Shown here: positions 1 through 64,000 of the stretch, one piece after another | Position numbering within the stretch: position 1 is the first letter of the stretch | How the letters are laid out: each line of letters begins with the position of its first letter | Assembly (NCBI GenBank): GCA_002256485.1 | Contig: NNSG01000002.1 | Location: 1 to 64,000, forward strand | Reading direction: 5' to 3' | Source: Fidelibacterota bacterium 408169 | GTDB taxonomy: Bacteria; Fidelibacterota; Marinisomatia; Marinisomatales; TCS55 | Length of the DNA stretch: 64,000 nucleotides | The notes under the pieces: model-generated | Seen by the model: only the letters and a program-made list of their open reading frames with translations | Databases searched by the model: none | What the model was told of the DNA's origin: nothing | Program-made: the position numbers and the translations under genes

Positions 1-68
1 AATTGGTTGAAAACGGACTGAATGGAGTAAATGGAATGGTTGAATATCCAAAAGAGTTTAATGAATAA
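1..68 (+). CDS. GNAT acetyltransferase, C-terminal fragment (cut by window edge)
   Basis: The last residues of a protein identical to the C-terminus of the GNAT protein at 1729-2253; the frame is open to the left edge and stops at 66-68. The DNA is identical to 2186-2253, so this is a second copy of the same cassette. It is incomplete because the window starts inside it. Confidence 0.85.
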   Translation, partial: LVENGLNGVNGMVEYPKEFNE

Positions 69-77
69 AAAATACGA

Positions 78-131
78 CACCACAACAATGTGTAAATTGC
101 ATTAAAACGCATTTTACTCGCAACGTTGTGC
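78..131 (+). other. attC-like recombination site of first GNAT cassette copy
   Basis: Inverse core CACCACAAC at 78-86 and core GTTGTGC at 125-131, about 40 bases apart. The interior arms (TGTAAATTGC and GCATTTTACTCG) are imperfectly complementary around a short ATTAAAAC loop. It equals 2263-2312 up to the GTT, where the sequences diverge, as expected of a strand-exchange point between G125 and T126. Confidence 0.75.
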
Positions 132-170
132 GTCATTTAATAGCAAAGCAAACCATAAGAACAAAAAAAT

Positions 171-728
171 ATGAAACGATTATTTTTAATATTACTGATT
201 TTTGTATCGATAAATTTATTTGCTCAACAAGAGAACGAAAGAGAAATAAAAGTTGGAATTGAAACAAATATTTTACCATTCTTTTATAATGGGTATCACG
301 GTTCATTATGGGTTGGAAAAAATGGATATAGAGCAAGGTTAGTTGCGGCAAAAGCAGATTATCCGAAAAACACTGTGCCAGATGGATTTAGAAAAATGAC
401 ATTATCGTTCTATGAAATAGAATTTGACATTTTCTTTGGAGATAAAAAAACTGAATTTTTAGGCTGGTGGTTAGCAACAGGGATTGGACAAACAAACCAT
501 CAAGTTACTACCCTGATAAATGACCTTACAGAAAATGTAAATACAATAGATATTCATATAGGAATTGGATATACATTTAACCTTTGGAAAGGATTGACAG
601 TTAACCCTTGGGGAGGTTTAGCTTGGCATACAAATTTCCCAAATGAAATTACTGTAGGTTCTGAAGTATGGGAACCTAAGAGTATTTCTCCTGTGGGTGG
701 TTTAAAAATAGGATATACTATTTTCTAA
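171..728 (+). CDS. Exported hypothetical protein, probable outer-membrane barrel
   Basis: 185 residues. The N-terminus (MKRLFLILLIFVSINLFAQ) is a clear signal peptide ending at an A-Q cleavage-like site typical of Bacteroidota. The mature part alternates aromatic and polar residues, with glycine-rich turns (GGLKIGYTIF at the very C-terminus) as in small outer-membrane beta-barrels; a terminal aromatic Phe fits that. I do not recognise the family. It is the first of three genes in one cassette and starts 45 bases after the cassette boundary, with no strong Shine-Dalgarno sequence in front of the ATG. Confidence 0.75.
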   Translation: MKRLFLILLIFVSINLFAQQENEREIKVGIETNILPFFYNGYHGSLWVGKNGYRARLVAAKADYPKNTVPDGFRKMTLSFYEIEFDIFFGDKKTEFLGWWLATGIGQTNHQVTTLINDLTENVNTIDIHIGIGYTFNLWKGLTVNPWGGLAWHTNFPNEITVGSEVWEPKSISPVGGLKIGYTIF

Positions 729-747
729 TTTTAAAAAGAATAATGAT

Positions 748-1146
748 ATGAACATACCAATTTTAATAGCAAATATTCTGACTTTTTTAGCATTCATAAT
801 TCATACATTTATGGGTGATAAAGAACTTAAAACTATTGAACCAGAAAATGAAAATGACGAAAAATATTTAAAACGAGAAAAATGGACAATGGCGAGAAGC
901 GGTTGGCATTGGATTTCGTTTGACTTATTATTTGCCACAATCGGACTTGGAATAATAAATTTCACTGACTATTTAGAAAGTGAAAGACTGTTACTTCAAA
1001 TATTAGCAATTTATTTTCTTGGATACGGAATTGTATGGCTGATTGGAATAGCGATTTCAAAAAAATTCCCTAAAAACTATTTAAAATTAGGACAGTGGAT
1101 TTTATTGTGGCTAATAAGTGGACTAATTTATTGGGGACTAAACTAA
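748..1146 (+). CDS. Hypothetical four-helix membrane protein
   Basis: 132 residues with about four hydrophobic segments, near residues 3-22, 52-70, 80-103 and 112-130, separated by a charged loop (KTIEPENENDEKYLKREKW). No signal sequence apart from the first membrane helix. It is the middle gene of the three-gene cassette; its TAA stop at 1144-1146 directly abuts the next ATG, suggesting co-translation. Function unknown. Confidence 0.75.
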   Translation: MNIPILIANILTFLAFIIHTFMGDKELKTIEPENENDEKYLKREKWTMARSGWHWISFDLLFATIGLGIINFTDYLESERLLLQILAIYFLGYGIVWLIGIAISKKFPKNYLKLGQWILLWLISGLIYWGLN

Positions 1147-1569
1147 ATGAATATGTTAAGACTTGGTGGATATATAAATATATTAATTGCAATCGGACAT
1201 GTAGTTGGATTGATTTGGGCTGAACAAATGTTTGAAGTAACTGGAATTGGAAAAGAAATGAACGAACTTGCTCAAACACATTCATCTTTACCGTATTTAT
1301 TGACGGTTTTTGTCGCAGTTGTGTTTTTCATTTTCGGACTTTATGGACTTTCCGCAGATGGAAAATTTAAAAAATTGCCATTTTTAAAATTGAGTATATT
1401 TGGAATTGCCGGAATTTATATTTTTCGTGGAATAGGAGAATTTATATTTGATATTTCACAACAAGAAGCACCACCAATGACTGAAACAATATATTCATTA
1501 ATTGCATTAGGAATTGGACTATTGTTTCTATTCGGAGGACTAAAAAAATGGAACTTAAAGAAAGAATAA
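1147..1569 (+). CDS. Hypothetical four-helix membrane protein
   Basis: 140 residues with about four membrane segments (near residues 6-25, 50-70, 80-100 and 115-133) and a basic C-terminus (KKWNLKKE). The topology is similar to the preceding gene, so the two may form a pair, although I see no clear sequence likeness. It starts at the base after the upstream stop codon and is followed four bases later by the cassette's attC. Function unknown. Confidence 0.75.
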   Translation: MNMLRLGGYINILIAIGHVVGLIWAEQMFEVTGIGKEMNELAQTHSSLPYLLTVFVAVVFFIFGLYGLSADGKFKKLPFLKLSIFGIAGIYIFRGIGEFIFDISQQEAPPMTETIYSLIALGIGLLFLFGGLKKWNLKKE

Positions 1570-1572
1570 CGA

Positions 1573-1705
1573 ACGCACAACAAAAGATAAAAATAATAGC
1601 CGAGTTTGTGCTAACTTGAAAACTTGTAGCTCGCATAAAGTTTATTTATAACTTGAAAAATTTGAGTTCCGAAATCGGCTACTATTCTTATCAAAACCGT
1701 TGTGG
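1573..1705 (+). other. attC site of the three-gene cassette
   Basis: Inverse core ACGCACAAC at 1573-1581 and core GTTGTGG at 1699-1705. Inner arms AATAATAGCCGA (1592-1603) and TCGGCTACTATT (1675-1686) are complementary with one mismatch, and pairing extends outward (AAGATAA with TTCTTATC). The same arms recur in the last attC at 5266-5398, so both belong to one family. Exchange point lies between G1699 and T1700. Confidence 0.8.
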
Positions 1706-1728
1706 TGCATATAAAAAGACGTTTGAAA

Positions 1729-2253
1729 ATGATATTAAGACAAGAAAATAAAAACGACCATAAAGACGTCTTTAGCGTAATTGAAAAAGCGTTTAAAGAC
1801 GCAGAATTCGCTGACAATACTGAACAGTTTTTAGTCGAACGATTAAGAAAATCAGTCGCTTTCATTCCCGAACTATCAATGGTTGCAGAAATTGACGGAA
1901 AAATTGTAGGACATATTCTATTGACGAAACTTATAATTAAAAACAAATCGACCGAATTTGACTCATTGGCTTTGGCACCTGTTTCTGTCCTACCCGAATT
2001 TCAAGGAATAGGAATAGGTGGAAAATTGATACTGGAATCACATAAAAAAGCGAAAGAATTAGGTTACAAGTCAATCGTTCTACTTGGACACGAAAATTAT
2101 TATCCACGATTCGGTTATGAACGAGCAGATAAATACGGAATTGAATTACCATTTGAAGTTCCTAAAGAGAATTGTATGGTAATTGAATTGGTTGAAAACG
2201 GACTGAATGGAGTAAATGGAATGGTTGAATATCCAAAAGAGTTTAATGAATAA
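1729..2253 (+). CDS. GNAT family N-acetyltransferase (YhbS-like)
   Basis: 174 residues from the ATG at 1729; an upstream GTG at 1702 overlaps the cassette junction and is less likely. Shows the GNAT acetyl-CoA motif QGIGIGGKL preceded by the beta4 strand (LALAPVSVLPEF), and the GHENYYPRFGYERA stretch typical of the YhbS branch. The acceptor substrate cannot be told from sequence. It is the only gene of its cassette. An identical 3' end lies at 1-68, so the cassette is present at least twice. Cassettes of this kind often carry acetyltransferases; whether this one confers resistance is unknown. Confidence 0.85.
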   Translation: MILRQENKNDHKDVFSVIEKAFKDAEFADNTEQFLVERLRKSVAFIPELSMVAEIDGKIVGHILLTKLIIKNKSTEFDSLALAPVSVLPEFQGIGIGGKLILESHKKAKELGYKSIVLLGHENYYPRFGYERADKYGIELPFEVPKENCMVIELVENGLNGVNGMVEYPKEFNE

Positions 2254-2312
2254 AAAATACGACACCACAACAATGTGTAAATTGCATTAAAACGCATTTT
2301 ACTCGCAACGTT
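2186..2312 (+). repeat. Exact direct repeat of 1-127 (duplicated cassette end)
   Basis: Bases 2186-2312 match 1-127 without a difference by eye: the last codons of the GNAT gene, its short trailer and the attC up to and including GTT. Identity stops at the base after GTT (GTGC at 128 versus ATAC at 2313). The other ends of the copies cannot be compared because the first lies outside the window. Confidence 0.9.
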
Positions 2313-2316
2313 ATAC
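2263..2316 (+). other. attC site of second GNAT cassette copy
   Basis: Inverse core CACCACAAC at 2263-2271 is the reverse complement of the cassette start GTTGTGGTG at 1699-1707. Core GTTATAC at 2310-2316 fits the GTTRRRY consensus except for one position. A short site of about 54 bases. Exchange point lies between G2310 and T2311. Confidence 0.75.
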
Positions 2317-2373
2317 GAAATTGTCCTCCACCCTATCGCAAGTTTGATAAACTTTAACTTTTTACATTATCAT

Positions 2374-2937
2374 ATGGAAAATACTAAACTTGAAAATAAG
2401 ATTCTAGAAATCATATCAAAATCACCAGTTAAAACTGATTTATCACATGCTAAATCTACTAGAAAATGGATTCTTAAATTAAAACCAGATGCAGATTATG
2501 CTCTTCAAATTTCTGCTTTAGCTCACGATATTGAAAGAGGTTTTGAATCAAACTATCATAATAAAACAAAAGAAAAATTTGATAATTATAAAGAGCATAA
2601 ACGTATACATTCTGAAAAAAGTGCGAAAATTATAGTTGAACTTCTTGAAAAACATAATTTTGATAAAGAGTTTATATCTAAAGTGAAGCATCTGGTTTTA
2701 AAACATGAATTTGGCGGCGATTTTGAATCTAATCTTTTAATGGATGCAGATAGTATTTCATTTTTTGAAGAAAATTTTGTGCAATACAATGAAAAATTTG
2801 GAGAAGAAAAAACGAGAAAAAAGATTAGATTTATGTATGACAGGATGTCTGATAAAGCTAAAAGTTTAGTCAAAGATATTCAATATGATGATCCTAAATT
2901 AAATCTCATTTTCAAGGAAGAAATTTCTGATAAATAA
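2374..2937 (+). CDS. HD-domain protein, possible DUF4202-like
   Basis: 187 residues from the ATG at 2374 (an in-frame ATG at 2344 would add ten residues). Histidine and HD pair spaced as in HD-superfamily metal-dependent phosphohydrolases: DLSHAKSTRKW, then SALAHDIERGFE, then VLKHEFGGDFE and an acidic LLMDADSISFFE. Mostly helical, no signal peptide, so cytoplasmic. The substrate is unknown. It is the only gene of the third cassette, which begins at 2311 with a 60-base leader. Confidence 0.75.
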   Translation: MENTKLENKILEIISKSPVKTDLSHAKSTRKWILKLKPDADYALQISALAHDIERGFESNYHNKTKEKFDNYKEHKRIHSEKSAKIIVELLEKHNFDKEFISKVKHLVLKHEFGGDFESNLLMDADSISFFEENFVQYNEKFGEEKTRKKIRFMYDRMSDKAKSLVKDIQYDDPKLNLIFKEEISDK

Positions 2938-3023
2938 CGGGTGGAGAACAACTCAAGGGGACGCTGCGCTTTCGTCGCTATCGCTCCTCACCCTCGTATA
3001 ACAAGGGATAATTAAAACCAATT
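2938..3023 (+). other. Incomplete attC-like trailer of the HD cassette
   Basis: CGTATAAC at 2995-3002 is the reverse complement of this cassette's start GTTATACG (2310-2317), so it qualifies as an inverse core. GGGTGGAGAACAA (2940-2952) also nearly mirrors TTGTCCTCCACCC after the cassette start. No matching inner arms or GTTRRRY core follow before the next gene at 3024, so the site seems truncated and the HD and deacetylase genes may now move as one unit. Confidence 0.5.
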
Positions 3024-3995
3024 ATGAAACTACTTATTTTTCTTGCATCATTTTGTTACACAACGGGTTACGGTCAATATTTGAATAATAGAGATGTTGA
3101 TGCGTCAAAACTTTATGAAGAGAGTAAACGTAATATTGCCATCACAATTGATGATGTTCCAAACACACGAAACTATCTTTTAAATGGTTTTCATTCAAAA
3201 TTACTATCTCAACTTGATTCATTGAATATTCCTATTACCATTTTTTTAAACGAAGGCCTTCTATACAAAACCGACTCAATAAGCAATAATTTAGATTTAT
3301 ATGAGAATTGGATTAAAAGAAATTATACCACTTTAGGCAATCATACATTTTCACATTTAAGATATTCGGAGGTTGTTTTTGAGCAGTTTGTAACGGACAT
3401 AGAGAACGGAGAAAAACTACTCAAAGAACTTGCAACTACATATCATAAACCTTTAATTCATTTTCGTTTTCCATACAATGACTTGGGAATAGATTCTATA
3501 CAACACACAAAAATTGACAGTACTCTTCGTATGAAGAATTACGTCAGTTCTCCCTTCACGGTCGAAAGTTCCGATTGGATGTTCAATTATATCTACGAGT
3601 ACTATTTATCGCAATCTAAATTCAAAAAAGCAAAGGAGATTGGACAACTTTACGTTTCGAAAACGATAGACTATATTCATTTCTTTGATTCACTATCCGC
3701 ACAAAAATATGGTAGAAGTATAAATCAAATATACCTATGCCATGACAACACCCTAAATGCGGACTATTTGAATGACATCATTTTGGAATTAAAAAAAAGG
3801 AGATTCACATTTATCAGCATAGATGATGCACTAACTGACACTGTTTATCAACAAGAAAATAATTACTATAAAAAATGGGGAGTTTCATGGCTATACAGAT
3901 GGATGCCAACACAATCAGAAAGGCTAAAATGGATGCATATTGAACCTGATATCAGTAGTATCGAACACCTATACCAAGACCTTTCAAAAAAATAA
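3024..3995 (+). CDS. Secreted polysaccharide deacetylase (NodB-type)
   Basis: 323 residues with a signal peptide (MKLLIFLASFCYTTGYGQ). NodB motifs are visible: IAITIDDVPN with the paired aspartates near residue 43, GNHTFSHLRYSE with the H-x3-H metal ligands, and RFPYND. The family removes acetyl groups from cell-wall or capsular polysaccharides; the substrate here is unknown. About 100 residues after the core carry CHDNTLNADYLNDII and SIDDAL, resembling the family's closing strands. The ATG follows an AAAACC-rich leader with no clear ribosome-binding site. Its cassette lacks an attC of its own and the next gene is truncated. Confidence 0.8.
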   Translation: MKLLIFLASFCYTTGYGQYLNNRDVDASKLYEESKRNIAITIDDVPNTRNYLLNGFHSKLLSQLDSLNIPITIFLNEGLLYKTDSISNNLDLYENWIKRNYTTLGNHTFSHLRYSEVVFEQFVTDIENGEKLLKELATTYHKPLIHFRFPYNDLGIDSIQHTKIDSTLRMKNYVSSPFTVESSDWMFNYIYEYYLSQSKFKKAKEIGQLYVSKTIDYIHFFDSLSAQKYGRSINQIYLCHDNTLNADYLNDIILELKKRRFTFISIDDALTDTVYQQENNYYKKWGVSWLYRWMPTQSERLKWMHIEPDISSIEHLYQDLSKK

Positions 3996-4003
3996 ATAGT
4001 ACC

Positions 4004-4330
4004 ATGAAAAATGTCTTAATTACTACAATTCTATCTTTTTCGATTAGTGTTAGTTTCGCTCAAAATGGAAAAATTCTTTCGAAGGAATTAGTGGATATAA
4101 AGAAATCAGAATACTGGTATAAGCTTTCAGAAAATGATACTTTAAAAACAAAATACAAATATTTGAACAAACTTGATTTCTATGCAATCACTTACCAAAG
4201 CGACAGTTCAATTGTAAAGGGAATGATTGTTGAGCCTAAAAAAGAAGGAATCTATCCCGTAGTAATTTTTAACAGAGGAGGAAATATAGATGCTGGAAAG
4301 TTGTGCATCATACAAAAGAACGAAATATGA
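4004..4330 (+). pseudogene. Alpha/beta-hydrolase (S9 peptidase-like), 3'-truncated at a cassette junction
   Basis: The first ~98 codons encode a signal peptide (MKNVLITTILSFSISVSFAQ) and the start of an alpha/beta-hydrolase fold: VKGMIVEPKKEGIYPVVIFNRGGN, the strand and oxyanion loop seen in secreted prolyl-oligopeptidase-like hydrolases of Bacteroidota. At base 4300 the native sequence stops: G4300|T4301 is the start of the next cassette, and the last ten codons (KLCIIQKNEI) are read from that cassette's leader. The nucleophile elbow and catalytic triad are absent, so it should be inactive. It follows the deacetylase by eight bases, probably co-transcribed. Confidence 0.75.
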
Positions 4331-5250
4331 AAGATAATACTCAAATAATAGTTTATGGTGGAACTGGTTTTTATGGACAAAAAGTGGTTGAGAAATTAGT
4401 TGCAAAAGGACAGTCTGTAAAAGTTGTTACAAGAAATTATGAAAACGCAAAAAAAATAGTTGGAGATGAAGTCGAAATATTTCAAGGAGACGTAACAGAA
4501 AAGGGAACGATTGAAAAATCCTTGAAAAATGTAAGTGCTATTGTAATTTGTCTTTCAGCAATGAGCAATAAACTAATCAGAAAAATGAAAGCAATTGAGC
4601 GTGATGCTGTTCTCGAAATAATGGAACAGGCAAAAAAAACAAACATTTCAAGATTAGTTTATATGTCGGGATATGAAATGAGAAAACAACTTCTTGATGA
4701 TTTAAAAATACCTGAATTCGGAGAAATAAAAATAGAAGTAGAAGAAAAAATTAGACAATCGGATTTTAACTGGACAATATTAGGTGATGCACCTGCCTTT
4801 GAAATGTTTTTTGCATTTACAAGCAAAGGAAGAATGACTGTCCCAGGTGGTGGATTGAATGCGTTCCCGACCATATCACCAGAAGATGTTGGAGAGATAA
4901 CAGCACAAATTGTAATGCGTGATGATTTGAATGGAAAAAGAATAAAACTAACAGGACCAAAAGCCTTTACTTTTCCCGAAGTAGCAAAATTAATGACTGA
5001 TATAGGTGGAAAAAAAATAAAGCATATAACCATCCCTTTATTTCTAATTAACATTGTTTCATTTTTACTTTTACCATTTACACCTTTCGTAAGGTATTTA
5101 TACAAAAGTTTAAAAATGCTAAATAATTTCCCAGTAGATTTAGCGGAAAATGTTCCAAAAGACCATAAATTATTGAGAGAATTATTTGATTATGAACCAG
5201 TAACTTTGGAAATGGAGATTAATAGTAGAGTTAAAGAAAATAATCTGTAA
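4327..5250 (+). CDS. NmrA-like atypical short-chain reductase / NAD(P)-binding protein
   Basis: 307 residues from the ATG at 4327; an upstream in-frame GTG at 4303 lies in the cassette junction and is less likely. The N-terminus has a Rossmann motif (IIVYGGTGFYGQKVVEKL), then VVTRNYENAKKI and EIFQGDVTEKGTIEKSL typical of NmrA/atypical extended SDRs, which bind NAD(P)H. There is a hydrophobic stretch near residues 230-255 (LFLINIVSFLLLPFTPF), suggesting membrane association. The substrate cannot be predicted. Sole gene of the last cassette, 4301-5392. Confidence 0.8.
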   Translation: MKDNTQIIVYGGTGFYGQKVVEKLVAKGQSVKVVTRNYENAKKIVGDEVEIFQGDVTEKGTIEKSLKNVSAIVICLSAMSNKLIRKMKAIERDAVLEIMEQAKKTNISRLVYMSGYEMRKQLLDDLKIPEFGEIKIEVEEKIRQSDFNWTILGDAPAFEMFFAFTSKGRMTVPGGGLNAFPTISPEDVGEITAQIVMRDDLNGKRIKLTGPKAFTFPEVAKLMTDIGGKKIKHITIPLFLINIVSFLLLPFTPFVRYLYKSLKMLNNFPVDLAENVPKDHKLLRELFDYEPVTLEMEINSRVKENNL

Positions 5251-5265
5251 AAGAAAGAAGTACGA

Positions 5266-5398
5266 ATGCACAACAAAGTATAAAAATAATAGCCGAAATA
5301 GTAGTAAATATGAACATTTTAGTACGCAACAACATTAGTAGTAAATTGAAAATTTCTGCTTCCGAAATCGGCTACTATTCTTATCCAAACCGTTAAAT
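5266..5398 (+). other. Terminal attC site of the cassette array
   Basis: Inverse core ATGCACAAC (5266-5274) is the reverse complement of the cassette start GTTGTGCAT at 4300-4308. Inner arms AATAATAGCCGA (5285-5296) and TCGGCTACTATT (5368-5379) are the same as in the attC at 1573-1705. The core GTTAAAT (5392-5398) fits GTTRRRY exactly, and its last six bases belong to the end of the glycosylasparaginase gene on the other strand. Confidence 0.8.
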
Positions 5399-6349
5399 CA
5401 TCCCCTTCACTTTATACAGTTTATTCACACCGTCTCTTGCGAGGGCATATTCAAAAGTCCACTTGATACAGGCGGAACCGATCTCTCCGTCTTTGCGAAT
5501 AGCGATATAGGCAATCTGAAAATCGGGGTTCCCCTTATGTTTTTTGATGACGCGGTTCAGTGCTTCTTCACAGGCGGCTGTGGGTTCGTATCCCTGGCGC
5601 ATCAGTTCCACCACCAAAAAACTTCCTGTTGTTTTTATCACTTCCTCTCCCAAGCCTGTGGCGGCGGCGCATCCGATCTCATTATCCACAAAAAGCCCGG
5701 CGCCAATGATGGGGCTATCCCCTACTCTACCATGTAATTTATAGGCCCAGCCGCTGGTGGTGCAGGCACCGGCAAGATCGCCTTTTTTATCCTGGACCAA
5801 AACTGAAATAGTATCGTGTGTTTCATGGGGCGTCATTTCTCTGCGTTTCTTTTTCCATTTTTCCCAGGCTGCTTTAGATTCATCCGTTAGGAGATTCATT
5901 TCTTCAAATCCTTGAGCAAGGGCAAACTGACGAGCCCCTTCCCCTACGAGCATGACGTGTTTCGTGTCTTCCATGACCTTCCGCGCCACGGATACCGGAT
6001 GTTTGATATTTTGCAAAAATGCCACCGAACCGGCATTGCCAGTTGAATCCATGACGCAGGCATCCAGCGTTACATTTCCCAGTTCGTCCGGCAGTCCACC
6101 GAAACCGACTGATGTACTTTTGGGATCTGCTTCCGGTACCCTGGCACCCGCTTCCGCAGCATCCATGGCCGATCTTCCCTTTTGCAGCACAGCCCACGCC
6201 GCATCATTCGCCGGCAACCCATGCTCCCATGTGGAAAGGATCAATGGGTCATTCATATTCGGCTCAATGGTTACACCGCTGAACAGTGCCGACGGCGCCG
6301 CCAACCCAACGGCGCTGGTTTTTAAAAAATCACGTCGTTTCATACCCAT
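5393..6349 (-). CDS. N4-(beta-N-acetylglucosaminyl)-L-asparaginase (glycosylasparaginase), Tat-exported
   Basis: 318 residues; an Ntn-hydrolase that cleaves the sugar-asparagine bond of N-linked glycopeptides and matures by self-cleavage. The cleavage site HDTISV is present, placing the nucleophile at Thr180, followed by GACTTSGWAYKLHGRVGDSP and GLFVDNEIG, closely like the Flavobacterium enzyme. N-terminus MGMKRRDFLKTSAVGLAAP is a twin-arginine signal, so it probably acts outside the cytoplasm. The ATG at 6343 overlaps the upstream gene's TGA and is an alternative start two codons in. Its stop codon overlaps the last attC, so the extreme C-terminus (VKGMI) may have been altered by the cassette insertion. 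Confidence 0.9.
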   Translation of the reverse strand: MGMKRRDFLKTSAVGLAAPSALFSGVTIEPNMNDPLILSTWEHGLPANDAAWAVLQKGRSAMDAAEAGARVPEADPKSTSVGFGGLPDELGNVTLDACVMDSTGNAGSVAFLQNIKHPVSVARKVMEDTKHVMLVGEGARQFALAQGFEEMNLLTDESKAAWEKWKKKRREMTPHETHDTISVLVQDKKGDLAGACTTSGWAYKLHGRVGDSPIIGAGLFVDNEIGCAAATGLGEEVIKTTGSFLVVELMRQGYEPTAACEEALNRVIKKHKGNPDFQIAYIAIRKDGEIGSACIKWTFEYALARDGVNKLYKVKGMI

Positions 6350-6775
6350 AATGCTAATATGCCTCCTACAATCATTAAACCAACAAATTGATACCCCATA
6401 TTGACCATAAATAACTTCCAGGACTGTTTTTCAAATACGACGCCCGTTATACCAAATGTAAAAATATAACCCAACCAAAGCCAAAAAGCAGATGTGAGGC
6501 CCACCGTTAAATTGGATAAATCATGATAAACTACTTTCATGAAATCCACCATGTGGGCCGTAACAAAAACGAGAACGAGTGTTCCAAAAAATTGATAAAG
6601 TAATCCGATTCCGTGACCACCAATTTTTTTTCTCTTTTGCATCTTCCCGGGTCATACCCATACCATCCAACCATTGATTTAAAAACAGAGCTGGTGAATA
6701 CCATAATCCGCCTAATAAATAATGTGCTAAAGTGGCGACAATTACTGCAAAATAATTTATGGTAGGTTCATACAT
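6340..6775 (-). pseudogene. DUF1761 membrane protein, frameshifted at an A8 run
   Basis: Two overlapping frames together make one DUF1761-like protein of about 144 residues. The first, from the ATG at 6775, gives a membrane helix and GGLWYSPALFLNQWLDGMG and then MTREDAKEKK. The second continues with IGGHGIGLLYQFFGTLVL, then FWLWLGYIFTFGITG and SWKLFMVNMGYQ to the stop at 6340. The join is at eight A residues on the coding strand (T8 at 6624-6631); seven would restore the frame. Either a pseudogene, a sequencing error in the homopolymer, or a slippage site. The family function is unknown. It overlaps the glycosylasparaginase start. Confidence 0.75.
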
Positions 6776-6822
6776 ATTTATCTCTTTGTTTTACTGTGGT
6801 GGAATTTAGGGATTATAATTAT

Positions 6823-6945
6823 AAACCGTTAAAACGGTTTCGTCTCTTTCCACTTCAACCTTTCGAAGGTTTCAAACCTTCGAAAGGTTAAGGTTTTAGC
6901 CGGGGGTTAATGAATCCATCAAACCAAAAACCACTTTAGTGGTTT
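6823..6945. repeat. Cluster of three perfect palindromes
   Basis: Three self-complementary hairpins in about 120 bases: AAACCGTT-AA-AACGGTTT (6823-6840), a 16-base stem AACCTTTCGAAGGTTT with a one-base loop (6857-6889), and AAACCACT-TT-AGTGGTTT (6928-6945). All share the pattern AAACC...GGTTT, so they look like one family. None has a U-tract that would make it a standard terminator. A fourth related hairpin is at 49434-49465. Confidence 0.75.
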
Positions 6946-7048
6946 CCCATTTTGTTTTCACGCCATTCAAAATGTTTTTTTTTGAAAAAAATAATTTTAT
7001 ATTAGGATTCCCCTTGGGGGATTAATCAAACCAAAAGGAAGAGTACAG

Positions 7049-7240
7049 ATGCCATTTACAACAATAAGAGTGATTGAAAAAGTATTTACTGACGAGCAAA
7101 AAAAACAAATGCTTGAAAATGTAACTGAAGCGTTAATTGAAGTCTGTGGAGAGAAAACCAGACAAGGACAATGGGTTACCATTGAAGAAGTCAAAAAGGG
7201 AGACTGGGCAATTGGTGGTCAAATAGCCAATCCTAAATAA
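7049..7240 (+). CDS. 4-oxalocrotonate tautomerase-family protein
   Basis: 63 residues, the usual length of a 4-oxalocrotonate tautomerase subunit. Pro2 directly after the initiator Met supplies the catalytic N-terminal proline, followed by the beta strand FTTIRVIEKVF and the helix FTDEQKKQMLENVTEAL, and later WVTIEEVKKGDWAIGG, which matches the family's second strand and loop. These enzymes are hexamers of small subunits that shift double bonds in 2-oxo acids. AAGGA nine bases upstream of the ATG is a good ribosome-binding site. It is isolated on the + strand, facing the cit operon. Physiological substrate unknown. Confidence 0.85.
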   Translation: MPFTTIRVIEKVFTDEQKKQMLENVTEALIEVCGEKTRQGQWVTIEEVKKGDWAIGGQIANPK

Positions 7241-7269
7241 TTGGGATCCTTACGAAAGGATTAAACAAA

Positions 7270-8442
7270 TTAAGTATCGTAGGCAGCCATACCTGTTTCT
7301 TGCTGGCCGATGATAAGCGTATGCATCTCGTGGGTCCCTTCGTAGGTATAGACCGACTCAATATTGGCCATGTGCCGCATAATAGGATAATCTTCCGTCA
7401 CCCCGTTAGCCCCTAACATTCCACGAGAAATTTTGGCAATATCTCTGGCCAATTCACAATTATTCCGCTTCGCCATGGACACTTGCTGAAAGGTCATGGT
7501 GCATTCATCTTTTAACCGTCCCAATCGATAAACCAAAAGTTGCGCTTCAGTGATACGTGTCACCATGTCCGCTAGTTTCGCTTGTGTCAATTGATATCCG
7601 CCGATAGGCTTGGAGAATTGTTTCCGCTCTTTTGAATAATCCAGTGCTGTGTTGTAGCAGTCCACCGCAGCGCCAATCATACCCCAGGAGATGCCATACC
7701 GCGCTTGGGTAAGACAGCCCAGTGGACCTTTTAATCCTTCGATATTGGGGAGCCGTGCTGAATCGTGCACGCGCACATTCACCATAGATAGTTCAGACGT
7801 AACGGATGCTCTTAAACTCAATTTCCCATGAATATCGCTGGATTTGAAGCCTTCCATCCCTTTTTCAAGCAAGAATCCACGAACGATCCCTTCTTCGTCC
7901 CGAGCCCAAACCACAGCCACATCTGCAAGTGTGCCATTGGTGATCCACATTTTATTTCCATTGATGATCCAGTCGTCGCCATCTCGTTTGCATCGTGTGG
8001 CCATCCCGCCGGGGTTAGAACCAAAGTTCGGTTCTGTAAGTCCAAAGCAGCCGATCTTTTCACCAGAACCTAATCCCGGAAGCCATTTGGCTTTTTGTTC
8101 ATCCGAACCGTAAGCATGGATGGGATACATGACCAATGCCCCCTGCACACTGGCAAAAGATCGTAAGCCAGAATCGCCCCGTTCCAATTCATGGAGAATG
8201 AGTCCATAGGCCACATTGCTCACGCCCGCACCGCCGCTTTCTTCCGGCAGAGATGATCCCATGAAGCCCAATTCACCCAACTTGGAGACCAGTTCCATGG
8301 GGAAGGTAGCCTTTTCATAATGTTCATTAATGACGGGCATGAATTCTGTTTGGACGAAATCGTAAGCCGTTTGCTGGATCAGCAATTCTTCTTCGGTGAG
8401 AAGCTCGGTTATATTGTAAAAATCGGGTCCAAATTTTTTCAT
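7270..8442 (-). CDS. gcdH: Glutaryl-CoA dehydrogenase
   Basis: 390 residues, an FAD-dependent acyl-CoA dehydrogenase that oxidises and decarboxylates glutaryl-CoA to crotonyl-CoA. Runs of sequence match the mammalian enzyme as I know it: GCFGLTEPNFGS, VVWARDEEGIVRGFLLEKGM, GKLSLRAS, ARYGISWGMIGA and YEGTHEMH, which contains the catalytic base Glu368. The substrate call rests on this likeness over other acyl-CoA dehydrogenases. It is the last gene of a seven-gene operon and starts 12 bases after the MmgE/PrpD gene. Cytoplasmic; electrons would go to an electron-transfer flavoprotein not in this window. Confidence 0.85.
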   Translation of the reverse strand: MKKFGPDFYNITELLTEEELLIQQTAYDFVQTEFMPVINEHYEKATFPMELVSKLGELGFMGSSLPEESGGAGVSNVAYGLILHELERGDSGLRSFASVQGALVMYPIHAYGSDEQKAKWLPGLGSGEKIGCFGLTEPNFGSNPGGMATRCKRDGDDWIINGNKMWITNGTLADVAVVWARDEEGIVRGFLLEKGMEGFKSSDIHGKLSLRASVTSELSMVNVRVHDSARLPNIEGLKGPLGCLTQARYGISWGMIGAAVDCYNTALDYSKERKQFSKPIGGYQLTQAKLADMVTRITEAQLLVYRLGRLKDECTMTFQQVSMAKRNNCELARDIAKISRGMLGANGVTEDYPIMRHMANIESVYTYEGTHEMHTLIIGQQETGMAAYDT

Positions 8443-8454
8443 AAATTTTCCTTT

Positions 8455-9891
8455 CTAACTAACCACAAGTTGTGACATAAAATCGCGGACAGTAAAATTC
8501 TCACAATCAAAAATCAATTCTTTGAGAGCTGTTAATTCGTTTTCATTGAATTTATCCCCGGCAAGAGAATTAAACTTATTTTCCAAGTCATCCATAGTCA
8601 TAGGTTCTCGAGGATCACCTTTGGGGTATTCAAGGTATTCAGAGTACTCATTTCCGTTGTTTGTGGTAATCACAACTTTTGACGGCTGCTTTGCAGGAAA
8701 CATTTTTTCGAATTCCTGTGAAGGTTCGCCCTTAATTTTATCTATTACTTCAAAGATTTTTGGATCGTTTAATTTTTCATCAGAAAAGGAATCAGTAGTA
8801 ATCTTTTTATCCACAATTGCTGCTGCCATACAATAAGGCAGCGAATGATCTGCTGTTTCTCTTGATTCTGGGCGGTATTTTGTAGGATCAAACAAAATAT
8901 CATATGCTTGAGCAAAAGCAGTTACTTTGACTTCTTTAATATCTGTGAAAACCAAATCATTGTTGATCATTGCATTCAAGGCACAGGAAATGTGAGTATG
9001 GGTTAGGGCTTCTGTGGGGAATGCTTTCATACCGCATTCGAGTATTTTAAAATCCTTTCCTAAATTCCCCACGAGGGCATCCACATCCCACGTCCAGGAT
9101 GAAATTCCATCTCTTCCTTCCATGTCGGTCGGATTTATTGTTTCATCTTTGGCATCCCAACCGATGAACGCATCCATAAATCCTTCTTTACCTTCAAATA
9201 CTTTCTCCGTTCCTGAATATCCTCTTTGTGCCATAAGCGCAGCAAATACTCCACTTTGTACTGCCATGGGATCTACCGTATTTTTCATCATGGTCAATTT
9301 CCCTGCTGTTGGGCAACCGATTGTATGATTATGACAACCACTTATTCCTATCGCATTAACCATCTGATCAACAGTTAAACCAAGAATTTTTCCAGCTACT
9401 ATGGGCGAAACAAACTGTGTTAATGTGGCATGATGCCATTTCCGCTCACGAACACCGGGTTTTGCAAAAAGACATAATCGCTGTTCAAATTCGTATGCTA
9501 ATACGATGGCAACAATTACTTCTTTCATGGATGAATCCACTTTTTCTGCTGTACTCAACGCCGCCGGAATTATGTCACTGGGATGGCTGGGGTCGTCTTT
9601 CCAATAAATATCGTTAAAATCCAGGGCACGAATCATGAGCGAATTGATCAAGGCAGTATTCACAGCAGGTAACTCATCGCCAAAGCCAATAACTGTCGAT
9701 TCCATTGTACCACCCATTTCACGGTAAATTTCCAATATGGTATTTACATCATGTGTATTCATGCTGCCAAAAGCACATCCCACTGAATCATAGAGATACC
9801 GTTTGACTTCATAAATGATATCTTCTGGAAGATCTTCATATTTCAGGTTTACAGCAAATTCTGCTATCTGTCTTGATATTGATTTATTCAT
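8455..9891 (-). CDS. MmgE/PrpD family protein
   Basis: 478 residues, the full length of the MmgE/PrpD family, which includes 2-methylcitrate dehydratase, cis-aconitate decarboxylase and aconitate-handling relatives. Family features: the N-terminal helical motif (ISRQIAEFAVNLKYEDLP), VKRYLYDSVGCAFGS, PSHPSDIIPAALS, ISGCHNHTIGCPTAG and KAFPTEALTHTHI. The family does not predict the substrate. In this operon, next to an aconitase-like hydratase and a beta-decarboxylating dehydrogenase, a tricarboxylate is likely. Sixth gene of the operon, 87 bases after the dehydrogenase gene. Confidence 0.85.
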   Translation of the reverse strand: MNKSISRQIAEFAVNLKYEDLPEDIIYEVKRYLYDSVGCAFGSMNTHDVNTILEIYREMGGTMESTVIGFGDELPAVNTALINSLMIRALDFNDIYWKDDPSHPSDIIPAALSTAEKVDSSMKEVIVAIVLAYEFEQRLCLFAKPGVRERKWHHATLTQFVSPIVAGKILGLTVDQMVNAIGISGCHNHTIGCPTAGKLTMMKNTVDPMAVQSGVFAALMAQRGYSGTEKVFEGKEGFMDAFIGWDAKDETINPTDMEGRDGISSWTWDVDALVGNLGKDFKILECGMKAFPTEALTHTHISCALNAMINNDLVFTDIKEVKVTAFAQAYDILFDPTKYRPESRETADHSLPYCMAAAIVDKKITTDSFSDEKLNDPKIFEVIDKIKGEPSQEFEKMFPAKQPSKVVITTNNGNEYSEYLEYPKGDPREPMTMDDLENKFNSLAGDKFNENELTALKELIFDCENFTVRDFMSQLVVS

Positions 9892-9978
9892 CTTTCTCCT
9901 TTATATACAACAAATTTTACGTATAAAACGAAAAGTTGATTTCTTTCTTTATTCGTTTTTCGTTTCTTTCGTTGTTAA

Positions 9979-11175
9979 TCAAAGTTTAGCAATGATGGCA
10001 TCTGCCATTTCTTGTGTTGAAGCAGCACCATTTATCACTACATCAGCACGTCCGGACATTTTCGCCATATCGTAAGTTCTTACTTTTCCTTCTGCAACTA
10101 CCTCAGCTACAGCTTTCCTCAATTTTGACGCAATTTCCTGTTCATCAATAAAGTCTAACATCATACAAGCTGATTCTACCATTGCGATTGGATTGACAAT
10201 TGAAACAGAATAATCCGCATATTTAGGTGCGCTTCCGTGGGTTGGCTCAAATACACCCACACCTGTTTCAGGGTTGTATTGAGCACTGCAAGCAAAACCA
10301 AGTCCACCAATGAGTCCCGCAAAACCATCAGATACAATATCGCCAAACATGTTTCCAGCCACAATAACACCATAATTTTCCGGGTTTTTTGTTAGCCACA
10401 TCATTTGAGCATCAATGTTTGTATTCCAAAGTTCAATTTCAGGAAAGTCCGCTTTTTGAATCTGTTGCGCCATTTTATACATCATTCCAGACGTTTCTCT
10501 GATAACATTTGGTTTTTCGCAAACGGTGACAGATTTATAGCTGTATTTTTTAGCATGTTCAAACGCAGCCCGCAAAATTCTTTCTGTGGCATTTTTAGTG
10601 AATATCCTCGTTGATACAGAAATTTCCTCTTTGGGTGAGTCACCAAAATTCTGTTGAAATTTAGGATGAGTCATGAGTGCATCATATACGTGGGGTGGTG
10701 GGTCGCTCCATTCTACTCCACCATACAATCCTTCTGTATTCTGACGAAATATTGCTACATCCACTTCCGGTTCATCTATAGTGTCGCCAGCTCCTCTGCG
10801 AATAAAATTCAGGGGATTTCCAGTATAAGTCCGACACGGACGCAAACAAATATCCAACCCAAAGTGCTGGCGAAGTCCCACAATCGGGCTGGAATAAACC
10901 AATCCTTTTTCCTTTAATTCAGGCGATAATTCTTCAAATGCTTCGTCCTTGGGTTTGGATGTAATAGCCCCAAACAGCGCTATTTTATGTTCTTCTATCA
11001 AATCAAGAGTCCTTTGAGGAAGAGGATTCCCCTCATTGCACCAAAATTCCCAACCAATATCTCCTTCAACATAATCAGCTTCAAATCCTGCTGAGTCCAA
11101 TACTCGCAGTGTTTCTTCTAGTACAACTTTCCCGATACCGTCTCCGGGCATTTTTACGATTGTTCTTTTTGTCAT
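9979..11175 (-). CDS. Isocitrate/isopropylmalate-family beta-decarboxylating dehydrogenase
   Basis: 398 residues. Oxidises a 2-hydroxy-3-carboxylate and releases CO2 with NAD(P). Seen: IVKMPGDGIGKVV at the N-terminus, the substrate-binding GLRQHFGLDICLRPCRTYTG, FRQNTEGLYGG (the NTEG motif), TNIDAQMMWL, and GNMFGDIVSDGFAGLIGGLG for Mg2+ and cofactor binding. The motifs do not separate isocitrate, homoisocitrate and related substrates; the ICLRPCRTY loop is not the standard isopropylmalate version. It is 24 bases behind the aconitase-like gene, so it probably acts on that enzyme's product. Confidence 0.85.
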   Translation of the reverse strand: MTKRTIVKMPGDGIGKVVLEETLRVLDSAGFEADYVEGDIGWEFWCNEGNPLPQRTLDLIEEHKIALFGAITSKPKDEAFEELSPELKEKGLVYSSPIVGLRQHFGLDICLRPCRTYTGNPLNFIRRGAGDTIDEPEVDVAIFRQNTEGLYGGVEWSDPPPHVYDALMTHPKFQQNFGDSPKEEISVSTRIFTKNATERILRAAFEHAKKYSYKSVTVCEKPNVIRETSGMMYKMAQQIQKADFPEIELWNTNIDAQMMWLTKNPENYGVIVAGNMFGDIVSDGFAGLIGGLGFACSAQYNPETGVGVFEPTHGSAPKYADYSVSIVNPIAMVESACMMLDFIDEQEIASKLRKAVAEVVAEGKVRTYDMAKMSGRADVVINGAASTQEMADAIIAKL

Positions 11176-11199
11176 TTTATTTCCTTTTTTAACAACGAA

Positions 11200-13170
11200 T
11201 TAAATTCTTTCTTTCACCCAGTTTTCTAAACCTGTACTCAAAATCAGTTCTTGTGCAGCTGTTCCAACTGCGGAAATAGGATATTTTTTGTTATGAACAT
11301 TAATCACAGATGAAACAAAATCAATATCAGCTCTCATTCCAGTCTTTACAGTTAAGTTATCTGTTCCGAATTTTTCTTTTAGATCTATCACAAGTTCCGG
11401 TGCCTCTATTACTAAATATCCATTATTTATAGCATTTCGTTTATATGTCTGGCTATACGAACCTGCAATAACAAGTTGAATGCCTCGATATTTTAATGAA
11501 GTAGCTGCTTGTTCCCTTGAACTACCGGAACCAAAATTAAATCCACCAACCAATATGTTATCTTTTTCTACCATTTTTCCAAATTCTGGATCATAATTTT
11601 CCATAACTACAGCTGCCATTTGGTCAGGTGTCAAACCATCTACATAAGTGTATTTACCGGGATAAATGCCATCTGTATTTAAGTTATCCTGATGGCAAAA
11701 AATAAGATCACCAGAAATTTTATCTGGAAATCCATCTAACAACGTAACAGAACTTTTTTCTCTGGAAGGTTGACTATTTATTTCAATATTACTTTTTGGT
11801 TTAGTCTTTGCATAAGATTCTGGGCCTGTTATTTTACCGTCTATTGCTGAAGCTGCTACCACTGCTGGTGACGCCAAATACGCTTTGGCACTTCGGCTGC
11901 CCATGCGACCTTTAAAATTCCTGTTCGTTGCAGAAATTCCAATTTCATTATCATCTAGTAAACCAACCCCCAATCCTATACAAGGTCCGCATCCCGGGGG
12001 CAGAGAAATAGCCCCTGCCTCTAATAATGTTTGCCAATCACCGTTTTGTTCGCTTGCTGCCTGTACTTCACTTGATGCTGCAGCAATATAAAAGTCTACA
12101 TGATCAGCTACTTTTTTCCCTCGTACAACATCTGCTGCTTGAGCTAAATCATCTGTCCGGCTATTCGTACAACTCACCAGATAGGCCTTATTAATTGAGA
12201 CATTTCGATTAGACATTTCCGTTGAAGAAGTCATGGTTTTTACATTGTCAGGACCAGCGACATGAGGGGTAATTGTAGAAAGGTCCAATGACAATTCTTT
12301 TACATAAAAAGCATCAGAATCTGCTGAAATATTTTCATTTTCCAGTTGCTGAATACGGCTGGAATTTATTCTGGGATGCTCTCCATTTTGACTGTCTTCA
12401 TCAGATGGAACATTTTCCAATCCGCGTATAGCTAGAAAGTCGGCACGATCCTTTAACCAGCGAAATGTTACATTATCAACTGGAAACAAACCTGCGAGGG
12501 CGCCCCATTCAGTTGTCATGTTTGCAATTGTTAACCTGTCATTTATGGACAATGATTTTATACCATCTCCAGAAAATTCCAAGGCATGATTCAACACTTC
12601 ATCATTATTAAATATTCCAGCCAGTGTAATTATTACATCTTTTCCTGTAACTCCTGCAGATAATGACCCGGTTAAATTAATTTTAGCAACAGGTGGTACT
12701 TGCCACCATGTTCTTCCAGTTGCCCAAATCGCGGCTGCATCAGTTCTTACAACGGGAGTACCTAAACAGCCTAACCCACCATACATATTTGAATGGCTGT
12801 CTGAAGCGACTGCCATAGCTCCCGGAAAAGCATATCCTTCTTCACACATTACCTGGTGACCTATTCCCCGTCCTGCCGGATAAAAATCTACATTCATTTT
12901 TTTTGCAAATGATTCTATTTCAGTATATTTTTTTAAATTGTCTTCAGAAGTATCCTGTACATTATGATCTAGTGCAAACATGGGTTGACGCGGATTGGCC
13001 ATTTTTGCGGCACCAATTTTATTAAATTTTTCTGCTACAGGCGCTGTATTGTCGTGGGTTAAAATATGTTTTGGTTGGATGGATATATAATCTCCAGAGT
13101 GTACTTTATTCCCTTTTGGCAAATCAACTGCAAATTTCTGTGCTATTTTTTCAACTAAATTTTGTGCCAT
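11200..13170 (-). CDS. Aconitase-family hydratase (aconitase or homoaconitase)
   Basis: 656 residues, single-chain [4Fe-4S] hydro-lyase. Cluster cysteines are in VSCTNSRTDD and PPGCGPCIGLGVG; the C-terminal swivel domain carries FNFGSGSSREQAATSLKYRG. About 100 residues longer than the two-subunit isopropylmalate isomerases put together, and shorter than AcnA/AcnB, in the range of mitochondrial-type aconitase and homoaconitase. Substrate is not certain from motifs. Starts two bases after the HD-like gene, so translation is probably coupled. With CitF, CitDE and the dehydrogenase it would link citrate cleavage or formation to isocitrate and 2-oxoglutarate. Confidence 0.85.
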   Translation of the reverse strand: MAQNLVEKIAQKFAVDLPKGNKVHSGDYISIQPKHILTHDNTAPVAEKFNKIGAAKMANPRQPMFALDHNVQDTSEDNLKKYTEIESFAKKMNVDFYPAGRGIGHQVMCEEGYAFPGAMAVASDSHSNMYGGLGCLGTPVVRTDAAAIWATGRTWWQVPPVAKINLTGSLSAGVTGKDVIITLAGIFNNDEVLNHALEFSGDGIKSLSINDRLTIANMTTEWGALAGLFPVDNVTFRWLKDRADFLAIRGLENVPSDEDSQNGEHPRINSSRIQQLENENISADSDAFYVKELSLDLSTITPHVAGPDNVKTMTSSTEMSNRNVSINKAYLVSCTNSRTDDLAQAADVVRGKKVADHVDFYIAAASSEVQAASEQNGDWQTLLEAGAISLPPGCGPCIGLGVGLLDDNEIGISATNRNFKGRMGSRSAKAYLASPAVVAASAIDGKITGPESYAKTKPKSNIEINSQPSREKSSVTLLDGFPDKISGDLIFCHQDNLNTDGIYPGKYTYVDGLTPDQMAAVVMENYDPEFGKMVEKDNILVGGFNFGSGSSREQAATSLKYRGIQLVIAGSYSQTYKRNAINNGYLVIEAPELVIDLKEKFGTDNLTVKTGMRADIDFVSSVINVHNKKYPISAVGTAAQELILSTGLENWVKERI

Positions 13171-13172
13171 TA

Positions 13173-13712
13173 TTAAGCCTTGAATGGTTCAAAAGAAACA
13201 AAATCAGCATGGTGAACAATGATAGATTCTACTGTTCGTTTACCCAAATCGCCTTCTTTGGAATGTGTACCAATAATATGCTGAACATCAGCCGGTAAAT
13301 CAAATCTTGCCGCAATAGCTACTCCACTGAAGGGATGACGTACTTTACTTCCAAAATCGCTAGTGGTAAGCTTTCCATCAACAATTTCATATTCTAATAA
13401 TTTTCCTACATCAATTAAAATAGCTCCTGCAACCAGGATATCCATATTAATACTAATTTCATCACCAAAATTTTCCTGCATACGATTAGCAATATCAACA
13501 GCAAGATGGACACAGGTTCTCTTATGATTCATAAAGGTAACATTACAATCTTTTATTAATAATGAAAATGGGATTTCCATTAAATCATCTGCAGACAATA
13601 CACTGTTTTCAATTGCCCATTCCCATGCTACCGTAACTTTGTCTTTTAATTCTTTATCCCTTATCCAATCTATTTCCGGCCAAATTTTTAATATGTTTTC
13701 TTTATTGCTCAT
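13173..13712 (-). CDS. HD-like small protein with degenerate HD pair
   Basis: 179 residues, helical, no signal peptide. The layout is that of an HD-domain phosphohydrolase: FMNHKRTCVHLAVDIANRM, then DILVAGAILIDVGKLLEYE, where the usual LHDIGK has become LIDVGK, then RHPFSGVAIAARFDLP, GTHSKEGD and IIVHHADFVSF. The missing first histidine of the HD pair makes ordinary phosphohydrolase chemistry doubtful. It overlaps the citF stop by four bases and sits two bases before the aconitase-like gene, an intimate position that suggests a role in this pathway. Its actual role is unknown. Confidence 0.75.
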   Translation of the reverse strand: MSNKENILKIWPEIDWIRDKELKDKVTVAWEWAIENSVLSADDLMEIPFSLLIKDCNVTFMNHKRTCVHLAVDIANRMQENFGDEISINMDILVAGAILIDVGKLLEYEIVDGKLTTSDFGSKVRHPFSGVAIAARFDLPADVQHIIGTHSKEGDLGKRTVESIIVHHADFVSFEPFKA

Positions 13713-15277
13713 TCTTCTTCCTTTATTTTATAAATACTATCTAACACTGTTCCATCAACCCATTTTACGATACTTACTACTTCATCAGTTAGTTCAGGTT
13801 TGGTTGGAGGTCCACCGATCAGATCATCTACTTCTGCTTTTATTTCCTCAATTTTTCGAATGGGAAGCTTACTGTTTTTAGTTGCAGAAATTAAATCCTT
13901 TCGTAAGGGATTTATGGCAATTCCTCTTTCGGTAACAATAACGTCTATTAATTCTCCGGGGCCGACTACTGTTGTCACTTTATCTACAATTATTGGAATT
14001 CTATCACGAAATGCGGGTATGGGTAATATAGTGCATTTACTGAAAAGACAATTTTGCCAGCCGCCAATTCCGTGAAGCATTCTGCCATCTGAATGAGTAA
14101 CTACATTTGCATTGAAATTCACATCTACTTCTGTAGCGCCCAAAACAACAACATCCAGCATTGTAGCAAAATTCCCCTTTCCATGCCAATTATAACTGGT
14201 AAATGGAGATGTATTAACATGTCCAAAATTTTCTCTCATGGAACGAACACCTTCCAAATCAAATGTCTGTCCATCCAAAATAAAATCGGTGAGTCCCTCT
14301 TCCAACATTTCCACAAGATATTTTGTTGAACCACCTCTGATAAAACGTGCTTTGATGCCTGCATTTTTCATCATTTCTTTCAAATAGATTGCGAAAGCAA
14401 GCGCTGTACCCCCCGCACCGGCTTGGAAGCTGAATCCATCATGAAGAATATCAGCAGCCTTAACAAACTTTGCAGTTAATTCAGCTATATATAGTCTGTC
14501 GGGAGACCGAGTAAGTTTGGTGGTTCCAGACACAATTTTTTCCGGTTCACCTACTTTGTCCAATACGACCACTACATCTACATTCTGCCCTTGAATCTGC
14601 CAAGGCAAACAAGGAAAGGGTACCAAATTATCTGTAACTACAATGACTTTATCAGCATAAAGTGTATCTACTAACCCAAATCCCAAAAGACCACATGCGG
14701 AAGGACCGCGATCTCCTGTGGCGTTCCCAAACTCATCTGCAGTTGGAGCGGCGATGACAGCAATATCAATATGTACTTCACCATCTTGAACAGCTTGCCA
14801 GCGTCCTCCATGACTTCTTAAAACTCCTGTTCCTCTCATTCCACCTCCTGAGGCAAAATCCCCCAGAGGTCCATTTAAGGATCCTTCAATCCAATCAATG
14901 GTTCCGTTGTTAATATGATCAATTACAGGTTTATGGCATGGGAAAGCTGCAGATGGAAACCAGCGCAATCCTTTTACACCCATTTCAGAAGCTATTTCGA
15001 ATACTTGATTCATGACCAAGTCGCCATTACGAAAATGATGGTGATTGGATATGGTCATTCCATCTTTTAATCCGCATTTTTTTAATGCTTCTTGTAATGA
15101 ACTGACTACTTTATTTCCATCCGTTGGATAATCTGAACAAGATCGAATAGGTGGGGCAGCTTTTAAGCCTTCAGGTTTGTATTTTGCAACTCCTTTAAAA
15201 GGAATTTGTTTAACACCGTTTACTTCACCTGGAATCATCCGGCCGATAGAATTTTTTATCATGTTTTGCTTACTCAT
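13709..15277 (-). CDS. citF: Citrate lyase alpha subunit (citrate:acetyl-ACP transferase)
   Basis: 522 residues, the usual length of CitF. It swaps acetate for citrate on the acyl-carrier subunit, before CitE splits citryl-ACP into oxaloacetate and acetyl-ACP. Typical stretches: GMTISNHHHFRNGD, GLRWFPSAAFPCHKPV, FASGGGMRGTGVLRSHGGR, AAPTADEFGNATG, FQAGAGGTALAFA and LHGIGGWQNCLF. Starts eight bases inside the 3' end of the citDE gene, so the subunits should be made together. No citC, citX or citG, needed for attaching and charging the prosthetic group, are in the window. Confidence 0.9.
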   Translation of the reverse strand: MSKQNMIKNSIGRMIPGEVNGVKQIPFKGVAKYKPEGLKAAPPIRSCSDYPTDGNKVVSSLQEALKKCGLKDGMTISNHHHFRNGDLVMNQVFEIASEMGVKGLRWFPSAAFPCHKPVIDHINNGTIDWIEGSLNGPLGDFASGGGMRGTGVLRSHGGRWQAVQDGEVHIDIAVIAAPTADEFGNATGDRGPSACGLLGFGLVDTLYADKVIVVTDNLVPFPCLPWQIQGQNVDVVVVLDKVGEPEKIVSGTTKLTRSPDRLYIAELTAKFVKAADILHDGFSFQAGAGGTALAFAIYLKEMMKNAGIKARFIRGGSTKYLVEMLEEGLTDFILDGQTFDLEGVRSMRENFGHVNTSPFTSYNWHGKGNFATMLDVVVLGATEVDVNFNANVVTHSDGRMLHGIGGWQNCLFSKCTILPIPAFRDRIPIIVDKVTTVVGPGELIDVIVTERGIAINPLRKDLISATKNSKLPIRKIEEIKAEVDDLIGGPPTKPELTDEVVSIVKWVDGTVLDSIYKIKEEE

Positions 15278-16481
15278 TTTTCTTCCAATTCTTTGACAAA
15301 AGGCTGGAGGCTATGGCCATATTTATCGTTTTCTCGGCTTTTTGTACAACGGGAGCATCAATCATTTTTGAACCGAGTGATACCACACCAAGGCCTTGTT
15401 CTTTTGCATCATCAAAAGCTAAAATAATTTTTTTAGCTTTTTCAATTTCTGAATGAGTTGGAGCAAATTCTTCATGGATAGGCTGAATCTGCCTTGGGTG
15501 GATACAGCCCTTTCCATCAAATCCAAGAGCCTTTGCCTCCATGGCTGAAGCTCTTAAAGCTCTTTCGTCCTCGATATCAACAGACACCGTATCAATAGCT
15601 TGTATCCCTGCTGCGCGTGCTGCATTGACAATGGTACTTCGAGCAAATAATGATTCTTTCCCATCTTCGGTTCGAACTACACCTAAATCTGCAGTATAAT
15701 CCTCTAATCCAATAGTCAGGGCAACATTTCTTTTAGATGCTTCTGCTATTTCCAAGGCATGCAAAACTCCTTTAGCACTTTCAATTATTGGCATAAGAAA
15801 AACTGGATCCACTCTACCGCAACCTTTAGTGATTTCATCAATTTTATTATCCACTGATTTAAGTTGATCTGCGCTTTCCACTTTTGGCACTAATATTAGA
15901 TGCACATTATTCGGTATAACAAATTCGAGGTCTTTCAAACCCATCTCACCCTGATTAATACGTACCATTCGTTCTGAACCGAAAAAGTCTAATACTCTTA
16001 AAGCATTTCTTACAAGATAGCGTGTTGATTCTTTTTCTGCAGGAGCCACTGCATCTTCCAAATCCAAAATAACACCGTCCGGTTTATGTATACCTGCATT
16101 TAACATTAGTTTAGGTTGGTTTCCTGGAATATATAACCTGCTTCTTCGAAATCGTCCTCTTTTTGATTTCCCAATGCTACAGGGCTTTATTTCAGGTAAT
16201 GATTCAGCTGTAATATCCGGATGAGCAGATTTTATTACTGCTTCCATTCGAGCTGAAATAACAAAAGGAAGGGCACCAAAATCTTCAAGTAAAAAGGTAC
16301 CGGTAGTAATTCCCAAATCTTTACAAATAGTTTCAGCCTGATTAATAATAGATTTGCCAAACATCAACTTTACTTTACTTGACAAAGAAATGTCTAATGA
16401 TTTAGAGTTTTTTGAATAAGTAATTCTTAAATCAGATTTGGGTTTATCTCCCTTTGGTCCTACAATATATTCTTTTGTCAT
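15270..16481 (-). CDS. citE: Fused citrate lyase acyl-carrier (CitD) and beta (CitE) subunits
   Basis: 403 residues against about 290 for CitE alone. Residues ~110-403 are CitE: RSRLYIPGNQPKLM, GVILDLEDAVAP, LILVPKVESA, MPIIESAKGVLHA and KGCIHPRQIQPIH, the TIM-barrel lyase that cleaves citryl-ACP. Residues 1-~100 resemble CitD: KPKSDLRITY lines up with the prosthetic-group site, Ser16 being the candidate serine, followed by KVKLMFGKSIINQAETICKDLG and VISARMEAVIKSA. First gene of the operon. If Ser16 is not modified, the alternative is a CitE-like lyase (citramalyl- or malyl-CoA type) with an extra domain. Confidence 0.8.
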   Translation of the reverse strand: MTKEYIVGPKGDKPKSDLRITYSKNSKSLDISLSSKVKLMFGKSIINQAETICKDLGITTGTFLLEDFGALPFVISARMEAVIKSAHPDITAESLPEIKPCSIGKSKRGRFRRSRLYIPGNQPKLMLNAGIHKPDGVILDLEDAVAPAEKESTRYLVRNALRVLDFFGSERMVRINQGEMGLKDLEFVIPNNVHLILVPKVESADQLKSVDNKIDEITKGCGRVDPVFLMPIIESAKGVLHALEIAEASKRNVALTIGLEDYTADLGVVRTEDGKESLFARSTIVNAARAAGIQAIDTVSVDIEDERALRASAMEAKALGFDGKGCIHPRQIQPIHEEFAPTHSEIEKAKKIILAFDDAKEQGLGVVSLGSKMIDAPVVQKAEKTINMAIASSLLSKNWKKNE

Positions 16482-16518
16482 AATCTATTGTTGAATTTGA
16501 ATTCTGTAATTAATTACA

Positions 16519-16558
16519 AGGTCGCAAATTTATAACTGTCTTTTCACCCATTCCAAGA
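16519..16558 (-). promoter_or_regulatory. Candidate FCB-type promoter of the cit operon
   Basis: Reading on the minus strand, TAAATTTG (complement of 16525-16532) exactly fits the Bacteroidota -7 box TAnnTTTG, and a TTGG lies about 21 bases upstream (16551-16554), near the expected -33 position. It would start a transcript about 40 bases before the citDE ATG at 16481. Only a motif match. Confidence 0.35.
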
Positions 16559-16580
16559 AATGCTAAATGAATCTGATAAT

Positions 16581-16979
16581 TCAATCTATATACTGAGTAT
16601 CAACCTTATCTAATTCCACCATTTTTTTTACTTGTTCATCAAGTGTTTTAAATTTTGTCAAATCAACAACTTTCAAATAGGATGGTGACACTTTTTCAGT
16701 TTGTTTTAATATTCCATTTACAATTCCATCCATCGCTTTTTTCGGGACATTTTCGCTTCTCATAATATCCCCTTTTTCTACCATTCCGTTCACAACCTTA
16801 TAATTATATGCCGCTATTTCCAAATTGCCATCTTTCTTTTCTTTTGTCAGCACTCGATATTCAAAATGGTATCCGGGATATTTTTTGGGAATAATGCGAT
16901 AAACCTTAAACATTTTTTCCCCTTTATCAATTTTCATAATGGCACCGCCAAAAGGACGTCCTTGTGTATCAATAGTCAT
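16581..16979 (-). CDS. Hypothetical protein
   Basis: 132 residues, no signal peptide or membrane helix visible, lysine-rich. I do not recognise the family. The first half (GRPFGGAIMKIDKGEKMFKVYRIIPKKYPG) looks like beta strands, the second half (AMDGIVNGILKQTEKV, LDEQVKKMVELDKVD) helical. It lies alone between the cit operon start and a small inverted-repeat element, on the same strand as both neighbours, with no overlap with either. The ATG at 16979 is preceded by an AT-rich stretch without a clear ribosome-binding site, so the exact start is uncertain. Confidence 0.6.
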   Translation of the reverse strand: MTIDTQGRPFGGAIMKIDKGEKMFKVYRIIPKKYPGYHFEYRVLTKEKKDGNLEIAAYNYKVVNGMVEKGDIMRSENVPKKAMDGIVNGILKQTEKVSPSYLKVVDLTKFKTLDEQVKKMVELDKVDTQYID

Positions 16980-17010
16980 TTTAAATTTGTTTTAAATTTC
17001 TTCATTGTGT

Positions 17011-17144
17011 AGCCACAGAGGACACAGAGAGTTTAAATATTGGTAAACCGATCCTTTCCTATTTCTGCTTCTTTATATAGTTTTAATCTTATTATTTTTT
17101 CATATCCTTATATTTTTTCTCTGTGAACTCTGTAGCTCCGTGGC
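17011..17144. repeat. Small element with imperfect terminal inverted repeats (CACAGAG type)
   Basis: Left end AGCCACAGAGGACACAGAGAG (17011-17031, 21 bases) mirrors the right end, which on the opposite strand reads AGCCACGGAGCTACAGAG followed by TTCACAGAG (17118-17144). The 85-base interior is AT-rich and codes for nothing. Repeats built on CCACAGAGGACACAGAG are scattered in many bacterial genomes; it could be a miniature element or a long hairpin between the hypothetical gene and radC. Confidence 0.55.
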
Positions 17145-17146
17145 TT

Positions 17147-17827
17147 TTAAATCAACCCATGATCTGCAAAAGAATACACATCATTATTTGCAATGATTAG
17201 GTGATCATGAATATAAATGTCAATTGCTTCTGCTGCTGTTTTTAATTGTTTAGTTAGTGCTATATCATCCTGGCTAGGGTTAGAATTTCCACTGGGATGG
17301 TTATGTACAAAAACCAATGCAGCTGCATTGTTTGCCAATGCTCCTTTAATAACTTCCCTTGGATATACTGCTGATGTTGTAAGCGTTCCCTCGAATAATT
17401 CTTCCATTTTTAATATTTGATTACGTCCATTTAGATATATCACCAGAAAGATTTCCTTATTTTTATCTCTCAAGTTATGTTTTAAATATTCCATGACTTC
17501 ATCTGCTGAATGGATGAAATCTTTATCAACAATTCTGTCAGCTAAATATCGGCGAGAAACCGCTTGGGCAATTTTGAGACCAAAAACGTTTTTATCTCCA
17601 ATACCTTTAATTTCTTTCAAATCCTCAATGTGTGCTTCCAATACAGCTTTCAGAGAACCAAATTTCTTTAGTGCATCTTTTGCGGGTTGTTTACAATCTG
17701 TTCTTGGGGTACCTAATGTGAGTAAAAGTTCGATAATTTCATAATCATGGAAACCATCTAATCCACTTATCAAAAATTTTTCACGGAGCCTTTGACGATG
17801 ACCTTTATTTTCATTTGATGCAGACAT
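17147..17827 (-). CDS. radC: RadC family JAB/MPN protein
   Basis: 226 residues, the full RadC length. N-terminal helix-hairpin-helix (LKEIKGIGDKNVFGLKIAQA) and a C-terminal JAMM metal-binding motif (VHNHPSGNSNPSQDD) with IDIYIHDHLIIANN. RadC is a conserved, putatively DNA-processing protein whose activity is not settled; the old repair role has been withdrawn. Starts two bases after the thyX stop, so it is the last gene of the metH transcript. The stop lies just beyond the inverted-repeat element. Confidence 0.9.
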   Translation of the reverse strand: MSASNENKGHRQRLREKFLISGLDGFHDYEIIELLLTLGTPRTDCKQPAKDALKKFGSLKAVLEAHIEDLKEIKGIGDKNVFGLKIAQAVSRRYLADRIVDKDFIHSADEVMEYLKHNLRDKNKEIFLVIYLNGRNQILKMEELFEGTLTTSAVYPREVIKGALANNAAALVFVHNHPSGNSNPSQDDIALTKQLKTAAEAIDIYIHDHLIIANNDVYSFADHGLI

Positions 17828-17829
17828 AT

Positions 17830-18789
17830 TTATTTTAGTGAAATTAGCTTTTCTTTGAATTCTCGTAATTCCCGAACATTGCTAGTTTCGATTTCACCGG
17901 AACTCCACTTCAATATGAAATCTTCTTCGGAATCAGAGCCGCCTTGTTTCTGGTATAAGGGAAATAAATCAGCATCTTCCCTAGGTTTTCCTTTATGAAG
18001 CGTTGCTGTTATCTGGTAGGCAATATCTTCTACAATATCATCGACCACGCGCGGCGGCAATTGTTTTTCCAATAGATTTTGTTCTATCCGAGAGAAACGC
18101 ATACCATGGACAACATAATCTTGATAGGCTTCCCATGCAAATGGTGCTACTTTTTTAACCGATTCCGCCATGGCATCAGAAAAAACACGAATTTCATATT
18201 GTGCATGACTATCAGAGCGCAAACCAATAAAATGAAGTAAATTGTGTAGGTCGTTTTTCCAATACCATTCCGTATAGAGATTTACAGGCAAAAGTGATCG
18301 AACCAATTCGCGTGCAACACCGGCTTCGTTTAATTCAGAATACATGGCAAAGCTTCGTTCGGAGTTTTCTTTGAAATAGTCTAACACTTTTTGTTTCAAC
18401 TCTCCTGGGACTTCACCCAAACGACCTTGTTTATTCAAGGTACTCTGAAACTGGATATGTTCTGGATCCGGATAATAAAATTCATCCCGAGCTTCAGAAT
18501 ATCTTAATGAATATTCATTAATATTAGCTGTGCGGTGACGCACCCATTGCCTTGCTACAAAAATTGGCATTTTACAATGGAACTTGAATTCCACCATTTC
18601 AAAAGGTGTTGTATGGCGGTGACGCATAAGATAGCGGATCAATCCTCGATCTTGGGAAACCTTGCTGGTACCCTGTCCATAACTTACTCGTGCAGATTGA
18701 ACAATAGCGTCGTCACCACCCATAGAATCCACAAGTCGGACAAATCCTTTATCTAAACATATAATAGCATCTTCTGGTATTTTTGTCAT
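17830..18789 (-). CDS. thyX: Flavin-dependent thymidylate synthase
   Basis: 319 residues. Carries the ThyX signature RHRTANINEYSLRYS (residues 84-98), which binds dUMP and FAD, preceded by RHRHTTPFEMVEF. Makes dTMP from dUMP using methylene-tetrahydrofolate and NADPH, producing tetrahydrofolate rather than dihydrofolate. Most ThyX proteins are 220-250 residues; this one has about 70 extra at the C-terminus (from DDIVEDIAYQITATLHKG on), with no motif I know. Three bases behind cysQ. Sharing a transcript with metH puts two users of one-carbon folate under one control. Confidence 0.92.
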   Translation of the reverse strand: MTKIPEDAIICLDKGFVRLVDSMGGDDAIVQSARVSYGQGTSKVSQDRGLIRYLMRHRHTTPFEMVEFKFHCKMPIFVARQWVRHRTANINEYSLRYSEARDEFYYPDPEHIQFQSTLNKQGRLGEVPGELKQKVLDYFKENSERSFAMYSELNEAGVARELVRSLLPVNLYTEWYWKNDLHNLLHFIGLRSDSHAQYEIRVFSDAMAESVKKVAPFAWEAYQDYVVHGMRFSRIEQNLLEKQLPPRVVDDIVEDIAYQITATLHKGKPREDADLFPLYQKQGGSDSEEDFILKWSSGEIETSNVRELREFKEKLISLK

Positions 18790-18792
18790 TTT

Positions 18793-19575
18793 TTAATTAT
18801 TTCCTGTTAATATTTTAAAAGTCTTATCTACAGCATTTATATCACCGGCGATCAATCCCGGTTCTATTAATGTAATCTCTTGGTTATACAACCTTGAGGC
18901 TCCATTCAGGTCAATAAGTTTTCCACCGGCCTCATTAATAATACAATTCCCTGCGCAAATGTCCCACTCGTTTTTTGGTCTTAAAGATGCAAAAATATCT
19001 GCTTGTCCAGCGGCAGTTAGACCTAGTTTATATGCAACAGAACCAATGGCCCGAAGTTCACCAAACGTACCATCAAATGGTGACCATAATCCACGTCTTG
19101 TTTCTGATCGACTGTTCAGAATGACCATTTCACCAACATTATCTTTTGATATACATTTTATAGGAGCACCATTCAGATAAGCACCTTCGCCTCGTGAAGC
19201 TGAAAATAATTCCTTTGAGACTGGATTAAATAATACACCAACTATTGGTACACCATTCTCTACCAGTGCAACACTCACCACAAAATGAGGAACTCCTTCT
19301 ACAAATTCTTTAGTGCCATCAAGCGGGTCAACTACCCATACCCTTTCTTTGCTTAATCGATCTGCTGAATCAACTGTTTCCTCTGACAACCAGCCATATT
19401 CAGGACAAGCTTCGGATAGGATTTCTTTTAATCGTGTATCTGCTGCATAATCTGCAGTCGTGACCGGATTATGATACCCTTTATCTTGAATTTCATAATC
19501 GGTTTTATAATAATTCATTATTAATGTGCCGGCTTCAATGGCAGCATTAATTGCAATTTTTAAATCTGAATTCAT
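18793..19575 (-). CDS. cysQ: 3'(2'),5'-bisphosphate nucleotidase, CysQ type
   Basis: 260 residues of the inositol-monophosphatase superfamily. Metal-binding motifs: GWLSEETVDS, VVDPLDGTKEFVEGVPHF and WDICAGNCIINEAGG. The DPLDGTKEF version is that of CysQ, which removes the 3' phosphate from PAP left by sulfate assimilation and sulfotransfer; other inositol-phosphate phosphatases usually read DPIDGT. Cytoplasmic. It lies 48 bases after the methyltransferase gene and overlaps nothing, but the three-base gap to thyX ties it to the operon. Confidence 0.88.
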   Translation of the reverse strand: MNSDLKIAINAAIEAGTLIMNYYKTDYEIQDKGYHNPVTTADYAADTRLKEILSEACPEYGWLSEETVDSADRLSKERVWVVDPLDGTKEFVEGVPHFVVSVALVENGVPIVGVLFNPVSKELFSASRGEGAYLNGAPIKCISKDNVGEMVILNSRSETRRGLWSPFDGTFGELRAIGSVAYKLGLTAAGQADIFASLRPKNEWDICAGNCIINEAGGKLIDLNGASRLYNQEITLIEPGLIAGDINAVDKTFKILTGNN

Positions 19576-19623
19576 GGCGTCAAAGTTAGTTTAAAAATTA
19601 AAGTGGGAAAATGTGTTATAAGA

Positions 19624-20232
19624 CTAATTCTTTTTAAATATAATCAGTATCTCTCTTCCTTTTCTTGGTTCAATGGATAATTCAGGGAATTCTTCCTTTA
19701 CAATTTCCCATCCCGAACCAAAAATAGTTTTAACTTCATCAATCCTTGTCGCATAGGGCGGACCTCCTTCCTCCACTGTTTTATCTAAAGGAAACCAAAG
19801 CCCAATTAATTGTCCACCCGGTTTTAATATTGATCTTACAACACGCTCATATTCATTTCGTCGATTAGGGTTTATAGCGCAAAAGCATGTTTGTTCAATA
19901 ATATAATCGAATGCGTTTGGATATTCTTCTGCTAACAAAAACAGGTCACCTTTTACAGTATTTATATCAACGTTAGCCAATGATGCAGAAGTTTTTAGTG
20001 ATTTAATAGCAGACGGTGCAAAATCCACAGCTGTTACATCAAATCCATTTTGGGCAAACATAACTGCATCATATCCACGACCACAGCCAATGATGCACAA
20101 TTTACCGGTTGGTATCGACTCTGAAATTGATTCAAAAACAGGTGTTGGACATTTGAGATCCCATCCTGCATCATCTTCTAAATAAATATCATCCCAAAAT
20201 TGGGATTTATCTTCTTTAAAGTTCAATTTCAC
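19624..20232 (-). CDS. Class I SAM-dependent methyltransferase (TPMT-like)
   Basis: 202 residues. The SAM-binding motif is [19 protein letters not shown] followed by [11 protein letters not shown]; the N-terminal [15 protein letters not shown] and the central [12 protein letters not shown] resemble the thiopurine methyltransferase branch, which methylates thiols, selenium or tellurium compounds and halides. The precise substrate is open. It overlaps the metH 3' end by 17 bases, so it is translated with a methionine-cycle enzyme whose product feeds SAM synthesis. Confidence 0.82.
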
Positions 20233-23200
20233 TTACAGAAAAATATCTTGATTCAGGATGAGAGAAATACCATCCACAAATGGATGCGGCGGGATACATT
20301 GCCCGACTTTCTGTTAAAGAAATACCAGTATTATCTTCAACATTCAAAAGTGCCCAGATTTTATCTTTTTCAGCATGATCGGGACAGGCGGGGTATCCCG
20401 GTGCCGGACGAATACCCTGATATTTTTCATTGATTAATGCTTCATTGGTTAATTTTTCATTTCCATCATATCCCCAAAATTCTTTTCGTACTCTTTCATG
20501 TAGTCTTTCTGCAAACGCTTCGGCCAATCGATCAGCCAATACTTTAACCATTATAGAATTATAATCATCATGCTGATTTTTAAATTCCTTAACAATTTCC
20601 TCTAATCCATGACCAGTCGTTACGGCAAATGTGCCGATATAATCATCTTTGGGCGCAATAAAATCGGCCAAACAGAAATTGGGTTTTTTCGACCCTTTAT
20701 CCACTGTTTGCCGGGGAAAATTAAACACGTCATTATTTGTAAAAACAGATTCATTTTCAGCATAGGCAGGATGAATACCCATCACCCCTTTTGCTATGAG
20801 TAATTTTTCAGATACTATTCTTTTCAATAGGGCATGACCGTCATCAAAAAGTTTTTGGGCTTCACCGCCATATCTAACATGGGATAAAATATTTGGGTAA
20901 ACACCTTTTAATTCCCATGCATGAAAAAAAGGTGACCAGTCAATATAGTCCACCAGTTCGTCTAATGGATAATCATCAAAAACTTTTACCCCTTGAAATT
21001 TGGGTGTTGGTACTTGATATTGGTCCCAGTCAATTTGATATTTTCTTGTTCTTGCTGTAGCAATATCGAGTCGATTCAGCTTTAATCCTTTGGCGCGCGC
21101 TTCCCGTATTTTCGAAAAATTGGCTTTTGTATTGGAAATAAAGGAATCTTTTTCGTCTGTATTTAATAGTTTACTTACTACACCCACCGCTCGAGAGGCA
21201 TCAATCACATGGATGGTTGGCCCAGAATAATTTTCTTCAATTTTTACTGCTGTATGTTTTTTGCTCGTTGTGGCACCGCCTATCAATAATGGGATATCAA
21301 ACTTGAGTCGTTCCATTTCGCTGGCCACATGAACCATTTCATCCAGACTAGGCGTTATCAATCCTGAAAGGCCTATAATATCGGCACCTTTTTCTTTTGC
21401 AGTTGAAAGGATTTTGTCCGATGATACCATGACGCCAAGGTCAATAATATCATAGCCATTGCACCCCAGTACAACACCGACGATATTTTTTCCAATATCA
21501 TGAACATCGCCTTTCACTGTGGCCATAATAATTATACCGTTGGACTTTCCCGTCAATCCCAACTCGTCTTTTTCTGTTTCAATAAATGGCATCAAGTGCG
21601 CGACTGCTTTTTTCATTACTCTCGCTGATTTCACAACTTGGGGTAAAAACATTTTCCCGGAGCCAAACAGATCTCCCACCACATTCATTCCATCCATTAA
21701 GGGGCCTTCAATTACATGAATTGGGCGATCATACGATTTGCGTGCTTCTTCTGTATCCTCTATCACATAATCTGTAATTCCCTCTACCAATGCATGACTT
21801 AACCTTTTCTCAACGGAATTTTCCCGCCACGATAAATCTTTTTGCTTTGACTTTTTAATGCCACGATATTCATCAGCAATTTCGATAAGACGTTCTGTTG
21901 CATCTTCTCTTCGGTTAAATAACACATCCTCCACCCGTTCCTTTAAATCGTGCGGGATATCATCATAAACAGTAAGTTGACCTGCATTGACAATGCCCAT
22001 ATCCATTCCCGCTTGAACGGCATGGTATAAAAAGGCTGAATGCATGGCTTCACGAACACCGTTATTACCGCGGAATGAAAATGATAGGTTGGACACACCA
22101 CCGCTGATATGAATCCCGGGCAATGTTTCTTTAATTGTTTTTACCGCTTTAATAAAATCCAATCCATACCCATTGTGTTCTTTAATCCCGGTAGCTACTG
22201 CAAAAATATTGGGATCGAAAATGATATCTTCAGAGGGAAATACAACCTCGTCAGTGAGGAGCTTATAAGCTCTTGAACAAATGTCAACTTTTCTTTGATA
22301 TGAATCGGCTTGTCCTTTTTCATCAAAAGCCATTACGATAACAGCCGCACCGTACTTCTTGATAATTTTTGCTTGGCGGATGAATTCTACTTCACCCTCT
22401 TTCATGGAAATTGAATTTATAATCCCTTTCCCCTGCAGGTTTTTTAGGCCGAGTTCCAGAACTGACCATTTGGATGAATCCACCATTACAGGAACTTTGG
22501 CAATGTCTGGTTCCGAAGCAATTAATCGTAAAAATGTTTCCATTGCTTTTTCAGAGTCAAGCAATCCCTCATCCATATTTACGTCAATAATTTGAGCACC
22601 ATTTTCTATTTGTTGGCGTGCAACAGATAATGCTTCTTCATAATTATTTTCCGAAATGAGCCGACGGAATTTTGCAGACCCTGTAACATTGGTTCTTTCA
22701 CCAATATTTATAAAATTACTCTCCGGACGAATAGTGACCGGTTCAAGTCCGCTCAGTTTTGTAAGTGATTTAATATTTTGAATTTGTCTGGGTTTAATGC
22801 CTTTTACCGCTTCGGATATTGCTTTTGTATTCGCCGGTGTTGTACCACAGCATCCACCAACTAAATTCACCAATCCACTTTCAGCGAATTCTTTAATGAT
22901 TTCCGCCATCGCTTCTGGTGTTTCGTCATACTCACCAAACTCATTTGGTAATCCTGCATTTGGATATACGAAAACAGGAATATCTGCAATCGTTGATAAT
23001 TCATCCAACCAAGGACGAATTTGTTCAGCACCTAAGGCACAGTTAAGTCCCACGGCTGTTAAATTTGCATGTTGAATAGAATGCCAAAAAGCTTCTACTG
23101 TTTGGCCGGATAAAGTTCGACCACTTGCATCTGTTATTGTACCTGATACCATGATGGGAATTTCAATCGCACTTTCTTCCAACAGAGTTTGAACAGCAAA

Positions 23201-23755
23201 AAGAGCCGCCTTACAATTGAGTGTGTCAAAAACAGTTTCAATCAAAAAGAGGTCAACGTCTCCATCTAAAAGACCTTTTGCTTGGTCATAATATGCATTT
23301 TTTAATTCGTCAAATGTAATATTTCGAAATCCAGGATCATTTACATCAGGGCTCATAGAAGCGGTGCGGTTTGTAGGACCCAATGCTCCAGCCACAAACC
23401 GTGATTTATCAGTATAGCTTCTTGCTACGGATTTGGCAATTTTAGCCGCTTCAAGATTAATCTCATAAGCTAAATCATCCATGGCATAATCCGCCTGGGA
23501 TATGGCATTGGCATTAAACGTATTGGTTTCAACAATATCCGCCCCCGCGTCAAAATAAGCTTTATGGATTTCACCCACCACATCAGGGCGACTCAAACAC
23601 AATAAATCGTTATTCCCCTTTAAATTGCAAGAATGATCAATGAATCGATTTCCACAGAAATCTGCCTCGGTTAATTTATACGACTGGACCATTGTTCCCA
23701 TGGCTCCGTCAAAAACCATAATGCGATTGTTGAGTATTTTCTTCATCTTTTTCAT
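20216..23755 (-). CDS. metH: Cobalamin-dependent methionine synthase
   Basis: About 1180 residues, full-length MetH with all modules: homocysteine-binding barrel with zinc ligands ([16 protein letters not shown] near residue 300), pterin-binding barrel from [15 protein letters not shown], cap domain, B12 domain with the ligand histidine in [19 protein letters not shown], and the SAM-dependent reactivation domain with AYRPAPGYP-like [17 protein letters not shown]. Transfers methyl from methyl-tetrahydrofolate to homocysteine. I place the start at the ATG at 23755 or the ATG nine bases later; the open frame upstream only runs through a hairpin. A SAM-binding riboswitch-like leader precedes it. 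Confidence 0.93.
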
Positions 23756-23756
23756 A

Positions 23757-23783
23757 ATAAAAAACCCCAATGCTAAATCGGGG
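23757..23783 (-). terminator. Terminator-like hairpin between riboswitch and metH
   Basis: On the minus strand CCCC, a 10-12 base loop, GGGG and then a short U-run that ends at the metH start codon. It has the form of a small intrinsic terminator and its GGGG is also the only candidate Shine-Dalgarno sequence, so it could act on transcription or on translation. Confidence 0.6.
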
Positions 23784-23787
23784 TAAA

Positions 23788-23850
23788 TACCTTTTTAGCA
23801 CCATTCTTTCACGTCGCGGCAATAGGGTCAAATCACGACGGTGCTATTTT
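23788..23850 (-). promoter_or_regulatory. SAM-II/SAM-V-like riboswitch upstream of metH
   Basis: Reading the minus strand: AGCACC, then GTCGTGATTTG, a spacer, GCCGCGACGTGAAAG, GGTGCT and GCTAAAAAGG. AGCACC pairs with GGTGCT (outer stem) and CGTCG with CGACG (inner stem), leaving the conserved GTGATTTG and GCTAAA elements in the positions of the SAM-II pseudoknot core. These aptamers bind S-adenosylmethionine and shut off methionine biosynthesis genes. SAM-II and SAM-V share the core; I cannot separate them by eye. It fits its place in front of metH. Confidence 0.75.
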
Positions 23851-23874
23851 ACACAATAAATCTAACATTTTTCA

Positions 23875-24135
23875 AGAAATCACATTGCAGACAATTACCT
23901 TGCGCAGATTTCCTGAAACAGGTAATTTTGCACTAGTTGGTTAGGAAGAAACGAAGGCTAACTAATAGTTTTTTTACAAGGATTTTTTTGAAACAAAAAC
24001 AAGAATTTTACACATTTTTCCCTCCTTCAACCCTTCCAACCTGACATAGCAGCATAGAATTCCTCCGTTCGCGGAGCGATTAATGCTGTATACATAATAA
24101 TAGGCGATAACGACGGTAATTTATAGGTACAGGTT
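23875..24135. other. Intergenic region between metH and rng, with leader hairpins
   Basis: About 260 bases without a gene between two divergent genes. Visible: an inverted repeat AATTACCT (23893-23900) with AGGTAATT (23920-23927), and a perfect stem CTCCG-TTCG-CGGAG (24063-24076) in the likely 5' leader of rng. No convincing -35/-10 pair could be fixed for either gene. Confidence 0.5.
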
Positions 24136-25689
24136 ATGAAAAAAGAAATATACATAAACGAGAGCATGGGTGAAACCCGTATTGCTATTCTCGAAGATAC
24201 ACAATTAGTTGAAGTATATGTCGAAAAGCAGGAAAAACAGCGTATGGTCGGCAATATTTATAAAGGCAAGGTTGAAAATGTATTGCCGGGAATGCAGGCT
24301 GCTTTTGTGGATATCGGTTATGATGTTAACGCATTTTTACCCTTCTCTGAAATTGAAAACAGTGATTATCTAATGGATGTTGATGATGATGATGGCAGAA
24401 ATGGTTCGTCAAGAAATAATCGTAAAAACCATGATAACATTTCAGTTGATTTAACAACAGGTCAGGATATTTATGTCCAAGTAATTAAAGAACCTTTTGC
24501 AGGAAAAGGACCACGTGTAACTACTGAAGTTGCTATTCCCGGCCGTTTGTTGGTATTAGTTCCTGACGCAAATTATATTGGTATTTCTAAAAAGGTCTGG
24601 GATAAATATGAGCGTCGCCGATTGAAAAAAATCGTAAGTTCAATTAAACATAAAGGGTTTGGTGTTATTGTTCGTACTGTAGCCGAAGGAAAGAGTGAGG
24701 ACGTATTAAAGAATGATTACGAACAATTGAAATCATCATGGGACCGTTTGCAAGGAAAAGCCGAGCGTACACAAGTGCCAACAATCGTTTATGAAGATCT
24801 TGAAACAGCTTCATCAGTTATACGTGATTTATTAACATCCGACGTCGAAAAAATTGTAATTGACTCAAAAAAATTATATCGAAAAACTTCCCGTTATTTA
24901 GAAGACGTTTCTTCTAATATGGCAAACCGACTTGACCTTTACCGTCTGAAAACACCTTTATTCGAAGGGATGGGTATTGAAGATGAATTGGCGAAACTAA
25001 TGCGCCCTAAAGCTTGGCTGAAAAGTGGTGCTTATCTTATTATAGAAAAAACGGAAGCAATGGTGGTTGTTGATGTTAACAGCGGACGGTTTATTGGGAA
25101 AAAACAACATGAAGAAAATTCATTAAAAATAAACCTTGAAGCTGCAAGAGAAGTGGCCCGTCAGCTTCGCCTTCGTGATCTTTCTGGTCTGATTGTTATC
25201 GATTTTATTGATATGCGAGCAGATGCCAATCGTCGAAAAGTTTATTATGAATTGCGTAAAGAATTGAAAAAAGATCGAGCCAAGGTCGCTGTTTCACCCA
25301 TTAGTGAATTTGGTTTGTTAGAAATGACTCGCCAGAGAATCAGGTTAAGTTTGATTGATTCAATGAGCGAAAATTGTCCAACATGTCATGGGTCCGGACA
25401 TATAATTTCTAAAGAAACATTAATTACCCGCATTGATCACTGGCTCAGGCGCTATAAAAGCAAACATAGAGATTTACGTATAAAATTACTTTTACACCCT
25501 GAAAATGCAGAGTTTATTACAAAAAGTAAAAAGAAGGTGTTACGTGGGCTCATGTGGCAAAATTTTATTCATATTTCCATAGTGGGTGAAATCGATGTTA
25601 ACCGGGATGAATTTCGCTTTATTCGTGTAAAGGACAGCCAGGACATTACTGACCACGTAGGACTTGATAATCAAGATAATTCCACTTAA
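24136..25689 (+). CDS. rng: Ribonuclease G/E family endoribonuclease
   Basis: 517 residues, the length of RNase G (no RNase E-style C-terminal scaffold). S1 RNA-binding domain at ~37-125 (GNIYKGKVENVLPGMQAAFVD), with an acidic low-complexity insertion DVDDDDGRNGSSRNN inside it. Catalytic aspartates Asp313 (VVDVNSGRFIG) and Asp356 (LIVIDFIDM) and the zinc-link CPTCHGSG at 414-421 are all present. Cleaves single-stranded A/U-rich RNA and matures 16S rRNA. It lies directly upstream of rplU-rpmA, a common neighbourhood, with 26 bases between stop and rplU start. Confidence 0.93.
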   Translation: MKKEIYINESMGETRIAILEDTQLVEVYVEKQEKQRMVGNIYKGKVENVLPGMQAAFVDIGYDVNAFLPFSEIENSDYLMDVDDDDGRNGSSRNNRKNHDNISVDLTTGQDIYVQVIKEPFAGKGPRVTTEVAIPGRLLVLVPDANYIGISKKVWDKYERRRLKKIVSSIKHKGFGVIVRTVAEGKSEDVLKNDYEQLKSSWDRLQGKAERTQVPTIVYEDLETASSVIRDLLTSDVEKIVIDSKKLYRKTSRYLEDVSSNMANRLDLYRLKTPLFEGMGIEDELAKLMRPKAWLKSGAYLIIEKTEAMVVVDVNSGRFIGKKQHEENSLKINLEAAREVARQLRLRDLSGLIVIDFIDMRADANRRKVYYELRKELKKDRAKVAVSPISEFGLLEMTRQRIRLSLIDSMSENCPTCHGSGHIISKETLITRIDHWLRRYKSKHRDLRIKLLLHPENAEFITKSKKKVLRGLMWQNFIHISIVGEIDVNRDEFRFIRVKDSQDITDHVGLDNQDNST

Positions 25690-25715
25690 TTTTGCCGGCT
25701 TTTGGAGACACAAAA

Positions 25716-26084
25716 ATGAATGCTACAGTAGAAATATCCGGAAAACAATATACAGTCAGTGTAGGGGATCGTGTAAAGGTCGCCCTCCAGCCATCTGCAG
25801 TTGGTGATAAATTGTCGTTTGACAAGGTTCTTTTTGCCACTGATGGTGAAAAATATCACATTGGTAAACCCATTATTAAAGGCGCTTCTGTTGAAACCAG
25901 CGTTCTTGAACAAGGTCGCGATCGTAAAATTCTTATTTATAAGAAAAAACGTCGAAAGGGATATCAGCGGAAAAATGGACATCGTCAAGATTATACATTA
26001 CTGCAAATTGATAAAATAAAATTATCAGCAGCTAAAAAAACTAATAAAAAGAAACAGGCAGAAGAGACTGCCAAGGAAGATTAA
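25716..26084 (+). CDS. rplU: Ribosomal protein bL21
   Basis: 122 residues from the ATG at 25716, chosen because GGAG lies 9-12 bases before it; an open frame back to 25692 is upstream noise. Starts [18 protein letters not shown] and contains [19 protein letters not shown], the conserved bL21 tail, followed by a lysine-rich extension ([18 protein letters not shown]). Large-subunit protein that binds 23S rRNA. Directly followed by rpmA after two bases. Confidence 0.95.
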
Positions 26085-26086
26085 TT

Positions 26087-26344
26087 ATGGCACATAAAAA
26101 AGGAGTAGGCAGTTCCAGAAATGGACGCGATTCAAATGCTAAACGATTAGGTGTGAAAGTTTCTGATGGACAAACGATCCTTGCCGGTGGTATAATTTTA
26201 AAACAACGTGGTACAAAAATTCATCCCGGCGTGAATGTAAAACGCAGTGGAGATGATTCCTTATTTGCTACGGCTGATGGTATTGTCAAATTTTCTAATA
26301 AAGGTCGAAACCGAAAAATTGTTAGTGTTGATGCTGTAAGTTAA
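26087..26344 (+). CDS. rpmA: Ribosomal protein bL27
   Basis: 85 residues beginning [17 protein letters not shown], so without the cleavable N-terminal extension seen in Firmicutes. Conserved [15 protein letters not shown] and later [11 protein letters not shown]. Sits near the peptidyl-transferase centre. Ends 27 bases before an intrinsic terminator, so rng-rplU-rpmA probably form one transcript. Confidence 0.96.
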
Positions 26345-26370
26345 AAATTAACAAACACACTATTTTATAA

Positions 26371-26397
26371 AACCCTCGCATATGAGGGTTTTTTATT
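26371..26397 (+). terminator. Intrinsic terminator after rpmA
   Basis: AACCCTC, loop GCATAT, GAGGGTT followed by TTTTATTT. A strong hairpin with a U-tract, directly behind the rng-rplU-rpmA unit. Confidence 0.9.
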
Positions 26398-26453
26398 TAA
26401 GATAAATTTGTCGTAATTTTCTAATATTCAAAAACACATAAAAGGAACAACTC

Positions 26454-27389
26454 ATGTCTAGACCAAAAATTTCATTAATCGGTGGCGGCCAAATTGGCGG
26501 GAATCTTGCTCTCCTCGCAGCGCAAAAAGAACTCGGTGATGTTGTCATTTTTGACATCCCAAAAGCAGAGGGCATGGTAAAAGGTAAGGCACTTGATCTT
26601 CTGCAACTGCGCCCACATGATGGGTATGATGCAAACATAGTTGGCACATCCGATTGGAACGATGTTAAAGATTCAGATGTGTTTATTATTACTGCAGGAA
26701 TTCCCAGAAAACCCGGTATGGATCGAGAAGATCTGCTGGGAATCAATCTGGGTATTATGAAGGATGTTGCTTCAAATATCAAAGAACAGGCTCCAAATGC
26801 ATTTGTAATTGTTATTTCTAACCCATTAGACGCAATGGTGTATGCATTCTATAAAATATCAGGATTTTCTAAGAATCAAGTTGTCGGAATGGCAGGTGCT
26901 CTAGACTCCGGTCGATTCAGAGCATTTATTGCTATGGAAACAGGTTTGTCTGTGCAAGATGTAACATGTATGGTATTAGGGGGTCATGGTGATACAATGG
27001 TACCCATTACACGTTTAGCCACAGTGGGTGGTGTACCTGTTACTGATTTGATTCCAGCCGAACGCCTGGCTGAAATTGAACACAGAACACGCTTCGCCGG
27101 CGGGGAAATTGTTAAACTATTCGGTAATGGATCAGCATTTTACGCACCGGCTCAATGCGCCATTGAAATGGCAGAATCTTATTTAAAAGATAAAAAACGT
27201 GTCATTCCATGTGCTTCACTTTGTGAAGGTGAATTCGATATCGATGGATATTTTATCGGTGTCCCCACGGTAATTGGTTCTGGAGGTGTAGAGAAGATTC
27301 TTGAATTCGATTTAACGGATGATGAAAAAACTGAATTAAATAATACATTGGATGCTGTTAAGAAAACAGTGAATGAAACAGGTCTTTAA
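26454..27389 (+). CDS. mdh: Malate dehydrogenase
   Basis: 311 residues of the lactate-dehydrogenase-like malate dehydrogenase type. NAD-binding ISLIGGGQIGGNLA, the substrate-loop arginines in ITAGIPRKPGMDRED, and the catalytic histidine in MVLGGHGDTMVP followed by TRFAGGEIV. Interconverts malate and oxaloacetate with NAD. AAGGA seven bases before the ATG is a good ribosome-binding site. Single gene between two terminators. It links by function to the citrate lyase product oxaloacetate, but not by position. Confidence 0.95.
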   Translation: MSRPKISLIGGGQIGGNLALLAAQKELGDVVIFDIPKAEGMVKGKALDLLQLRPHDGYDANIVGTSDWNDVKDSDVFIITAGIPRKPGMDREDLLGINLGIMKDVASNIKEQAPNAFVIVISNPLDAMVYAFYKISGFSKNQVVGMAGALDSGRFRAFIAMETGLSVQDVTCMVLGGHGDTMVPITRLATVGGVPVTDLIPAERLAEIEHRTRFAGGEIVKLFGNGSAFYAPAQCAIEMAESYLKDKKRVIPCASLCEGEFDIDGYFIGVPTVIGSGGVEKILEFDLTDDEKTELNNTLDAVKKTVNETGL

Positions 27390-27417
27390 TACGTCTTTTT
27401 TAAATTAATTTCAATTG

Positions 27418-27447
27418 AAACCCTCGTTTTCGAGGGTTTCTTTTTTT
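27418..27447 (+). terminator. Intrinsic terminator after mdh
   Basis: Perfect nine-base stem AAACCCTCG / CGAGGGTTT with a TTTT loop, followed by CTTTTTTT. Same CCCTC...GAGGG core as the terminator at 26371. Confidence 0.92.
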
Positions 27448-27468
27448 AGAATGTATTGCAAAACTTTC

Positions 27469-27496
27469 TTGTAATTTGTTGACAACCATATATAAT
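27469..27496 (+). promoter_or_regulatory. Candidate sigma-70-type promoter of the ECF-sigma operon
   Basis: TTGTAA (27469-27474), 16-base spacer, TATAAT (27491-27496); it would give a leader of about 30 bases before the ATG at 27533. TTGACA at 27479 is too near the TATAAT to be its -35. Confidence 0.4.
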
Positions 27497-27532
27497 TATT
27501 GTGTGTCATAGCATACATGAATTCACAAAAAG

Positions 27533-28081
27533 ATGACGGACGAAATAAAACAATTAATAAAAAACGCTCAAAGCGGGGACAGTAAAGCATTTCATCGTCT
27601 CGTTGCTTTGCATGATGAAAGGATTATGGTTTTATCCTATCAATTAATGAAAAATGAACAAGATGCTGAAGATCTATACCAAGAGTCTTTTGTAAAAGCA
27701 TACAAAAGTTTACATACTTTCCGAATGGAAAGTTCTTTTTATACATGGTTATATCGAATCACTGTGAACACTGCAATAAATATGAAACATAAACTGGCCC
27801 GCATGCAATTACAGGAGCCGATAAAAGATTATAATCCATTGGATAGTCTGGCAGCTTCATCACATAATTATAATAGTAGAGAAATCACCCAAGCCGTTAA
27901 AAACGCAGCGGATACACTTCCCGAAAAACAACGGACAGTATTTATTCTAAAATATTTACAAAAAATGAAAATTAGAGAAATAGCCGTTATTATGGATATT
28001 GGTGACGGAACTGTAAAAAAATATCTTTTCAGAGCCATGGAAAAAATGCGGAATGAATTAAAGGAGTATCGTTATGTCTAA
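27533..28081 (+). CDS. rpoE: ECF-type RNA polymerase sigma factor
   Basis: 182 residues with the two ECF domains: sigma2 (FHRLVALHDERIMVLSYQL, then DAEDLYQESFVKAYKSLHTF and SFYTWLYRITVN) and sigma4 (LPEKQRTVFILKYLQKM, IREIAVIMDIGDGTVKKYLFRA). Directs transcription of a small regulon, usually of envelope or stress genes. First gene of a five-gene operon; its last eight bases overlap the next gene, typical for sigma/anti-sigma pairs. The regulon probably includes its own operon, but no repeated upstream box was found. Confidence 0.9.
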   Translation: MTDEIKQLIKNAQSGDSKAFHRLVALHDERIMVLSYQLMKNEQDAEDLYQESFVKAYKSLHTFRMESSFYTWLYRITVNTAINMKHKLARMQLQEPIKDYNPLDSLAASSHNYNSREITQAVKNAADTLPEKQRTVFILKYLQKMKIREIAVIMDIGDGTVKKYLFRAMEKMRNELKEYRYV

Positions 28082-29045
28082 AACAATCTCTCGGAATCTT
28101 CAAGACAAAGCAATCGCTTATGTGGCAGATATTATGTCCGATCAGAAACGCATGGATTTTGAATTAGAACTAAAAACAAATGATGAATTAAAAGCACTGA
28201 TTAATGAATATAAAACAACATTAAATCTTTCAACTGAAGCATTTTCATTCTCTCCCAGTGAAGAACAACTCCAAAGCCAAAGACTCTTATTAAAAGGCAG
28301 GATACAGCAATTAGAATCAGAAAATTTTAGATCTCCACTACCTAATTTGGGTTCACGAATTAAAGATTTTCTCACAGCACCACAACCAGCTTGGGCAGTG
28401 ATTACATATATGGTGATTGCTGTTTTAATCAGCAGAACTCTCCCTCTTACTTCATTCGATCAAAAATTACCGTTTCACGAATCGGGCATCAATGTTGTTG
28501 ATTTGATGAGAGCTAATGAATTAAAAAATATAAAACTTACCAGCAATTTAAATGGCGATAGCCGCATTCACTTTGCTTTGGAAACAGGTAAAAATTATGA
28601 CATCAGCGGTGGAGTGAATGATTCAGACATCCAGCAATTACTTTTTTACTTATTATTGAATGACGAAAATCCAGGTAAACGCCTAAAAGCAGTACGGTTG
28701 CTGAAAGAATCTGCCCACCAGTTGGATGCCCAAGCAGTCTTGGTTTCCGCATTACTCACAGACACAAATCCGGGGGTTCGCTTGCGATCCATTGAAATAT
28801 TAAAAAATTATGAATCTTCAGACCTGATTATTGATGCATGCATTAAAACTTTGCTGGAAGATGAAAATGAAGCTCTTCGCCAAAAAGCATTGGAGATTAT
28901 ATCAGATAATCCTGTAGAAAAATCTCTCCCTGTTTTACAAATCGTAAGTGTAATGGACGACAATGAATTCATCCGAACCCAAGCCGCTCGAACGCTTAAA
29001 ACATTTAAAGAAGAAGTAAATCCGGAAAAGGTTGAGGTTAAATAG
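28074..29045 (+). CDS. Membrane-anchored HEAT-repeat protein, putative anti-sigma factor
   Basis: 323 residues. Residues 1-~100 are cytoplasmic and helical and in the position of an anti-sigma domain, but without the zinc motif H-x3-C-x2-C. One membrane segment at ~106-121 (AWAVITYMVIAVLISR). Residues ~200-315 are outside the membrane and form at least three HEAT-like repeats: GKRLKAVRLLKES, GVRLRSIEILKNYES and EALRQKALEIISDN, then EFIRTQAARTLKTF. An overlap of eight bases with the sigma gene supports an anti-sigma role. The HEAT part could sense a periplasmic partner. No direct evidence for the inhibition itself. Confidence 0.75.
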   Translation: MSKTISRNLQDKAIAYVADIMSDQKRMDFELELKTNDELKALINEYKTTLNLSTEAFSFSPSEEQLQSQRLLLKGRIQQLESENFRSPLPNLGSRIKDFLTAPQPAWAVITYMVIAVLISRTLPLTSFDQKLPFHESGINVVDLMRANELKNIKLTSNLNGDSRIHFALETGKNYDISGGVNDSDIQQLLFYLLLNDENPGKRLKAVRLLKESAHQLDAQAVLVSALLTDTNPGVRLRSIEILKNYESSDLIIDACIKTLLEDENEALRQKALEIISDNPVEKSLPVLQIVSVMDDNEFIRTQAARTLKTFKEEVNPEKVEVK

Positions 29046-30286
29046 TGAAAATTCTCACATTCATTTTTTCAATCTCTGTATTTTTATTCCCTCAAAAGAT
29101 TTTTGAATCATTCGACTATGATTCTAAACATTCTTTTGTAGGTATAAATACGTACGAATTCACCGTTGATGAAGACGGTAAAGAAAACCGCACATTAATC
29201 ATTAAAGATATTTTTGGCGATATTACAATTGAGGGACAAGAAACATATAAAGTGAATATTCAGGAAGAAATAAGGGTGCGATCCAGTTCTGAACGAAGAG
29301 CCAAAAAATATTATGAAGAAAGCCGTACAGAAATCAAAAAATCCAGCGATGGTAATATTATCGAAATCAAAGGAAGTTCAAAACATAAGGAAAGTGTTTC
29401 TTATAAATTTACAATTACTGTTCCCGTTCAATTTAGCATTAAAACGATGATTACTGGCGGGGATATTGATATTTCAACTATTTCCGGTGTTATAAAAGCG
29501 ACCACCAGTGGAGGCGATATTGAGCTCAATGGCATTAGTGGAAAAATTGATGCAAAGACAGCCGGAGGGAATGTTGAGATTCGAAATTCTGAAGGAAATG
29601 TAAATCTTTCAACTTCCGGTGGAGACATTGAAGTATTGTATACCGATGGTCAAATAACAGGAACTACCAGCGGTGGAGATATTGACATTCAATATATAGA
29701 AGGTAATGTGAATGTGAAAACCAGCGGAGGGAGTATTGAATTTGTCAATATTAATGGACAAACAATTGTGGGGATTACATCCGGTGGGGATATTGAGGTT
29801 GAAGATGTTCGTGGTAATATGGAATTAAAAACATCCGGTGGGGATTTGATAATCGAAGATTTGGATGGTAATCTTATTGGTAAAACATCCGGTGGGGATA
29901 TTAAACTAGAATCGGTGAATGGGAATGTAGATATTTCCACAAGCGCAGGATCGATTGAAGGAAAAGAACTGAATGGGAGTATCTCAGCCGAAACGGGTAG
30001 TGGAGATATTGAAATTGTGAAAATTTGGAACCAGTCTTTGACAAATCATACGATAAACTTGAAAACAGGAAATGGATCAATAGATCTTTCTCTACCAGAT
30101 AAATTCCCAGCAACAATCAATGCCCGAATACTAGGAAGCCACACAGGACATACTATTGAAAGTGAATTCCCTATAACACTTACATCAAATAGCAACAAAG
30201 TCCATGGTCTAATAGTAAATGGTGATGGAACATTTCCCATAGAACTAAAAACGGGTCATGGCGATATCACTTTAGAAAAGGAATAA
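29045..30286 (+). CDS. Secreted DUF4097-type beta-solenoid repeat protein
   Basis: 413 residues starting with GTG at 29045, which shares a base with the upstream TAG. Short hydrophobic N-terminus (MKILTFIFSISVFLFPQ) acts as a signal peptide. From ~140 to ~330 about ten repeats of roughly 20 residues, each with TSGGDIE or a variant (TAGGNVE, TSAGSIE), the DUF4097 'toastrack' pattern that folds as a regular beta solenoid. Likely on the cell surface or in the periplasm. Function of such proteins is not known; in an ECF operon it may help build or monitor the envelope. Confidence 0.82.
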   Translation: MKILTFIFSISVFLFPQKIFESFDYDSKHSFVGINTYEFTVDEDGKENRTLIIKDIFGDITIEGQETYKVNIQEEIRVRSSSERRAKKYYEESRTEIKKSSDGNIIEIKGSSKHKESVSYKFTITVPVQFSIKTMITGGDIDISTISGVIKATTSGGDIELNGISGKIDAKTAGGNVEIRNSEGNVNLSTSGGDIEVLYTDGQITGTTSGGDIDIQYIEGNVNVKTSGGSIEFVNINGQTIVGITSGGDIEVEDVRGNMELKTSGGDLIIEDLDGNLIGKTSGGDIKLESVNGNVDISTSAGSIEGKELNGSISAETGSGDIEIVKIWNQSLTNHTINLKTGNGSIDLSLPDKFPATINARILGSHTGHTIESEFPITLTSNSNKVHGLIVNGDGTFPIELKTGHGDITLEKE

Positions 30287-30289
30287 ACA

Positions 30290-31924
30290 ATGAGAGAAAT
30301 ATTATTAACTATACTTTTATCTTCATTCGTATTTGCACAAGAAGGAAATGAAGATTCTATTTTTGATTCTGTAGAAGAACATTTTGATGAAGCCGGTGAG
30401 AAACTTGAAAACTTTGGTGAAAATCTCGATGAAGTTGGTGAGCATCTTGATGATTTCATGGAGGGTGATAAAAATAAAGAAACTCACGCATCGATTAAAC
30501 AGAAAATAATAACAGGTGAAACTAAATTATTTGGTGACCATACCATCGAAGCCGGTGTAATTAACAGTGATAATATTCGTGTTCTTGGTGGTGACCTCTT
30601 TGTTTATGGTACTGTTGATGGAAAAATAACCTTAGTAGGCGGAGATGTAACACTGGGTTCAACTGCTGTGGTGAACGGTACAATCATTGCCATTGGTGGA
30701 CGTGTTCAGAAAAATGAAGCAGCTATAATCAATGGCAAGATAGTTGAAACACATTTGAAAGAAGGATTGGTCTACCGGGAAATGGAGCCGGCTGAAAGTA
30801 TTGACGGTGAGTCAAAGTTAGTAATAAAAGATCGTTCAATCCGTGCAACTGAGAGTTGGATTCATCCAGAAAAAGAAAATTTGATATTTAATCGAAATGA
30901 AGGGTTTGTCCTTTCTCTAAACCATACGTGGGATGGAGCAAAGAAATCATCCGTTCGCTTGAACACAACTCTCGGATACCGCTTTGGTTCAGATGAACCG
31001 GCAGGCCGTTTAACGTTGGAAAAATCATTCTTCTCCAACAGCAACATAGTTTTTTTTGGAAGTCTTTTTAAAGAGAGTCGAACGGATGATTTTTATCGAT
31101 TAGGTGAGGGTGAAAATACCTGGGCCGGTATACTTGGACGCCAGGATTTTTACGATCGCTGGGATGAAGAAGGCTGGTCTGCCGGAATTGGATTGGATTT
31201 ATACCGTGTTAAAATGAAATTAAAAATAGCATCCATTAAACAGGACTCCATTGCTGTAGATGATGATCTTTGGAGTTTTTTTCATAAAGAACGTGATTTA
31301 CGTCCAAACCCTACATTTGATGTTCAGGATCAAATGGATTATATCCAAATAACGGCTGCATTTAAAACCAAATCCTATTCTCCGATTTCTACAGGGTTGA
31401 AAATATTTGTCCAAGGAGAGGCCTATCAAAAAGCGGATGATGGATCAAACATCTATACACTTGAATCAGTTCAATTGCGTAAACGCATTTTTGGCTTTGT
31501 AAAATTAAATTGGGAAATGGCTTATGGACTTGTTTTTCATTCTCAATTTATGGCCGGAACGTCCGAAGGGCGTCTCCATGAATTTCGCAAATTTGGAGTA
31601 GGCGGACTCGGCTCTGTCAGTGCTTTCCCATACAAATTTCAAATCGGTGACCAAATGGTACAAATGAATGGAGAACTTATTTTCACCGAAGATTTTACAG
31701 ATGAGTGGTTTTTCTTAAAACTGTTTGTAGATGGTGGATATGCATGGACAGGTTCATCATTTAGCTTCAATCAGCAGAATTTTATAGACTACGGTATATC
31801 ATCTGCGGGTATTGGTTTTGGCAGTGCAGACGAGGATGATTTAAACTGGTCTATGAATATTGCAAAACCATTGGATGGCAGTGACTATCTGGAAACGACT
31901 GTCAGATTAAATTACAATTTTTAA
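30290..31924 (+). CDS. Polymer-forming (bactofilin-like) domain fused to an outer-membrane beta-barrel
   Basis: 544 residues with signal peptide (MREILLTILLSSFVFAQ). Residues ~25-60 are a charged helical stretch with three repeats of the type FDEAGEKLENFGENLDEVG. Residues ~80-150 resemble a right-handed beta helix of polymer-forming proteins (GDLFVYGTVDGKITLVGGDVTLGSTAVVNGTII). The remainder looks like a 12- to 16-strand barrel: repeated aromatic strands, YRFGSDEPAGRLTLEKSFF, GVGGLGSVSAFPYKFQIGD (like the Omp85 signature region) and a final Phe (TVRLNYNF). No POTRA domain visible. Three bases separate it from the previous gene. Confidence 0.7.
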   Translation: MREILLTILLSSFVFAQEGNEDSIFDSVEEHFDEAGEKLENFGENLDEVGEHLDDFMEGDKNKETHASIKQKIITGETKLFGDHTIEAGVINSDNIRVLGGDLFVYGTVDGKITLVGGDVTLGSTAVVNGTIIAIGGRVQKNEAAIINGKIVETHLKEGLVYREMEPAESIDGESKLVIKDRSIRATESWIHPEKENLIFNRNEGFVLSLNHTWDGAKKSSVRLNTTLGYRFGSDEPAGRLTLEKSFFSNSNIVFFGSLFKESRTDDFYRLGEGENTWAGILGRQDFYDRWDEEGWSAGIGLDLYRVKMKLKIASIKQDSIAVDDDLWSFFHKERDLRPNPTFDVQDQMDYIQITAAFKTKSYSPISTGLKIFVQGEAYQKADDGSNIYTLESVQLRKRIFGFVKLNWEMAYGLVFHSQFMAGTSEGRLHEFRKFGVGGLGSVSAFPYKFQIGDQMVQMNGELIFTEDFTDEWFFLKLFVDGGYAWTGSSFSFNQQNFIDYGISSAGIGFGSADEDDLNWSMNIAKPLDGSDYLETTVRLNYNF

Positions 31925-31925
31925 C

Positions 31926-32804
31926 ATGAAAAATATACTATTATACTCAATCATTTTTGTTCTTCCATTATTTAGTAAAGGTGGACAAGAAGATGATAAA
32001 GATGTCATTATCCGCGATCATTTTCATTACTTTATTAAAGAAATTGATCGCCTAGATGTTGAAATTAATTTTCAGATGGGGCAATTAGATTTATTACCCA
32101 ACAATGAAAACCCCACTGATTTCGATGGGTTTTCTGAATACAGCCCAATCCATTTTAAATCACCGGATGTACTTTATAATGTAATTGGCAATAGTGGACA
32201 ATTAGATATTCGTACAAATCCACTAAAGCATGATGAATTTTCTTTTTCCTGGGATAAGGATCAATTTCATAATAGAAGTGAATTCAAGCTTCCGTTAAAT
32301 ATACCCACCGACGTTGAACTTGATTTCGGCATGGGTGAGGCTAACCTCGATTTATCAGATATTCAGATTAGTTTGCTTAACATTGAAAGTGGGATGGGTC
32401 GTGTTGAATTAGAAATTAATTCTCCAAATATGATCCAATGTGAGATTGTCGATATTGAAACAGGAATGGGCGAATTTACGGGCCGTGGTTTGAGTAATCT
32501 AAATGCTGAAATTGTGAATATTGAAGTAGGCATGGGCGCTGCAGAACTTGATTTTTCTGATGCAATCAATGGAGATATGGAAATCGAACTTGAAGTAGGG
32601 TTGGGTTCCATCGAATTGATTTTACCGAATAATGTTAATATTTCTGCAAAAGTTCATGATCACTTTTTGTCATCTATTGAACTTGAGAGTTTGGTGAAAA
32701 AAAGGAATAAATATGTTTCAGAACATTGGGACAATTCTAAACCAACAGTAACCTTGGATATGTCGGTTGGATTGGGATCTATTGAATTAGATATAGCAGA
32801 TTAG
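31926..32804 (+). CDS. Secreted toastrack-like protein (LiaF/DUF4097-related)
   Basis: 292 residues, signal peptide (MKNILLYSIIFVLPLFSKG). The C-terminal half repeats a glycine-methionine hairpin: DFGMGEANLDL, ESGMGRVELEI, ETGMGEFTGRG, EVGMGAAELDF and EVGLGSIELIL, spaced about 20-25 residues, like the cell-envelope 'toastrack' domain in LiaF-type proteins. Last gene of the operon, starting one base after the previous stop. Related repeat folds in genes three and five suggest partners in one structure. The role is unknown. Confidence 0.75.
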   Translation: MKNILLYSIIFVLPLFSKGGQEDDKDVIIRDHFHYFIKEIDRLDVEINFQMGQLDLLPNNENPTDFDGFSEYSPIHFKSPDVLYNVIGNSGQLDIRTNPLKHDEFSFSWDKDQFHNRSEFKLPLNIPTDVELDFGMGEANLDLSDIQISLLNIESGMGRVELEINSPNMIQCEIVDIETGMGEFTGRGLSNLNAEIVNIEVGMGAAELDFSDAINGDMEIELEVGLGSIELILPNNVNISAKVHDHFLSSIELESLVKKRNKYVSEHWDNSKPTVTLDMSVGLGSIELDIAD

Positions 32805-33097
32805 ATTTTTAGAAATATCTCCCCTTCTCTTATCTCTACAGAAAATGGTTTCAGTTTAATTGCTTCATTTTCCACAGCGCATTCTTTCTTTATATCAAAT
32901 TCCCATAAATGAAATTTGCACTGGATGGTGGTATCAGAGATGTGTCCATCCGCCAATGATGCACCCCGGTGAGGGCAGCGGTTATCCCAGGCGAATATCT
33001 TTCCTTCCACATTGAATACTGCTATGGGCGTATCATGAACCATAACCACTTTGGCAGATTTTTCAGGCAGGTCGTTTATATGGCATACTTTGATCAT
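32801..33097 (-). CDS. Rieske [2Fe-2S] ferredoxin
   Basis: 98 residues, a stand-alone Rieske domain. Ligands C41-P-H43 in RCPHRGASLADG and C60-KF-H63 in QCKFHLWEFD bind the 2Fe-2S cluster. Small proteins of this kind donate electrons to aromatic-ring oxygenases, nitrite reductase or remain of unknown role. No oxygenase is nearby. Its 3' end overlaps the end of the toastrack gene by four bases on the opposite strand. Confidence 0.9.
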   Translation of the reverse strand: MIKVCHINDLPEKSAKVVMVHDTPIAVFNVEGKIFAWDNRCPHRGASLADGHISDTTIQCKFHLWEFDIKKECAVENEAIKLKPFSVEIREGEIFLKI

Positions 33098-33148
33098 TTA
33101 ATACATCTTGTAATTGCAATTAAAAATAATAATCACCAGCCCACGAGA

Positions 33149-33170
33149 CCCCTCTTCATATGATGAGGGG
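33149..33170. repeat. Near-perfect palindrome between the Rieske gene and elbB
   Basis: CCCCTC-TTCATATGAT-GAGGGG, symmetric except for one base pair. No U-tract on either strand, so not a standard terminator. It sits in a 158-base gap; could be a leader structure of the Rieske gene. Confidence 0.5.
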
Positions 33171-33255
33171 ATTTAGGGGAGGTGTAAAACAATAAAATCA
33201 TTCAAACTCCGAATTGAAACCTAACTAATTATTATAATTCTTTAACACTATAACG

Positions 33256-33906
33256 CTAAATCATACTTAATACTTCTGCCACCAGCTTGGAGATACCTTC
33301 AGCAGTCTCCTTGATACGTTTAGCTTCCATATACGCCGGAGTTGAGACAACCTTCTTTTCCATATCAACAACTATATCTTCCACGGGGCAAGATACATGC
33401 TTGGCACCCATCGTATTGATGTCCTTCGCTGTTTGTTCATCGAAACCAATGGTCATTTCTGTTTCTTCACCAAGAATTTTGGCCATCATTGCCGGTGCAA
33501 TGCAAATAACACCGATGGGCTTTTTATCTTCGTGGACTTCTTTTGTAAGACGCATGACATCCGGATTCACAGAACAATCCGCTCCTGCCATGGCATAATC
33601 ACTTAAATTTTTCGCAACGCCAAATCCTCCGGGAAAAATCAATGCATCCACATCACTTGAAGAAACTTCAGCCATATCTTTTATGTCCCCCCGGGCGATA
33701 CGCGCCGATTCCATAAGAACATTTCGATATTCATCCATTTCAGTCCCGGTATAATGATTCACCACATGCATTTGATCAATGTTAGGTGCCATTAGAACCA
33801 TTTCTGCTCCCGCCTTATCTAATTCCAACATGGTAATAACTGCTTCATGGATTTCGGACCCATCATTCACTCCACAACCGGATAAAACAACTCCTATTCT
33901 TGACAT
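33256..33906 (-). CDS. elbB: ElbB/ES1 family DJ-1/PfpI-like protein
   Basis: 216 residues. Starts SRIGVVLSGCGVNDGSEIHE, contains GGFGVAKNLSDYA and the nucleophile cysteine in GVICIAPAMMAKIL, the pattern of the ElbB/ES1 glutamine-amidotransferase-like family. Older reports link it to isoprenoid synthesis; the E. coli protein has glyoxalase-type activity in vitro. The ATG is 13 bases inside the upstream queG gene, so the two are co-transcribed. Confidence 0.88.
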   Translation of the reverse strand: MSRIGVVLSGCGVNDGSEIHEAVITMLELDKAGAEMVLMAPNIDQMHVVNHYTGTEMDEYRNVLMESARIARGDIKDMAEVSSSDVDALIFPGGFGVAKNLSDYAMAGADCSVNPDVMRLTKEVHEDKKPIGVICIAPAMMAKILGEETEMTIGFDEQTAKDINTMGAKHVSCPVEDIVVDMEKKVVSTPAYMEAKRIKETAEGISKLVAEVLSMI

Positions 33907-34835
33907 AATATCTCCTTTGAATTAATTTTAATGTTTCTGGATAATCCCGAAAATTTTGTTCTTTTGACAGCAGAACCTTTGAACAATTTACGAAATCCTG
34001 CTTCATCCATCGACTGCCAATCTTCATTTTTCCATATGATAATTTCATTTTTGGGTTGATAATATTTTAATTCTGTTTTTTGTGAAAATTTCAGATTCCA
34101 CGGACATACTTCCTGACAAATATCACATCCATATATCCAGTCATGTAATTCTGTCTGATCTTCTGGTAATTCACCTCGATGTTCGATGGACAAATAAGAA
34201 ATACATTTTTCTCCGTAAATCTCATATTCCCCCAATGCTTGTGTAGGGCAGGCGTCAATACATGCAGTACAGGAACCGCACAAATCTTCACTAAATGGTT
34301 TGTCGTAGTCGAGCTCAATATCTAAAATTAATTCTCCTAAAAATAGCCAACTGCCATAATCTCTGGAAATAAGATTCGTATGTTTTCCCTGCCATCCTAA
34401 CCCGGCTTTTCGAGCCCACACTTTGTCCATAACCGGCGATGTGTCCACACACACAACTCCTTTCACATCGACGACTTCTCCTTTTAGCCATTCAAGTAAT
34501 TTGAAAAGACTCGATTTTAGAATATCGTGATAATCGTCTCCCCATGCATAATTACTTATTTTATACTCTGACTTTAAATCATTTTGATTATATCCGGAAT
34601 AATAATTCATTCCTACAGAAATAACTGATTTTGCTTCAGGGAAATATTCAAAAATGTCACCACGTTCATCTTTTCGTTTTACGATCCACTCCATACTGCC
34701 ATGATGCCCTTTTTCAAGCCATGTGTCTAAATTAGCTTTTTCTTGTGGAGTGGAAACTGCTGGTGTTATTCCTACTTTTTGAAACCCAAATTCAAGCGCT
34801 TTGGATTTAATTTTAGATGGTAAATTGGAAAACAT
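33894..34835 (-). CDS. queG: Epoxyqueuosine reductase
   Basis: 313 residues. Reduces epoxyqueuosine to queuosine in tRNA, the last step of the pathway, using cobalamin and two [4Fe-4S] clusters. Cluster ligands in CGSCTACIDACPTQALG and CDICQEVCPWN; N-terminal KSVISVGMNYYSGY and WARKAGLGWQGKHTNLIS, all typical. Slightly shorter than enzymes with a full HEAT-like tail. It shares a cobalamin dependence with metH but not a locus. It is the first gene of its transcript, upstream of elbB. Confidence 0.92.
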   Translation of the reverse strand: MFSNLPSKIKSKALEFGFQKVGITPAVSTPQEKANLDTWLEKGHHGSMEWIVKRKDERGDIFEYFPEAKSVISVGMNYYSGYNQNDLKSEYKISNYAWGDDYHDILKSSLFKLLEWLKGEVVDVKGVVCVDTSPVMDKVWARKAGLGWQGKHTNLISRDYGSWLFLGELILDIELDYDKPFSEDLCGSCTACIDACPTQALGEYEIYGEKCISYLSIEHRGELPEDQTELHDWIYGCDICQEVCPWNLKFSQKTELKYYQPKNEIIIWKNEDWQSMDEAGFRKLFKGSAVKRTKFSGLSRNIKINSKEILCQE

Positions 34836-34874
34836 GGACGAAATTTACAAAACCAACACAAAGAAAACTTATAG

Positions 34875-34936
34875 AACAAAAAAGCCCCCTAAAATACAGG
34901 AGGCTTTTCTTTTTATAATTAATAAAGGATATTATT
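34875..34936. repeat. Left copy of ~60-bp direct repeat flanking the ATPase gene, with orphan terminator
   Basis: AACAAAAAAGCCCCCTAAAA (20 bases) then TACAGGAGGCTTTTCTTTTT and ends AATAAAGGATATTATT. It matches 36284-36343 with a few changes. The hairpin AGCCCCCT / AGGAGGCT with T-runs on both strands lies between two divergently transcribed gene starts, where no terminator is needed, so it looks like a leftover from a rearrangement. Confidence 0.75.
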
Positions 34937-35062
34937 GAAAGTTAATACGATTGTATTAAAGGTAATTATTACATTTTCCTTACATTTTTTCTTAAGTGTT
35001 TATCTATGAAAGTATTCGTTTGTTTAAGTTATCGTGTAACGAGAATGACTGCTGGAATTAAT

Positions 35063-35128
35063 ATGAGTAATAATCCTTGCTTTACATATTACTCATGAGT
35101 AATATGACTTGTGGTAAATAATACTCAT
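35063..35128. promoter_or_regulatory. Tandem 32-bp operator-like repeat upstream of the ATPase gene
   Basis: Four copies of ATGAGTAATA in alternating orientation: + at 35063-35072, - at 35087-35096, + at 35095-35104, and - at 35119-35128 (one mismatch). The middle two form a perfect 22-base palindrome at 35085-35106. Same-orientation copies are 32 bases apart, about three helical turns. The last copy ends four bases before the ATG at 35133. This looks like a binding site for a dimeric regulator, or for the ATPase's own partner. Confidence 0.7.
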
Positions 35129-35132
35129 AAAC

Positions 35133-36263
35133 ATGATTAAACGATATTTAAGCTCATTCGTAGAGAATGATTTAAAGTCCAAAATGGTTTTTATTGGGGG
35201 GCCACGCCAAGTAGGGAAAACAACCTTTGCTCTATCATTTTTGCCTGATAGTCATGAAAGAAATCCCGCTTATTTAAATTGGGATTATATAGAAGATCGT
35301 GGCATGATAAAAAGAGGAGAAATTCCTCCTGATGAACCATTGATTATTTTTGATGAAATTCATAAATACGCACGGTGGCGGAACCTAATTAAGGGTTTCT
35401 ATGATACAATGAAAAGTGACCGTTCATTTATGGTTACAGGGTCCGCAAGATTAGATTACTATCGAAAGGGTGGGGATTCTCTACAAGGTAGATATTACTA
35501 TTATAGGTTACATCCATTTTCCATTTTGGAATTAAACTCCAACCCAACTCAATCTGATTTAGAAATTTTACTAAACTTTGGAGGATTTCCCGAGCCTTTA
35601 TTAACGGGAGAAAGATCTGTATGGCGTCGCTGGCAACGGGATCGTTTACATCGAGTCATAAATGAAGATATAAGAGACTTAGAACATATACGAGAAATCA
35701 GTTTAATGGAATTGTTGGCAGATGAGTTACCAAATCGGGTCGGGGCACCTCTTTCAATAAGAAATCTCAGTATATTGCTTGAGATAGCACCAAAAACATG
35801 TAAGAAGTGGATCGAAATATTTGACCGAATGTATTATTCTTTCAGAATTTCTCCTTTCGGGGCGCCTAATATCCGTGCAGTTAAAAAAGAACAAAAGCTC
35901 TATTTATGGGATTGGTCTATCCTAGATGATATTGGTTATAAATTTGAAAATCTTGTGGCCTGTCAATTACTTAAATATTGCCATTTTATAGAAGACACTG
36001 AAGGTTTCAATATGGAATTGCGTTTTATCCGTGATACGGACAAACGAGAAGTAGACTTTGTTATCCTTAAGGATAAAAAACCGTTATTTGCAGTAGAAAG
36101 TAAAACTGGAGAAAGGAACTTAAGCGCTACCATTCCATATTTCAACGAACGAACAAATATACCCAAATTTTATCAAGTTCATATGGGGACAAAAGATGTG
36201 CTTAAAGACGGTTTTCGAATTTTACCGTTTAATACATTTTGTAAAGAAATGGGTATGCCTTAA
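35133..36263 (+). CDS. AAA-type ATPase with DUF4143 domain
   Basis: 376 residues. P-loop FIGGPRQVGKTTFALSFL at ~20-37, Walker B IIFDEIHKY and a sensor FMVTGSARLDYY near residue 105. The C-terminal half has the DUF4143 pattern with a restriction-nuclease-like core: LYLWDWSILDDIG, FENLVACQLL, and KREVDFVILKDKKPLFAVESK, where D-x(10+)-E-x-K could be a PD-(D/E)xK active site. The family is common in bacteria and archaea, often horizontally transferred, with unknown function. It stands alone with its own operator-like repeat and is bounded by repeats at both sides. Confidence 0.85.
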   Translation: MIKRYLSSFVENDLKSKMVFIGGPRQVGKTTFALSFLPDSHERNPAYLNWDYIEDRGMIKRGEIPPDEPLIIFDEIHKYARWRNLIKGFYDTMKSDRSFMVTGSARLDYYRKGGDSLQGRYYYYRLHPFSILELNSNPTQSDLEILLNFGGFPEPLLTGERSVWRRWQRDRLHRVINEDIRDLEHIREISLMELLADELPNRVGAPLSIRNLSILLEIAPKTCKKWIEIFDRMYYSFRISPFGAPNIRAVKKEQKLYLWDWSILDDIGYKFENLVACQLLKYCHFIEDTEGFNMELRFIRDTDKREVDFVILKDKKPLFAVESKTGERNLSATIPYFNERTNIPKFYQVHMGTKDVLKDGFRILPFNTFCKEMGMP

Positions 36264-36283
36264 TAATTCACCAAACTTGTATT

Positions 36284-36343
36284 AACAAAAAAGCCTCCTA
36301 AAAAAACAGGAGGCTTTTTTTATACTTCATAAAGGATATTATT
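36284..36343. repeat. Right copy of ~60-bp direct repeat, with bidirectional terminator
   Basis: AACAAAAAAGCCTCCTAAAA (20 bases), then AAAACAGGAGGCTTTTTTTA, ending ATAAAGGATATTATT. Hairpin AGCCTCCT / AGGAGGCT with T-runs on both strands, here well placed between the convergent ATPase gene and the LamG gene. The last bases overlap the stop codon region of the LamG gene. Matches 34875-34936. Confidence 0.8.
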
Positions 36344-38399
36344 TGAGTAACACCATCTTTTTGGTTGTTGAAAAGTGAGATGCTTGGATTTTGTAAAAGT
36401 ACATTCCTGCACTGACAGGCTGACCCAAATCGTTGGTAGCATCCCACGTAACAGATTTAAAACCTGCATTTTGTACATCATTTACCAAATGCCGTACTGT
36501 ACGGCCCATAATATCATAAATCATGATATTTACTTGTGAGTCTTCAGGTAAATCATATCGAAGAGTTGTGACCGGATTAAACGGGTTTGGATAGTTTTGG
36601 TGGAGGGAAAATACTTCTGGTATTTTACTTTCATCTTCAATTCCAACCGTTGTTTTTATAAATGTAGCAACAATATTTTCAACAATATCATTTTCATTTA
36701 TTCGATATTCATTAATTGAGATTTCAAATGACTCTTCTGGAAATTCATTGGATACAATTAATTTCAAATTACCAAATATTCCACCTTGCCCATCAGGCGT
36801 AGATCCTGCACCTGCAATGTTTATAATACCATTTTCAATATTTTGTTCAACTGTAAAATGATTAATAATATCAGACCATTCAATGCTTTCAAATGTGAGA
36901 AATGATGGATCAAATTGAATGTCCATTTCAAATGAAAGTAAGTTACCGCCGCCTATGAGTTGGATAGGAATTTCAATTACTGCACCAACAGAAAACTCGC
37001 CATCATCAATACCAAAATCCCCAGTTCCTGCGAGAGCTGAACCGTCACTATAAGGAAGTTCAGTAATTAATTCAGCGACATATTGCGCGATGACTGATGC
37101 ATCTAAAGCAGAAATGGTTTCATCTAATGTCACATCAGCTACTTGAGTTTGATATGGATTAAATGTCTCCAAGCCGACTAAATATTGTAAAACCATTGCT
37201 GCATCTAGAGAAGATACATCATCATTCATTGTTACATCTCCATATAACAAGTGTTTTATATTAACACTTCCACTATCAACTGCAACTGAATCCGTATTTT
37301 CGTCCAATGCAACTTCAGTAATATAAATTGGAATTGTGTCTTCATTTAAGCTGTCAGGAATAAATAACTTAAGGTTAAACAAGGTTCCATCTCCTGTAAT
37401 AGCGGTTGCCCCATATCCAACAGTTATCAATAAATCAGTTTGTTCATTGATCACAATATCCCACCCGACTCCCCCAGACAATGTATTGTTTGTATCAACA
37501 TCCAAAAACTCTAACTGGTTTTGAAAACCATTAAATCGTAATTCAGCCGAATAGAGTTCATTGTCCATTAAATCAATATTGACTGACACTAAAATTGTAT
37601 CACCAATAATATTGTGAAAAATGAGCGCTTCTTCTTCTTCTATATCTAAAGAGGCAAAATATGGTTCGACAACAGGGGCGCCATCTGCATCCCACGTAGC
37701 ATTATTGATTGTGGCATGATAATTATTCCCACTTCCATCGGTGAGAGATGTGCCAATGCCATCATTAAATTGCCAATAAGAAATCAAACCAGATTCATTA
37801 CCGGATAACTCATAATTATACAAGCCGGATACTTCTTCAGAAGTCAATGCTCGGTTCCAAATACTTACTTCATCCATTAATCCTGTATAGTCATCTCCAC
37901 TATAGACATCCGCTCCAATTCTTCCATCATGAGAATTACTTAAAATAAAATCTGTTGTAGATACATTTGCATTTACAGACACTGAATCACCATTTATATA
38001 TAATTTATAGTTTTGATAGTCTGCAGTTACTGTGATTAAGACCCATTCATTTTCAATAGCAGAAGTATTTAGCTGATAAGTTACATATACATGGGAACCT
38101 AAATCAGAACCCTCAGTAAAAAATTTTAACCCCGAACTTCCATATTGTAACTCGTACCTTTGAGTATGTGTATTCGATGAACCAGATCCATTATTAAAAG
38201 TTATCAAAGTAAATCTGGAATCACTCCATGAAGATTTCACCCACATAGATAACGTAAATCCAGGTGAACTCGGGAATGAAATATCATCCGGTAAATCAAC
38301 ATAATCACCCGATCCATCAAAGTTTTAAGAATAATTACTATTTTGGCTAAATCCAAGTGATAACATTATGAATATACTGGCTATAATCGTTTTCTTCAT
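36339..38399 (-). pseudogene. T9SS cargo with LamG, cohesin and dockerin-like domains, interrupted by an in-frame stop
   Basis: The uninterrupted part begins at 38246, but in the same frame an ATG at 38399 gives a signal peptide MKKTIIASIFIMLSLGFSQ, then NSNYS, a TAA at 38325-38327, and NFDGSGDYVDLPDD, the normal start of a LamG domain. A TTA would give the expected NYSLNFDG. Domains by position after 38246: LamG-like ~1-195, cohesin-like ~195-325, dockerin-like pair GDVTMNDDVSSLDAAMVL and VADVTLDETISALDAS, a second cohesin-like domain, and a T9SS C-terminal domain (NYPNPFNPVTTLRYDLP, MVLLK). Probably inactive unless the stop is an error or read through. Confidence 0.75.
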
Positions 38400-38492
38400 T
38401 TTATTATCCTTTCATTTTATTGAATAGGAAAAATTAGTAATGTGCTAGTGTCACTTATAAATTAAAAGAAACTTAAAAAACTTAAATTTTAC

Positions 38493-40481
38493 TTACTTAT
38501 AGAGGATCTTACATTTTAGGGAAATGGTTTTATTTTGATTAATGAGTTGATCCCCATAGGGAGAAATAAGTTTTCGGCATTCATGGATGGCTACATTCAA
38601 ACTGTTTGTAAAACTTTCATCCATTACATGGGGCCAAAGTGCTTCTTGCAATGCATGATGGGTTATTTTTTGCTCTGGAGTTTTGGCAATAAGTTTTATT
38701 AGATTAATCGCTTTTTTCAATTTTACTTTTTCTAAATTTTTCTTTTCTCCGTTTATGAATAATTCCATTACTTTATTTTCCAATGAAATTTGAATTGGAA
38801 TTTCCATATCAGGTTTTGCATTATTATGTTTTCTGTAAACATAAACTGCTAAAACCATCCCAAATAATAAAATTAAATAAATAGAGTCATTTCTATTTTT
38901 ACTCTCTTTCGATTTATTTTCAATATACACCGGCGGCATGGCTAATTGATAAATCTTAATTGTAGTTTCATTATCTATTAACAGGTTTAAATAATATTCT
39001 TCGCGGGATGAAACCAACATCGTTTGATGATTTGGGGAAATTATTTGATCGGGAGACAGTTCTTGTATTTTTTCTGTTTGTATTGAAGAGTAAAAAAATC
39101 TCACTTGGTGGGTTAATTGGTCAATGGTTAAAAATGTTAATAACGAATCCCCAATGACCCTCATGTCAACAACTTGAAGTTCCGGATGACCATCCCATTC
39201 CCACATTTTTGTCATTTGCTTTTCCTGCAAATCCAATTTCCATAAGTCAAAAAATGTCTGAAACCCATCTTCTTGCTTTCCGGAAATATTGCCTTCTCCA
39301 CCAAAAATCCAATGGAAAGTAGAATCTGAAGAAATAGAATATGATATTTTATCTCTCGGGTAAAATACTTCATTTTTTTCAACTGTATATGAAATTGTAT
39401 CCCATTGAGTTGTATTCCAATCATACTTTAATAACTGGTTCTTAACCGTATAATTCCCATATCCTCCCAATTGATACATATCACCACGAATATCTTTCAA
39501 TATTGCACTATTGTAATATTGATTGTTTGAGTGGGTTGTATCTACTTCACTCCATTGGCTGGTTCGATCGTCATAAACAGAAATAGGACCTTCTCCCCCT
39601 GCATGAAATGAGAATAAGCTCTCATTATCAAAAAAATGAATAAACTTTTCTGGAATATTAATTATGTTTAAGAAATCTATATGAATTTCATTTTTCTCTT
39701 TAATAATGCCCGTCAATTTGTTGTCAACATTAATGATTCCATCATAATGATCTGGCGTAAAATCAACAAATTTAATATCTGATTTTGATATCGAATCTAA
39801 CAACGTCCAGTTTTGATGTTTTGAGTTAAGCCATAAACAGCCCGTTTGGATTCCATCCTTATTCCCTGCAATATCAGTTACTTTTTCAAATTGGAATTCA
39901 TTCAAAGGCCAGTTATTGTTTTCTTCTCCATCAATATAGAATTTTATATTTCTAATGCCCATAGAAGGAACATCGTTTCGATTTATTGGTTTACCAAAAA
40001 CCCAATTGAATTTCCAATAATCTTCGATTAAAATATTTGCTATACCAATATGATCTTTATTTAATGTTACCTTAATCAAATTGGATATAGGGTCAATTTC
40101 TAAAACAAATTGCATCCAATTTTCGATATTTAAATCACTTTTTAATATTGGTAAACTGATACCTATATCATTTCCTTTATAGACTAAACTAACAAATGAA
40201 GTATCCGTTGATTGAAAATCAATGTAAGAAACTGACAACATTGATTCATTTCTATTTCTCGCTTGAAATATTACACCATAAGGACTTGTTAGAGAAATAG
40301 AGAATTCAAATGAAATGGAAAACGGTTTATATATATTGAATTCACCCTTTTCGGGAAGAACAAGCTTTGATCCACTTCCCCATTTTTCATAATTTGAATA
40401 AAACTTGAGACCGCCGGCTAGACCTTGATCACTGTAGCACCAATTAAGAACCAATAAAACTGTTATAAAAAAAAATTTCAT
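38493..40481 (-). CDS. Membrane-anchored regulator: LamG/kelch-like sensor with cytoplasmic winged-helix domain
   Basis: 662 residues from the ATG at 40481, which overlaps the stop of the NUDIX gene (ATGA). Signal-like N-terminus (MKFFFITVLLVLNWCYS). Residues ~30-200 look like a LamG/jelly-roll fold, ~280-490 like a beta-propeller with WVFGGEG/QLGGYGNYTV-type kelch strands. One membrane helix at ~534-552 (IYLILLFGMVLAVYVYRK). The last ~108 residues end in an OmpR/PhoB-like or SARP-like winged helix (LQEALWPHVMDESFTNSLNVAIHECRKLI). A one-component transcription factor that senses outside and binds DNA inside. The target genes are not known; neighbouring T9SS genes are candidates. Confidence 0.72.
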   Translation of the reverse strand: MKFFFITVLLVLNWCYSDQGLAGGLKFYSNYEKWGSGSKLVLPEKGEFNIYKPFSISFEFSISLTSPYGVIFQARNRNESMLSVSYIDFQSTDTSFVSLVYKGNDIGISLPILKSDLNIENWMQFVLEIDPISNLIKVTLNKDHIGIANILIEDYWKFNWVFGKPINRNDVPSMGIRNIKFYIDGEENNNWPLNEFQFEKVTDIAGNKDGIQTGCLWLNSKHQNWTLLDSISKSDIKFVDFTPDHYDGIINVDNKLTGIIKEKNEIHIDFLNIINIPEKFIHFFDNESLFSFHAGGEGPISVYDDRTSQWSEVDTTHSNNQYYNSAILKDIRGDMYQLGGYGNYTVKNQLLKYDWNTTQWDTISYTVEKNEVFYPRDKISYSISSDSTFHWIFGGEGNISGKQEDGFQTFFDLWKLDLQEKQMTKMWEWDGHPELQVVDMRVIGDSLLTFLTIDQLTHQVRFFYSSIQTEKIQELSPDQIISPNHQTMLVSSREEYYLNLLIDNETTIKIYQLAMPPVYIENKSKESKNRNDSIYLILLFGMVLAVYVYRKHNNAKPDMEIPIQISLENKVMELFINGEKKNLEKVKLKKAINLIKLIAKTPEQKITHHALQEALWPHVMDESFTNSLNVAIHECRKLISPYGDQLINQNKTISLKCKILYK

Positions 40482-41017
40482 TTGCTCAATATTTTTTCCG
40501 CCCACAAAATCCCTATAATCGTCTTCACATCTGTAATTTTACCATCCCACACCATTTGAACAGCGTCTTCTAGATAAGTAGGCATAAGTTCCAAGAATTC
40601 ATCATGGTCTGTATTTTCAGTCGTTTTAACTAAATCTTCAGCAAGAAATATCCACATTTTTTCACTGGCGAATCCAATGGCTGGATGAATATTGCAAAGG
40701 AATGTTAGCTTGCCAACCGAATATCCAATTTCTTCTTCAAGTTCTCTTTTGGCGCACGCTTCCGGTTCTTCTCCGGGATCCAACTTACCGGCCGGTAATT
40801 CGATCATTTCTTCTTGAACCGGATAACGGTATTGTTTGATCAACGCAATTTTTCCATCGGTTAACACTGGGATTATACACGCAGCTCCGGGGTGATTTAT
40901 CCATTCACGAGTAGATGTTTTTCCATTGGGTAATTCCACTTCATCTTTACGCACATCTAAAAATAAACCTTGATAAACTTGTTTTGTGGAAAGTTTTGTT
41001 TCTTTTAGCTTGGACAT
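40478..41017 (-). CDS. nudF: NUDIX hydrolase, probable ADP-ribose pyrophosphatase
   Basis: 179 residues. Complete Nudix box GKLDPGEEPEACAKRELEEEIGY, preceded by ALIKQYRYPVQEEMIELPAG, the pattern of ADP-ribose pyrophosphatases (NudF/YqiK type). Splits ADP-ribose or similar nucleoside-diphosphate sugars to AMP and ribose 5-phosphate. Downstream it overlaps the membrane regulator gene by four bases; 18 bases separate it from the upstream gene, so it may be at the tail of the TonB-receptor operon. The NUDIX subtype is likely but not certain. Confidence 0.88.
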   Translation of the reverse strand: MSKLKETKLSTKQVYQGLFLDVRKDEVELPNGKTSTREWINHPGAACIIPVLTDGKIALIKQYRYPVQEEMIELPAGKLDPGEEPEACAKRELEEEIGYSVGKLTFLCNIHPAIGFASEKMWIFLAEDLVKTTENTDHDEFLELMPTYLEDAVQMVWDGKITDVKTIIGILWAEKILSK

Positions 41018-41035
41018 GATGTCCTAATAAATGTG

Positions 41036-41806
41036 CTAAAAATATTCTATATAAATAATTTTCAGTTCCCTGTTGAAATAATCAACTTTATCTTCATTAA
41101 ACAGTAGATTGTTGAAATCCATTTCAATGTGTAATCTTTCTACAAACGTCCAGCGAACAGCTGCATTTAAATATCCGCCATTATTTAGGGCAATATCTTT
41201 TGCTTCATTATCATTTTCATTCAAAGCAGCATTATATTCAACAAGTAAGGAAAGTTCAGGGTTGAATTCCAAATCAATCCCCATAAACAGGTTTTGATCT
41301 TCATCGTGATCTTTAATTTCGAGAAAATTTTGATTTACTCCTGCGTGTAGTCCCATATTCCCCAAAGGTGTTGTCCAGTTCTTACTGGCAGAAGCATATA
41401 TTCCATATGCTTTTGTTTCGTACCTTTCTAATATGTCATCATAGGCACCAAATCCCTGACTGTTTAAACCAACAGCAATCCCCGGCATGGACATTGTTTC
41501 GTCAATTAATTGATATTTCAAATTCACTTCCGGGTGGGGATACCATTTTAAACTATCATCACCGATAAGATTACTGGCACCAAATGACATTCCAAACTGA
41601 AACCGATCTGTGATTCCCACTTTAAGTCCGGAACTAAAACCACCATTCTTCTGGACACGCATATCCATGGCAAAGCTACCACGGACTAAAGTACCTGCTG
41701 TTGGAATAGTTACAAGATTAGTGGGAGGTGGATAAGCAGTTTGGCCCAGTATTAAACTAGAAAAGAAGAATAAAAGGAAACCCTTTGATACAAACTGCAT
41801 ACTCAA
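41036..41806 (-). CDS. Outer-membrane beta-barrel protein (YjbH-like)
   Basis: 256 residues, signal peptide ending at GQ (FLLFFFSSLILGQ). The sequence is a run of amphipathic strands with GITDRFQFGMSFGASN, KYQLIDETMSMPGIAVGLN and ending in an aromatic residue (IIYIEYF), typical of a barrel. TIPTAGTL at the start resembles YjbH-like exopolysaccharide-export barrels. Last of the surface genes in its operon. The role is unknown. Confidence 0.75.
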   Translation of the reverse strand: MSMQFVSKGFLLFFFSSLILGQTAYPPPTNLVTIPTAGTLVRGSFAMDMRVQKNGGFSSGLKVGITDRFQFGMSFGASNLIGDDSLKWYPHPEVNLKYQLIDETMSMPGIAVGLNSQGFGAYDDILERYETKAYGIYASASKNWTTPLGNMGLHAGVNQNFLEIKDHDEDQNLFMGIDLEFNPELSLLVEYNAALNENDNEAKDIALNNGGYLNAAVRWTFVERLHIEMDFNNLLFNEDKVDYFNRELKIIYIEYF

Positions 41807-41822
41807 AATTTACTCTAAACTC

Positions 41823-42803
41823 TTACGGAGTTGCAACGTATGGGTAAATCAATTCCCCGTACGTATTGGTTATGGATGATACTCTATCAAGTGAAATACT
41901 CAATACATCTTTGCTTAGCGGCAAACTGAAACGAATTCTATTGTTATTAATTCCTACAAAAACTATATCCATTACTTCATTGTTCGTTAATTTTAATCGA
42001 TCCCATTCTGTTTTAGGAATTAGTGCTGGTCCAGGTGCAATCACTCGTTTAGAAATTAATTCTTTTATTATAATATCAACTTCATCTAATTCATTTCCTG
42101 TTCTGGGTGGAGGTGTTGTATATAATTTATCTTCCGGCGCCATACTCAAAGCGACGTGACTGACTTCTTCTTCTCCCCAACCAAATTCCCATATCTGCTG
42201 CACATTATTTATAATATCAAAATCATAGACAAACTTTCTAATGTTATTTTCGTCGGGCAGTGTACGCCAAACCTCTTCCTGCAAAAAACCAAGATGATTA
42301 TAACTCAAATGAATCATTCCATATTCATGATTGTCTATACTTCGAAAAATAATTTTAGAAATCTTATCTGTACCGTTTAAAATGAATTCTGTTTGCTGTC
42401 CAAGGAAAGAAGTGGCCTCTTTTTCTGAAATAGCATATCTCCTGAATTCCACACTCCAAGGCTCCTTTTTTCCATAATGGATTATTTTTTCTGTTCCGCG
42501 ATCACTATTTAAAAACAATCTTTTTTGCAATGCCTTTGTTTCATTATAAACAAACATTTCTTCTCGAATCAACTCATGCTTTTCATTGAGCCAGCGCTTT
42601 AGAATGGGATGTTTATTTTCATTGAATGTGACTTCCAAATGGGATTGCCCCCTTCGATCTGTCGCAAACATGGGCGCATCTGCGATAAAATCCCTATCAG
42701 ATAAATAATATTTTATATACGCTGTTTCCGTCACTTGCCCAATGATTAATGAACAAAAAGACAAAAATATAAACAGCTTAAGGAATGGGTTGTAAATCTT
42801 CAT
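41823..42803 (-). CDS. Exported protein of unknown function
   Basis: 326 residues with a signal peptide (LKLFIFLSFCSLIIGQ). I do not recognise the family. The body has repeating strand patterns such as KRWLNEKHELIREEMFVYNE, RLFLNSDRGTEKIIHYGKK and EYGMIHLSYNHLGFLQEEVW, reminiscent of antiparallel toxin-core/RHS-like or MORN-like sheets. The 3' half has conserved-looking LPLSKDVLSISLDRVSSITN. It overlaps the upstream NHL gene by 26 bases. Confidence 0.7.
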   Translation of the reverse strand: MKIYNPFLKLFIFLSFCSLIIGQVTETAYIKYYLSDRDFIADAPMFATDRRGQSHLEVTFNENKHPILKRWLNEKHELIREEMFVYNETKALQKRLFLNSDRGTEKIIHYGKKEPWSVEFRRYAISEKEATSFLGQQTEFILNGTDKISKIIFRSIDNHEYGMIHLSYNHLGFLQEEVWRTLPDENNIRKFVYDFDIINNVQQIWEFGWGEEEVSHVALSMAPEDKLYTTPPPRTGNELDEVDIIIKELISKRVIAPGPALIPKTEWDRLKLTNNEVMDIVFVGINNNRIRFSLPLSKDVLSISLDRVSSITNTYGELIYPYVATP

Positions 42804-44106
42804 CTAATTGATTAGAAAGTCGATAGCGTAAAATACGTCCTGTTATTGTATCGCAAATATAAACAATTCCGCGATCATCAACTGTGATTGCCGATGGTTC
42901 AACAAGAAACCCTTTTTCTTCAACAGTGAGAAATGTATCCACAACAACCGTATCGGTGCCGTGAATAACCTGCATAATTGTATCAATGATGAATGATTCA
43001 ATTCCGGCCTTTAGGAAAAATTCACCATTTGAATCGAAGACCTGAATCTCTTGAGCTTCCGTATTTGCCACATAAATAAACTGATTATTATCCACAGCTA
43101 CATCAGCAGGGCTTGAAAAGCGATACAAATCCATGATTTCATTAACACCATTATCAAAAACAGATGGATAATAATTTGAGCCTGATGCTTTTCGAATTTT
43201 ATGAACCGTAAAAAATTCACCTGTTTGGGAATAATAAATATTGCCATTATAATCTACATCGATGCCTGTAGGGTCATCCACTTTCCCGGCACCTGTTCCT
43301 TTGTCTGTTGCTGTATGAGCAAATACACCACGGTGTACCCAGATTTCTTCGCTGTTGGCTAATTTTAGTAAATGAGTACGCTGCAGATCAATTCGAATAA
43401 TCCTGTCGTGTGGATAATCCAATGTATAAATAAAATTATTTTCATCACGGGTGGCTGATAAACCTGAAAATGATGAATTTTCAGATTCATAATAAATATC
43501 ATTGAATGAATGGATTGCAAGAGCACCATCATAAAACACATGAGGAGCCAACAAGGAATCTATCACTGCTTGCGGGGTACCCCAATTCACGTATTCAAGA
43601 GCCCAATCTTCGTCGCTTAAATAATAAGTCCATTCTTCAGAAAAAGCATCAATAGTAACGGATCCTGTGCCCTCATTATAAAATGAACCGGAAACGGCCA
43701 TTTCCTCTATACCTATAGTATTAACGTAATGATTCCAACTATAGATTTTTTGATTACCATCAGTAAAATACACATTCATTTTTTGATCTATGTCTACATC
43801 AATGGGTGTAATATTTAAATTTTGTAAATCTTCAAAACCTGGTAAAACATCTCCACTTTGATTAAAAGCAAAAATGGATTTTAATCCAGAATCCGCCACA
43901 AATACATATCCATTTGGTGCAACTGAAATTTCGACAGGATTTTGCAATCCCATTTCTTCATCCCAGATTGGTTGTATAAGTAAAAATGTTGTATCACCTG
44001 CAGAAAACTCACCATCATCGAGTGATTTTGGGAGTTGCATTTTTTCCACGCAGGAATTGGTAAACACAACAATTACGAATATTAAAAAGAACGATTTCAG
44101 TTTCAA
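42778..44106 (-). CDS. NHL-repeat lipoprotein
   Basis: 442 residues. Lipobox FTNSC after a short hydrophobic stretch, so anchored by lipid. The body is a beta-propeller of NHL repeats: NPVEISVAPNGYVFVADSG, PTGIDVDYNGNIYYSQTG, PADVAVDNNQFIYVANTEAQEIQVF-like and PSAITVDDRGIVYICDT. Probably a binding or scaffold protein on the cell surface, no catalytic motif seen. The start overlaps the PorV-like gene's stop by four bases. Confidence 0.8.
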   Translation of the reverse strand: MKLKSFFLIFVIVVFTNSCVEKMQLPKSLDDGEFSAGDTTFLLIQPIWDEEMGLQNPVEISVAPNGYVFVADSGLKSIFAFNQSGDVLPGFEDLQNLNITPIDVDIDQKMNVYFTDGNQKIYSWNHYVNTIGIEEMAVSGSFYNEGTGSVTIDAFSEEWTYYLSDEDWALEYVNWGTPQAVIDSLLAPHVFYDGALAIHSFNDIYYESENSSFSGLSATRDENNFIYTLDYPHDRIIRIDLQRTHLLKLANSEEIWVHRGVFAHTATDKGTGAGKVDDPTGIDVDYNGNIYYSQTGEFFTVHKIRKASGSNYYPSVFDNGVNEIMDLYRFSSPADVAVDNNQFIYVANTEAQEIQVFDSNGEFFLKAGIESFIIDTIMQVIHGTDTVVVDTFLTVEEKGFLVEPSAITVDDRGIVYICDTITGRILRYRLSNQLDEDLQPIP

Positions 44107-45101
44107 AACGCTAATCCTATAGACAATCGTTGAGGATCAGATAAATGATTAAAGTTTGCAAAGCCATAATCCACGCGGAGTTTCAGTTTACCAATAGGAA
44201 CAATTAAACCGGCACCGAATGATGCATTTTCTTCTTCTTTATTGATTTTATATCCACCACGTAAAAAGAATATGTTTCCATAATTATATTCAAAACCTGT
44301 GGATATATTTTCAGCATTATCCACAGGATGATTCAATTGCAATGAAAATAAAATTGATTGGTGTGCCGTTTTCCAAATATCCATTGCGGCTCCAACCCTA
44401 AAAACGGTGGGTGGTGAAAAGTATTCAAATTCAGTCGTAACCGTTTTTTCTTCACCCGTATCCGTATCCAGGACATTTTTCTCAAATGTTCCTTCCGGTT
44501 GAGCTTGAGGACCAAAATGAGATAGGGAAGCTGAAAAACGTAATGATCTAAATCCCGTCCAGTAAAATGTACCCATATCCAACATAGCTGTTTTCATGGT
44601 ACTGCCGGCTAAATTTTCTTCCACTTGTTTTAACGTAATTCCAAAACTAAAACGATCCGTCATTCGCGTTCCATAGGTCAGAGCAACAAAACGGTCTTGA
44701 AAAACAAAATAGCTTCCCGTTCCGTGAGGTAAAAATTCTGTTGTTTCCATCATGGGAGACATGTGCAGAATACCGAAAGAAAATCCGGCATAATGTCGGC
44801 CAATTATTTTTCGAGTTATACTGAAGAAATCATAGCTGATTTCAGCCGGCCATTGAATTCGTGAAGCTGAAAATTCTGTCTGATCAAATTGGGCGATGGT
44901 TCCAGGATTATAATAAACGGATGCAGCATCTTGCTGCAGTGCAACGACAGCTTCACCCATACCAACCGCCCTGGCGCTGACTCCGATCTTAAGAAATGTA
45001 AAAACGGATGTTCCTGCACGCTGACCACCCAGAATAGGAAAGAAATTTTGCCCATAAACGCATGTAAATAGGAGCAGAAATAATATACATTTATTACGCA
45101 T
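44103..45101 (-). CDS. PorV/UPF0164-family outer-membrane protein
   Basis: 332 residues, signal peptide (MRNKCILFLLLFTCVYGQ). Contains the family start AGTSVFTFLKIGVSARAVGMGEAVVA and AASVYYNPGTIAQ, seen in PorV/PorQ and UPF0164 proteins, which form FadL-like barrels. PorV shuttles T9SS cargo from the translocon to the attachment complex; UPF0164 members are broadly similar. The next gene upstream is a TonB-dependent receptor, which shares one base with it. Confidence 0.8.
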   Translation of the reverse strand: MRNKCILFLLLFTCVYGQNFFPILGGQRAGTSVFTFLKIGVSARAVGMGEAVVALQQDAASVYYNPGTIAQFDQTEFSASRIQWPAEISYDFFSITRKIIGRHYAGFSFGILHMSPMMETTEFLPHGTGSYFVFQDRFVALTYGTRMTDRFSFGITLKQVEENLAGSTMKTAMLDMGTFYWTGFRSLRFSASLSHFGPQAQPEGTFEKNVLDTDTGEEKTVTTEFEYFSPPTVFRVGAAMDIWKTAHQSILFSLQLNHPVDNAENISTGFEYNYGNIFFLRGGYKINKEEENASFGAGLIVPIGKLKLRVDYGFANFNHLSDPQRLSIGLAF

Positions 45102-47917
45102 TAAAAAATTACCTGTATTCCCAATTCTATTGTACGAGGCTTGCCATTTCGTGATGGATCATAATTAGGATTCGGTCTGCTAATCATGCTATAAGGGATG
45201 ATTTCTCCGGGGTTGTAACCATGCCCCGTATATGGATTAATCCGCCTTGGAATTTGTTCATCAAATATATTTTCAAGCTCCAAATACAGTTTATATTTCA
45301 ACCCTACCAGATTAAAAGTTTTGTGAAGTTTCACATCCATCATGCTGTATCCACTTACATTTTCCATACCGAGCTTTCTAAATAATTCCGGTGTGTATTC
45401 ACTGAAATATGCATAGGGATTATCTCCATCCCGTGGACCAACATAATAGGGTACACCATCTACATAACGAATGCCGTCTTCATATTCATTCGTACCTGGG
45501 ATTGAACGGGTATACCTTCTGCCGGAGCCGAACTCGATACGCAGAGCCACGCCCCATTTTGCAGGATGGTTATAGTATATATTGCTGAAGAATTGGAGCG
45601 GTTTATCCCAACTCATGAAATTTTCACCCAAGGGTTTTTCATTCAATGCACCTGCTTGCACAAGAAGATTATCCAATGGAGTTGAGCTTTTACCGGTTAT
45701 GATTGAATAATTAAAATTCAAATCCACATACCAATGTTTAAACACCCTACTTTTAAGAATGATCTCAATTCCGCGGGCTCGGGCATAGTCTGCATTGAAA
45801 TACATATTAAACCGTAGATGAGCGTATTTCGGATTGGAAGGGGTAATCGTTTGAGACGTTTCATAATCGAACATATCCTTCCAATAGGCCTTTAATTCCA
45901 ATACTTGATCTTCACTGAAACGGTGTTTTATTCCTAACTCATACTGAACGGTTGTTTTGGGATTCAGGTTTGGATTACCAAAAACCTGATAAGTTGATTG
46001 CGAAACTGAATTCAATTTGGCATACACATATTGAAATGTGGGCAATTGAGAAAAATGACCGTAATAAAAATATAAGACATCGTTGTCAGTGACAGGGTGA
46101 GAGATACCAAAACGCGGAGAGAATCTTCCTTTACCTCTATAACCGAACAGATCAAATGTTTCATCGTTAAATTTTTCACGGGCCGCATCTGTAATAATCA
46201 CCGTATTTGGATTATTTATGGCATCTTCAACGTATTGCCCCGGGAACCAGTAATCATAACGCATGCCGACGTTTACGGTCATCCCTTCAAATGTGATGCG
46301 ATCCTGAATGTAAAATGCACCAAATGTGGTGTACGCACGATACATATCATAATTGGCACCAAAGCCTGAGGTTCCTGCCCATGGTTCATCAATATCAAGT
46401 ACTTGAATTTCTGATAGTGTATTTTCAACACCGGCTTTGATCTTATGTCGGTTTTGGGTTCGGTAAACCCAATCGGCATCAATTCGATAATTATCGCTGG
46501 ACACATCATACCACTCCGGAGCAAATCCTGTATCATAAAATTCATCACCATAGGTAATGGTAATATTTCCATCCTGATCAACAACAGTATAGTTTATGGG
46601 ATCAAGATCCAGGCGTTCATCATATTCAGTCCAGTGCAAATTTTGTACAGCGCTATGTTCCAATGTGAGAAATCTACCCATTGTAATTTCATAAAAAGAT
46701 CTGGTGTTCAAGGTATGGGTCCAGTTCATGTTCAACAACCGTGTCTCACGCGTAATGGTATTATAATTATCCAGGATTTGCTGATAAGTATAAGGGAAAT
46801 AAGTGGATGAAAATGCCCGGGGCATAAAGTAACCTTGATTGATATTCAGAGATAAATCATAGGATATACTAAATTTTTTCTTCGGAGTAATTCCCCATGT
46901 CAGTTTATAAAGTCCATGCCAGTCATTATTTTCTCTTGATGCTAACGAAGCCAAAAAATCATCTTGTGCGTTGTCTTCCATTCCGGGTACGGACCAATAG
47001 CGATGAGGATAAAGTTTGGTTGAGGTGGGCAAATTGCTGTCATACATCTTTCCGTAACCATTGATAAAAATTGAAAATGAACCGGGAAGATTGATACCTA
47101 ATTTTGGTAAAAGCAGTTCCAAAATTGGATCGGGTCCGCCCACATTAAATTCGATTCTGTCCGTAGAATAATGCGTTAAAACATCCTGTCCCATTCCCCA
47201 ATTATCACTGGCGTATTTGAACGATCCTTCAAAATCTTTTTGTCCTTCTTTTAAGCGGATATTTATTATTCCGGACATGGCCTGACCATATTCAGCATTG
47301 TATCCTCCCGTAACAATTTCTAAATCTTGAATTGCTTCCGGATTAACAAAGAGATTTCCTGAATAACCGGAAAGGGGATCTTTCACGGATTGGCCATCAA
47401 CAATAAACATACTTTCATCAATACGCCCACCACGAATATGAATTTCATTATCCTGTGTTGTAACACCAATCTGTTCAGACAAAATATCTTCAACACTGGA
47501 AACAACTTTATTGGAAATATCATCACTGGAAACACGAACAACACTTGACGTTTCATCTACGTCAAAAAGTGGTTTTGAACCTAAAACAACAATTTCTTCA
47601 CCGAGGGTTAAAACCGTTTCTTCCATTTGGTAATCAAGGATTGTTGTTTTGCCTGTTTCTACATTTATTCCCGTTTGGAGTAAAATTTTATAACCAATGA
47701 TAGATGCTTCAATATTATATGTCCCGGCAGAAATACCGGAAATATAATAACGTCCGTTTAAATCTGAAGCTGCGCCATAATACGTGCCTTTAACAATTAC
47801 ATTTACACCTGCTAAAGGACGATGTGTTTTTCCATCAAGAATTGTACCGGAGACAATCCCTGTGTTTTGAGCTATTAACCAAAAAGGAACAAGTATAAAA
47901 AACCAGCGGAATCTCAT
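45101..47917 (-). CDS. TonB-dependent receptor with carboxypeptidase-regulatory-like N-terminus
   Basis: 938 residues. Signal peptide, then a carboxypeptidase-regulatory-like domain at ~20-105 (GIVSGTILDGKTHRPLAGVN), plug at ~125-230 (VSSVEDILSEQIGVTTQ, IHIRGGRIDESMFIVDG) and a 22-strand barrel to the C-terminus. It imports large substrates over the outer membrane, powered by TonB. No TonB box was recognised. It lacks the SusD partner but a lipoprotein gene of unknown type precedes it with a four-base overlap. The barrel ends in IELGIQVIF, as usual. Substrate unknown. Confidence 0.9.
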   Translation of the reverse strand: MRFRWFFILVPFWLIAQNTGIVSGTILDGKTHRPLAGVNVIVKGTYYGAASDLNGRYYISGISAGTYNIEASIIGYKILLQTGINVETGKTTILDYQMEETVLTLGEEIVVLGSKPLFDVDETSSVVRVSSDDISNKVVSSVEDILSEQIGVTTQDNEIHIRGGRIDESMFIVDGQSVKDPLSGYSGNLFVNPEAIQDLEIVTGGYNAEYGQAMSGIINIRLKEGQKDFEGSFKYASDNWGMGQDVLTHYSTDRIEFNVGGPDPILELLLPKLGINLPGSFSIFINGYGKMYDSNLPTSTKLYPHRYWSVPGMEDNAQDDFLASLASRENNDWHGLYKLTWGITPKKKFSISYDLSLNINQGYFMPRAFSSTYFPYTYQQILDNYNTITRETRLLNMNWTHTLNTRSFYEITMGRFLTLEHSAVQNLHWTEYDERLDLDPINYTVVDQDGNITITYGDEFYDTGFAPEWYDVSSDNYRIDADWVYRTQNRHKIKAGVENTLSEIQVLDIDEPWAGTSGFGANYDMYRAYTTFGAFYIQDRITFEGMTVNVGMRYDYWFPGQYVEDAINNPNTVIITDAAREKFNDETFDLFGYRGKGRFSPRFGISHPVTDNDVLYFYYGHFSQLPTFQYVYAKLNSVSQSTYQVFGNPNLNPKTTVQYELGIKHRFSEDQVLELKAYWKDMFDYETSQTITPSNPKYAHLRFNMYFNADYARARGIEIILKSRVFKHWYVDLNFNYSIITGKSSTPLDNLLVQAGALNEKPLGENFMSWDKPLQFFSNIYYNHPAKWGVALRIEFGSGRRYTRSIPGTNEYEDGIRYVDGVPYYVGPRDGDNPYAYFSEYTPELFRKLGMENVSGYSMMDVKLHKTFNLVGLKYKLYLELENIFDEQIPRRINPYTGHGYNPGEIIPYSMISRPNPNYDPSRNGKPRTIELGIQVIF

Positions 47918-49431
47918 TCTACAAATTCAACATTAATTAGATAGTTCAGAAAGTCAAGATAATTACCATTACCGTCTAACAATGGGTCATAGCCGTTATG
48001 TACTGGCAATGATAAAAGAACAGCTTTTCCAGCTGATAACGGATACTGAAATTGATAGACTCCACAAACATTCGGTGTCCCGGTCCACTCATCAAATTGA
48101 TCTTCCGGTAACTGAAGACGATATAAGCTTCGAAAGTTCGGATCATTATTATTTTCAAAACCTTCTAGATCAAGATATATTCCTTGTTCATCGCCAGTAC
48201 GCAAATCCAAAGCAGAATCAACTTGAGAATAAAGTGTTCTATTAGGAGAAATTTGAGCGTATTGACCCGTAAGAGGAATAATTGAATCAATTGGAAACCA
48301 GGTAAAACTTGTGTCCTTTACTTCGGCTGCTGAAATGAAATAGTTGCCTCCATTTAGAACATAATTTGTAATACTTGCACTTGCTTCACCATACAATGAA
48401 ATACCTGTATAAGCACTATTCCAGAAAACATATTTAAAATATCCTAAATTAGCCTTTATATCATTGGATGAATAAGGTAATGCCTGACCTAACTCCCAAA
48501 CTGAATAATTATTTTCGCCAACAAGAGTATCTAGAACACTTTTATACCATGTCATTGCATTATTTTGTGAATCCTGCATAAAATCATCTACTAGCAATAA
48601 ATCTCCTTTTACGGGAATCACTTTCCAATTATCAGGTTCTTCATTGTTTGTAGTATCTGGGAAAAATATCAAATTACTTTCAGCACCTGCAACATCTACA
48701 GCTTTTAAATAAAAAACATGCAAACCGGGTTCTATTTCAGTCAGCGTTAAACTGGGACTAGAAACTTCATCAATTGTATTCCAACATGTATCGCATGTAT
48801 CATCCAATGCATAATAAATAAACTCAACACTTTCCAACCCGTCTTGATCATATAAATCCCAAACAAATGTTCTGGTTGGGAATGTAAAACTAGTGTCCCC
48901 CTGTATATTGTGAACTTTTGGATTACTATTAAATCTAAAGTGTATTTCAGGAGCTGAATTTTTTATAGGCAAAGTAAGCTTTGCAGTGGTTTGGTCCTCT
49001 AAACTATCATTATCAATAGCTTTAACTTCGAAACTGAAAACATCTAAATCAGTACGAATCGGGACATAAAACAACCCTTCTTCTTCAGTTGTATAGGTCC
49101 ATGATATATCTGAACTCCACTTGTATTTATAGCCGATAACTGTGCCGTCTTTATCTTCTCCCCACCAATGTAACTGCTGCTTACTCGTTGTAATAGTTGT
49201 AAACGCATAATCCAAAGTGTCCCACACAATTCCCGGTGACGGATCTTGGTCTATGGCATATGTGAATTCTCCACTGGTAGAATCATAATGAGCAAAAATC
49301 GTATCACTGGCTATTAATGATAAATAAGTTTCAGGATATTCATTTTCATGAGGGATAGATGGATCCTCATATTCCCACAAGGAACAGGAAATTAATAATA
49401 GAGAAAAAATTCCGAGCCGTCTCATAAGCAA
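47914..49431 (-). CDS. Surface lipoprotein upstream of the TonB receptor
   Basis: 505 residues. Lipobox LLISC in the signal peptide (MLMRRLGIFSLLLISCS), so lipid-anchored. Ig-like sections (LPIKNSAPEIHFRFNSN, FTFPTRTFVWDLYDQDG) are followed by a region like a glutamine-amidotransferase fold (LLVDDFMQDSQNNAMTWYK, LGYFKYVFWNSAYTG, NYVLNGGNYFISAAEV). It is not SusD by sequence. Its place before a TonB receptor suggests substrate capture, but this is inference. Confidence 0.72.
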   Translation of the reverse strand: MLMRRLGIFSLLLISCSLWEYEDPSIPHENEYPETYLSLIASDTIFAHYDSTSGEFTYAIDQDPSPGIVWDTLDYAFTTITTSKQQLHWWGEDKDGTVIGYKYKWSSDISWTYTTEEEGLFYVPIRTDLDVFSFEVKAIDNDSLEDQTTAKLTLPIKNSAPEIHFRFNSNPKVHNIQGDTSFTFPTRTFVWDLYDQDGLESVEFIYYALDDTCDTCWNTIDEVSSPSLTLTEIEPGLHVFYLKAVDVAGAESNLIFFPDTTNNEEPDNWKVIPVKGDLLLVDDFMQDSQNNAMTWYKSVLDTLVGENNYSVWELGQALPYSSNDIKANLGYFKYVFWNSAYTGISLYGEASASITNYVLNGGNYFISAAEVKDTSFTWFPIDSIIPLTGQYAQISPNRTLYSQVDSALDLRTGDEQGIYLDLEGFENNNDPNFRSLYRLQLPEDQFDEWTGTPNVCGVYQFQYPLSAGKAVLLSLPVHNGYDPLLDGNGNYLDFLNYLINVEFVE

Positions 49432-49433
49432 AA

Positions 49434-49465
49434 AACCTTCTGAAGGTTATAACCTTCAGAAGGTT
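49434..49465 (-). terminator. Hairpin after the 1465-residue T9SS gene (AACCTTCTGAAGGTT type)
   Basis: Perfect 15-base stem AACCTTCTGAAGGTT / AACCTTCAGAAGGTT with an AT loop. On the minus strand it is followed by TTTTTT, so it can act as an intrinsic terminator between the 49474-53871 gene and the lipoprotein-receptor operon. Same pattern as the palindromes at 6823-6945. Confidence 0.75.
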
Positions 49466-49473
49466 TAATCCGT

Positions 49474-52400
49474 TTATCGTACCAAAAGCATTTTACGATG
49501 ATCAATAAAATCATCTGCTTTGATTCGATAAATATACATCCCGGATGCAGCATCGATACCTGAGTCATCTAATCCATTCCAGTTAATGATATGGTTTCCT
49601 GCATCCATTTTTTCAGAAATCAATGTTCTCACCTTGCGACCCAAAACATCATAGATTATCAGTTTCACATTGGAATTTTCAGCCAATTGAAATCCAATCC
49701 GTGTTTCCGGGTTGAATGGATTAGGGAAATTAGGATAGAGTACAAATTCCTTTGCAATACCATCAAAATCTTCAGCTATACTCAATTGTCCCAAGTCAGC
49801 CATATCACGAACTTCTATTTTATATGTACCAAAACTGAAATTGAAAATTCCAGACACTGTTTCTAAAGTAGATCCAACTTCAAGGCCGCTTAAAAAATTA
49901 TCAGCCTCCATGGTGGACATATCATCATCCATTAAACAACTAATACCTGAATCATCTTTGATAGACCAATCGTATTGATTAACCTCTGAAATAGTTACAT
50001 TTGATACGTTGACAAGACATCCTTCATAAGCCTCTGGTTCATCAGAATCCTGCGCCAAATCAGCAGTACTGACTAATAGTGGTGATATAACATTATTAGA
50101 ACTTAATATTGATACAGCCGTTACGCTGTCAAGCTTCGTACTACCGTAATGTTCGTATACTTTTCCGGACAACGTTATTTCATCACCTCTGGTTAGTCCC
50201 GGTAAATTATCACCATCAAAAAAGAGACCAGACCATTGAGCACTTGCACTTTGCATAGCATAGGAATTGTATGAACCAGTAGAATAATCCAGACTATCAA
50301 CAGTTACTATTCCCGTTAAGGTTACACTGCAATCAATATAGGGAGAGACTCCTGAAGGCCAAGGAGAATACTGTATATCATAAATTGTTAAATCGCCATT
50401 TTTAGATATATAACCCAAATAATTTTCAACTTCAATATTTGGAAAATGTGAGGATTTAATTTCAATTTGATCTACCCCATCATCGTAAGCTGAAATATAG
50501 TATTCGACAAAAATATCATCACTTGAAGAAGATGGTATATCTCCCGACCAAATATCATCGGCACCAAGACTCATAGCTACAGAATCCCAAACTCCACCGT
50601 CGTATCGAAAATGGACAAATGCTTGGGAAATTGTGGAATTATCCGTAATCATAGTCGAAACCTGAACTTGATCTGATGGAGATACCACACACGGATCTCT
50701 TTGGACTTCTGCAATAATTGGAGGACCTGCACCAAATACTATATCCGATGGATAATTGGGTTCCAATTTGTAAGCAGTTGAATCATCATAAAATCCATGT
50801 CGATGATAAACCCATCCGCGAATGGATTCAACAAATGAGCCGACAGGAGGTCTTTCCCAGCCAGTCCATTCTTCTGATTCAGAATTTGTTCCGATTTTAA
50901 TTTCACCACTTCCATCATCTATTGTCCATTGACCATAATCAAGGTCATTTCGGATGACCATTGCATCATTGATTTCAATCCATACTGCTCCCCATTGCTC
51001 AGCGGTTAATGGATCTCTTAAGTCTCCTGTATTAATCGTATCCACAGGAACAGCTGTTGGATCAAATCCAAGTACTTGAATGGGTTGAGTAATATCAATT
51101 TCCGTAACATTCCCATCATAGGAATCACTTCCATATTCACTGATTAAACCTGTTGCTCTTATTTTTCTACCAATAGGCTGACTGCCTAAAGCGGCCGGAT
51201 CTGCACTATAACACACCATACCGCTCCAAGGACCACCATTATAATCTTCAAAAATAAGTTTTATTCCACTACCGGCATAAGCTAAACCAGTAGCAACAGT
51301 TACGATACCTTCCACTATGACAGTATCTTCTTCTGTATAATAGGACATATCGGAAACATTGTCCTCCGCCACTTTCAGCAAATCACTGTATAATACCTGA
51401 TTTATCCTTTGGATTCGAGTAACGCCATCTTCCGCCACATCACGAGCTAACCTGGGTTCAAGTTTCGCATCACTATATGTGTAAGTCATAACGCCGGCAA
51501 CACCAGCCAATGCCTGTCCGGTTTCAGGAAAATAATAATAATCCCAAATATCATCTACGTGTAAAGAGTTGGTGCCGTCTGTAACTGACCATTCACCATT
51601 ACCAAGATCAGCATTATCAACAGTAACATTATCTACTTTTACCAAACATCCCTCATAGGCTTCCGCTTCTGTTCCACCTGTCATTACCTGTCCAGGTGTA
51701 ACAACGGTCGGACTGATCATATTAACAGCTGGACCATGAACAATCACTTCCGTCACATCCACAATTTCTGTAAGGTTATAATATTCATCCACAGTACCAG
51801 TTAGTGTAATGCTGTCTCCTTCAGCTACAGAATGGACTACACCTGCAGTCGTTGAAAAATCAAACGTATCCCAACCATTTGAATTATAAGCAACTATACC
51901 ATTCCATGGTCCAACTGCATCTTGTACATTGAGATATTTATTTCCGCTGCTTCCCCAAAATTCAGCTGTAACAATACCGCTAATCGATACTGATTGGCCG
52001 TCTAATGGTGAATCACCTGAAGCGTCGGTTGTGTATTGAATATCGTAAATTGCTGTAATATCCCCCCCTGATGAAATAACTAAATAAGAAGAAACATCTG
52101 ATGTAGAATTATTACCCTCATTATCAACAGCAGTAATCGAGTATGAAACAGTCGTTCCTGAAGTTTGAGCAGGTATTGTTCCAGCATAGATATCACCTGA
52201 TGTGTTGGACATTGTTATATCTGTATTACCTGAGCCTGCATCATATGTGAGTGTAGCACTGGCAATCGTTCCATTATCAGTGATTGTTGCAGAAACGATC
52301 ACATCATCTGTATCAGTAGGAGAAGAGGGATTTATTACAATATTAGATATTGAGGGTGAATCTCCGGTGAGATCTATATCATCAATATCACGAGGATTAA

Positions 52401-53871
52401 GTTCATACTCAGAATATCCAAAACTAACCACACCGGAAATTGAAGGAATTACATCTCCTACGGATGGTGCATAAGCAAAAAATGAATCTTCAACTTCGCA
52501 TGCTCCAGATCCGTCATCAATAAACCATTGACCGTATTGATCTGCAGCAGTTGTAACAACCACATTCTCAATTTTGATTAATAATCCTTCATAGGATTCT
52601 CCAATTGCAGCACATCCACCGGACAAGTCACCTGTTGTAATTACTATAGGATCATATACACTATTTCCTGAAGATAATATTGTAGCGGCTGCTACATTTT
52701 TTAATTCTGTAAGTCCATAGTATTCATCTACTTCTGCTGTCATATTTATTTCATCTCCTACTGTAGGCATAACAGACGTATCATAAACATAAACACCATC
52801 CCATGCATCAGGGCCATCTTGAATATAGAATCTACCACTACTCATGACAGCTGTTATAATCCCTTCTACTGTAACATTATTTCCATCTTCAGGTGAAGGA
52901 TAACAATCGTTGTCAGTTCCTGCATCGGTTGCAGTTTGAATTTCAGAAATGGGAGTTGCTGTTAATGCAGGTGCCACAGTAAAAGAAACTGTATCCGCCA
53001 CATGTGGGCTCAAGTTTGCATGACTGTCATCAACAAGCCAAATAATAAATGTATGAGATGTTTCTGATAAACCAGTTAATGCTATATCGTCATCTGTATA
53101 TTGCATTACAGTTGAGCCGTTATCCAATGAATAATGAATATGCCCATCTCCACTTCCTGCTGTTCCTACTGTAAAATTGCTGATATCAAAAGATATTGTT
53201 ACTTCGGAAGAGTATAATGTTGCTCCATCGGTTGGACTTGTTATTGCAATTAAAGGATCTACGTGTGGATGTGAACCTATATAATCCCATGTATTTTGTG
53301 CATATACAACCCATTCTGAATCATCAGTTGTTGTTCCGGCTGAAGATGACCAGTCCGTATTACCGATAGTAATAGTAGATTTTCTAACTAATGTATGTTC
53401 TTTTGTTCCGTCAGTTACACCAGCCACATCCCAACCTGAACCGGGGTCTTCGCCAAATAAACCAATTACATCAATCACTTCTGTAGAATTGTCAAAAGTA
53501 CCATCTGCATTTGCATCATAAACTAATCCAAGATAATCATCTCCATTAAACCATGTAGCACCTGAATTCGTACCATCATCGTCATTATAAGGTAAAATGC
53601 CTGTTGCATCAGCACTGGAATTGGCAATTACATAAACATCTCCATCTGATAAGGTACCTGATAGAACATATAGATTTTCATCAGTTGTTGAACCATTGTT
53701 GTATCTCACAATTGCATAATTGGTAAGATCTTTGTCGCTACCTGTACCATTATAAATTTCAAGATATTTATTATTGCTGCTACCTTCAGCATATTCTGAT
53801 AAAAACAGATCCGTCGTCTGACCCAATATCAACGAACACATCGTTAAAATTATAATCGTTAATCGATTCAT
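49474..53871 (-). CDS. Large secreted T9SS protein with lamin-tail and OB-fold repeats
   Basis: 1465 residues. Signal peptide (MNRLTIIILTMCSLILGQ), then a lamin-tail domain at ~20-190 (LFLSEYAEGSSNNKYLEIYN). About four OB-fold segments of the YhcR/ExeM nuclease type follow, each like VTVEGIITAVMSSGRFYIQDG with VGDEINMTAEVDEYYGLTEL; near residues 310-400, 620-740, 855-990 and 1195-1330. Ig-like stretches lie between. It ends in a T9SS sorting domain (NFPNPFNPETRIGFQLAEN, MLLVR). No nuclease motif is visible, so the domains may bind nucleic acid or glycan for another enzyme. Confidence 0.8.
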   Translation of the reverse strand: MNRLTIIILTMCSLILGQTTDLFLSEYAEGSSNNKYLEIYNGTGSDKDLTNYAIVRYNNGSTTDENLYVLSGTLSDGDVYVIANSSADATGILPYNDDDGTNSGATWFNGDDYLGLVYDANADGTFDNSTEVIDVIGLFGEDPGSGWDVAGVTDGTKEHTLVRKSTITIGNTDWSSSAGTTTDDSEWVVYAQNTWDYIGSHPHVDPLIAITSPTDGATLYSSEVTISFDISNFTVGTAGSGDGHIHYSLDNGSTVMQYTDDDIALTGLSETSHTFIIWLVDDSHANLSPHVADTVSFTVAPALTATPISEIQTATDAGTDNDCYPSPEDGNNVTVEGIITAVMSSGRFYIQDGPDAWDGVYVYDTSVMPTVGDEINMTAEVDEYYGLTELKNVAAATILSSGNSVYDPIVITTGDLSGGCAAIGESYEGLLIKIENVVVTTAADQYGQWFIDDGSGACEVEDSFFAYAPSVGDVIPSISGVVSFGYSEYELNPRDIDDIDLTGDSPSISNIVINPSSPTDTDDVIVSATITDNGTIASATLTYDAGSGNTDITMSNTSGDIYAGTIPAQTSGTTVSYSITAVDNEGNNSTSDVSSYLVISSGGDITAIYDIQYTTDASGDSPLDGQSVSISGIVTAEFWGSSGNKYLNVQDAVGPWNGIVAYNSNGWDTFDFSTTAGVVHSVAEGDSITLTGTVDEYYNLTEIVDVTEVIVHGPAVNMISPTVVTPGQVMTGGTEAEAYEGCLVKVDNVTVDNADLGNGEWSVTDGTNSLHVDDIWDYYYFPETGQALAGVAGVMTYTYSDAKLEPRLARDVAEDGVTRIQRINQVLYSDLLKVAEDNVSDMSYYTEEDTVIVEGIVTVATGLAYAGSGIKLIFEDYNGGPWSGMVCYSADPAALGSQPIGRKIRATGLISEYGSDSYDGNVTEIDITQPIQVLGFDPTAVPVDTINTGDLRDPLTAEQWGAVWIEINDAMVIRNDLDYGQWTIDDGSGEIKIGTNSESEEWTGWERPPVGSFVESIRGWVYHRHGFYDDSTAYKLEPNYPSDIVFGAGPPIIAEVQRDPCVVSPSDQVQVSTMITDNSTISQAFVHFRYDGGVWDSVAMSLGADDIWSGDIPSSSSDDIFVEYYISAYDDGVDQIEIKSSHFPNIEVENYLGYISKNGDLTIYDIQYSPWPSGVSPYIDCSVTLTGIVTVDSLDYSTGSYNSYAMQSASAQWSGLFFDGDNLPGLTRGDEITLSGKVYEHYGSTKLDSVTAVSILSSNNVISPLLVSTADLAQDSDEPEAYEGCLVNVSNVTISEVNQYDWSIKDDSGISCLMDDDMSTMEADNFLSGLEVGSTLETVSGIFNFSFGTYKIEVRDMADLGQLSIAEDFDGIAKEFVLYPNFPNPFNPETRIGFQLAENSNVKLIIYDVLGRKVRTLISEKMDAGNHIINWNGLDDSGIDAASGMYIYRIKADDFIDHRKMLLVR

Positions 53872-53896
53872 TTTGTACTCCTTTTTATTTTTTCAT

Positions 53897-56044
53897 TTAC
53901 TTTATGATTAAAAATTTACCTTCTTTTATTTTACCATAGGATAAACTTTCGTTATCCAAATTTTCAACTGTGAATAAATACAGTCCTGTTGCTGCGGCCT
54001 GATCATGGCGGGTAATAAGGTCCCATGCATGTTCACCACCGCCGAATTGCGGGTTTTTTCGGTCATCGATATTTTGAATATCACTTCCTTTATAATCTTT
54101 ATTATGATCCAATACGTCAACCAAATCCCCGGCAAGAGAAAAAATTCGTATTTCTGCTTTTTCAGGAAGATTTTGAAACCAGATCTGTCTCTCTCTACTG
54201 CCAAAGCCATCCCATTTTGCCTGCCCCCGATAAGGATTTGGATATACGCTTGGCTGATCTGCCCATTCAGACGTGGATTTAACACCGGGATAAACATATT
54301 TGCGATTGGCATAGACAGAACTTTCTAAACTTTCCAAATTTGCGTTTGGATCCCCGCGATCATAAGCTGTAACTGCATAATAATTCAGCCATCCGTTTTT
54401 CACATCACTATTCACAAATTTATAATGATAAAAATTCCCGTCTACCTCAACACTGTCCTGTTCACCGAATTCATTCAAAATTCTTATATAGTCGAATCCC
54501 GTATTATAACCGATATCCATATAATCTGGGTGAGCCAAATCAAATTCCCCTAACAATGTAAATTCCTTCTCTGATTCTCCTACTGTTTTCCTGGCTCCAT
54601 ATATACGATAACCTTCGAAATCTTGCTCACGGCTAATGGGATCGGAAAAAAATTCCGAATTGTTTTCCCAATAAACGGTGACTTCTTGATCACTGACTTT
54701 CAGTGCCATGTTAGGCGTAGGTGGCGGTTCTGGCAAAATATATCGGGTTAATATACCATCTTCATTCAGGTCCTCACCATCATCCAAAATATTATTACGA
54801 TTGACATCTTCCCCATCAAACGCTTTTTGCGCCCAATCGTTATTAACATGAAGATTTGCTCTACGCTCAGGGGAATCATCGGTTGCACCGCTCCAACGGG
54901 CACAAACAATAGTCATAACTATATTGCATGAATCACCCGGTGGAAGTTCCCATTGAGATGAATCTATATTAGCTGGATTGCTTCCGAAAGGGCCAGCTGA
55001 AAAGAGATATATCCAACTGTTTGGATCTGAAGGATACCCTTCTTCAGTATAATCTACACCCGTCCCTTTAGGCACATTTGATTTCATTGCATCATAACGA
55101 TCTTCATCTCTCAATGGCATACTGTATTGTGGATAATCTGAATTATTTGAACTAGTCCAAACCCATTGGCTATAATGAGATTGCACATGGGGGTTGGGAA
55201 CTGATCCACCTAATAAGGAAACACCAATATATGACTCTGCCCAACCGTCGTCTCCATCTGCATCATATTGATAAGCTATGTCCCTTGTAAAGCCTGCTTC
55301 GTCTGTGGATTGATCAAAACCGTCTAAATTATCGTACCAGGTAAAGCCGCCTCCCGGTTCATATTTATTGGTATAATTCATATTTGCTACAGATGCATCC
55401 ATCCATAATCCCGCATAAATATCTTTTATAGTTTCATTTGATGAATTATGAATTGTGTAGTTTAAGATGACAAACGCATCAGCAAACGTAAAATTCCATG
55501 CATAAGACTCGAGGTGCAGATCAATACCCAAAGGAGTATGATTGGGAATATCATAATCATCTGTAGGTGAAACACCATAATCCTTAAAATCCATAATAAA
55601 GTCTTGATGAGACACAGCAAAAGGTGAAAAATATTGAGCCATGGAGTCCAATGATGTGGAGGAAATGGATGATCTTATTTCTACACCGGAGTTTGCAAAA
55701 TATTCAAATCCCTCTTGCCCTGATTCAAATACACCATCTACAATAGCTGTTGATACGCGGCGTTCACCATTTACTTTGCCCCCGATCCATAGACCTGCAT
55801 AAGAAAAATGTTCAACTTGTTCCCGTAGAATTTCTGTCTTTTGCTTATACTGGCAAGAGGGTTGAATTCGGCCGTCTATTTTGTTCCAGCCATTACCCAA
55901 AACACCAAAATTTGTTACGGCTAAACCTAACTGACCTACAGACGTATATTTATCATATACATCATCTGCAAATTGGGCTTGGACAGGTTTGTTTAAACCA
56001 ATAATGAGTATTAAAAATGTGAAATGATACCAGTATTTTTTCAT
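53897..56044 (-). CDS. Large exported protein with T9SS-like C-terminus
   Basis: 715 residues with signal peptide (YWYHFTFLILIIGLNKPVQA). N-terminal ~400 residues without a family I know; they have the look of a long beta-rich surface protein (SYAGLWIGGKVNGERR, NYTIHNSSNETIKDIYAGLW). The C-terminal third has a fibronectin-like part (MALKVSDQEVTVYWENNSEF, YYAVTAYDRGDPN) and a FlgD-like domain ending GKIKEGKFLIIK, variant of the T9SS sorting signal with YPNPYRGQAKWDGFG. It starts the transcript that runs into the 1465-residue gene, with a gap of 25 bases. Confidence 0.78.
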   Translation of the reverse strand: MKKYWYHFTFLILIIGLNKPVQAQFADDVYDKYTSVGQLGLAVTNFGVLGNGWNKIDGRIQPSCQYKQKTEILREQVEHFSYAGLWIGGKVNGERRVSTAIVDGVFESGQEGFEYFANSGVEIRSSISSTSLDSMAQYFSPFAVSHQDFIMDFKDYGVSPTDDYDIPNHTPLGIDLHLESYAWNFTFADAFVILNYTIHNSSNETIKDIYAGLWMDASVANMNYTNKYEPGGGFTWYDNLDGFDQSTDEAGFTRDIAYQYDADGDDGWAESYIGVSLLGGSVPNPHVQSHYSQWVWTSSNNSDYPQYSMPLRDEDRYDAMKSNVPKGTGVDYTEEGYPSDPNSWIYLFSAGPFGSNPANIDSSQWELPPGDSCNIVMTIVCARWSGATDDSPERRANLHVNNDWAQKAFDGEDVNRNNILDDGEDLNEDGILTRYILPEPPPTPNMALKVSDQEVTVYWENNSEFFSDPISREQDFEGYRIYGARKTVGESEKEFTLLGEFDLAHPDYMDIGYNTGFDYIRILNEFGEQDSVEVDGNFYHYKFVNSDVKNGWLNYYAVTAYDRGDPNANLESLESSVYANRKYVYPGVKSTSEWADQPSVYPNPYRGQAKWDGFGSRERQIWFQNLPEKAEIRIFSLAGDLVDVLDHNKDYKGSDIQNIDDRKNPQFGGGEHAWDLITRHDQAAATGLYLFTVENLDNESLSYGKIKEGKFLIIK

Positions 56045-56056
56045 GTTTTACCACGG

Positions 56057-56086
56057 ATAAAAACAGCAGATGAGTCCACCTGCTGA
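56057..56086 (-). terminator. Terminator-like hairpin after the EEP nuclease gene
   Basis: On the minus strand CAGCAG, a ten-base loop and CTGCTG followed by TTTTTAT. It separates the operon ending at 56143 from the gene starting at 56044. Confidence 0.7.
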
Positions 56087-56142
56087 AAAATTCGCCCGCC
56101 AAGTTAATATTGACGATAAGGGAAGTCAATTAAGACTCGAAA

Positions 56143-57885
56143 TTATTTTAATATAATAAGCTTTTGGGTTTGTACTGATTCTCCATTGGATAATTGTACA
56201 AAATACACACCGCTTGGCATACTGGATGCATTCCAAGTTATTTCATATTTACCAGTTGCATGTGTTTTATCCAAAAGTGTTTCTACCAATCGTCCGGTAA
56301 TATCATAAATATGTAGGGAATGCAAACCAGTTTTTCTTACTGAAAACCGGATGGTGGTTGTGGGGTTGAATGGGTTGGGATATGATGGAAATAAAACAAA
56401 CGTTTGAGGTAATCCAAAACCAATATCACTATTGGTTGATAACGAATCATCCCAAGCACGGCCCGGTGTACCCAAATCTCCCAAACCATATTCCATCTCA
56501 GACATGACCCAACTGGAATCAACATTATTATCTAATTCAACATTTTTCAAATACATGGACGCACCCGATGAAAAAGGAAAGGAAGAATTATATTCTACTT
56601 CATCAACTATGAGCCCGTCACCATCAATGATTTTTATTTCATCATCGCTATTGGATAATTGAAAACCTGAATACTCATAATCAGCGCTATATCCTCCATT
56701 AATGGTACTGTCAGCATTTCTGCCAAAGACCAAATATTCACCGGGAGAAATAAAAAATTGATCCTGAGGCGGGAAAATGGTGTGAAGATCATTATCACGA
56801 TCGGCAATCTGCCAGTTGGATAAATTTATTGACATAGTATCGTTATTGTAGATTTCAAACCATTCACCATAACTATCTGAAACAGCGCTAGGATTCACCA
56901 TTACTTCTGTAACGACAACATTATATGGAGAGGGGTCTCCGCCGGGGAATGAAAATGTGGCCATGACCGGAAGATGGTCTGATGCATCGTGGAGTGCATC
57001 CGCCACTGCATCATTCACAGACGTATTATTCCCATCGTTGATGGCTTGATTGAAATGGTTTCCATCATTACCCACTGCCCAATAGGTTTCTTCCATAATA
57101 TTTAATTCGTACGTTTCATCCAATACTGCTTCGGAAACAAAAATCCAATCGAAACGATCATCCATTCCACCGTAGCTTCCGCTTCTTGGGGATTGGGTAT
57201 GAACATCCGCATAAGAACTATTATTATGCCAGTAACCAATCCGATCCACTGGATCAAACAAACGACCGTCATCATCACTTCCCGCTCCAGTTAACATATT
57301 AAAAGCCGGTTCTGATGATGAACTATTGGAATAAATATTAAAATCACCCGCTACAATAAAATGACTCCCTGATGGGAGATCATTCAAGTAATCACGTAAT
57401 ATCGTTGCTTCAGTTAATCGTGTTTGAGCATTCGATTCACCAGAACTCGCTTTAAAGTGAACACCATACACGTTAAACTGCACACCAGAGTCATTATGCT
57501 CTATCACCCATTCTACAACATCACGTAAACCCGACGATTGAGCAGTGCTGACCAGGCTAGTACTAATAAAAGTAAAAATATCGTGTCGATAGTATAGAGC
57601 AATATCCTGACTTGCACTTTGGTTGGTAAAATCAGCTCCTGACCACCCTCCGAATTCTATAACCTCTAACACATCTGATAAAAAATGATCGTATCCAGTT
57701 TGACCCGTCACTTCCTCGGCAATGATAATATCCGGTTCTACGTATTCTATTACTGTAATAAAATCATCTTCTCGATCGTTTTCGTCTTGATAATTCAGCA
57801 AATTATATGTCATAAAAACATGATCGGATTGAGCAGTGATTTGGCTCAACAATAATACACCTATAATCGTAATTCTTTTAATCAC
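56143..57885 (-). CDS. Secreted endonuclease/exonuclease/phosphatase-family protein with lamin-tail and T9SS domains
   Basis: 580 residues. Signal peptide, then an EEP domain at ~22-312: MTYNLLNYQDEN, Glu in IIIAEEVTG, YGVHFKASSG, VAGDFNIYSN and the catalytic ASDHLPVMATFSF. A lamin-tail domain follows at ~325-440 (VVVTEVMVNPSAVSDSYGEWFEIYN), then the T9SS sorting domain (SYPNPFNPTTTIRFSV, LIILK). The order resembles ExeM/NucH-type extracellular nucleases. DNA or another phosphodiester as substrate is likely but not shown. It overlaps the asparaginase stop by four bases. Confidence 0.87.
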   Translation of the reverse strand: MIKRITIIGVLLLSQITAQSDHVFMTYNLLNYQDENDREDDFITVIEYVEPDIIIAEEVTGQTGYDHFLSDVLEVIEFGGWSGADFTNQSASQDIALYYRHDIFTFISTSLVSTAQSSGLRDVVEWVIEHNDSGVQFNVYGVHFKASSGESNAQTRLTEATILRDYLNDLPSGSHFIVAGDFNIYSNSSSSEPAFNMLTGAGSDDDGRLFDPVDRIGYWHNNSSYADVHTQSPRSGSYGGMDDRFDWIFVSEAVLDETYELNIMEETYWAVGNDGNHFNQAINDGNNTSVNDAVADALHDASDHLPVMATFSFPGGDPSPYNVVVTEVMVNPSAVSDSYGEWFEIYNNDTMSINLSNWQIADRDNDLHTIFPPQDQFFISPGEYLVFGRNADSTINGGYSADYEYSGFQLSNSDDEIKIIDGDGLIVDEVEYNSSFPFSSGASMYLKNVELDNNVDSSWVMSEMEYGLGDLGTPGRAWDDSLSTNSDIGFGLPQTFVLFPSYPNPFNPTTTIRFSVRKTGLHSLHIYDITGRLVETLLDKTHATGKYEITWNASSMPSGVYFVQLSNGESVQTQKLIILK

Positions 57886-58859
57886 ATTATCTCCACTTCA
57901 ATTGATCCTACACTTAATTTATTATGATTTTTCAAAATTGTTTTTTGGTATTTTGTCAGCTGACTCTTTTCGTCAATTGAAAGTAATTCCATTTTCTTTA
58001 ATACATTCATCATTGCAATTGGAGAACATCGTTGATTTCCATCAAGGACTTTCAATGCAATACCATACACGTCACCGTTTTCCTTACGAATACCCAAACC
58101 GCGTACAGCCTCACCACCAACTTTTGTGATGGCTCTGCCGGTCATCGCTGAAATAAAATCTGTGTCAAATCGATCCGTTCCTGCAACCAACATTGGGTTC
58201 GAAACCATGGCATCATATAAAACGTTTAATTCAGGATAATTACTTCCGGCTAATTTTTGGAACATTAGTGCAATATTGTAAAGAGGCATAAAAGGGATAG
58301 GCGCGCTACATCCGTCAACTTCCAAGGGAAAATCGTTTAACTCTGAATACATCCTTACTTGTTTCATGATAGACTGCTGCACGGGATGGTCTATGTGTGT
58401 ATATCCTTTTGGGTCTGCTTGCAAATGTTTCGACAAGCATAACATTCCCCCATGTTTTCCACTACAATTATTATGAAGAGCTGTGGGTTTTTGAAACTGT
58501 TTGATTAATTCGTGTTTAGAGTTTTTATCATAAGGCGCATGGCTGCCGCATTCATAATACGATATATCAAAATCCAGTTTTTCAAGCATACTCTCGGCTG
58601 TTTTCACATGAATACCTTCCCCATTATGGGATGCGCACATTAAAGCTAATTCTTTAGTTGAAAAGCCCGCCGCTTCCGTTGCTCCGGCTTTCACAGCCAC
58701 TGAGGCTTGAAACGGTTTTAAAGACGATCGAATACACGTCAAATAATTGGGATCACCCCAATTTTGAACTATTTTTCCATCACCATCCACAACAACTGCA
58801 TAAGCCACATGCATGCTTTCAATAAAATCACCACGCATGATTTTGCACATTATTGCCAT
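57882..58859 (-). CDS. L-asparaginase of the thermolabile (Rhizobium AnsA/ReAII) type
   Basis: 325 residues of the Asparaginase_II family (PF06089), which is not related to the E. coli type II enzymes. Seen: SSLKPFQASVAVKAGA with the catalytic-pair serine-lysine, ALMCASHNGEGIHV, ALHNNCSGKHGGMLCLS and VDGCSAPIPF with the zinc-binding cysteine. Hydrolyses asparagine to aspartate and ammonia. No signal peptide, so cytoplasmic. It lies inside a run of envelope genes, four bases after the YibQ-like gene and overlapping the nuclease start by four, so it may feed on products of extracellular breakdown. Confidence 0.88.
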   Translation of the reverse strand: MAIMCKIMRGDFIESMHVAYAVVVDGDGKIVQNWGDPNYLTCIRSSLKPFQASVAVKAGATEAAGFSTKELALMCASHNGEGIHVKTAESMLEKLDFDISYYECGSHAPYDKNSKHELIKQFQKPTALHNNCSGKHGGMLCLSKHLQADPKGYTHIDHPVQQSIMKQVRMYSELNDFPLEVDGCSAPIPFMPLYNIALMFQKLAGSNYPELNVLYDAMVSNPMLVAGTDRFDTDFISAMTGRAITKVGGEAVRGLGIRKENGDVYGIALKVLDGNQRCSPIAMMNVLKKMELLSIDEKSQLTKYQKTILKNHNKLSVGSIEVEIM

Positions 58860-58862
58860 ATA

Positions 58863-59705
58863 CTAATTCACCACTTCAGAAATAAATACGAATTCATAAT
58901 TGTCAGCTTTGAGTTTGGGGATTTCCCGCTGCAGCACATTTAGAGTATTTTTTTTCACGTGACCAATTCCTACAGCAAATCCATTTGCTTTGGCTGTTTC
59001 AGCCAGTAAATACAGTTGTTGGATTATCGATGTTTCATCTGGATTATTATCTAAAAAAACATGTCTACGACCTGTAGGGACGCCTATCAAACGCATGGTA
59101 CTTTCAGCTTGGGTTTCTTTAGTTGTACGACTGTCTATAAAATATTTTCCATTCTCTTTTAGAACAGTTCCCATCACATTCATCACTCGTTTGTTTGCCG
59201 AAGCGTTTGACCCTTGATGATTATTCATACCTACAATCTCTGGTAAGTGTCGCAACACTTTATTCATCCGTGCTTCAATTTCTGCACTGGTCATGGATGC
59301 TTTTATGATATATTCTTCTTCACCAAAGCTCGGCACAGTCGTCCCCATGGGCATGTGGGCTATAACTTCATATCCAGATTGGTATGCCTTTTTAGACATG
59401 GTTTGACTGTATTCATGCCCGGGAATAACAGCATACGTCAAATCAGTATCTATGTTTAAAAACCCTTCTGAAACAGTATCATTTCGATAGCCAAAATCGT
59501 CAATAATTATTGCGATTTTACCTACGCTTACAGAAACTGTTTTTTCGATTGGTTCTATATCGGGGAACTCTTTAACAGGAGGCTTTTCAAGAAGATTGAT
59601 TTTATTAAATGTGCCGACAATAATACTGATAAGAATCAAAACAAGGAATAACAGAAAGACGATGATTTTTTGTTGGCGTTCACTTTTATCTTTGTGATTC
59701 GTCAT
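58863..59705 (-). CDS. Divergent polysaccharide deacetylase family protein (YibQ/DUF610)
   Basis: 280 residues. One N-terminal membrane anchor at ~13-33 (VFLLFLVLILISIIVGT). Then the YibQ-type core: IAIIIDDFGYRNDTV, VIPGHEYSQTMSKKAYQSG, VIAHMPMGTT, GMNNHQGSNASANKRVM, YFIDSRTTKET and FAVGIGHVKKNT. Related to NodB deacetylases but of uncertain activity. Periplasmic and possibly acting on the cell wall. Two bases separate it from the PorV-like gene. Confidence 0.85.
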   Translation of the reverse strand: MTNHKDKSERQQKIIVFLLFLVLILISIIVGTFNKINLLEKPPVKEFPDIEPIEKTVSVSVGKIAIIIDDFGYRNDTVSEGFLNIDTDLTYAVIPGHEYSQTMSKKAYQSGYEVIAHMPMGTTVPSFGEEEYIIKASMTSAEIEARMNKVLRHLPEIVGMNNHQGSNASANKRVMNVMGTVLKENGKYFIDSRTTKETQAESTMRLIGVPTGRRHVFLDNNPDETSIIQQLYLLAETAKANGFAVGIGHVKKNTLNVLQREIPKLKADNYEFVFISEVVN

Positions 59706-59706
59706 T

Positions 59707-60570
59707 TTATGGCAGTTGAATTGTTAGATCAATCATTTGGGGCATGCCTAAATTTTGAGAACCAAATCGTACTCCGTAGTTCAATCTATACATACCGAAT
59801 TGCAAACCAAGACCTCCAGAAATTTCAGTGATATTTTCCGCCAATTTGCTGCTTAAACGAAATGAGAGATTTTTCCATTTTGAAATTGTAGACACATAAA
59901 AAATACTTCCGTTTATCAGGTTGGACCATTCGCCAGTTATTGCAATATTATTTATTAGCTGATCCATTTCAATCTTTAGATTTGCAGTGGATACAATCCT
60001 TAATGGCAATTTGGGTTCTTCATTCCGAAGAGCAGACATTTTTCCCAAATTCAAAATTGCCCCTCCAAAATTGATGTTTGGAGAAAGGGTCTTTGTGAGA
60101 CCAATGTCCCCGGAAAAGCCACTGCTATTTTCCGTATAAAGATCAATCCGCACATAACGTATTGCAGCACCAACGTCCATGCCAAGAAATTCTTTACTAA
60201 ACGAACCACCCAAAGCAAAACCACTTGCACCAAATGTTGCTAAAGGATCGTCTGTCGGTCTTTCAGATCGCAATTCTAAATCATCCAAATCAACATATTT
60301 CAAATCCAGACCGAAGGACATTTTTTGCCCCGGAAATAGTACTTTAATAGCTGACATTTTTGTATCAGCTAACCATGATCCATATGAAACGCCCATTATT
60401 GGGCCAGGGCTATGTGTAAAAAATCCAGCGGGATTAATACTGTTTTTTTGAATAGCATTCACGCCGATTGCCAATTCCAATCCACTCGAAGGAATGGATA
60501 AAAATTGGGTTCCTGTACCATATAATGCACAAGAAATGATCAGTAACAAAAATTTAAAAATGGAACGCAT
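59707..60570 (-). CDS. PorV/UPF0164-like outer-membrane barrel
   Basis: 287 residues. Signal peptide (FLLLIISCALYGTGTQ). IPSSGLELAIGVNAIQKNSINPAGFFTHSPG matches the start of PorV/PorQ-like proteins, shortened; the rest is amphipathic strands (GGSFSKEFLGMDVGAAIRYVR, FRLSSKLAENITEISGGLGLQ) with a terminal DLTIQLP. Overlaps the next PorV-like gene by 17 bases. Two such genes in a row may be a duplication with divergence. Confidence 0.75.
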   Translation of the reverse strand: MRSIFKFLLLIISCALYGTGTQFLSIPSSGLELAIGVNAIQKNSINPAGFFTHSPGPIMGVSYGSWLADTKMSAIKVLFPGQKMSFGLDLKYVDLDDLELRSERPTDDPLATFGASGFALGGSFSKEFLGMDVGAAIRYVRIDLYTENSSGFSGDIGLTKTLSPNINFGGAILNLGKMSALRNEEPKLPLRIVSTANLKIEMDQLINNIAITGEWSNLINGSIFYVSTISKWKNLSFRLSSKLAENITEISGGLGLQFGMYRLNYGVRFGSQNLGMPQMIDLTIQLP

Positions 60571-61498
60571 AGGTAATTATATGAGCCATTCCAGCAGGGA
60601 ATTCTGCAATCATAGCATAATCCAGAAAGGCATCATTCTTTTTAATAAAAGAAAAATTCATTCCTCCGCCGACTCCAATTCTACCATTTCCATATCCACC
60701 GCGGAAAAAATAATTTTTCCTATATGTATATTCAACTCCTGCGCGAATTGATTGTCCCAAATGCCCATAAGAACCATCGGACTTTTCCCCGGCAATAATT
60801 CCAGCATCACCTGTAAAATATAGTTTTCTTTTCTTATAGGTTATACCTGCTCTGAAAATGGATGGAAATACATCTCTATAAACACGCCCTTCTTCTTCGA
60901 ATACTGAACTTGTGTTCCATTGGTAATAAGAATTCAAATCTTGAACCATGAATCCAATAGTCATACTCTTTCCCGATCGCAGCATAATACCGACATCAAA
61001 TCCTGTCCCTTTTCCTGCCAAATCACTTTCATTCATGGGTAATTGATTATAGAGAATTTTTATATTGATTCCCAGGCTGATCCACGGTTGCAGCCGCTGG
61101 GCAAAACTAATATAAAAAGCATCTTCCGATGTTGACAATGTTGTGGTTGCTTCTCCTGCCGAAGTTCGCCCGTCAATGCCATCCACTCCGGCGCTAACCC
61201 AAGCAACGCCGAGCCCAGCTGTGGGTGGAAGATGAGCAGCAACGCTGCTGGCAATAAATTGCCGGTCCAGTGAAAGTGAATGATAGGTAAAGGATGCTTG
61301 ACGCTTTACCAAAAATGCAATACTGGCGGGATTATGATATGCTGTAAATCCCTGATCAAGTTCTGCCGTAAATCCACTACCCATTGCCATGGCACGGGCG
61401 GATGTGCCCATTCGCAAAAACGAACCTGAATATCCTGCATAATCTGCAGCATTTAATGAAAAAGCACATAATAGAATAGTGGAAAATAATCGCTTCAT
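60554..61498 (-). CDS. PorV/UPF0164-family outer-membrane protein
   Basis: 314 residues with signal peptide (MKRLFSTILLCAFSLNA). Family start GSFLRMGTSARAMAMGSGFTA, then YHNPASIAFLVKRQASFTYHSLSLDRQF, IGFMVQDLNSYYQWN and KNYFFRGGYGNGRIGVGGGMNF, ending AYAFHF with a terminal Phe, all as in the PorV/PorQ group. It probably helps hold or move T9SS cargo such as the propeller protein encoded just upstream, whose stop overlaps its start by four bases. Confidence 0.82.
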   Translation of the reverse strand: MKRLFSTILLCAFSLNAADYAGYSGSFLRMGTSARAMAMGSGFTAELDQGFTAYHNPASIAFLVKRQASFTYHSLSLDRQFIASSVAAHLPPTAGLGVAWVSAGVDGIDGRTSAGEATTTLSTSEDAFYISFAQRLQPWISLGINIKILYNQLPMNESDLAGKGTGFDVGIMLRSGKSMTIGFMVQDLNSYYQWNTSSVFEEEGRVYRDVFPSIFRAGITYKKRKLYFTGDAGIIAGEKSDGSYGHLGQSIRAGVEYTYRKNYFFRGGYGNGRIGVGGGMNFSFIKKNDAFLDYAMIAEFPAGMAHIITYAFHF

Positions 61499-63159
61499 TT
61501 TACTACAATAAGTTTAAGCCAATGATTTTTGGCAGAAGCATTCAAGCTTTGAGAATATTTCAGTTTGATAAAGTACACACCATTGTCTACCAAGCGCCCA
61601 TTTGCGTCTTTACCATTCCATTTTATTGAACCTGTATCTGACTTTTGTCTGTTTAATGTTACAGTATACACATTTTCCATAGCAAAATTGTAGACATCCA
61701 TTTCTACCTCAAAAGATGCAATATCACCCAAATGAAAACGAACATATCCATCCCCATCCAGTATGTTATGGGAATTTGGAGAAAATGGATTTGGATAAGC
61801 ATAAATAATTTCCGGATCATAATCTGCTCGGTAGATTTCCCAATTACTGCCATCCAGATCTGATGATCGAGCAACACCATCACCAGTACCAATCCAAAGC
61901 ACCGGTCCGTTATAATATACCCGTTCATCCAGCATAACGGCAAACACTTCGCTGGATAATGTTTCATCTCCTTGTAAAGGGGTCACATTTCTTGCAGGAT
62001 TAAACAATGCCCAGTTTTGTCCATCATTTGTTTTCCAAAGCCCATTTGCAGATGCGGCAAACACCAGTGAATCCTTTGCATACACATTGTACACTCGCTC
62101 ACCGATCAAAGTTGTGTGCCATGTACCACCATCATTCAATGTATAGCTCACACCACGCTGCTCAGTCGGATCATCTGCATTCATGGTTGCCGCCCATATA
62201 ATTCGCTGTCCATTCCAGTTTTGCTTGGCGATACTAACCACGAAATTTCCAGATAAGTTTTCAAATGGATAAGCATAATGTTGCCAATCGATACAACCTT
62301 GACTCCCAATAATTCCCCGATTGATACCATTTGCTGTCCCCACCCAAACTGTATCATTATATGTTAAAACTGAAAATGCTTTATGATTATGATTTCCTCC
62401 ATCAATTGGATCTCGAGGATTCATATAAAAGTTCATAAGAATTTTTTTACCATCCACCATTTCATAAGATGAATCTGCGCATGTGATAAGAGTAAGTTTG
62501 TCATCTTCCGGGGTTGGAACTCGCTCCCAACTGCCATCTGAAATTTTATACCGTCTTAAACCGCCGGCCCAACTGGTAATCCATACAAACCCACTGCCGA
62601 TTGATGCGTCATATGTAATATTATATTCCTCAGCTGTTATAGGCAATCCTTGGACAAATCCAATGCCACCCCATGGAAATGTTTCTGCATCCGCAAAATC
62701 TATAGGCTGGCTATAATATGTCCATACCGGAAATTCAGTTGTAGTATTTGCTGTATAAACAACGCCTCTGCCAATGGGAAAATCATTTTCACTTCCGGCA
62801 AAAGCTGCAAAAACAGTATCACCACTAACAGCAATTGCAGATACGCCGCCTTCAGGAAAAAATCCGCCTGTACTTGAACCATTCGTCAGTTCTGAACTTG
62901 TAAAGAATGTTTCTACTTTTAGTGAATCTTTTACCCTAGAAAGACCTCTCCCGGTTCCTAACCATACCCAGCTACTGTCACCTTGTAGGCGAATTTCTGA
63001 TACAACATTGCTCAATAAACCCGGTTGTGATGTGTCCGTCGCAGTTGTTGTTTTAAAATTGGCAATATTGTTCGGTAATTTAAACGAAACAGGTGATGTA
63101 ACTTGGGCAATCAAAAACGATAATAGAAAAATAATGCTAAATAGAAATCGTTTAATCAT
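61495..63159 (-). CDS. Secreted propeller-repeat protein with T9SS-type C-terminus
   Basis: 554 residues, signal peptide (FLFSIIFLLSFLIAQ). Several repeats of the two-component-regulator-propeller type: VVSEIRLQGDSSWVWLGTGRGLSRV, IGSGFVWITSWAGGLRRYK, FSVLTYNDTVWVGTANGINR and DSLVFAASANGLWKTNDGQNW. Ends in a FlgD-like T9SS sorting domain (YAYPNPFSPNSHNI; WLKLIVVK). No kinase or catalytic part. It overlaps the flanking genes by four bases at both ends. Confidence 0.8.
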   Translation of the reverse strand: MIKRFLFSIIFLLSFLIAQVTSPVSFKLPNNIANFKTTTATDTSQPGLLSNVVSEIRLQGDSSWVWLGTGRGLSRVKDSLKVETFFTSSELTNGSSTGGFFPEGGVSAIAVSGDTVFAAFAGSENDFPIGRGVVYTANTTTEFPVWTYYSQPIDFADAETFPWGGIGFVQGLPITAEEYNITYDASIGSGFVWITSWAGGLRRYKISDGSWERVPTPEDDKLTLITCADSSYEMVDGKKILMNFYMNPRDPIDGGNHNHKAFSVLTYNDTVWVGTANGINRGIIGSQGCIDWQHYAYPFENLSGNFVVSIAKQNWNGQRIIWAATMNADDPTEQRGVSYTLNDGGTWHTTLIGERVYNVYAKDSLVFAASANGLWKTNDGQNWALFNPARNVTPLQGDETLSSEVFAVMLDERVYYNGPVLWIGTGDGVARSSDLDGSNWEIYRADYDPEIIYAYPNPFSPNSHNILDGDGYVRFHLGDIASFEVEMDVYNFAMENVYTVTLNRQKSDTGSIKWNGKDANGRLVDNGVYFIKLKYSQSLNASAKNHWLKLIVVK

Positions 63160-63983
63160 TCTACAACCAGTGTTGTTATAAATGGCTCAGATAAAATTCC
63201 TGAATAATCCCGGGCATAAAAATAAGATGTATATGTTCCCAATGGATTATTTGAATCAATAATAATATACCGGGAAAATTTTCCATCATACGCTTCTTCA
63301 TCCCAAAGATACATTGAAAAATCTTGAACACCATCATCATATAAAGAAATGGGACTTCCACTGGAATAAGTACCATCCGGTTTCTGAAACATTAGATAAC
63401 ACGTTTGTACATCTTCATGGCCATCCGGATCAGAAACTGTAACGACAAGATTCCCCACTGCAACACTATCCGCTCCGGGTCTGCGCATGGTATCCGGCAT
63501 ACTGACCGACAATATTTTCGGCCCCTGATTTCCTGTTTCAAAGATGAGCATACTGCCCTTGAGAGTGGAACCATATTGAGCGAGAAACTTGATATAAACA
63601 TTTCCCGTATCTGTTGGCTCTAAAACATAAGATACATTATTCGTATCATTGCTGACATTGATAGAATAAATATCATCATAAGGAATAATATCACCTGAAT
63701 AACCAATATCATTCAACACGAGTGTGTCAGCTTTTTGAGTTGAATCAAATCCAAAATATAGTGCATTCACCGCTTGAAGTTGAGCCCCAAGGAAAGATGA
63801 CTCAACTCGAACGCTGAAAAAAAGCTTATTCAAGCCTTGATGATAATTGAACTGCAAATTCTGTAAAGAAGCAATTTCTTCATCGGTGGCATCGCCGCCG
63901 GGGCAGCCCATGTTAAATAAAAGCAGCCCGGAAAGCAGCCAAAAGGTTTTATGCATAGAAAAAAAGTAATGCAGTTTCATCAT
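63156..63983 (-). CDS. Surface lipoprotein of unknown function
   Basis: 275 residues from 63983; a second ATG at 63956 (MHKTFWLLSGLLLFNMGCPGG) gives a more typical lipoprotein signal and may be the true start. Lipobox FNMGC. The body looks like three Ig-like modules (GPKILSVSMPDTMRRPGADS, VTVSDPDGHEDVQTCYLMFQK) and ends LGTYTSYFYARDYSGILSEPF. First gene of the operon visible here; its promoter lies at or beyond the window end. It resembles the lipoprotein at 47914-49431 in style only. Confidence 0.72.
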   Translation of the reverse strand: MMKLHYFFSMHKTFWLLSGLLLFNMGCPGGDATDEEIASLQNLQFNYHQGLNKLFFSVRVESSFLGAQLQAVNALYFGFDSTQKADTLVLNDIGYSGDIIPYDDIYSINVSNDTNNVSYVLEPTDTGNVYIKFLAQYGSTLKGSMLIFETGNQGPKILSVSMPDTMRRPGADSVAVGNLVVTVSDPDGHEDVQTCYLMFQKPDGTYSSGSPISLYDDGVQDFSMYLWDEEAYDGKFSRYIIIDSNNPLGTYTSYFYARDYSGILSEPFITTLVVE

Positions 63984-64000
63984 TCAGTTCTATAAATATG

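Follow-up and report, generated by a model that had tools for sequence, protein, structure and literature searches.

Along the first 5,392 bases of a contig from Fidelibacterota bacterium 408169 stands a row of gene cassettes with no integrase beside it, which raises the questions of which enzyme brought them together and whether they belong to this chromosome. Coordinates are positions in the window, the 64,000-nucleotide stretch of DNA that was analysed; its contig is called C12, and C1 and C47 are other contigs of the same genome. We propose, with a probability of roughly 0.8, that bases 1-5392 form the distal part of an integron lying in the chromosome between asparaginase and TDRPDF genes, and that an integrase without the I2 insertion of IntI would move its cassettes.

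The array occupies the end of the contig and its distal portion is laid out as follows.

1..124, + strand: tail of cassette 1, GNAT acetyltransferase copy 1, 124 bases to the contig end; R'' of its attC ends at 86
125..1698, + strand: cassette 2 with its attC; three genes (open reading frames, Pfam), one outer-membrane-like (171-728) and two for membrane proteins (748-1146, 1147-1569)
1573..1705, + strand: attC of cassette 2; R'' CGCACAAC, L'' ATAAAAATAATAGCCGA, L' TCGGCTACTATTCTTAT, R' GTTGTGG
1699..2309, + strand: cassette 3, GNAT acetyltransferase copy 2, gene 1729-2253 (Pfam Acetyltransf_9, 4e-11), with the signature pair described below
2310..3002, + strand: cassette 4, DUF4202/HD protein, gene 2374-2937 (DUF4202, 6e-25), with a 9-base pairing
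3003..4299, + strand: non-cassette remnant with a polysaccharide deacetylase gene, 3024-3995 (Pfam Polysacc_deac_1, 4e-12)
4300..5391, + strand: last cassette with its attC, NmrA/NAD(P)-binding protein, gene 4327-5250 (NmrA, 3e-20)
5266..5398, + strand: attC of the last cassette, stem score 35.5; the TT of its R' are already chromosomal bases
5393..6349, - strand: isoaspartyl peptidase/asparaginase gene, chromosomal flank (Asparaginase_2, 6e-66)

The attC of cassette 3 is short (core 38 nt, R'' end at 2271). Only R'' (end 3002) is left of that of cassette 4, and a convincing arm was sought past 3002 and not found. A cassette start was likewise sought in 3003-4299 and not found; a second secreted-protein gene there retains its 5' end only (4004-4299), cut at the G|TT of the next cassette with the frame broken at 4300. 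The integron-type cassette array named by a first-pass annotation of the sequence is supported, with the correction that it is not intact throughout: it includes the attC reduced to R'' at 3002 and the non-cassette remnant.

That annotation had described four cassette starts as the reverse complement of the inverse core of the same cassette, and all four are present at 9 bases.

Pair 1: GTTGTGCGT at 125, inverse core ending 1581, 9 bases
Pair 2: GTTGTGGTG at 1699, inverse core ending 2271, 9 bases
Pair 3: GTTATACGA at 2310, inverse core ending 3002, 9 bases
Pair 4: GTTGTGCAT at 4300, inverse core ending 5274, 9 bases

Its further claim that such pairing is hard to obtain by chance did not hold: pairs of at least 8 bases numbered 11 where shuffling gave a mean of 8.6, and those of at least 9 bases 6 where it gave 2.7. 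Pairing over 8 bases, which is at chance level in AT-rich sequence, was dropped as proof. What exceeds chance is the chain, in which each new pair begins exactly at the GTT closing the attC before it (125>1581>1699>2271>2310>3002), together with the long hairpins at 1581-1699 (stem score 43) and 5274-5392 (stem score 35.5). With loose settings (k of 7, stem of 18) the chain finder returned false matches across the whole chromosome, and stricter settings were adopted. The two attC sites said to have common arms are 77-78% identical to each other, and folding, suggested as a check, favours the bottom strand in both: -22.2 versus -20.6 kcal/mol on the top strand for the attC of cassette 2 with its own cassette start, and -20.3 versus -16.7 kcal/mol for the last attC; the bottom-strand fold of 1575-1705 has a z of -3.2. 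In cassette 2 the start, GTTGTGCGTC-ATT, is paired with the end, GTTGTGCGTTCGTT, across the outer stem, and the signature pair of the last cassette is GTTGTGCAT-C-ATAC with GTTGTGCATTCGTAC. The signature is an A at position 11 of the start with a G at the end, which forms a T.G wobble on the bottom strand and A.C on the top. The longer pairing that includes this A/G is also above chance, with 0 occurrences on either strand across the remaining 58.5 kb of the window.

The GNAT cassette connects this array to C47. Window 1-124 equals 2186-2309 (124/124 identical), and the reverse complement of C47:1-126 equals window 1699-1824 (126/126 identical), the duplicated cassette being common to the ends of both contigs. 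The assembly lacks the middle part of one GNAT copy, from C12:1 to C47:1, and further cassettes could hide there. Beyond it on C47 lies the following gene.

C47:199-1050: intact tyrosine recombinase, pointing away from the array

The element runs in the order recombinase, attI, GNAT cassette and window cassettes. The attI has about 45 conserved bp, and 73 nt separate its GTT from the start of the recombinase; as in an IntI-defined integron, the site adjoins the integrase gene and the first cassette is inserted there. Attachment sites of this type are kept in about 10 Marinimicrobia, with varied first cassettes abutting them. A search for intI and attI, as proposed earlier, yielded an attI and an intact tyrosine recombinase, but one that is not a normal IntI.

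Among PDB sequences the recombinase matches the V. cholerae integron integrase best (2a3v, 1e-41), and its catalytic residues are conserved. Its alignment to TIGR02249 covers 2-180 and 239-315 only, with about 181-238 unmatched. The I2 domain is missing, and the score is 227.7 bits against a cut-off of 265. Where IntI has the I2 insertion, it lies between the GKG strand and box II, near patch III; the distance from GKG to HxxRH is 65 aa in the recombinase (range 65-70), 107 in IntI and 72-73 in Xer. A large insert was sought in 25 homologues of the recombinase and found in none. Judged from its sequence, the protein belongs to the IntI/XerA neighbourhood of tyrosine recombinases but has no IntI-specific I2 insertion. 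Trees comparing an I2 never gained with an I2 lost favoured neither (AU p 0.49), and the AlphaFold model reached a pTM of only 0.66. The clade of the recombinase is confined to Marinimicrobia (SH-aLRT 99), which argues that the platform is resident in that phylum. The Bacteroidota character first ascribed to the array is apt in so far as recombinases and arrays of this class are widespread in Bacteroidota, but not for the clade itself.

Recombinases related to this one lie next to cassette arrays both in further Marinimicrobia and in numerous Bacteroidota; many recombinase loci are too short for an array to show. At 8 Bacteroidota loci, chains of 3-6 cassettes stand beside the recombinase on one side only, the opposite flanks having 0-1 on the array strand. 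Tandem cassettes in the same orientation with a 3' attC were found in the window, at locus L059 and at these 8 loci. Cassettes of the I2-less kind have in common an outer stem of about 15 bp, and they carry the diagnostic start A and end G at position 11. This sets their attCs, with the T.G wobble, apart from those of IntI chromosomal integrons; the canonical attC R box is about 7 bp. The start A was present in 38/38 cassettes; 27 of them have the end G in direct register, and most of the rest have it once a one-base bulge is allowed. Among unconstrained pairs, A/G occurred in 50/59 at loci L076-L143 versus 0/6 at IntI loci. These attCs have AAC/GTT cores and a hairpin, and the bottom strand is the more stable in 36/38. 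Anatomy, conservation, association and strand-biased folding are direct observations, and both ends are known for only one Marinimicrobia element. The Bacteroidota integrases also have an N-terminal extension whose similarity to HARP falls below the cut-off (E 0.02-0.08) and serves as a lead only.

Taken alone, the window resembles a CALIN, being an attC cluster without an integrase, and CALINs are common (PMC9024848). The array could then be an ordinary CALIN, or a cassette dump made in trans by a canonical IntI, with the adjoining recombinase unrelated. The genome did once have a canonical integron: C1:1-6221 is a remnant with a TIGR02249 match, three chained cassettes and the attI side beside intI, and relatives carry a full IntI (over the cut-off in 12/61 genomes). 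The remnant is like our element in its genome, its three chained cassettes and its attI side, but its IntI, from the family with I2, is internally deleted to 95 aa (N-terminus fused to a C-terminal KSPLDS), and its attCs are of another sequence type. The position-11 signature is absent from the C1 cassettes and from IntI loci. At IntI loci a number of the chains produced by looser settings were implausible; the IntI-type arrays counted there are therefore limited to C1, L023 and a part of L015. C1 and C12 were also tried as two ends of one array and rejected: their attC types differ, and the partner of C12 is C47. Unlike in a CALIN, an integrase is in reach at the far end, on C47, joined with its attI through the GNAT cassette, and a search for the IntI-specific domain would miss it. 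The recombinase adjoins attI and arrays in two phyla, and IntI passed the cut-off in 0/16 Bacteroidota genomes with such a recombinase and array. We regard a CALIN or an origin in trans as improbable.

Still less probable is that the recombinase is a housekeeping Xer for chromosome dimer resolution, near arrays by accident. It does pass the NCBIfam XerA model (228 against a cut-off of 220), and Foldseek ranks XerA first and an integron integrase second. The genome, however, has separate XerC- and XerD-like genes (L001, L003) that fall outside the recombinase family in the tree, the recombinase gene is accessory and patchy (about 8/61 relatives), and attI and cassettes abut it at a fixed distance.

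The remaining question is whether the element truly sits in this chromosome. Its junction is exact: G|TT has its G at 5392 and its TT at 5393, and this TT belongs to the TAA stop codon of the minus-strand asparaginase gene, whose orthologues are about 84-87% identical in close relatives. These are Candidatus Neomarinimicrobiota/Fidelibacterota records, in line with the Marinimicrobia host first named. In them the site is empty, asparaginase being followed directly by the TDRPDF or cation-transporter gene; here those genes lie at C47:1070-2489, behind the recombinase, and the ends of C12 and C47 together bracket the site. The empty site marks a genuine insertion, not a chimera. Among 130 genomes of the order, the GNAT cassette is full-length in this one only, and the foreign origin read earlier from the composition step at 5393 (GC 31% on the left, about 38-42% on the right) is supported in the form of an insertion. 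A chimeric or contaminated contig, the earlier worry, is scarcely credible despite the sharp GC step and the array's place at a contig end, given contamination of 0.34%, recovery of both flanks of the ancestral gene pair, each joined to element DNA with the same cassette at both ends, the exact G|TT junction and a Marinimicrobia-specific recombinase clade.

The integron with an I2-less integrase is like the IntI chromosomal integrons (V. cholerae IntIA, PDB 2a3v) in its integrase gene, attI and head-to-tail cassettes, and in attCs with AAC/GTT cores, a long imperfect hairpin and a bottom strand that is the better folder. It differs in that its integrase is without I2 between the GKG strand and box II, and the I2-less integrases of Bacteroidota point toward the array. 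We infer that this recombinase moves these cassettes, acting on single strands, and that the wobble has a role. The recombinase would excise and insert cassettes through a G|TT cut on the folded attC bottom strand, as IntI does; the R arm extended to about 15 bp may replace the reading of extrahelical bases by I2; and the position-11 pair would favour bottom-strand folding and mark polarity. Deletion of I2 kills IntI1 and the literature holds I2 essential (PMC7790495), so that these sites could in principle be the substrate of a different enzyme.

The locus is best read, on sequence grounds, as belonging to a distinct, apparently undescribed integron class with an I2-less integrase and presumed recombination activity. 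A search of open PMC text, outside which preprints and subscription papers fall, turned up no account of either I2-less integrons or Marinimicrobia integrons. I2 has been treated as defining and as the enabling innovation of integrons (PMC9668308, PMC7790495). An 'integron-like' subgroup of simple tyrosine recombinases has been reported, with the insertion called essential for integron function; in the parts of that source consulted, no arrays are given for members without it (PMC8138268). IntegronFinder 2.0 gave a single complete integron in Bacteroidetes proper, in Salinibacter (PMC9024848), which suggests that Bacteroidota integrons have been overlooked because searches target IntI proper.

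We favour, with less assurance than the reading of the locus itself, the broader view that integrons with an I2-less integrase, as in Marinimicrobia and Bacteroidota, are a second natural solution to cassette capture, with polarity given by the extended R arm and T.G wobble (in Bacteroidota perhaps aided by the N-terminal extension). Integrons could then function without I2. Present software would miss such arrays or take them for CALINs, and GTT-N7-A paired with a G at position 11 is a sequence-level diagnostic that makes the class easy to find. These arrays may also be the source of mobile tet(X) genes. In Acinetobacter, tet(X3) has a cassette start of the GTT-N7-A form and half of an attC of Algoriphagus type on its flanks, and the 'xerD' upstream of it is a C-terminal piece that matches the I2-less integrase of Algoriphagus at about 66% identity; unlike our element this 'xerD' is truncated, carried with ISVsa3 on plasmids, and part of no working integron. 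The tet(X3) resistance gene looks like a cassette that has strayed from the I2-less class, which would explain the adjoining 'xerD' fragment. The causal role of I2 has so far been untestable because IntI1 does not work without it and there was no enzyme resembling the ancestor to use instead (PMC7790495); I2-less integrases that occur naturally beside attI/attC arrays offer a direct means to test it.

The cassette array at window positions 1-5392 is one end of an insertion into the host chromosome, the other end of which, with the recombinase and attI, lies on contig C47 of the same genome (2.47 Mb, 48 contigs, completeness 95%, contamination 0.34%). Those relatives of this host that have a name belong to Candidatus Neomarinimicrobiota (Marinimicrobia, SAR406; NCBI phylum Fidelibacterota). 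In relatives, the asparaginase gene is directly followed by genes for a TDRPDF protein and/or a cation transporter. In the host, the TDRPDF and cation transporter genes are found at C47:1070-2489, immediately behind a tyrosine recombinase gene. The relevant features are:

C12, first 64 kb: the window
C12:3003-4299: remnant segment, its final gene cut at G|TT where the last cassette starts
C47:199-1050: tyrosine recombinase
G000:C1:5934-6221 (L014): canonical intI remnant, 95 aa
C1 cassettes: NfeD/stomatin; helicase; Mrr-like nuclease

The first 126 bases of C47 match, exactly and in reverse complement, the beginning of a GNAT cassette, and the first 124 bases of C12 are the exact end of that cassette; the assembly breaks at a duplicated GNAT cassette. 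Read across both contigs, the genes run TDRPDF < recombinase - attI - GNAT - three-gene cassette - GNAT - HD protein - remnant - NmrA | asparaginase. Array and chromosome meet at 5392/5393 in a G|TT whose TT belongs to the asparaginase stop codon. The first-pass annotation had considered the array foreign to the chromosome, which is borne out by a site that is empty in relatives, and had feared a chimeric contig, which this insertion with its empty site is not. GC content by cassette is 29-34% in window 1-5392 and 37.7% in the remainder of the window. At eight Marinimicrobia loci (L055, L057, L059, L060, L064, L066, L068 and L074), the recombinase stop codon abuts or runs into the start of a housekeeping gene, which is ksgA at some and a cation transporter gene at the rest; these are the two preferred chromosomal homes of the element in Marinimicrobia.

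Within the window, the cassette chain runs 125>1581>1699>2271>2310>3002, plus 4300>5274>5392, and nothing past R'', one of the attC cores, is left of the attC in the cassette that ends at 3002. Four pairings between cassette starts and inverse cores, previously offered as unlikely to arise by chance, were all found at 9 bases each, but the pairing is not significant as proof on its own: shuffled sequence and other parts of the window yield random pairs of at least 8 just as often. Evidence for the array comes from the chain, the attC hairpins and an extended outer stem rather than from bare pairing. A secreted-protein gene (window 4004-4330) is cut at 4300, exactly at the GTT of the last cassette. 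This cut may be the scar of recombination between a GTT in the gene and a neighbouring attC, with deletion of the intervening DNA; insertion at a secondary site is the alternative origin.

The recombinase differs from canonical IntI. Among solved structures, the V. cholerae integron integrase (2a3v, 1e-41) comes closest to it in sequence, and XerA and integron integrase take the top Foldseek ranks with a moderate-quality model. The integron integrase profile aligned only at its positions 2-180 and 239-315, with the middle unmatched, and scored 227.7 bits where the cut-off is 265. Alignment with a full IntI of a congener places the absent residues in the IntI-specific region, here I2, the additional insertion near patch III. 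No large insert was found in an alignment of 25 recombinase homologues, and GKG lies 65-70 aa from HxxRH in those array-associated homologues that show a GKG, compared with 72-73 for Xer and 107 for IntI. In the tree, Marinimicrobia recombinases form a single clade (SH-aLRT 99) and IntI a separate one (100). The host also carries an intI on contig C1, in which an in-frame internal deletion joins the N-terminus to the C-terminal KSPLDS, and which adjoins three chained cassettes with another attC type that reach the contig end.

For the I2-less arrays, anatomy, conservation and a bias in folding are shown. Cassette starts and ends pair over ~15 bp in 38 cassettes from ten such arrays. Positions 1-8 of the outer stem are identical in 38/38, which partly reflects selection because the finder demanded 8. 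Position 11 played no part in the finder; there the start is A in 38/38, and the end, once reverse-complemented, is G in 27/38, most others having G after a one-base bulge (C-A vs TC-G). With position 11 unconstrained, this A/G signature occurred in 50/59 matching pairs of loci L076-L143 and in 0/6 pairs of the IntI loci; the 4/59 of the former that were G/A stem from arrays or pairs of the opposite strand. Neither the remaining window sequence nor C1 nor any of nine IntI loci contains the signature. Being T.G on the bottom strand but A.C on the top, the pair gives the bottom strand an advantage, and 36/38 of the I2-less attCs fold better on that strand. The inner part is as usual: it has AAC/GTT, a spacer that is unequal and unpaired, a long inner stem, in many with an unpaired base, and a tip that is long and varies; the core measures ~117-118 nt in most of these attCs.

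The recombinase, whole or partial, occurs in ~8/61 genomes of the order, and full IntI in 12/61. An attI-like sequence, ..AAACCCGCTAAACGCAATAATTGGGTTTAGCAAGAC|GTT, is kept upstream of the recombinase gene in Marinimicrobia; mostly it stands 73 nt away from the start codon, and the first cassette differs every time. A reference genome scan found relatives with ~40-55% identity mostly in Bacteroidota (Algoriphagus, Belliella, Arundinibacter, Flammeovirga, Paludibacter and others). In 16 such genomes no IntI scored above the cut-off. At 8 of the Bacteroidota loci, chains of 3-6 cassettes start ~100-450 bp behind the recombinase stop, L085 being the exception among them, and on the array strand the chains of the opposite flanks reach only 0-1. 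L118, a Bacteroidia record, falls with the Marinimicrobia recombinase clade, and its signature pairs lie on the same strand as in Marinimicrobia, opposite to other Bacteroidota. In L085, a Bacteroidetes MAG, the chain starts several kb behind the stop, and a second tyrosine-recombinase-like gene (L085:11002-11838) lies between the I2-less integrase and the array, so that a recombinase pair may serve some arrays. Several Bacteroidota I2-less integrases (L077, L087, L103, L131 and L133) bear an N-terminal extension of ~100-300 aa, with sub-threshold HARP domain similarity in two (E 0.02-0.08).

On Acinetobacter plasmids, tet(X3) is preceded by a truncated 'xerD'. This gene is the C-terminal half of an I2-less integrase of Bacteroidota type and shares ~66% identity with the Algoriphagus enzyme. 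The records are:

L148:2967-5090 (NZ_CP104735.1): tet(X3) region
L151, L153: tet(X3)
L152: tet(X5)

In these plasmids tet(X3) or tet(X5) lies directly behind the truncated integrase. Tet(X3) begins at a GTT-N7-A start, and the attC half behind it aligns from R'' on with Algoriphagus-type attCs (E ~1e-7, small set). The integrase fragment, cassette-like start and attC half give mobile tet(X) the look of a stray cassette of the I2-less integron class, a strong lead from sequence rather than proof because start/end pairing is imperfect (10/14). The xerD-tet(X3)-res-orf1-ISVsa3 arrangement is known, with integrons unmentioned in the text (PMC7494873).

We infer both recombination activity of the enzyme and a role for the wobble. 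Cassette circles would go in at attI and come out at attC, with the cut at G|TT on the folded attC bottom strand. An enzyme without I2 would be unable to dock extrahelical bases as IntI does, and the long outer arm, with a wobble or bulge 10-11 bp from the cut, may give grip and polarity. Marinimicrobia are absent from a 2021 list of integron-bearing phyla (PMC8618304), and IntegronFinder 2.0 gave a single complete integron in Bacteroidetes proper (PMC9024848). The IntI-specific domain is regarded as defining for integrons (PMC9668308; PMC7790495); the element is like an integron by anatomy, yet it lacks this domain.
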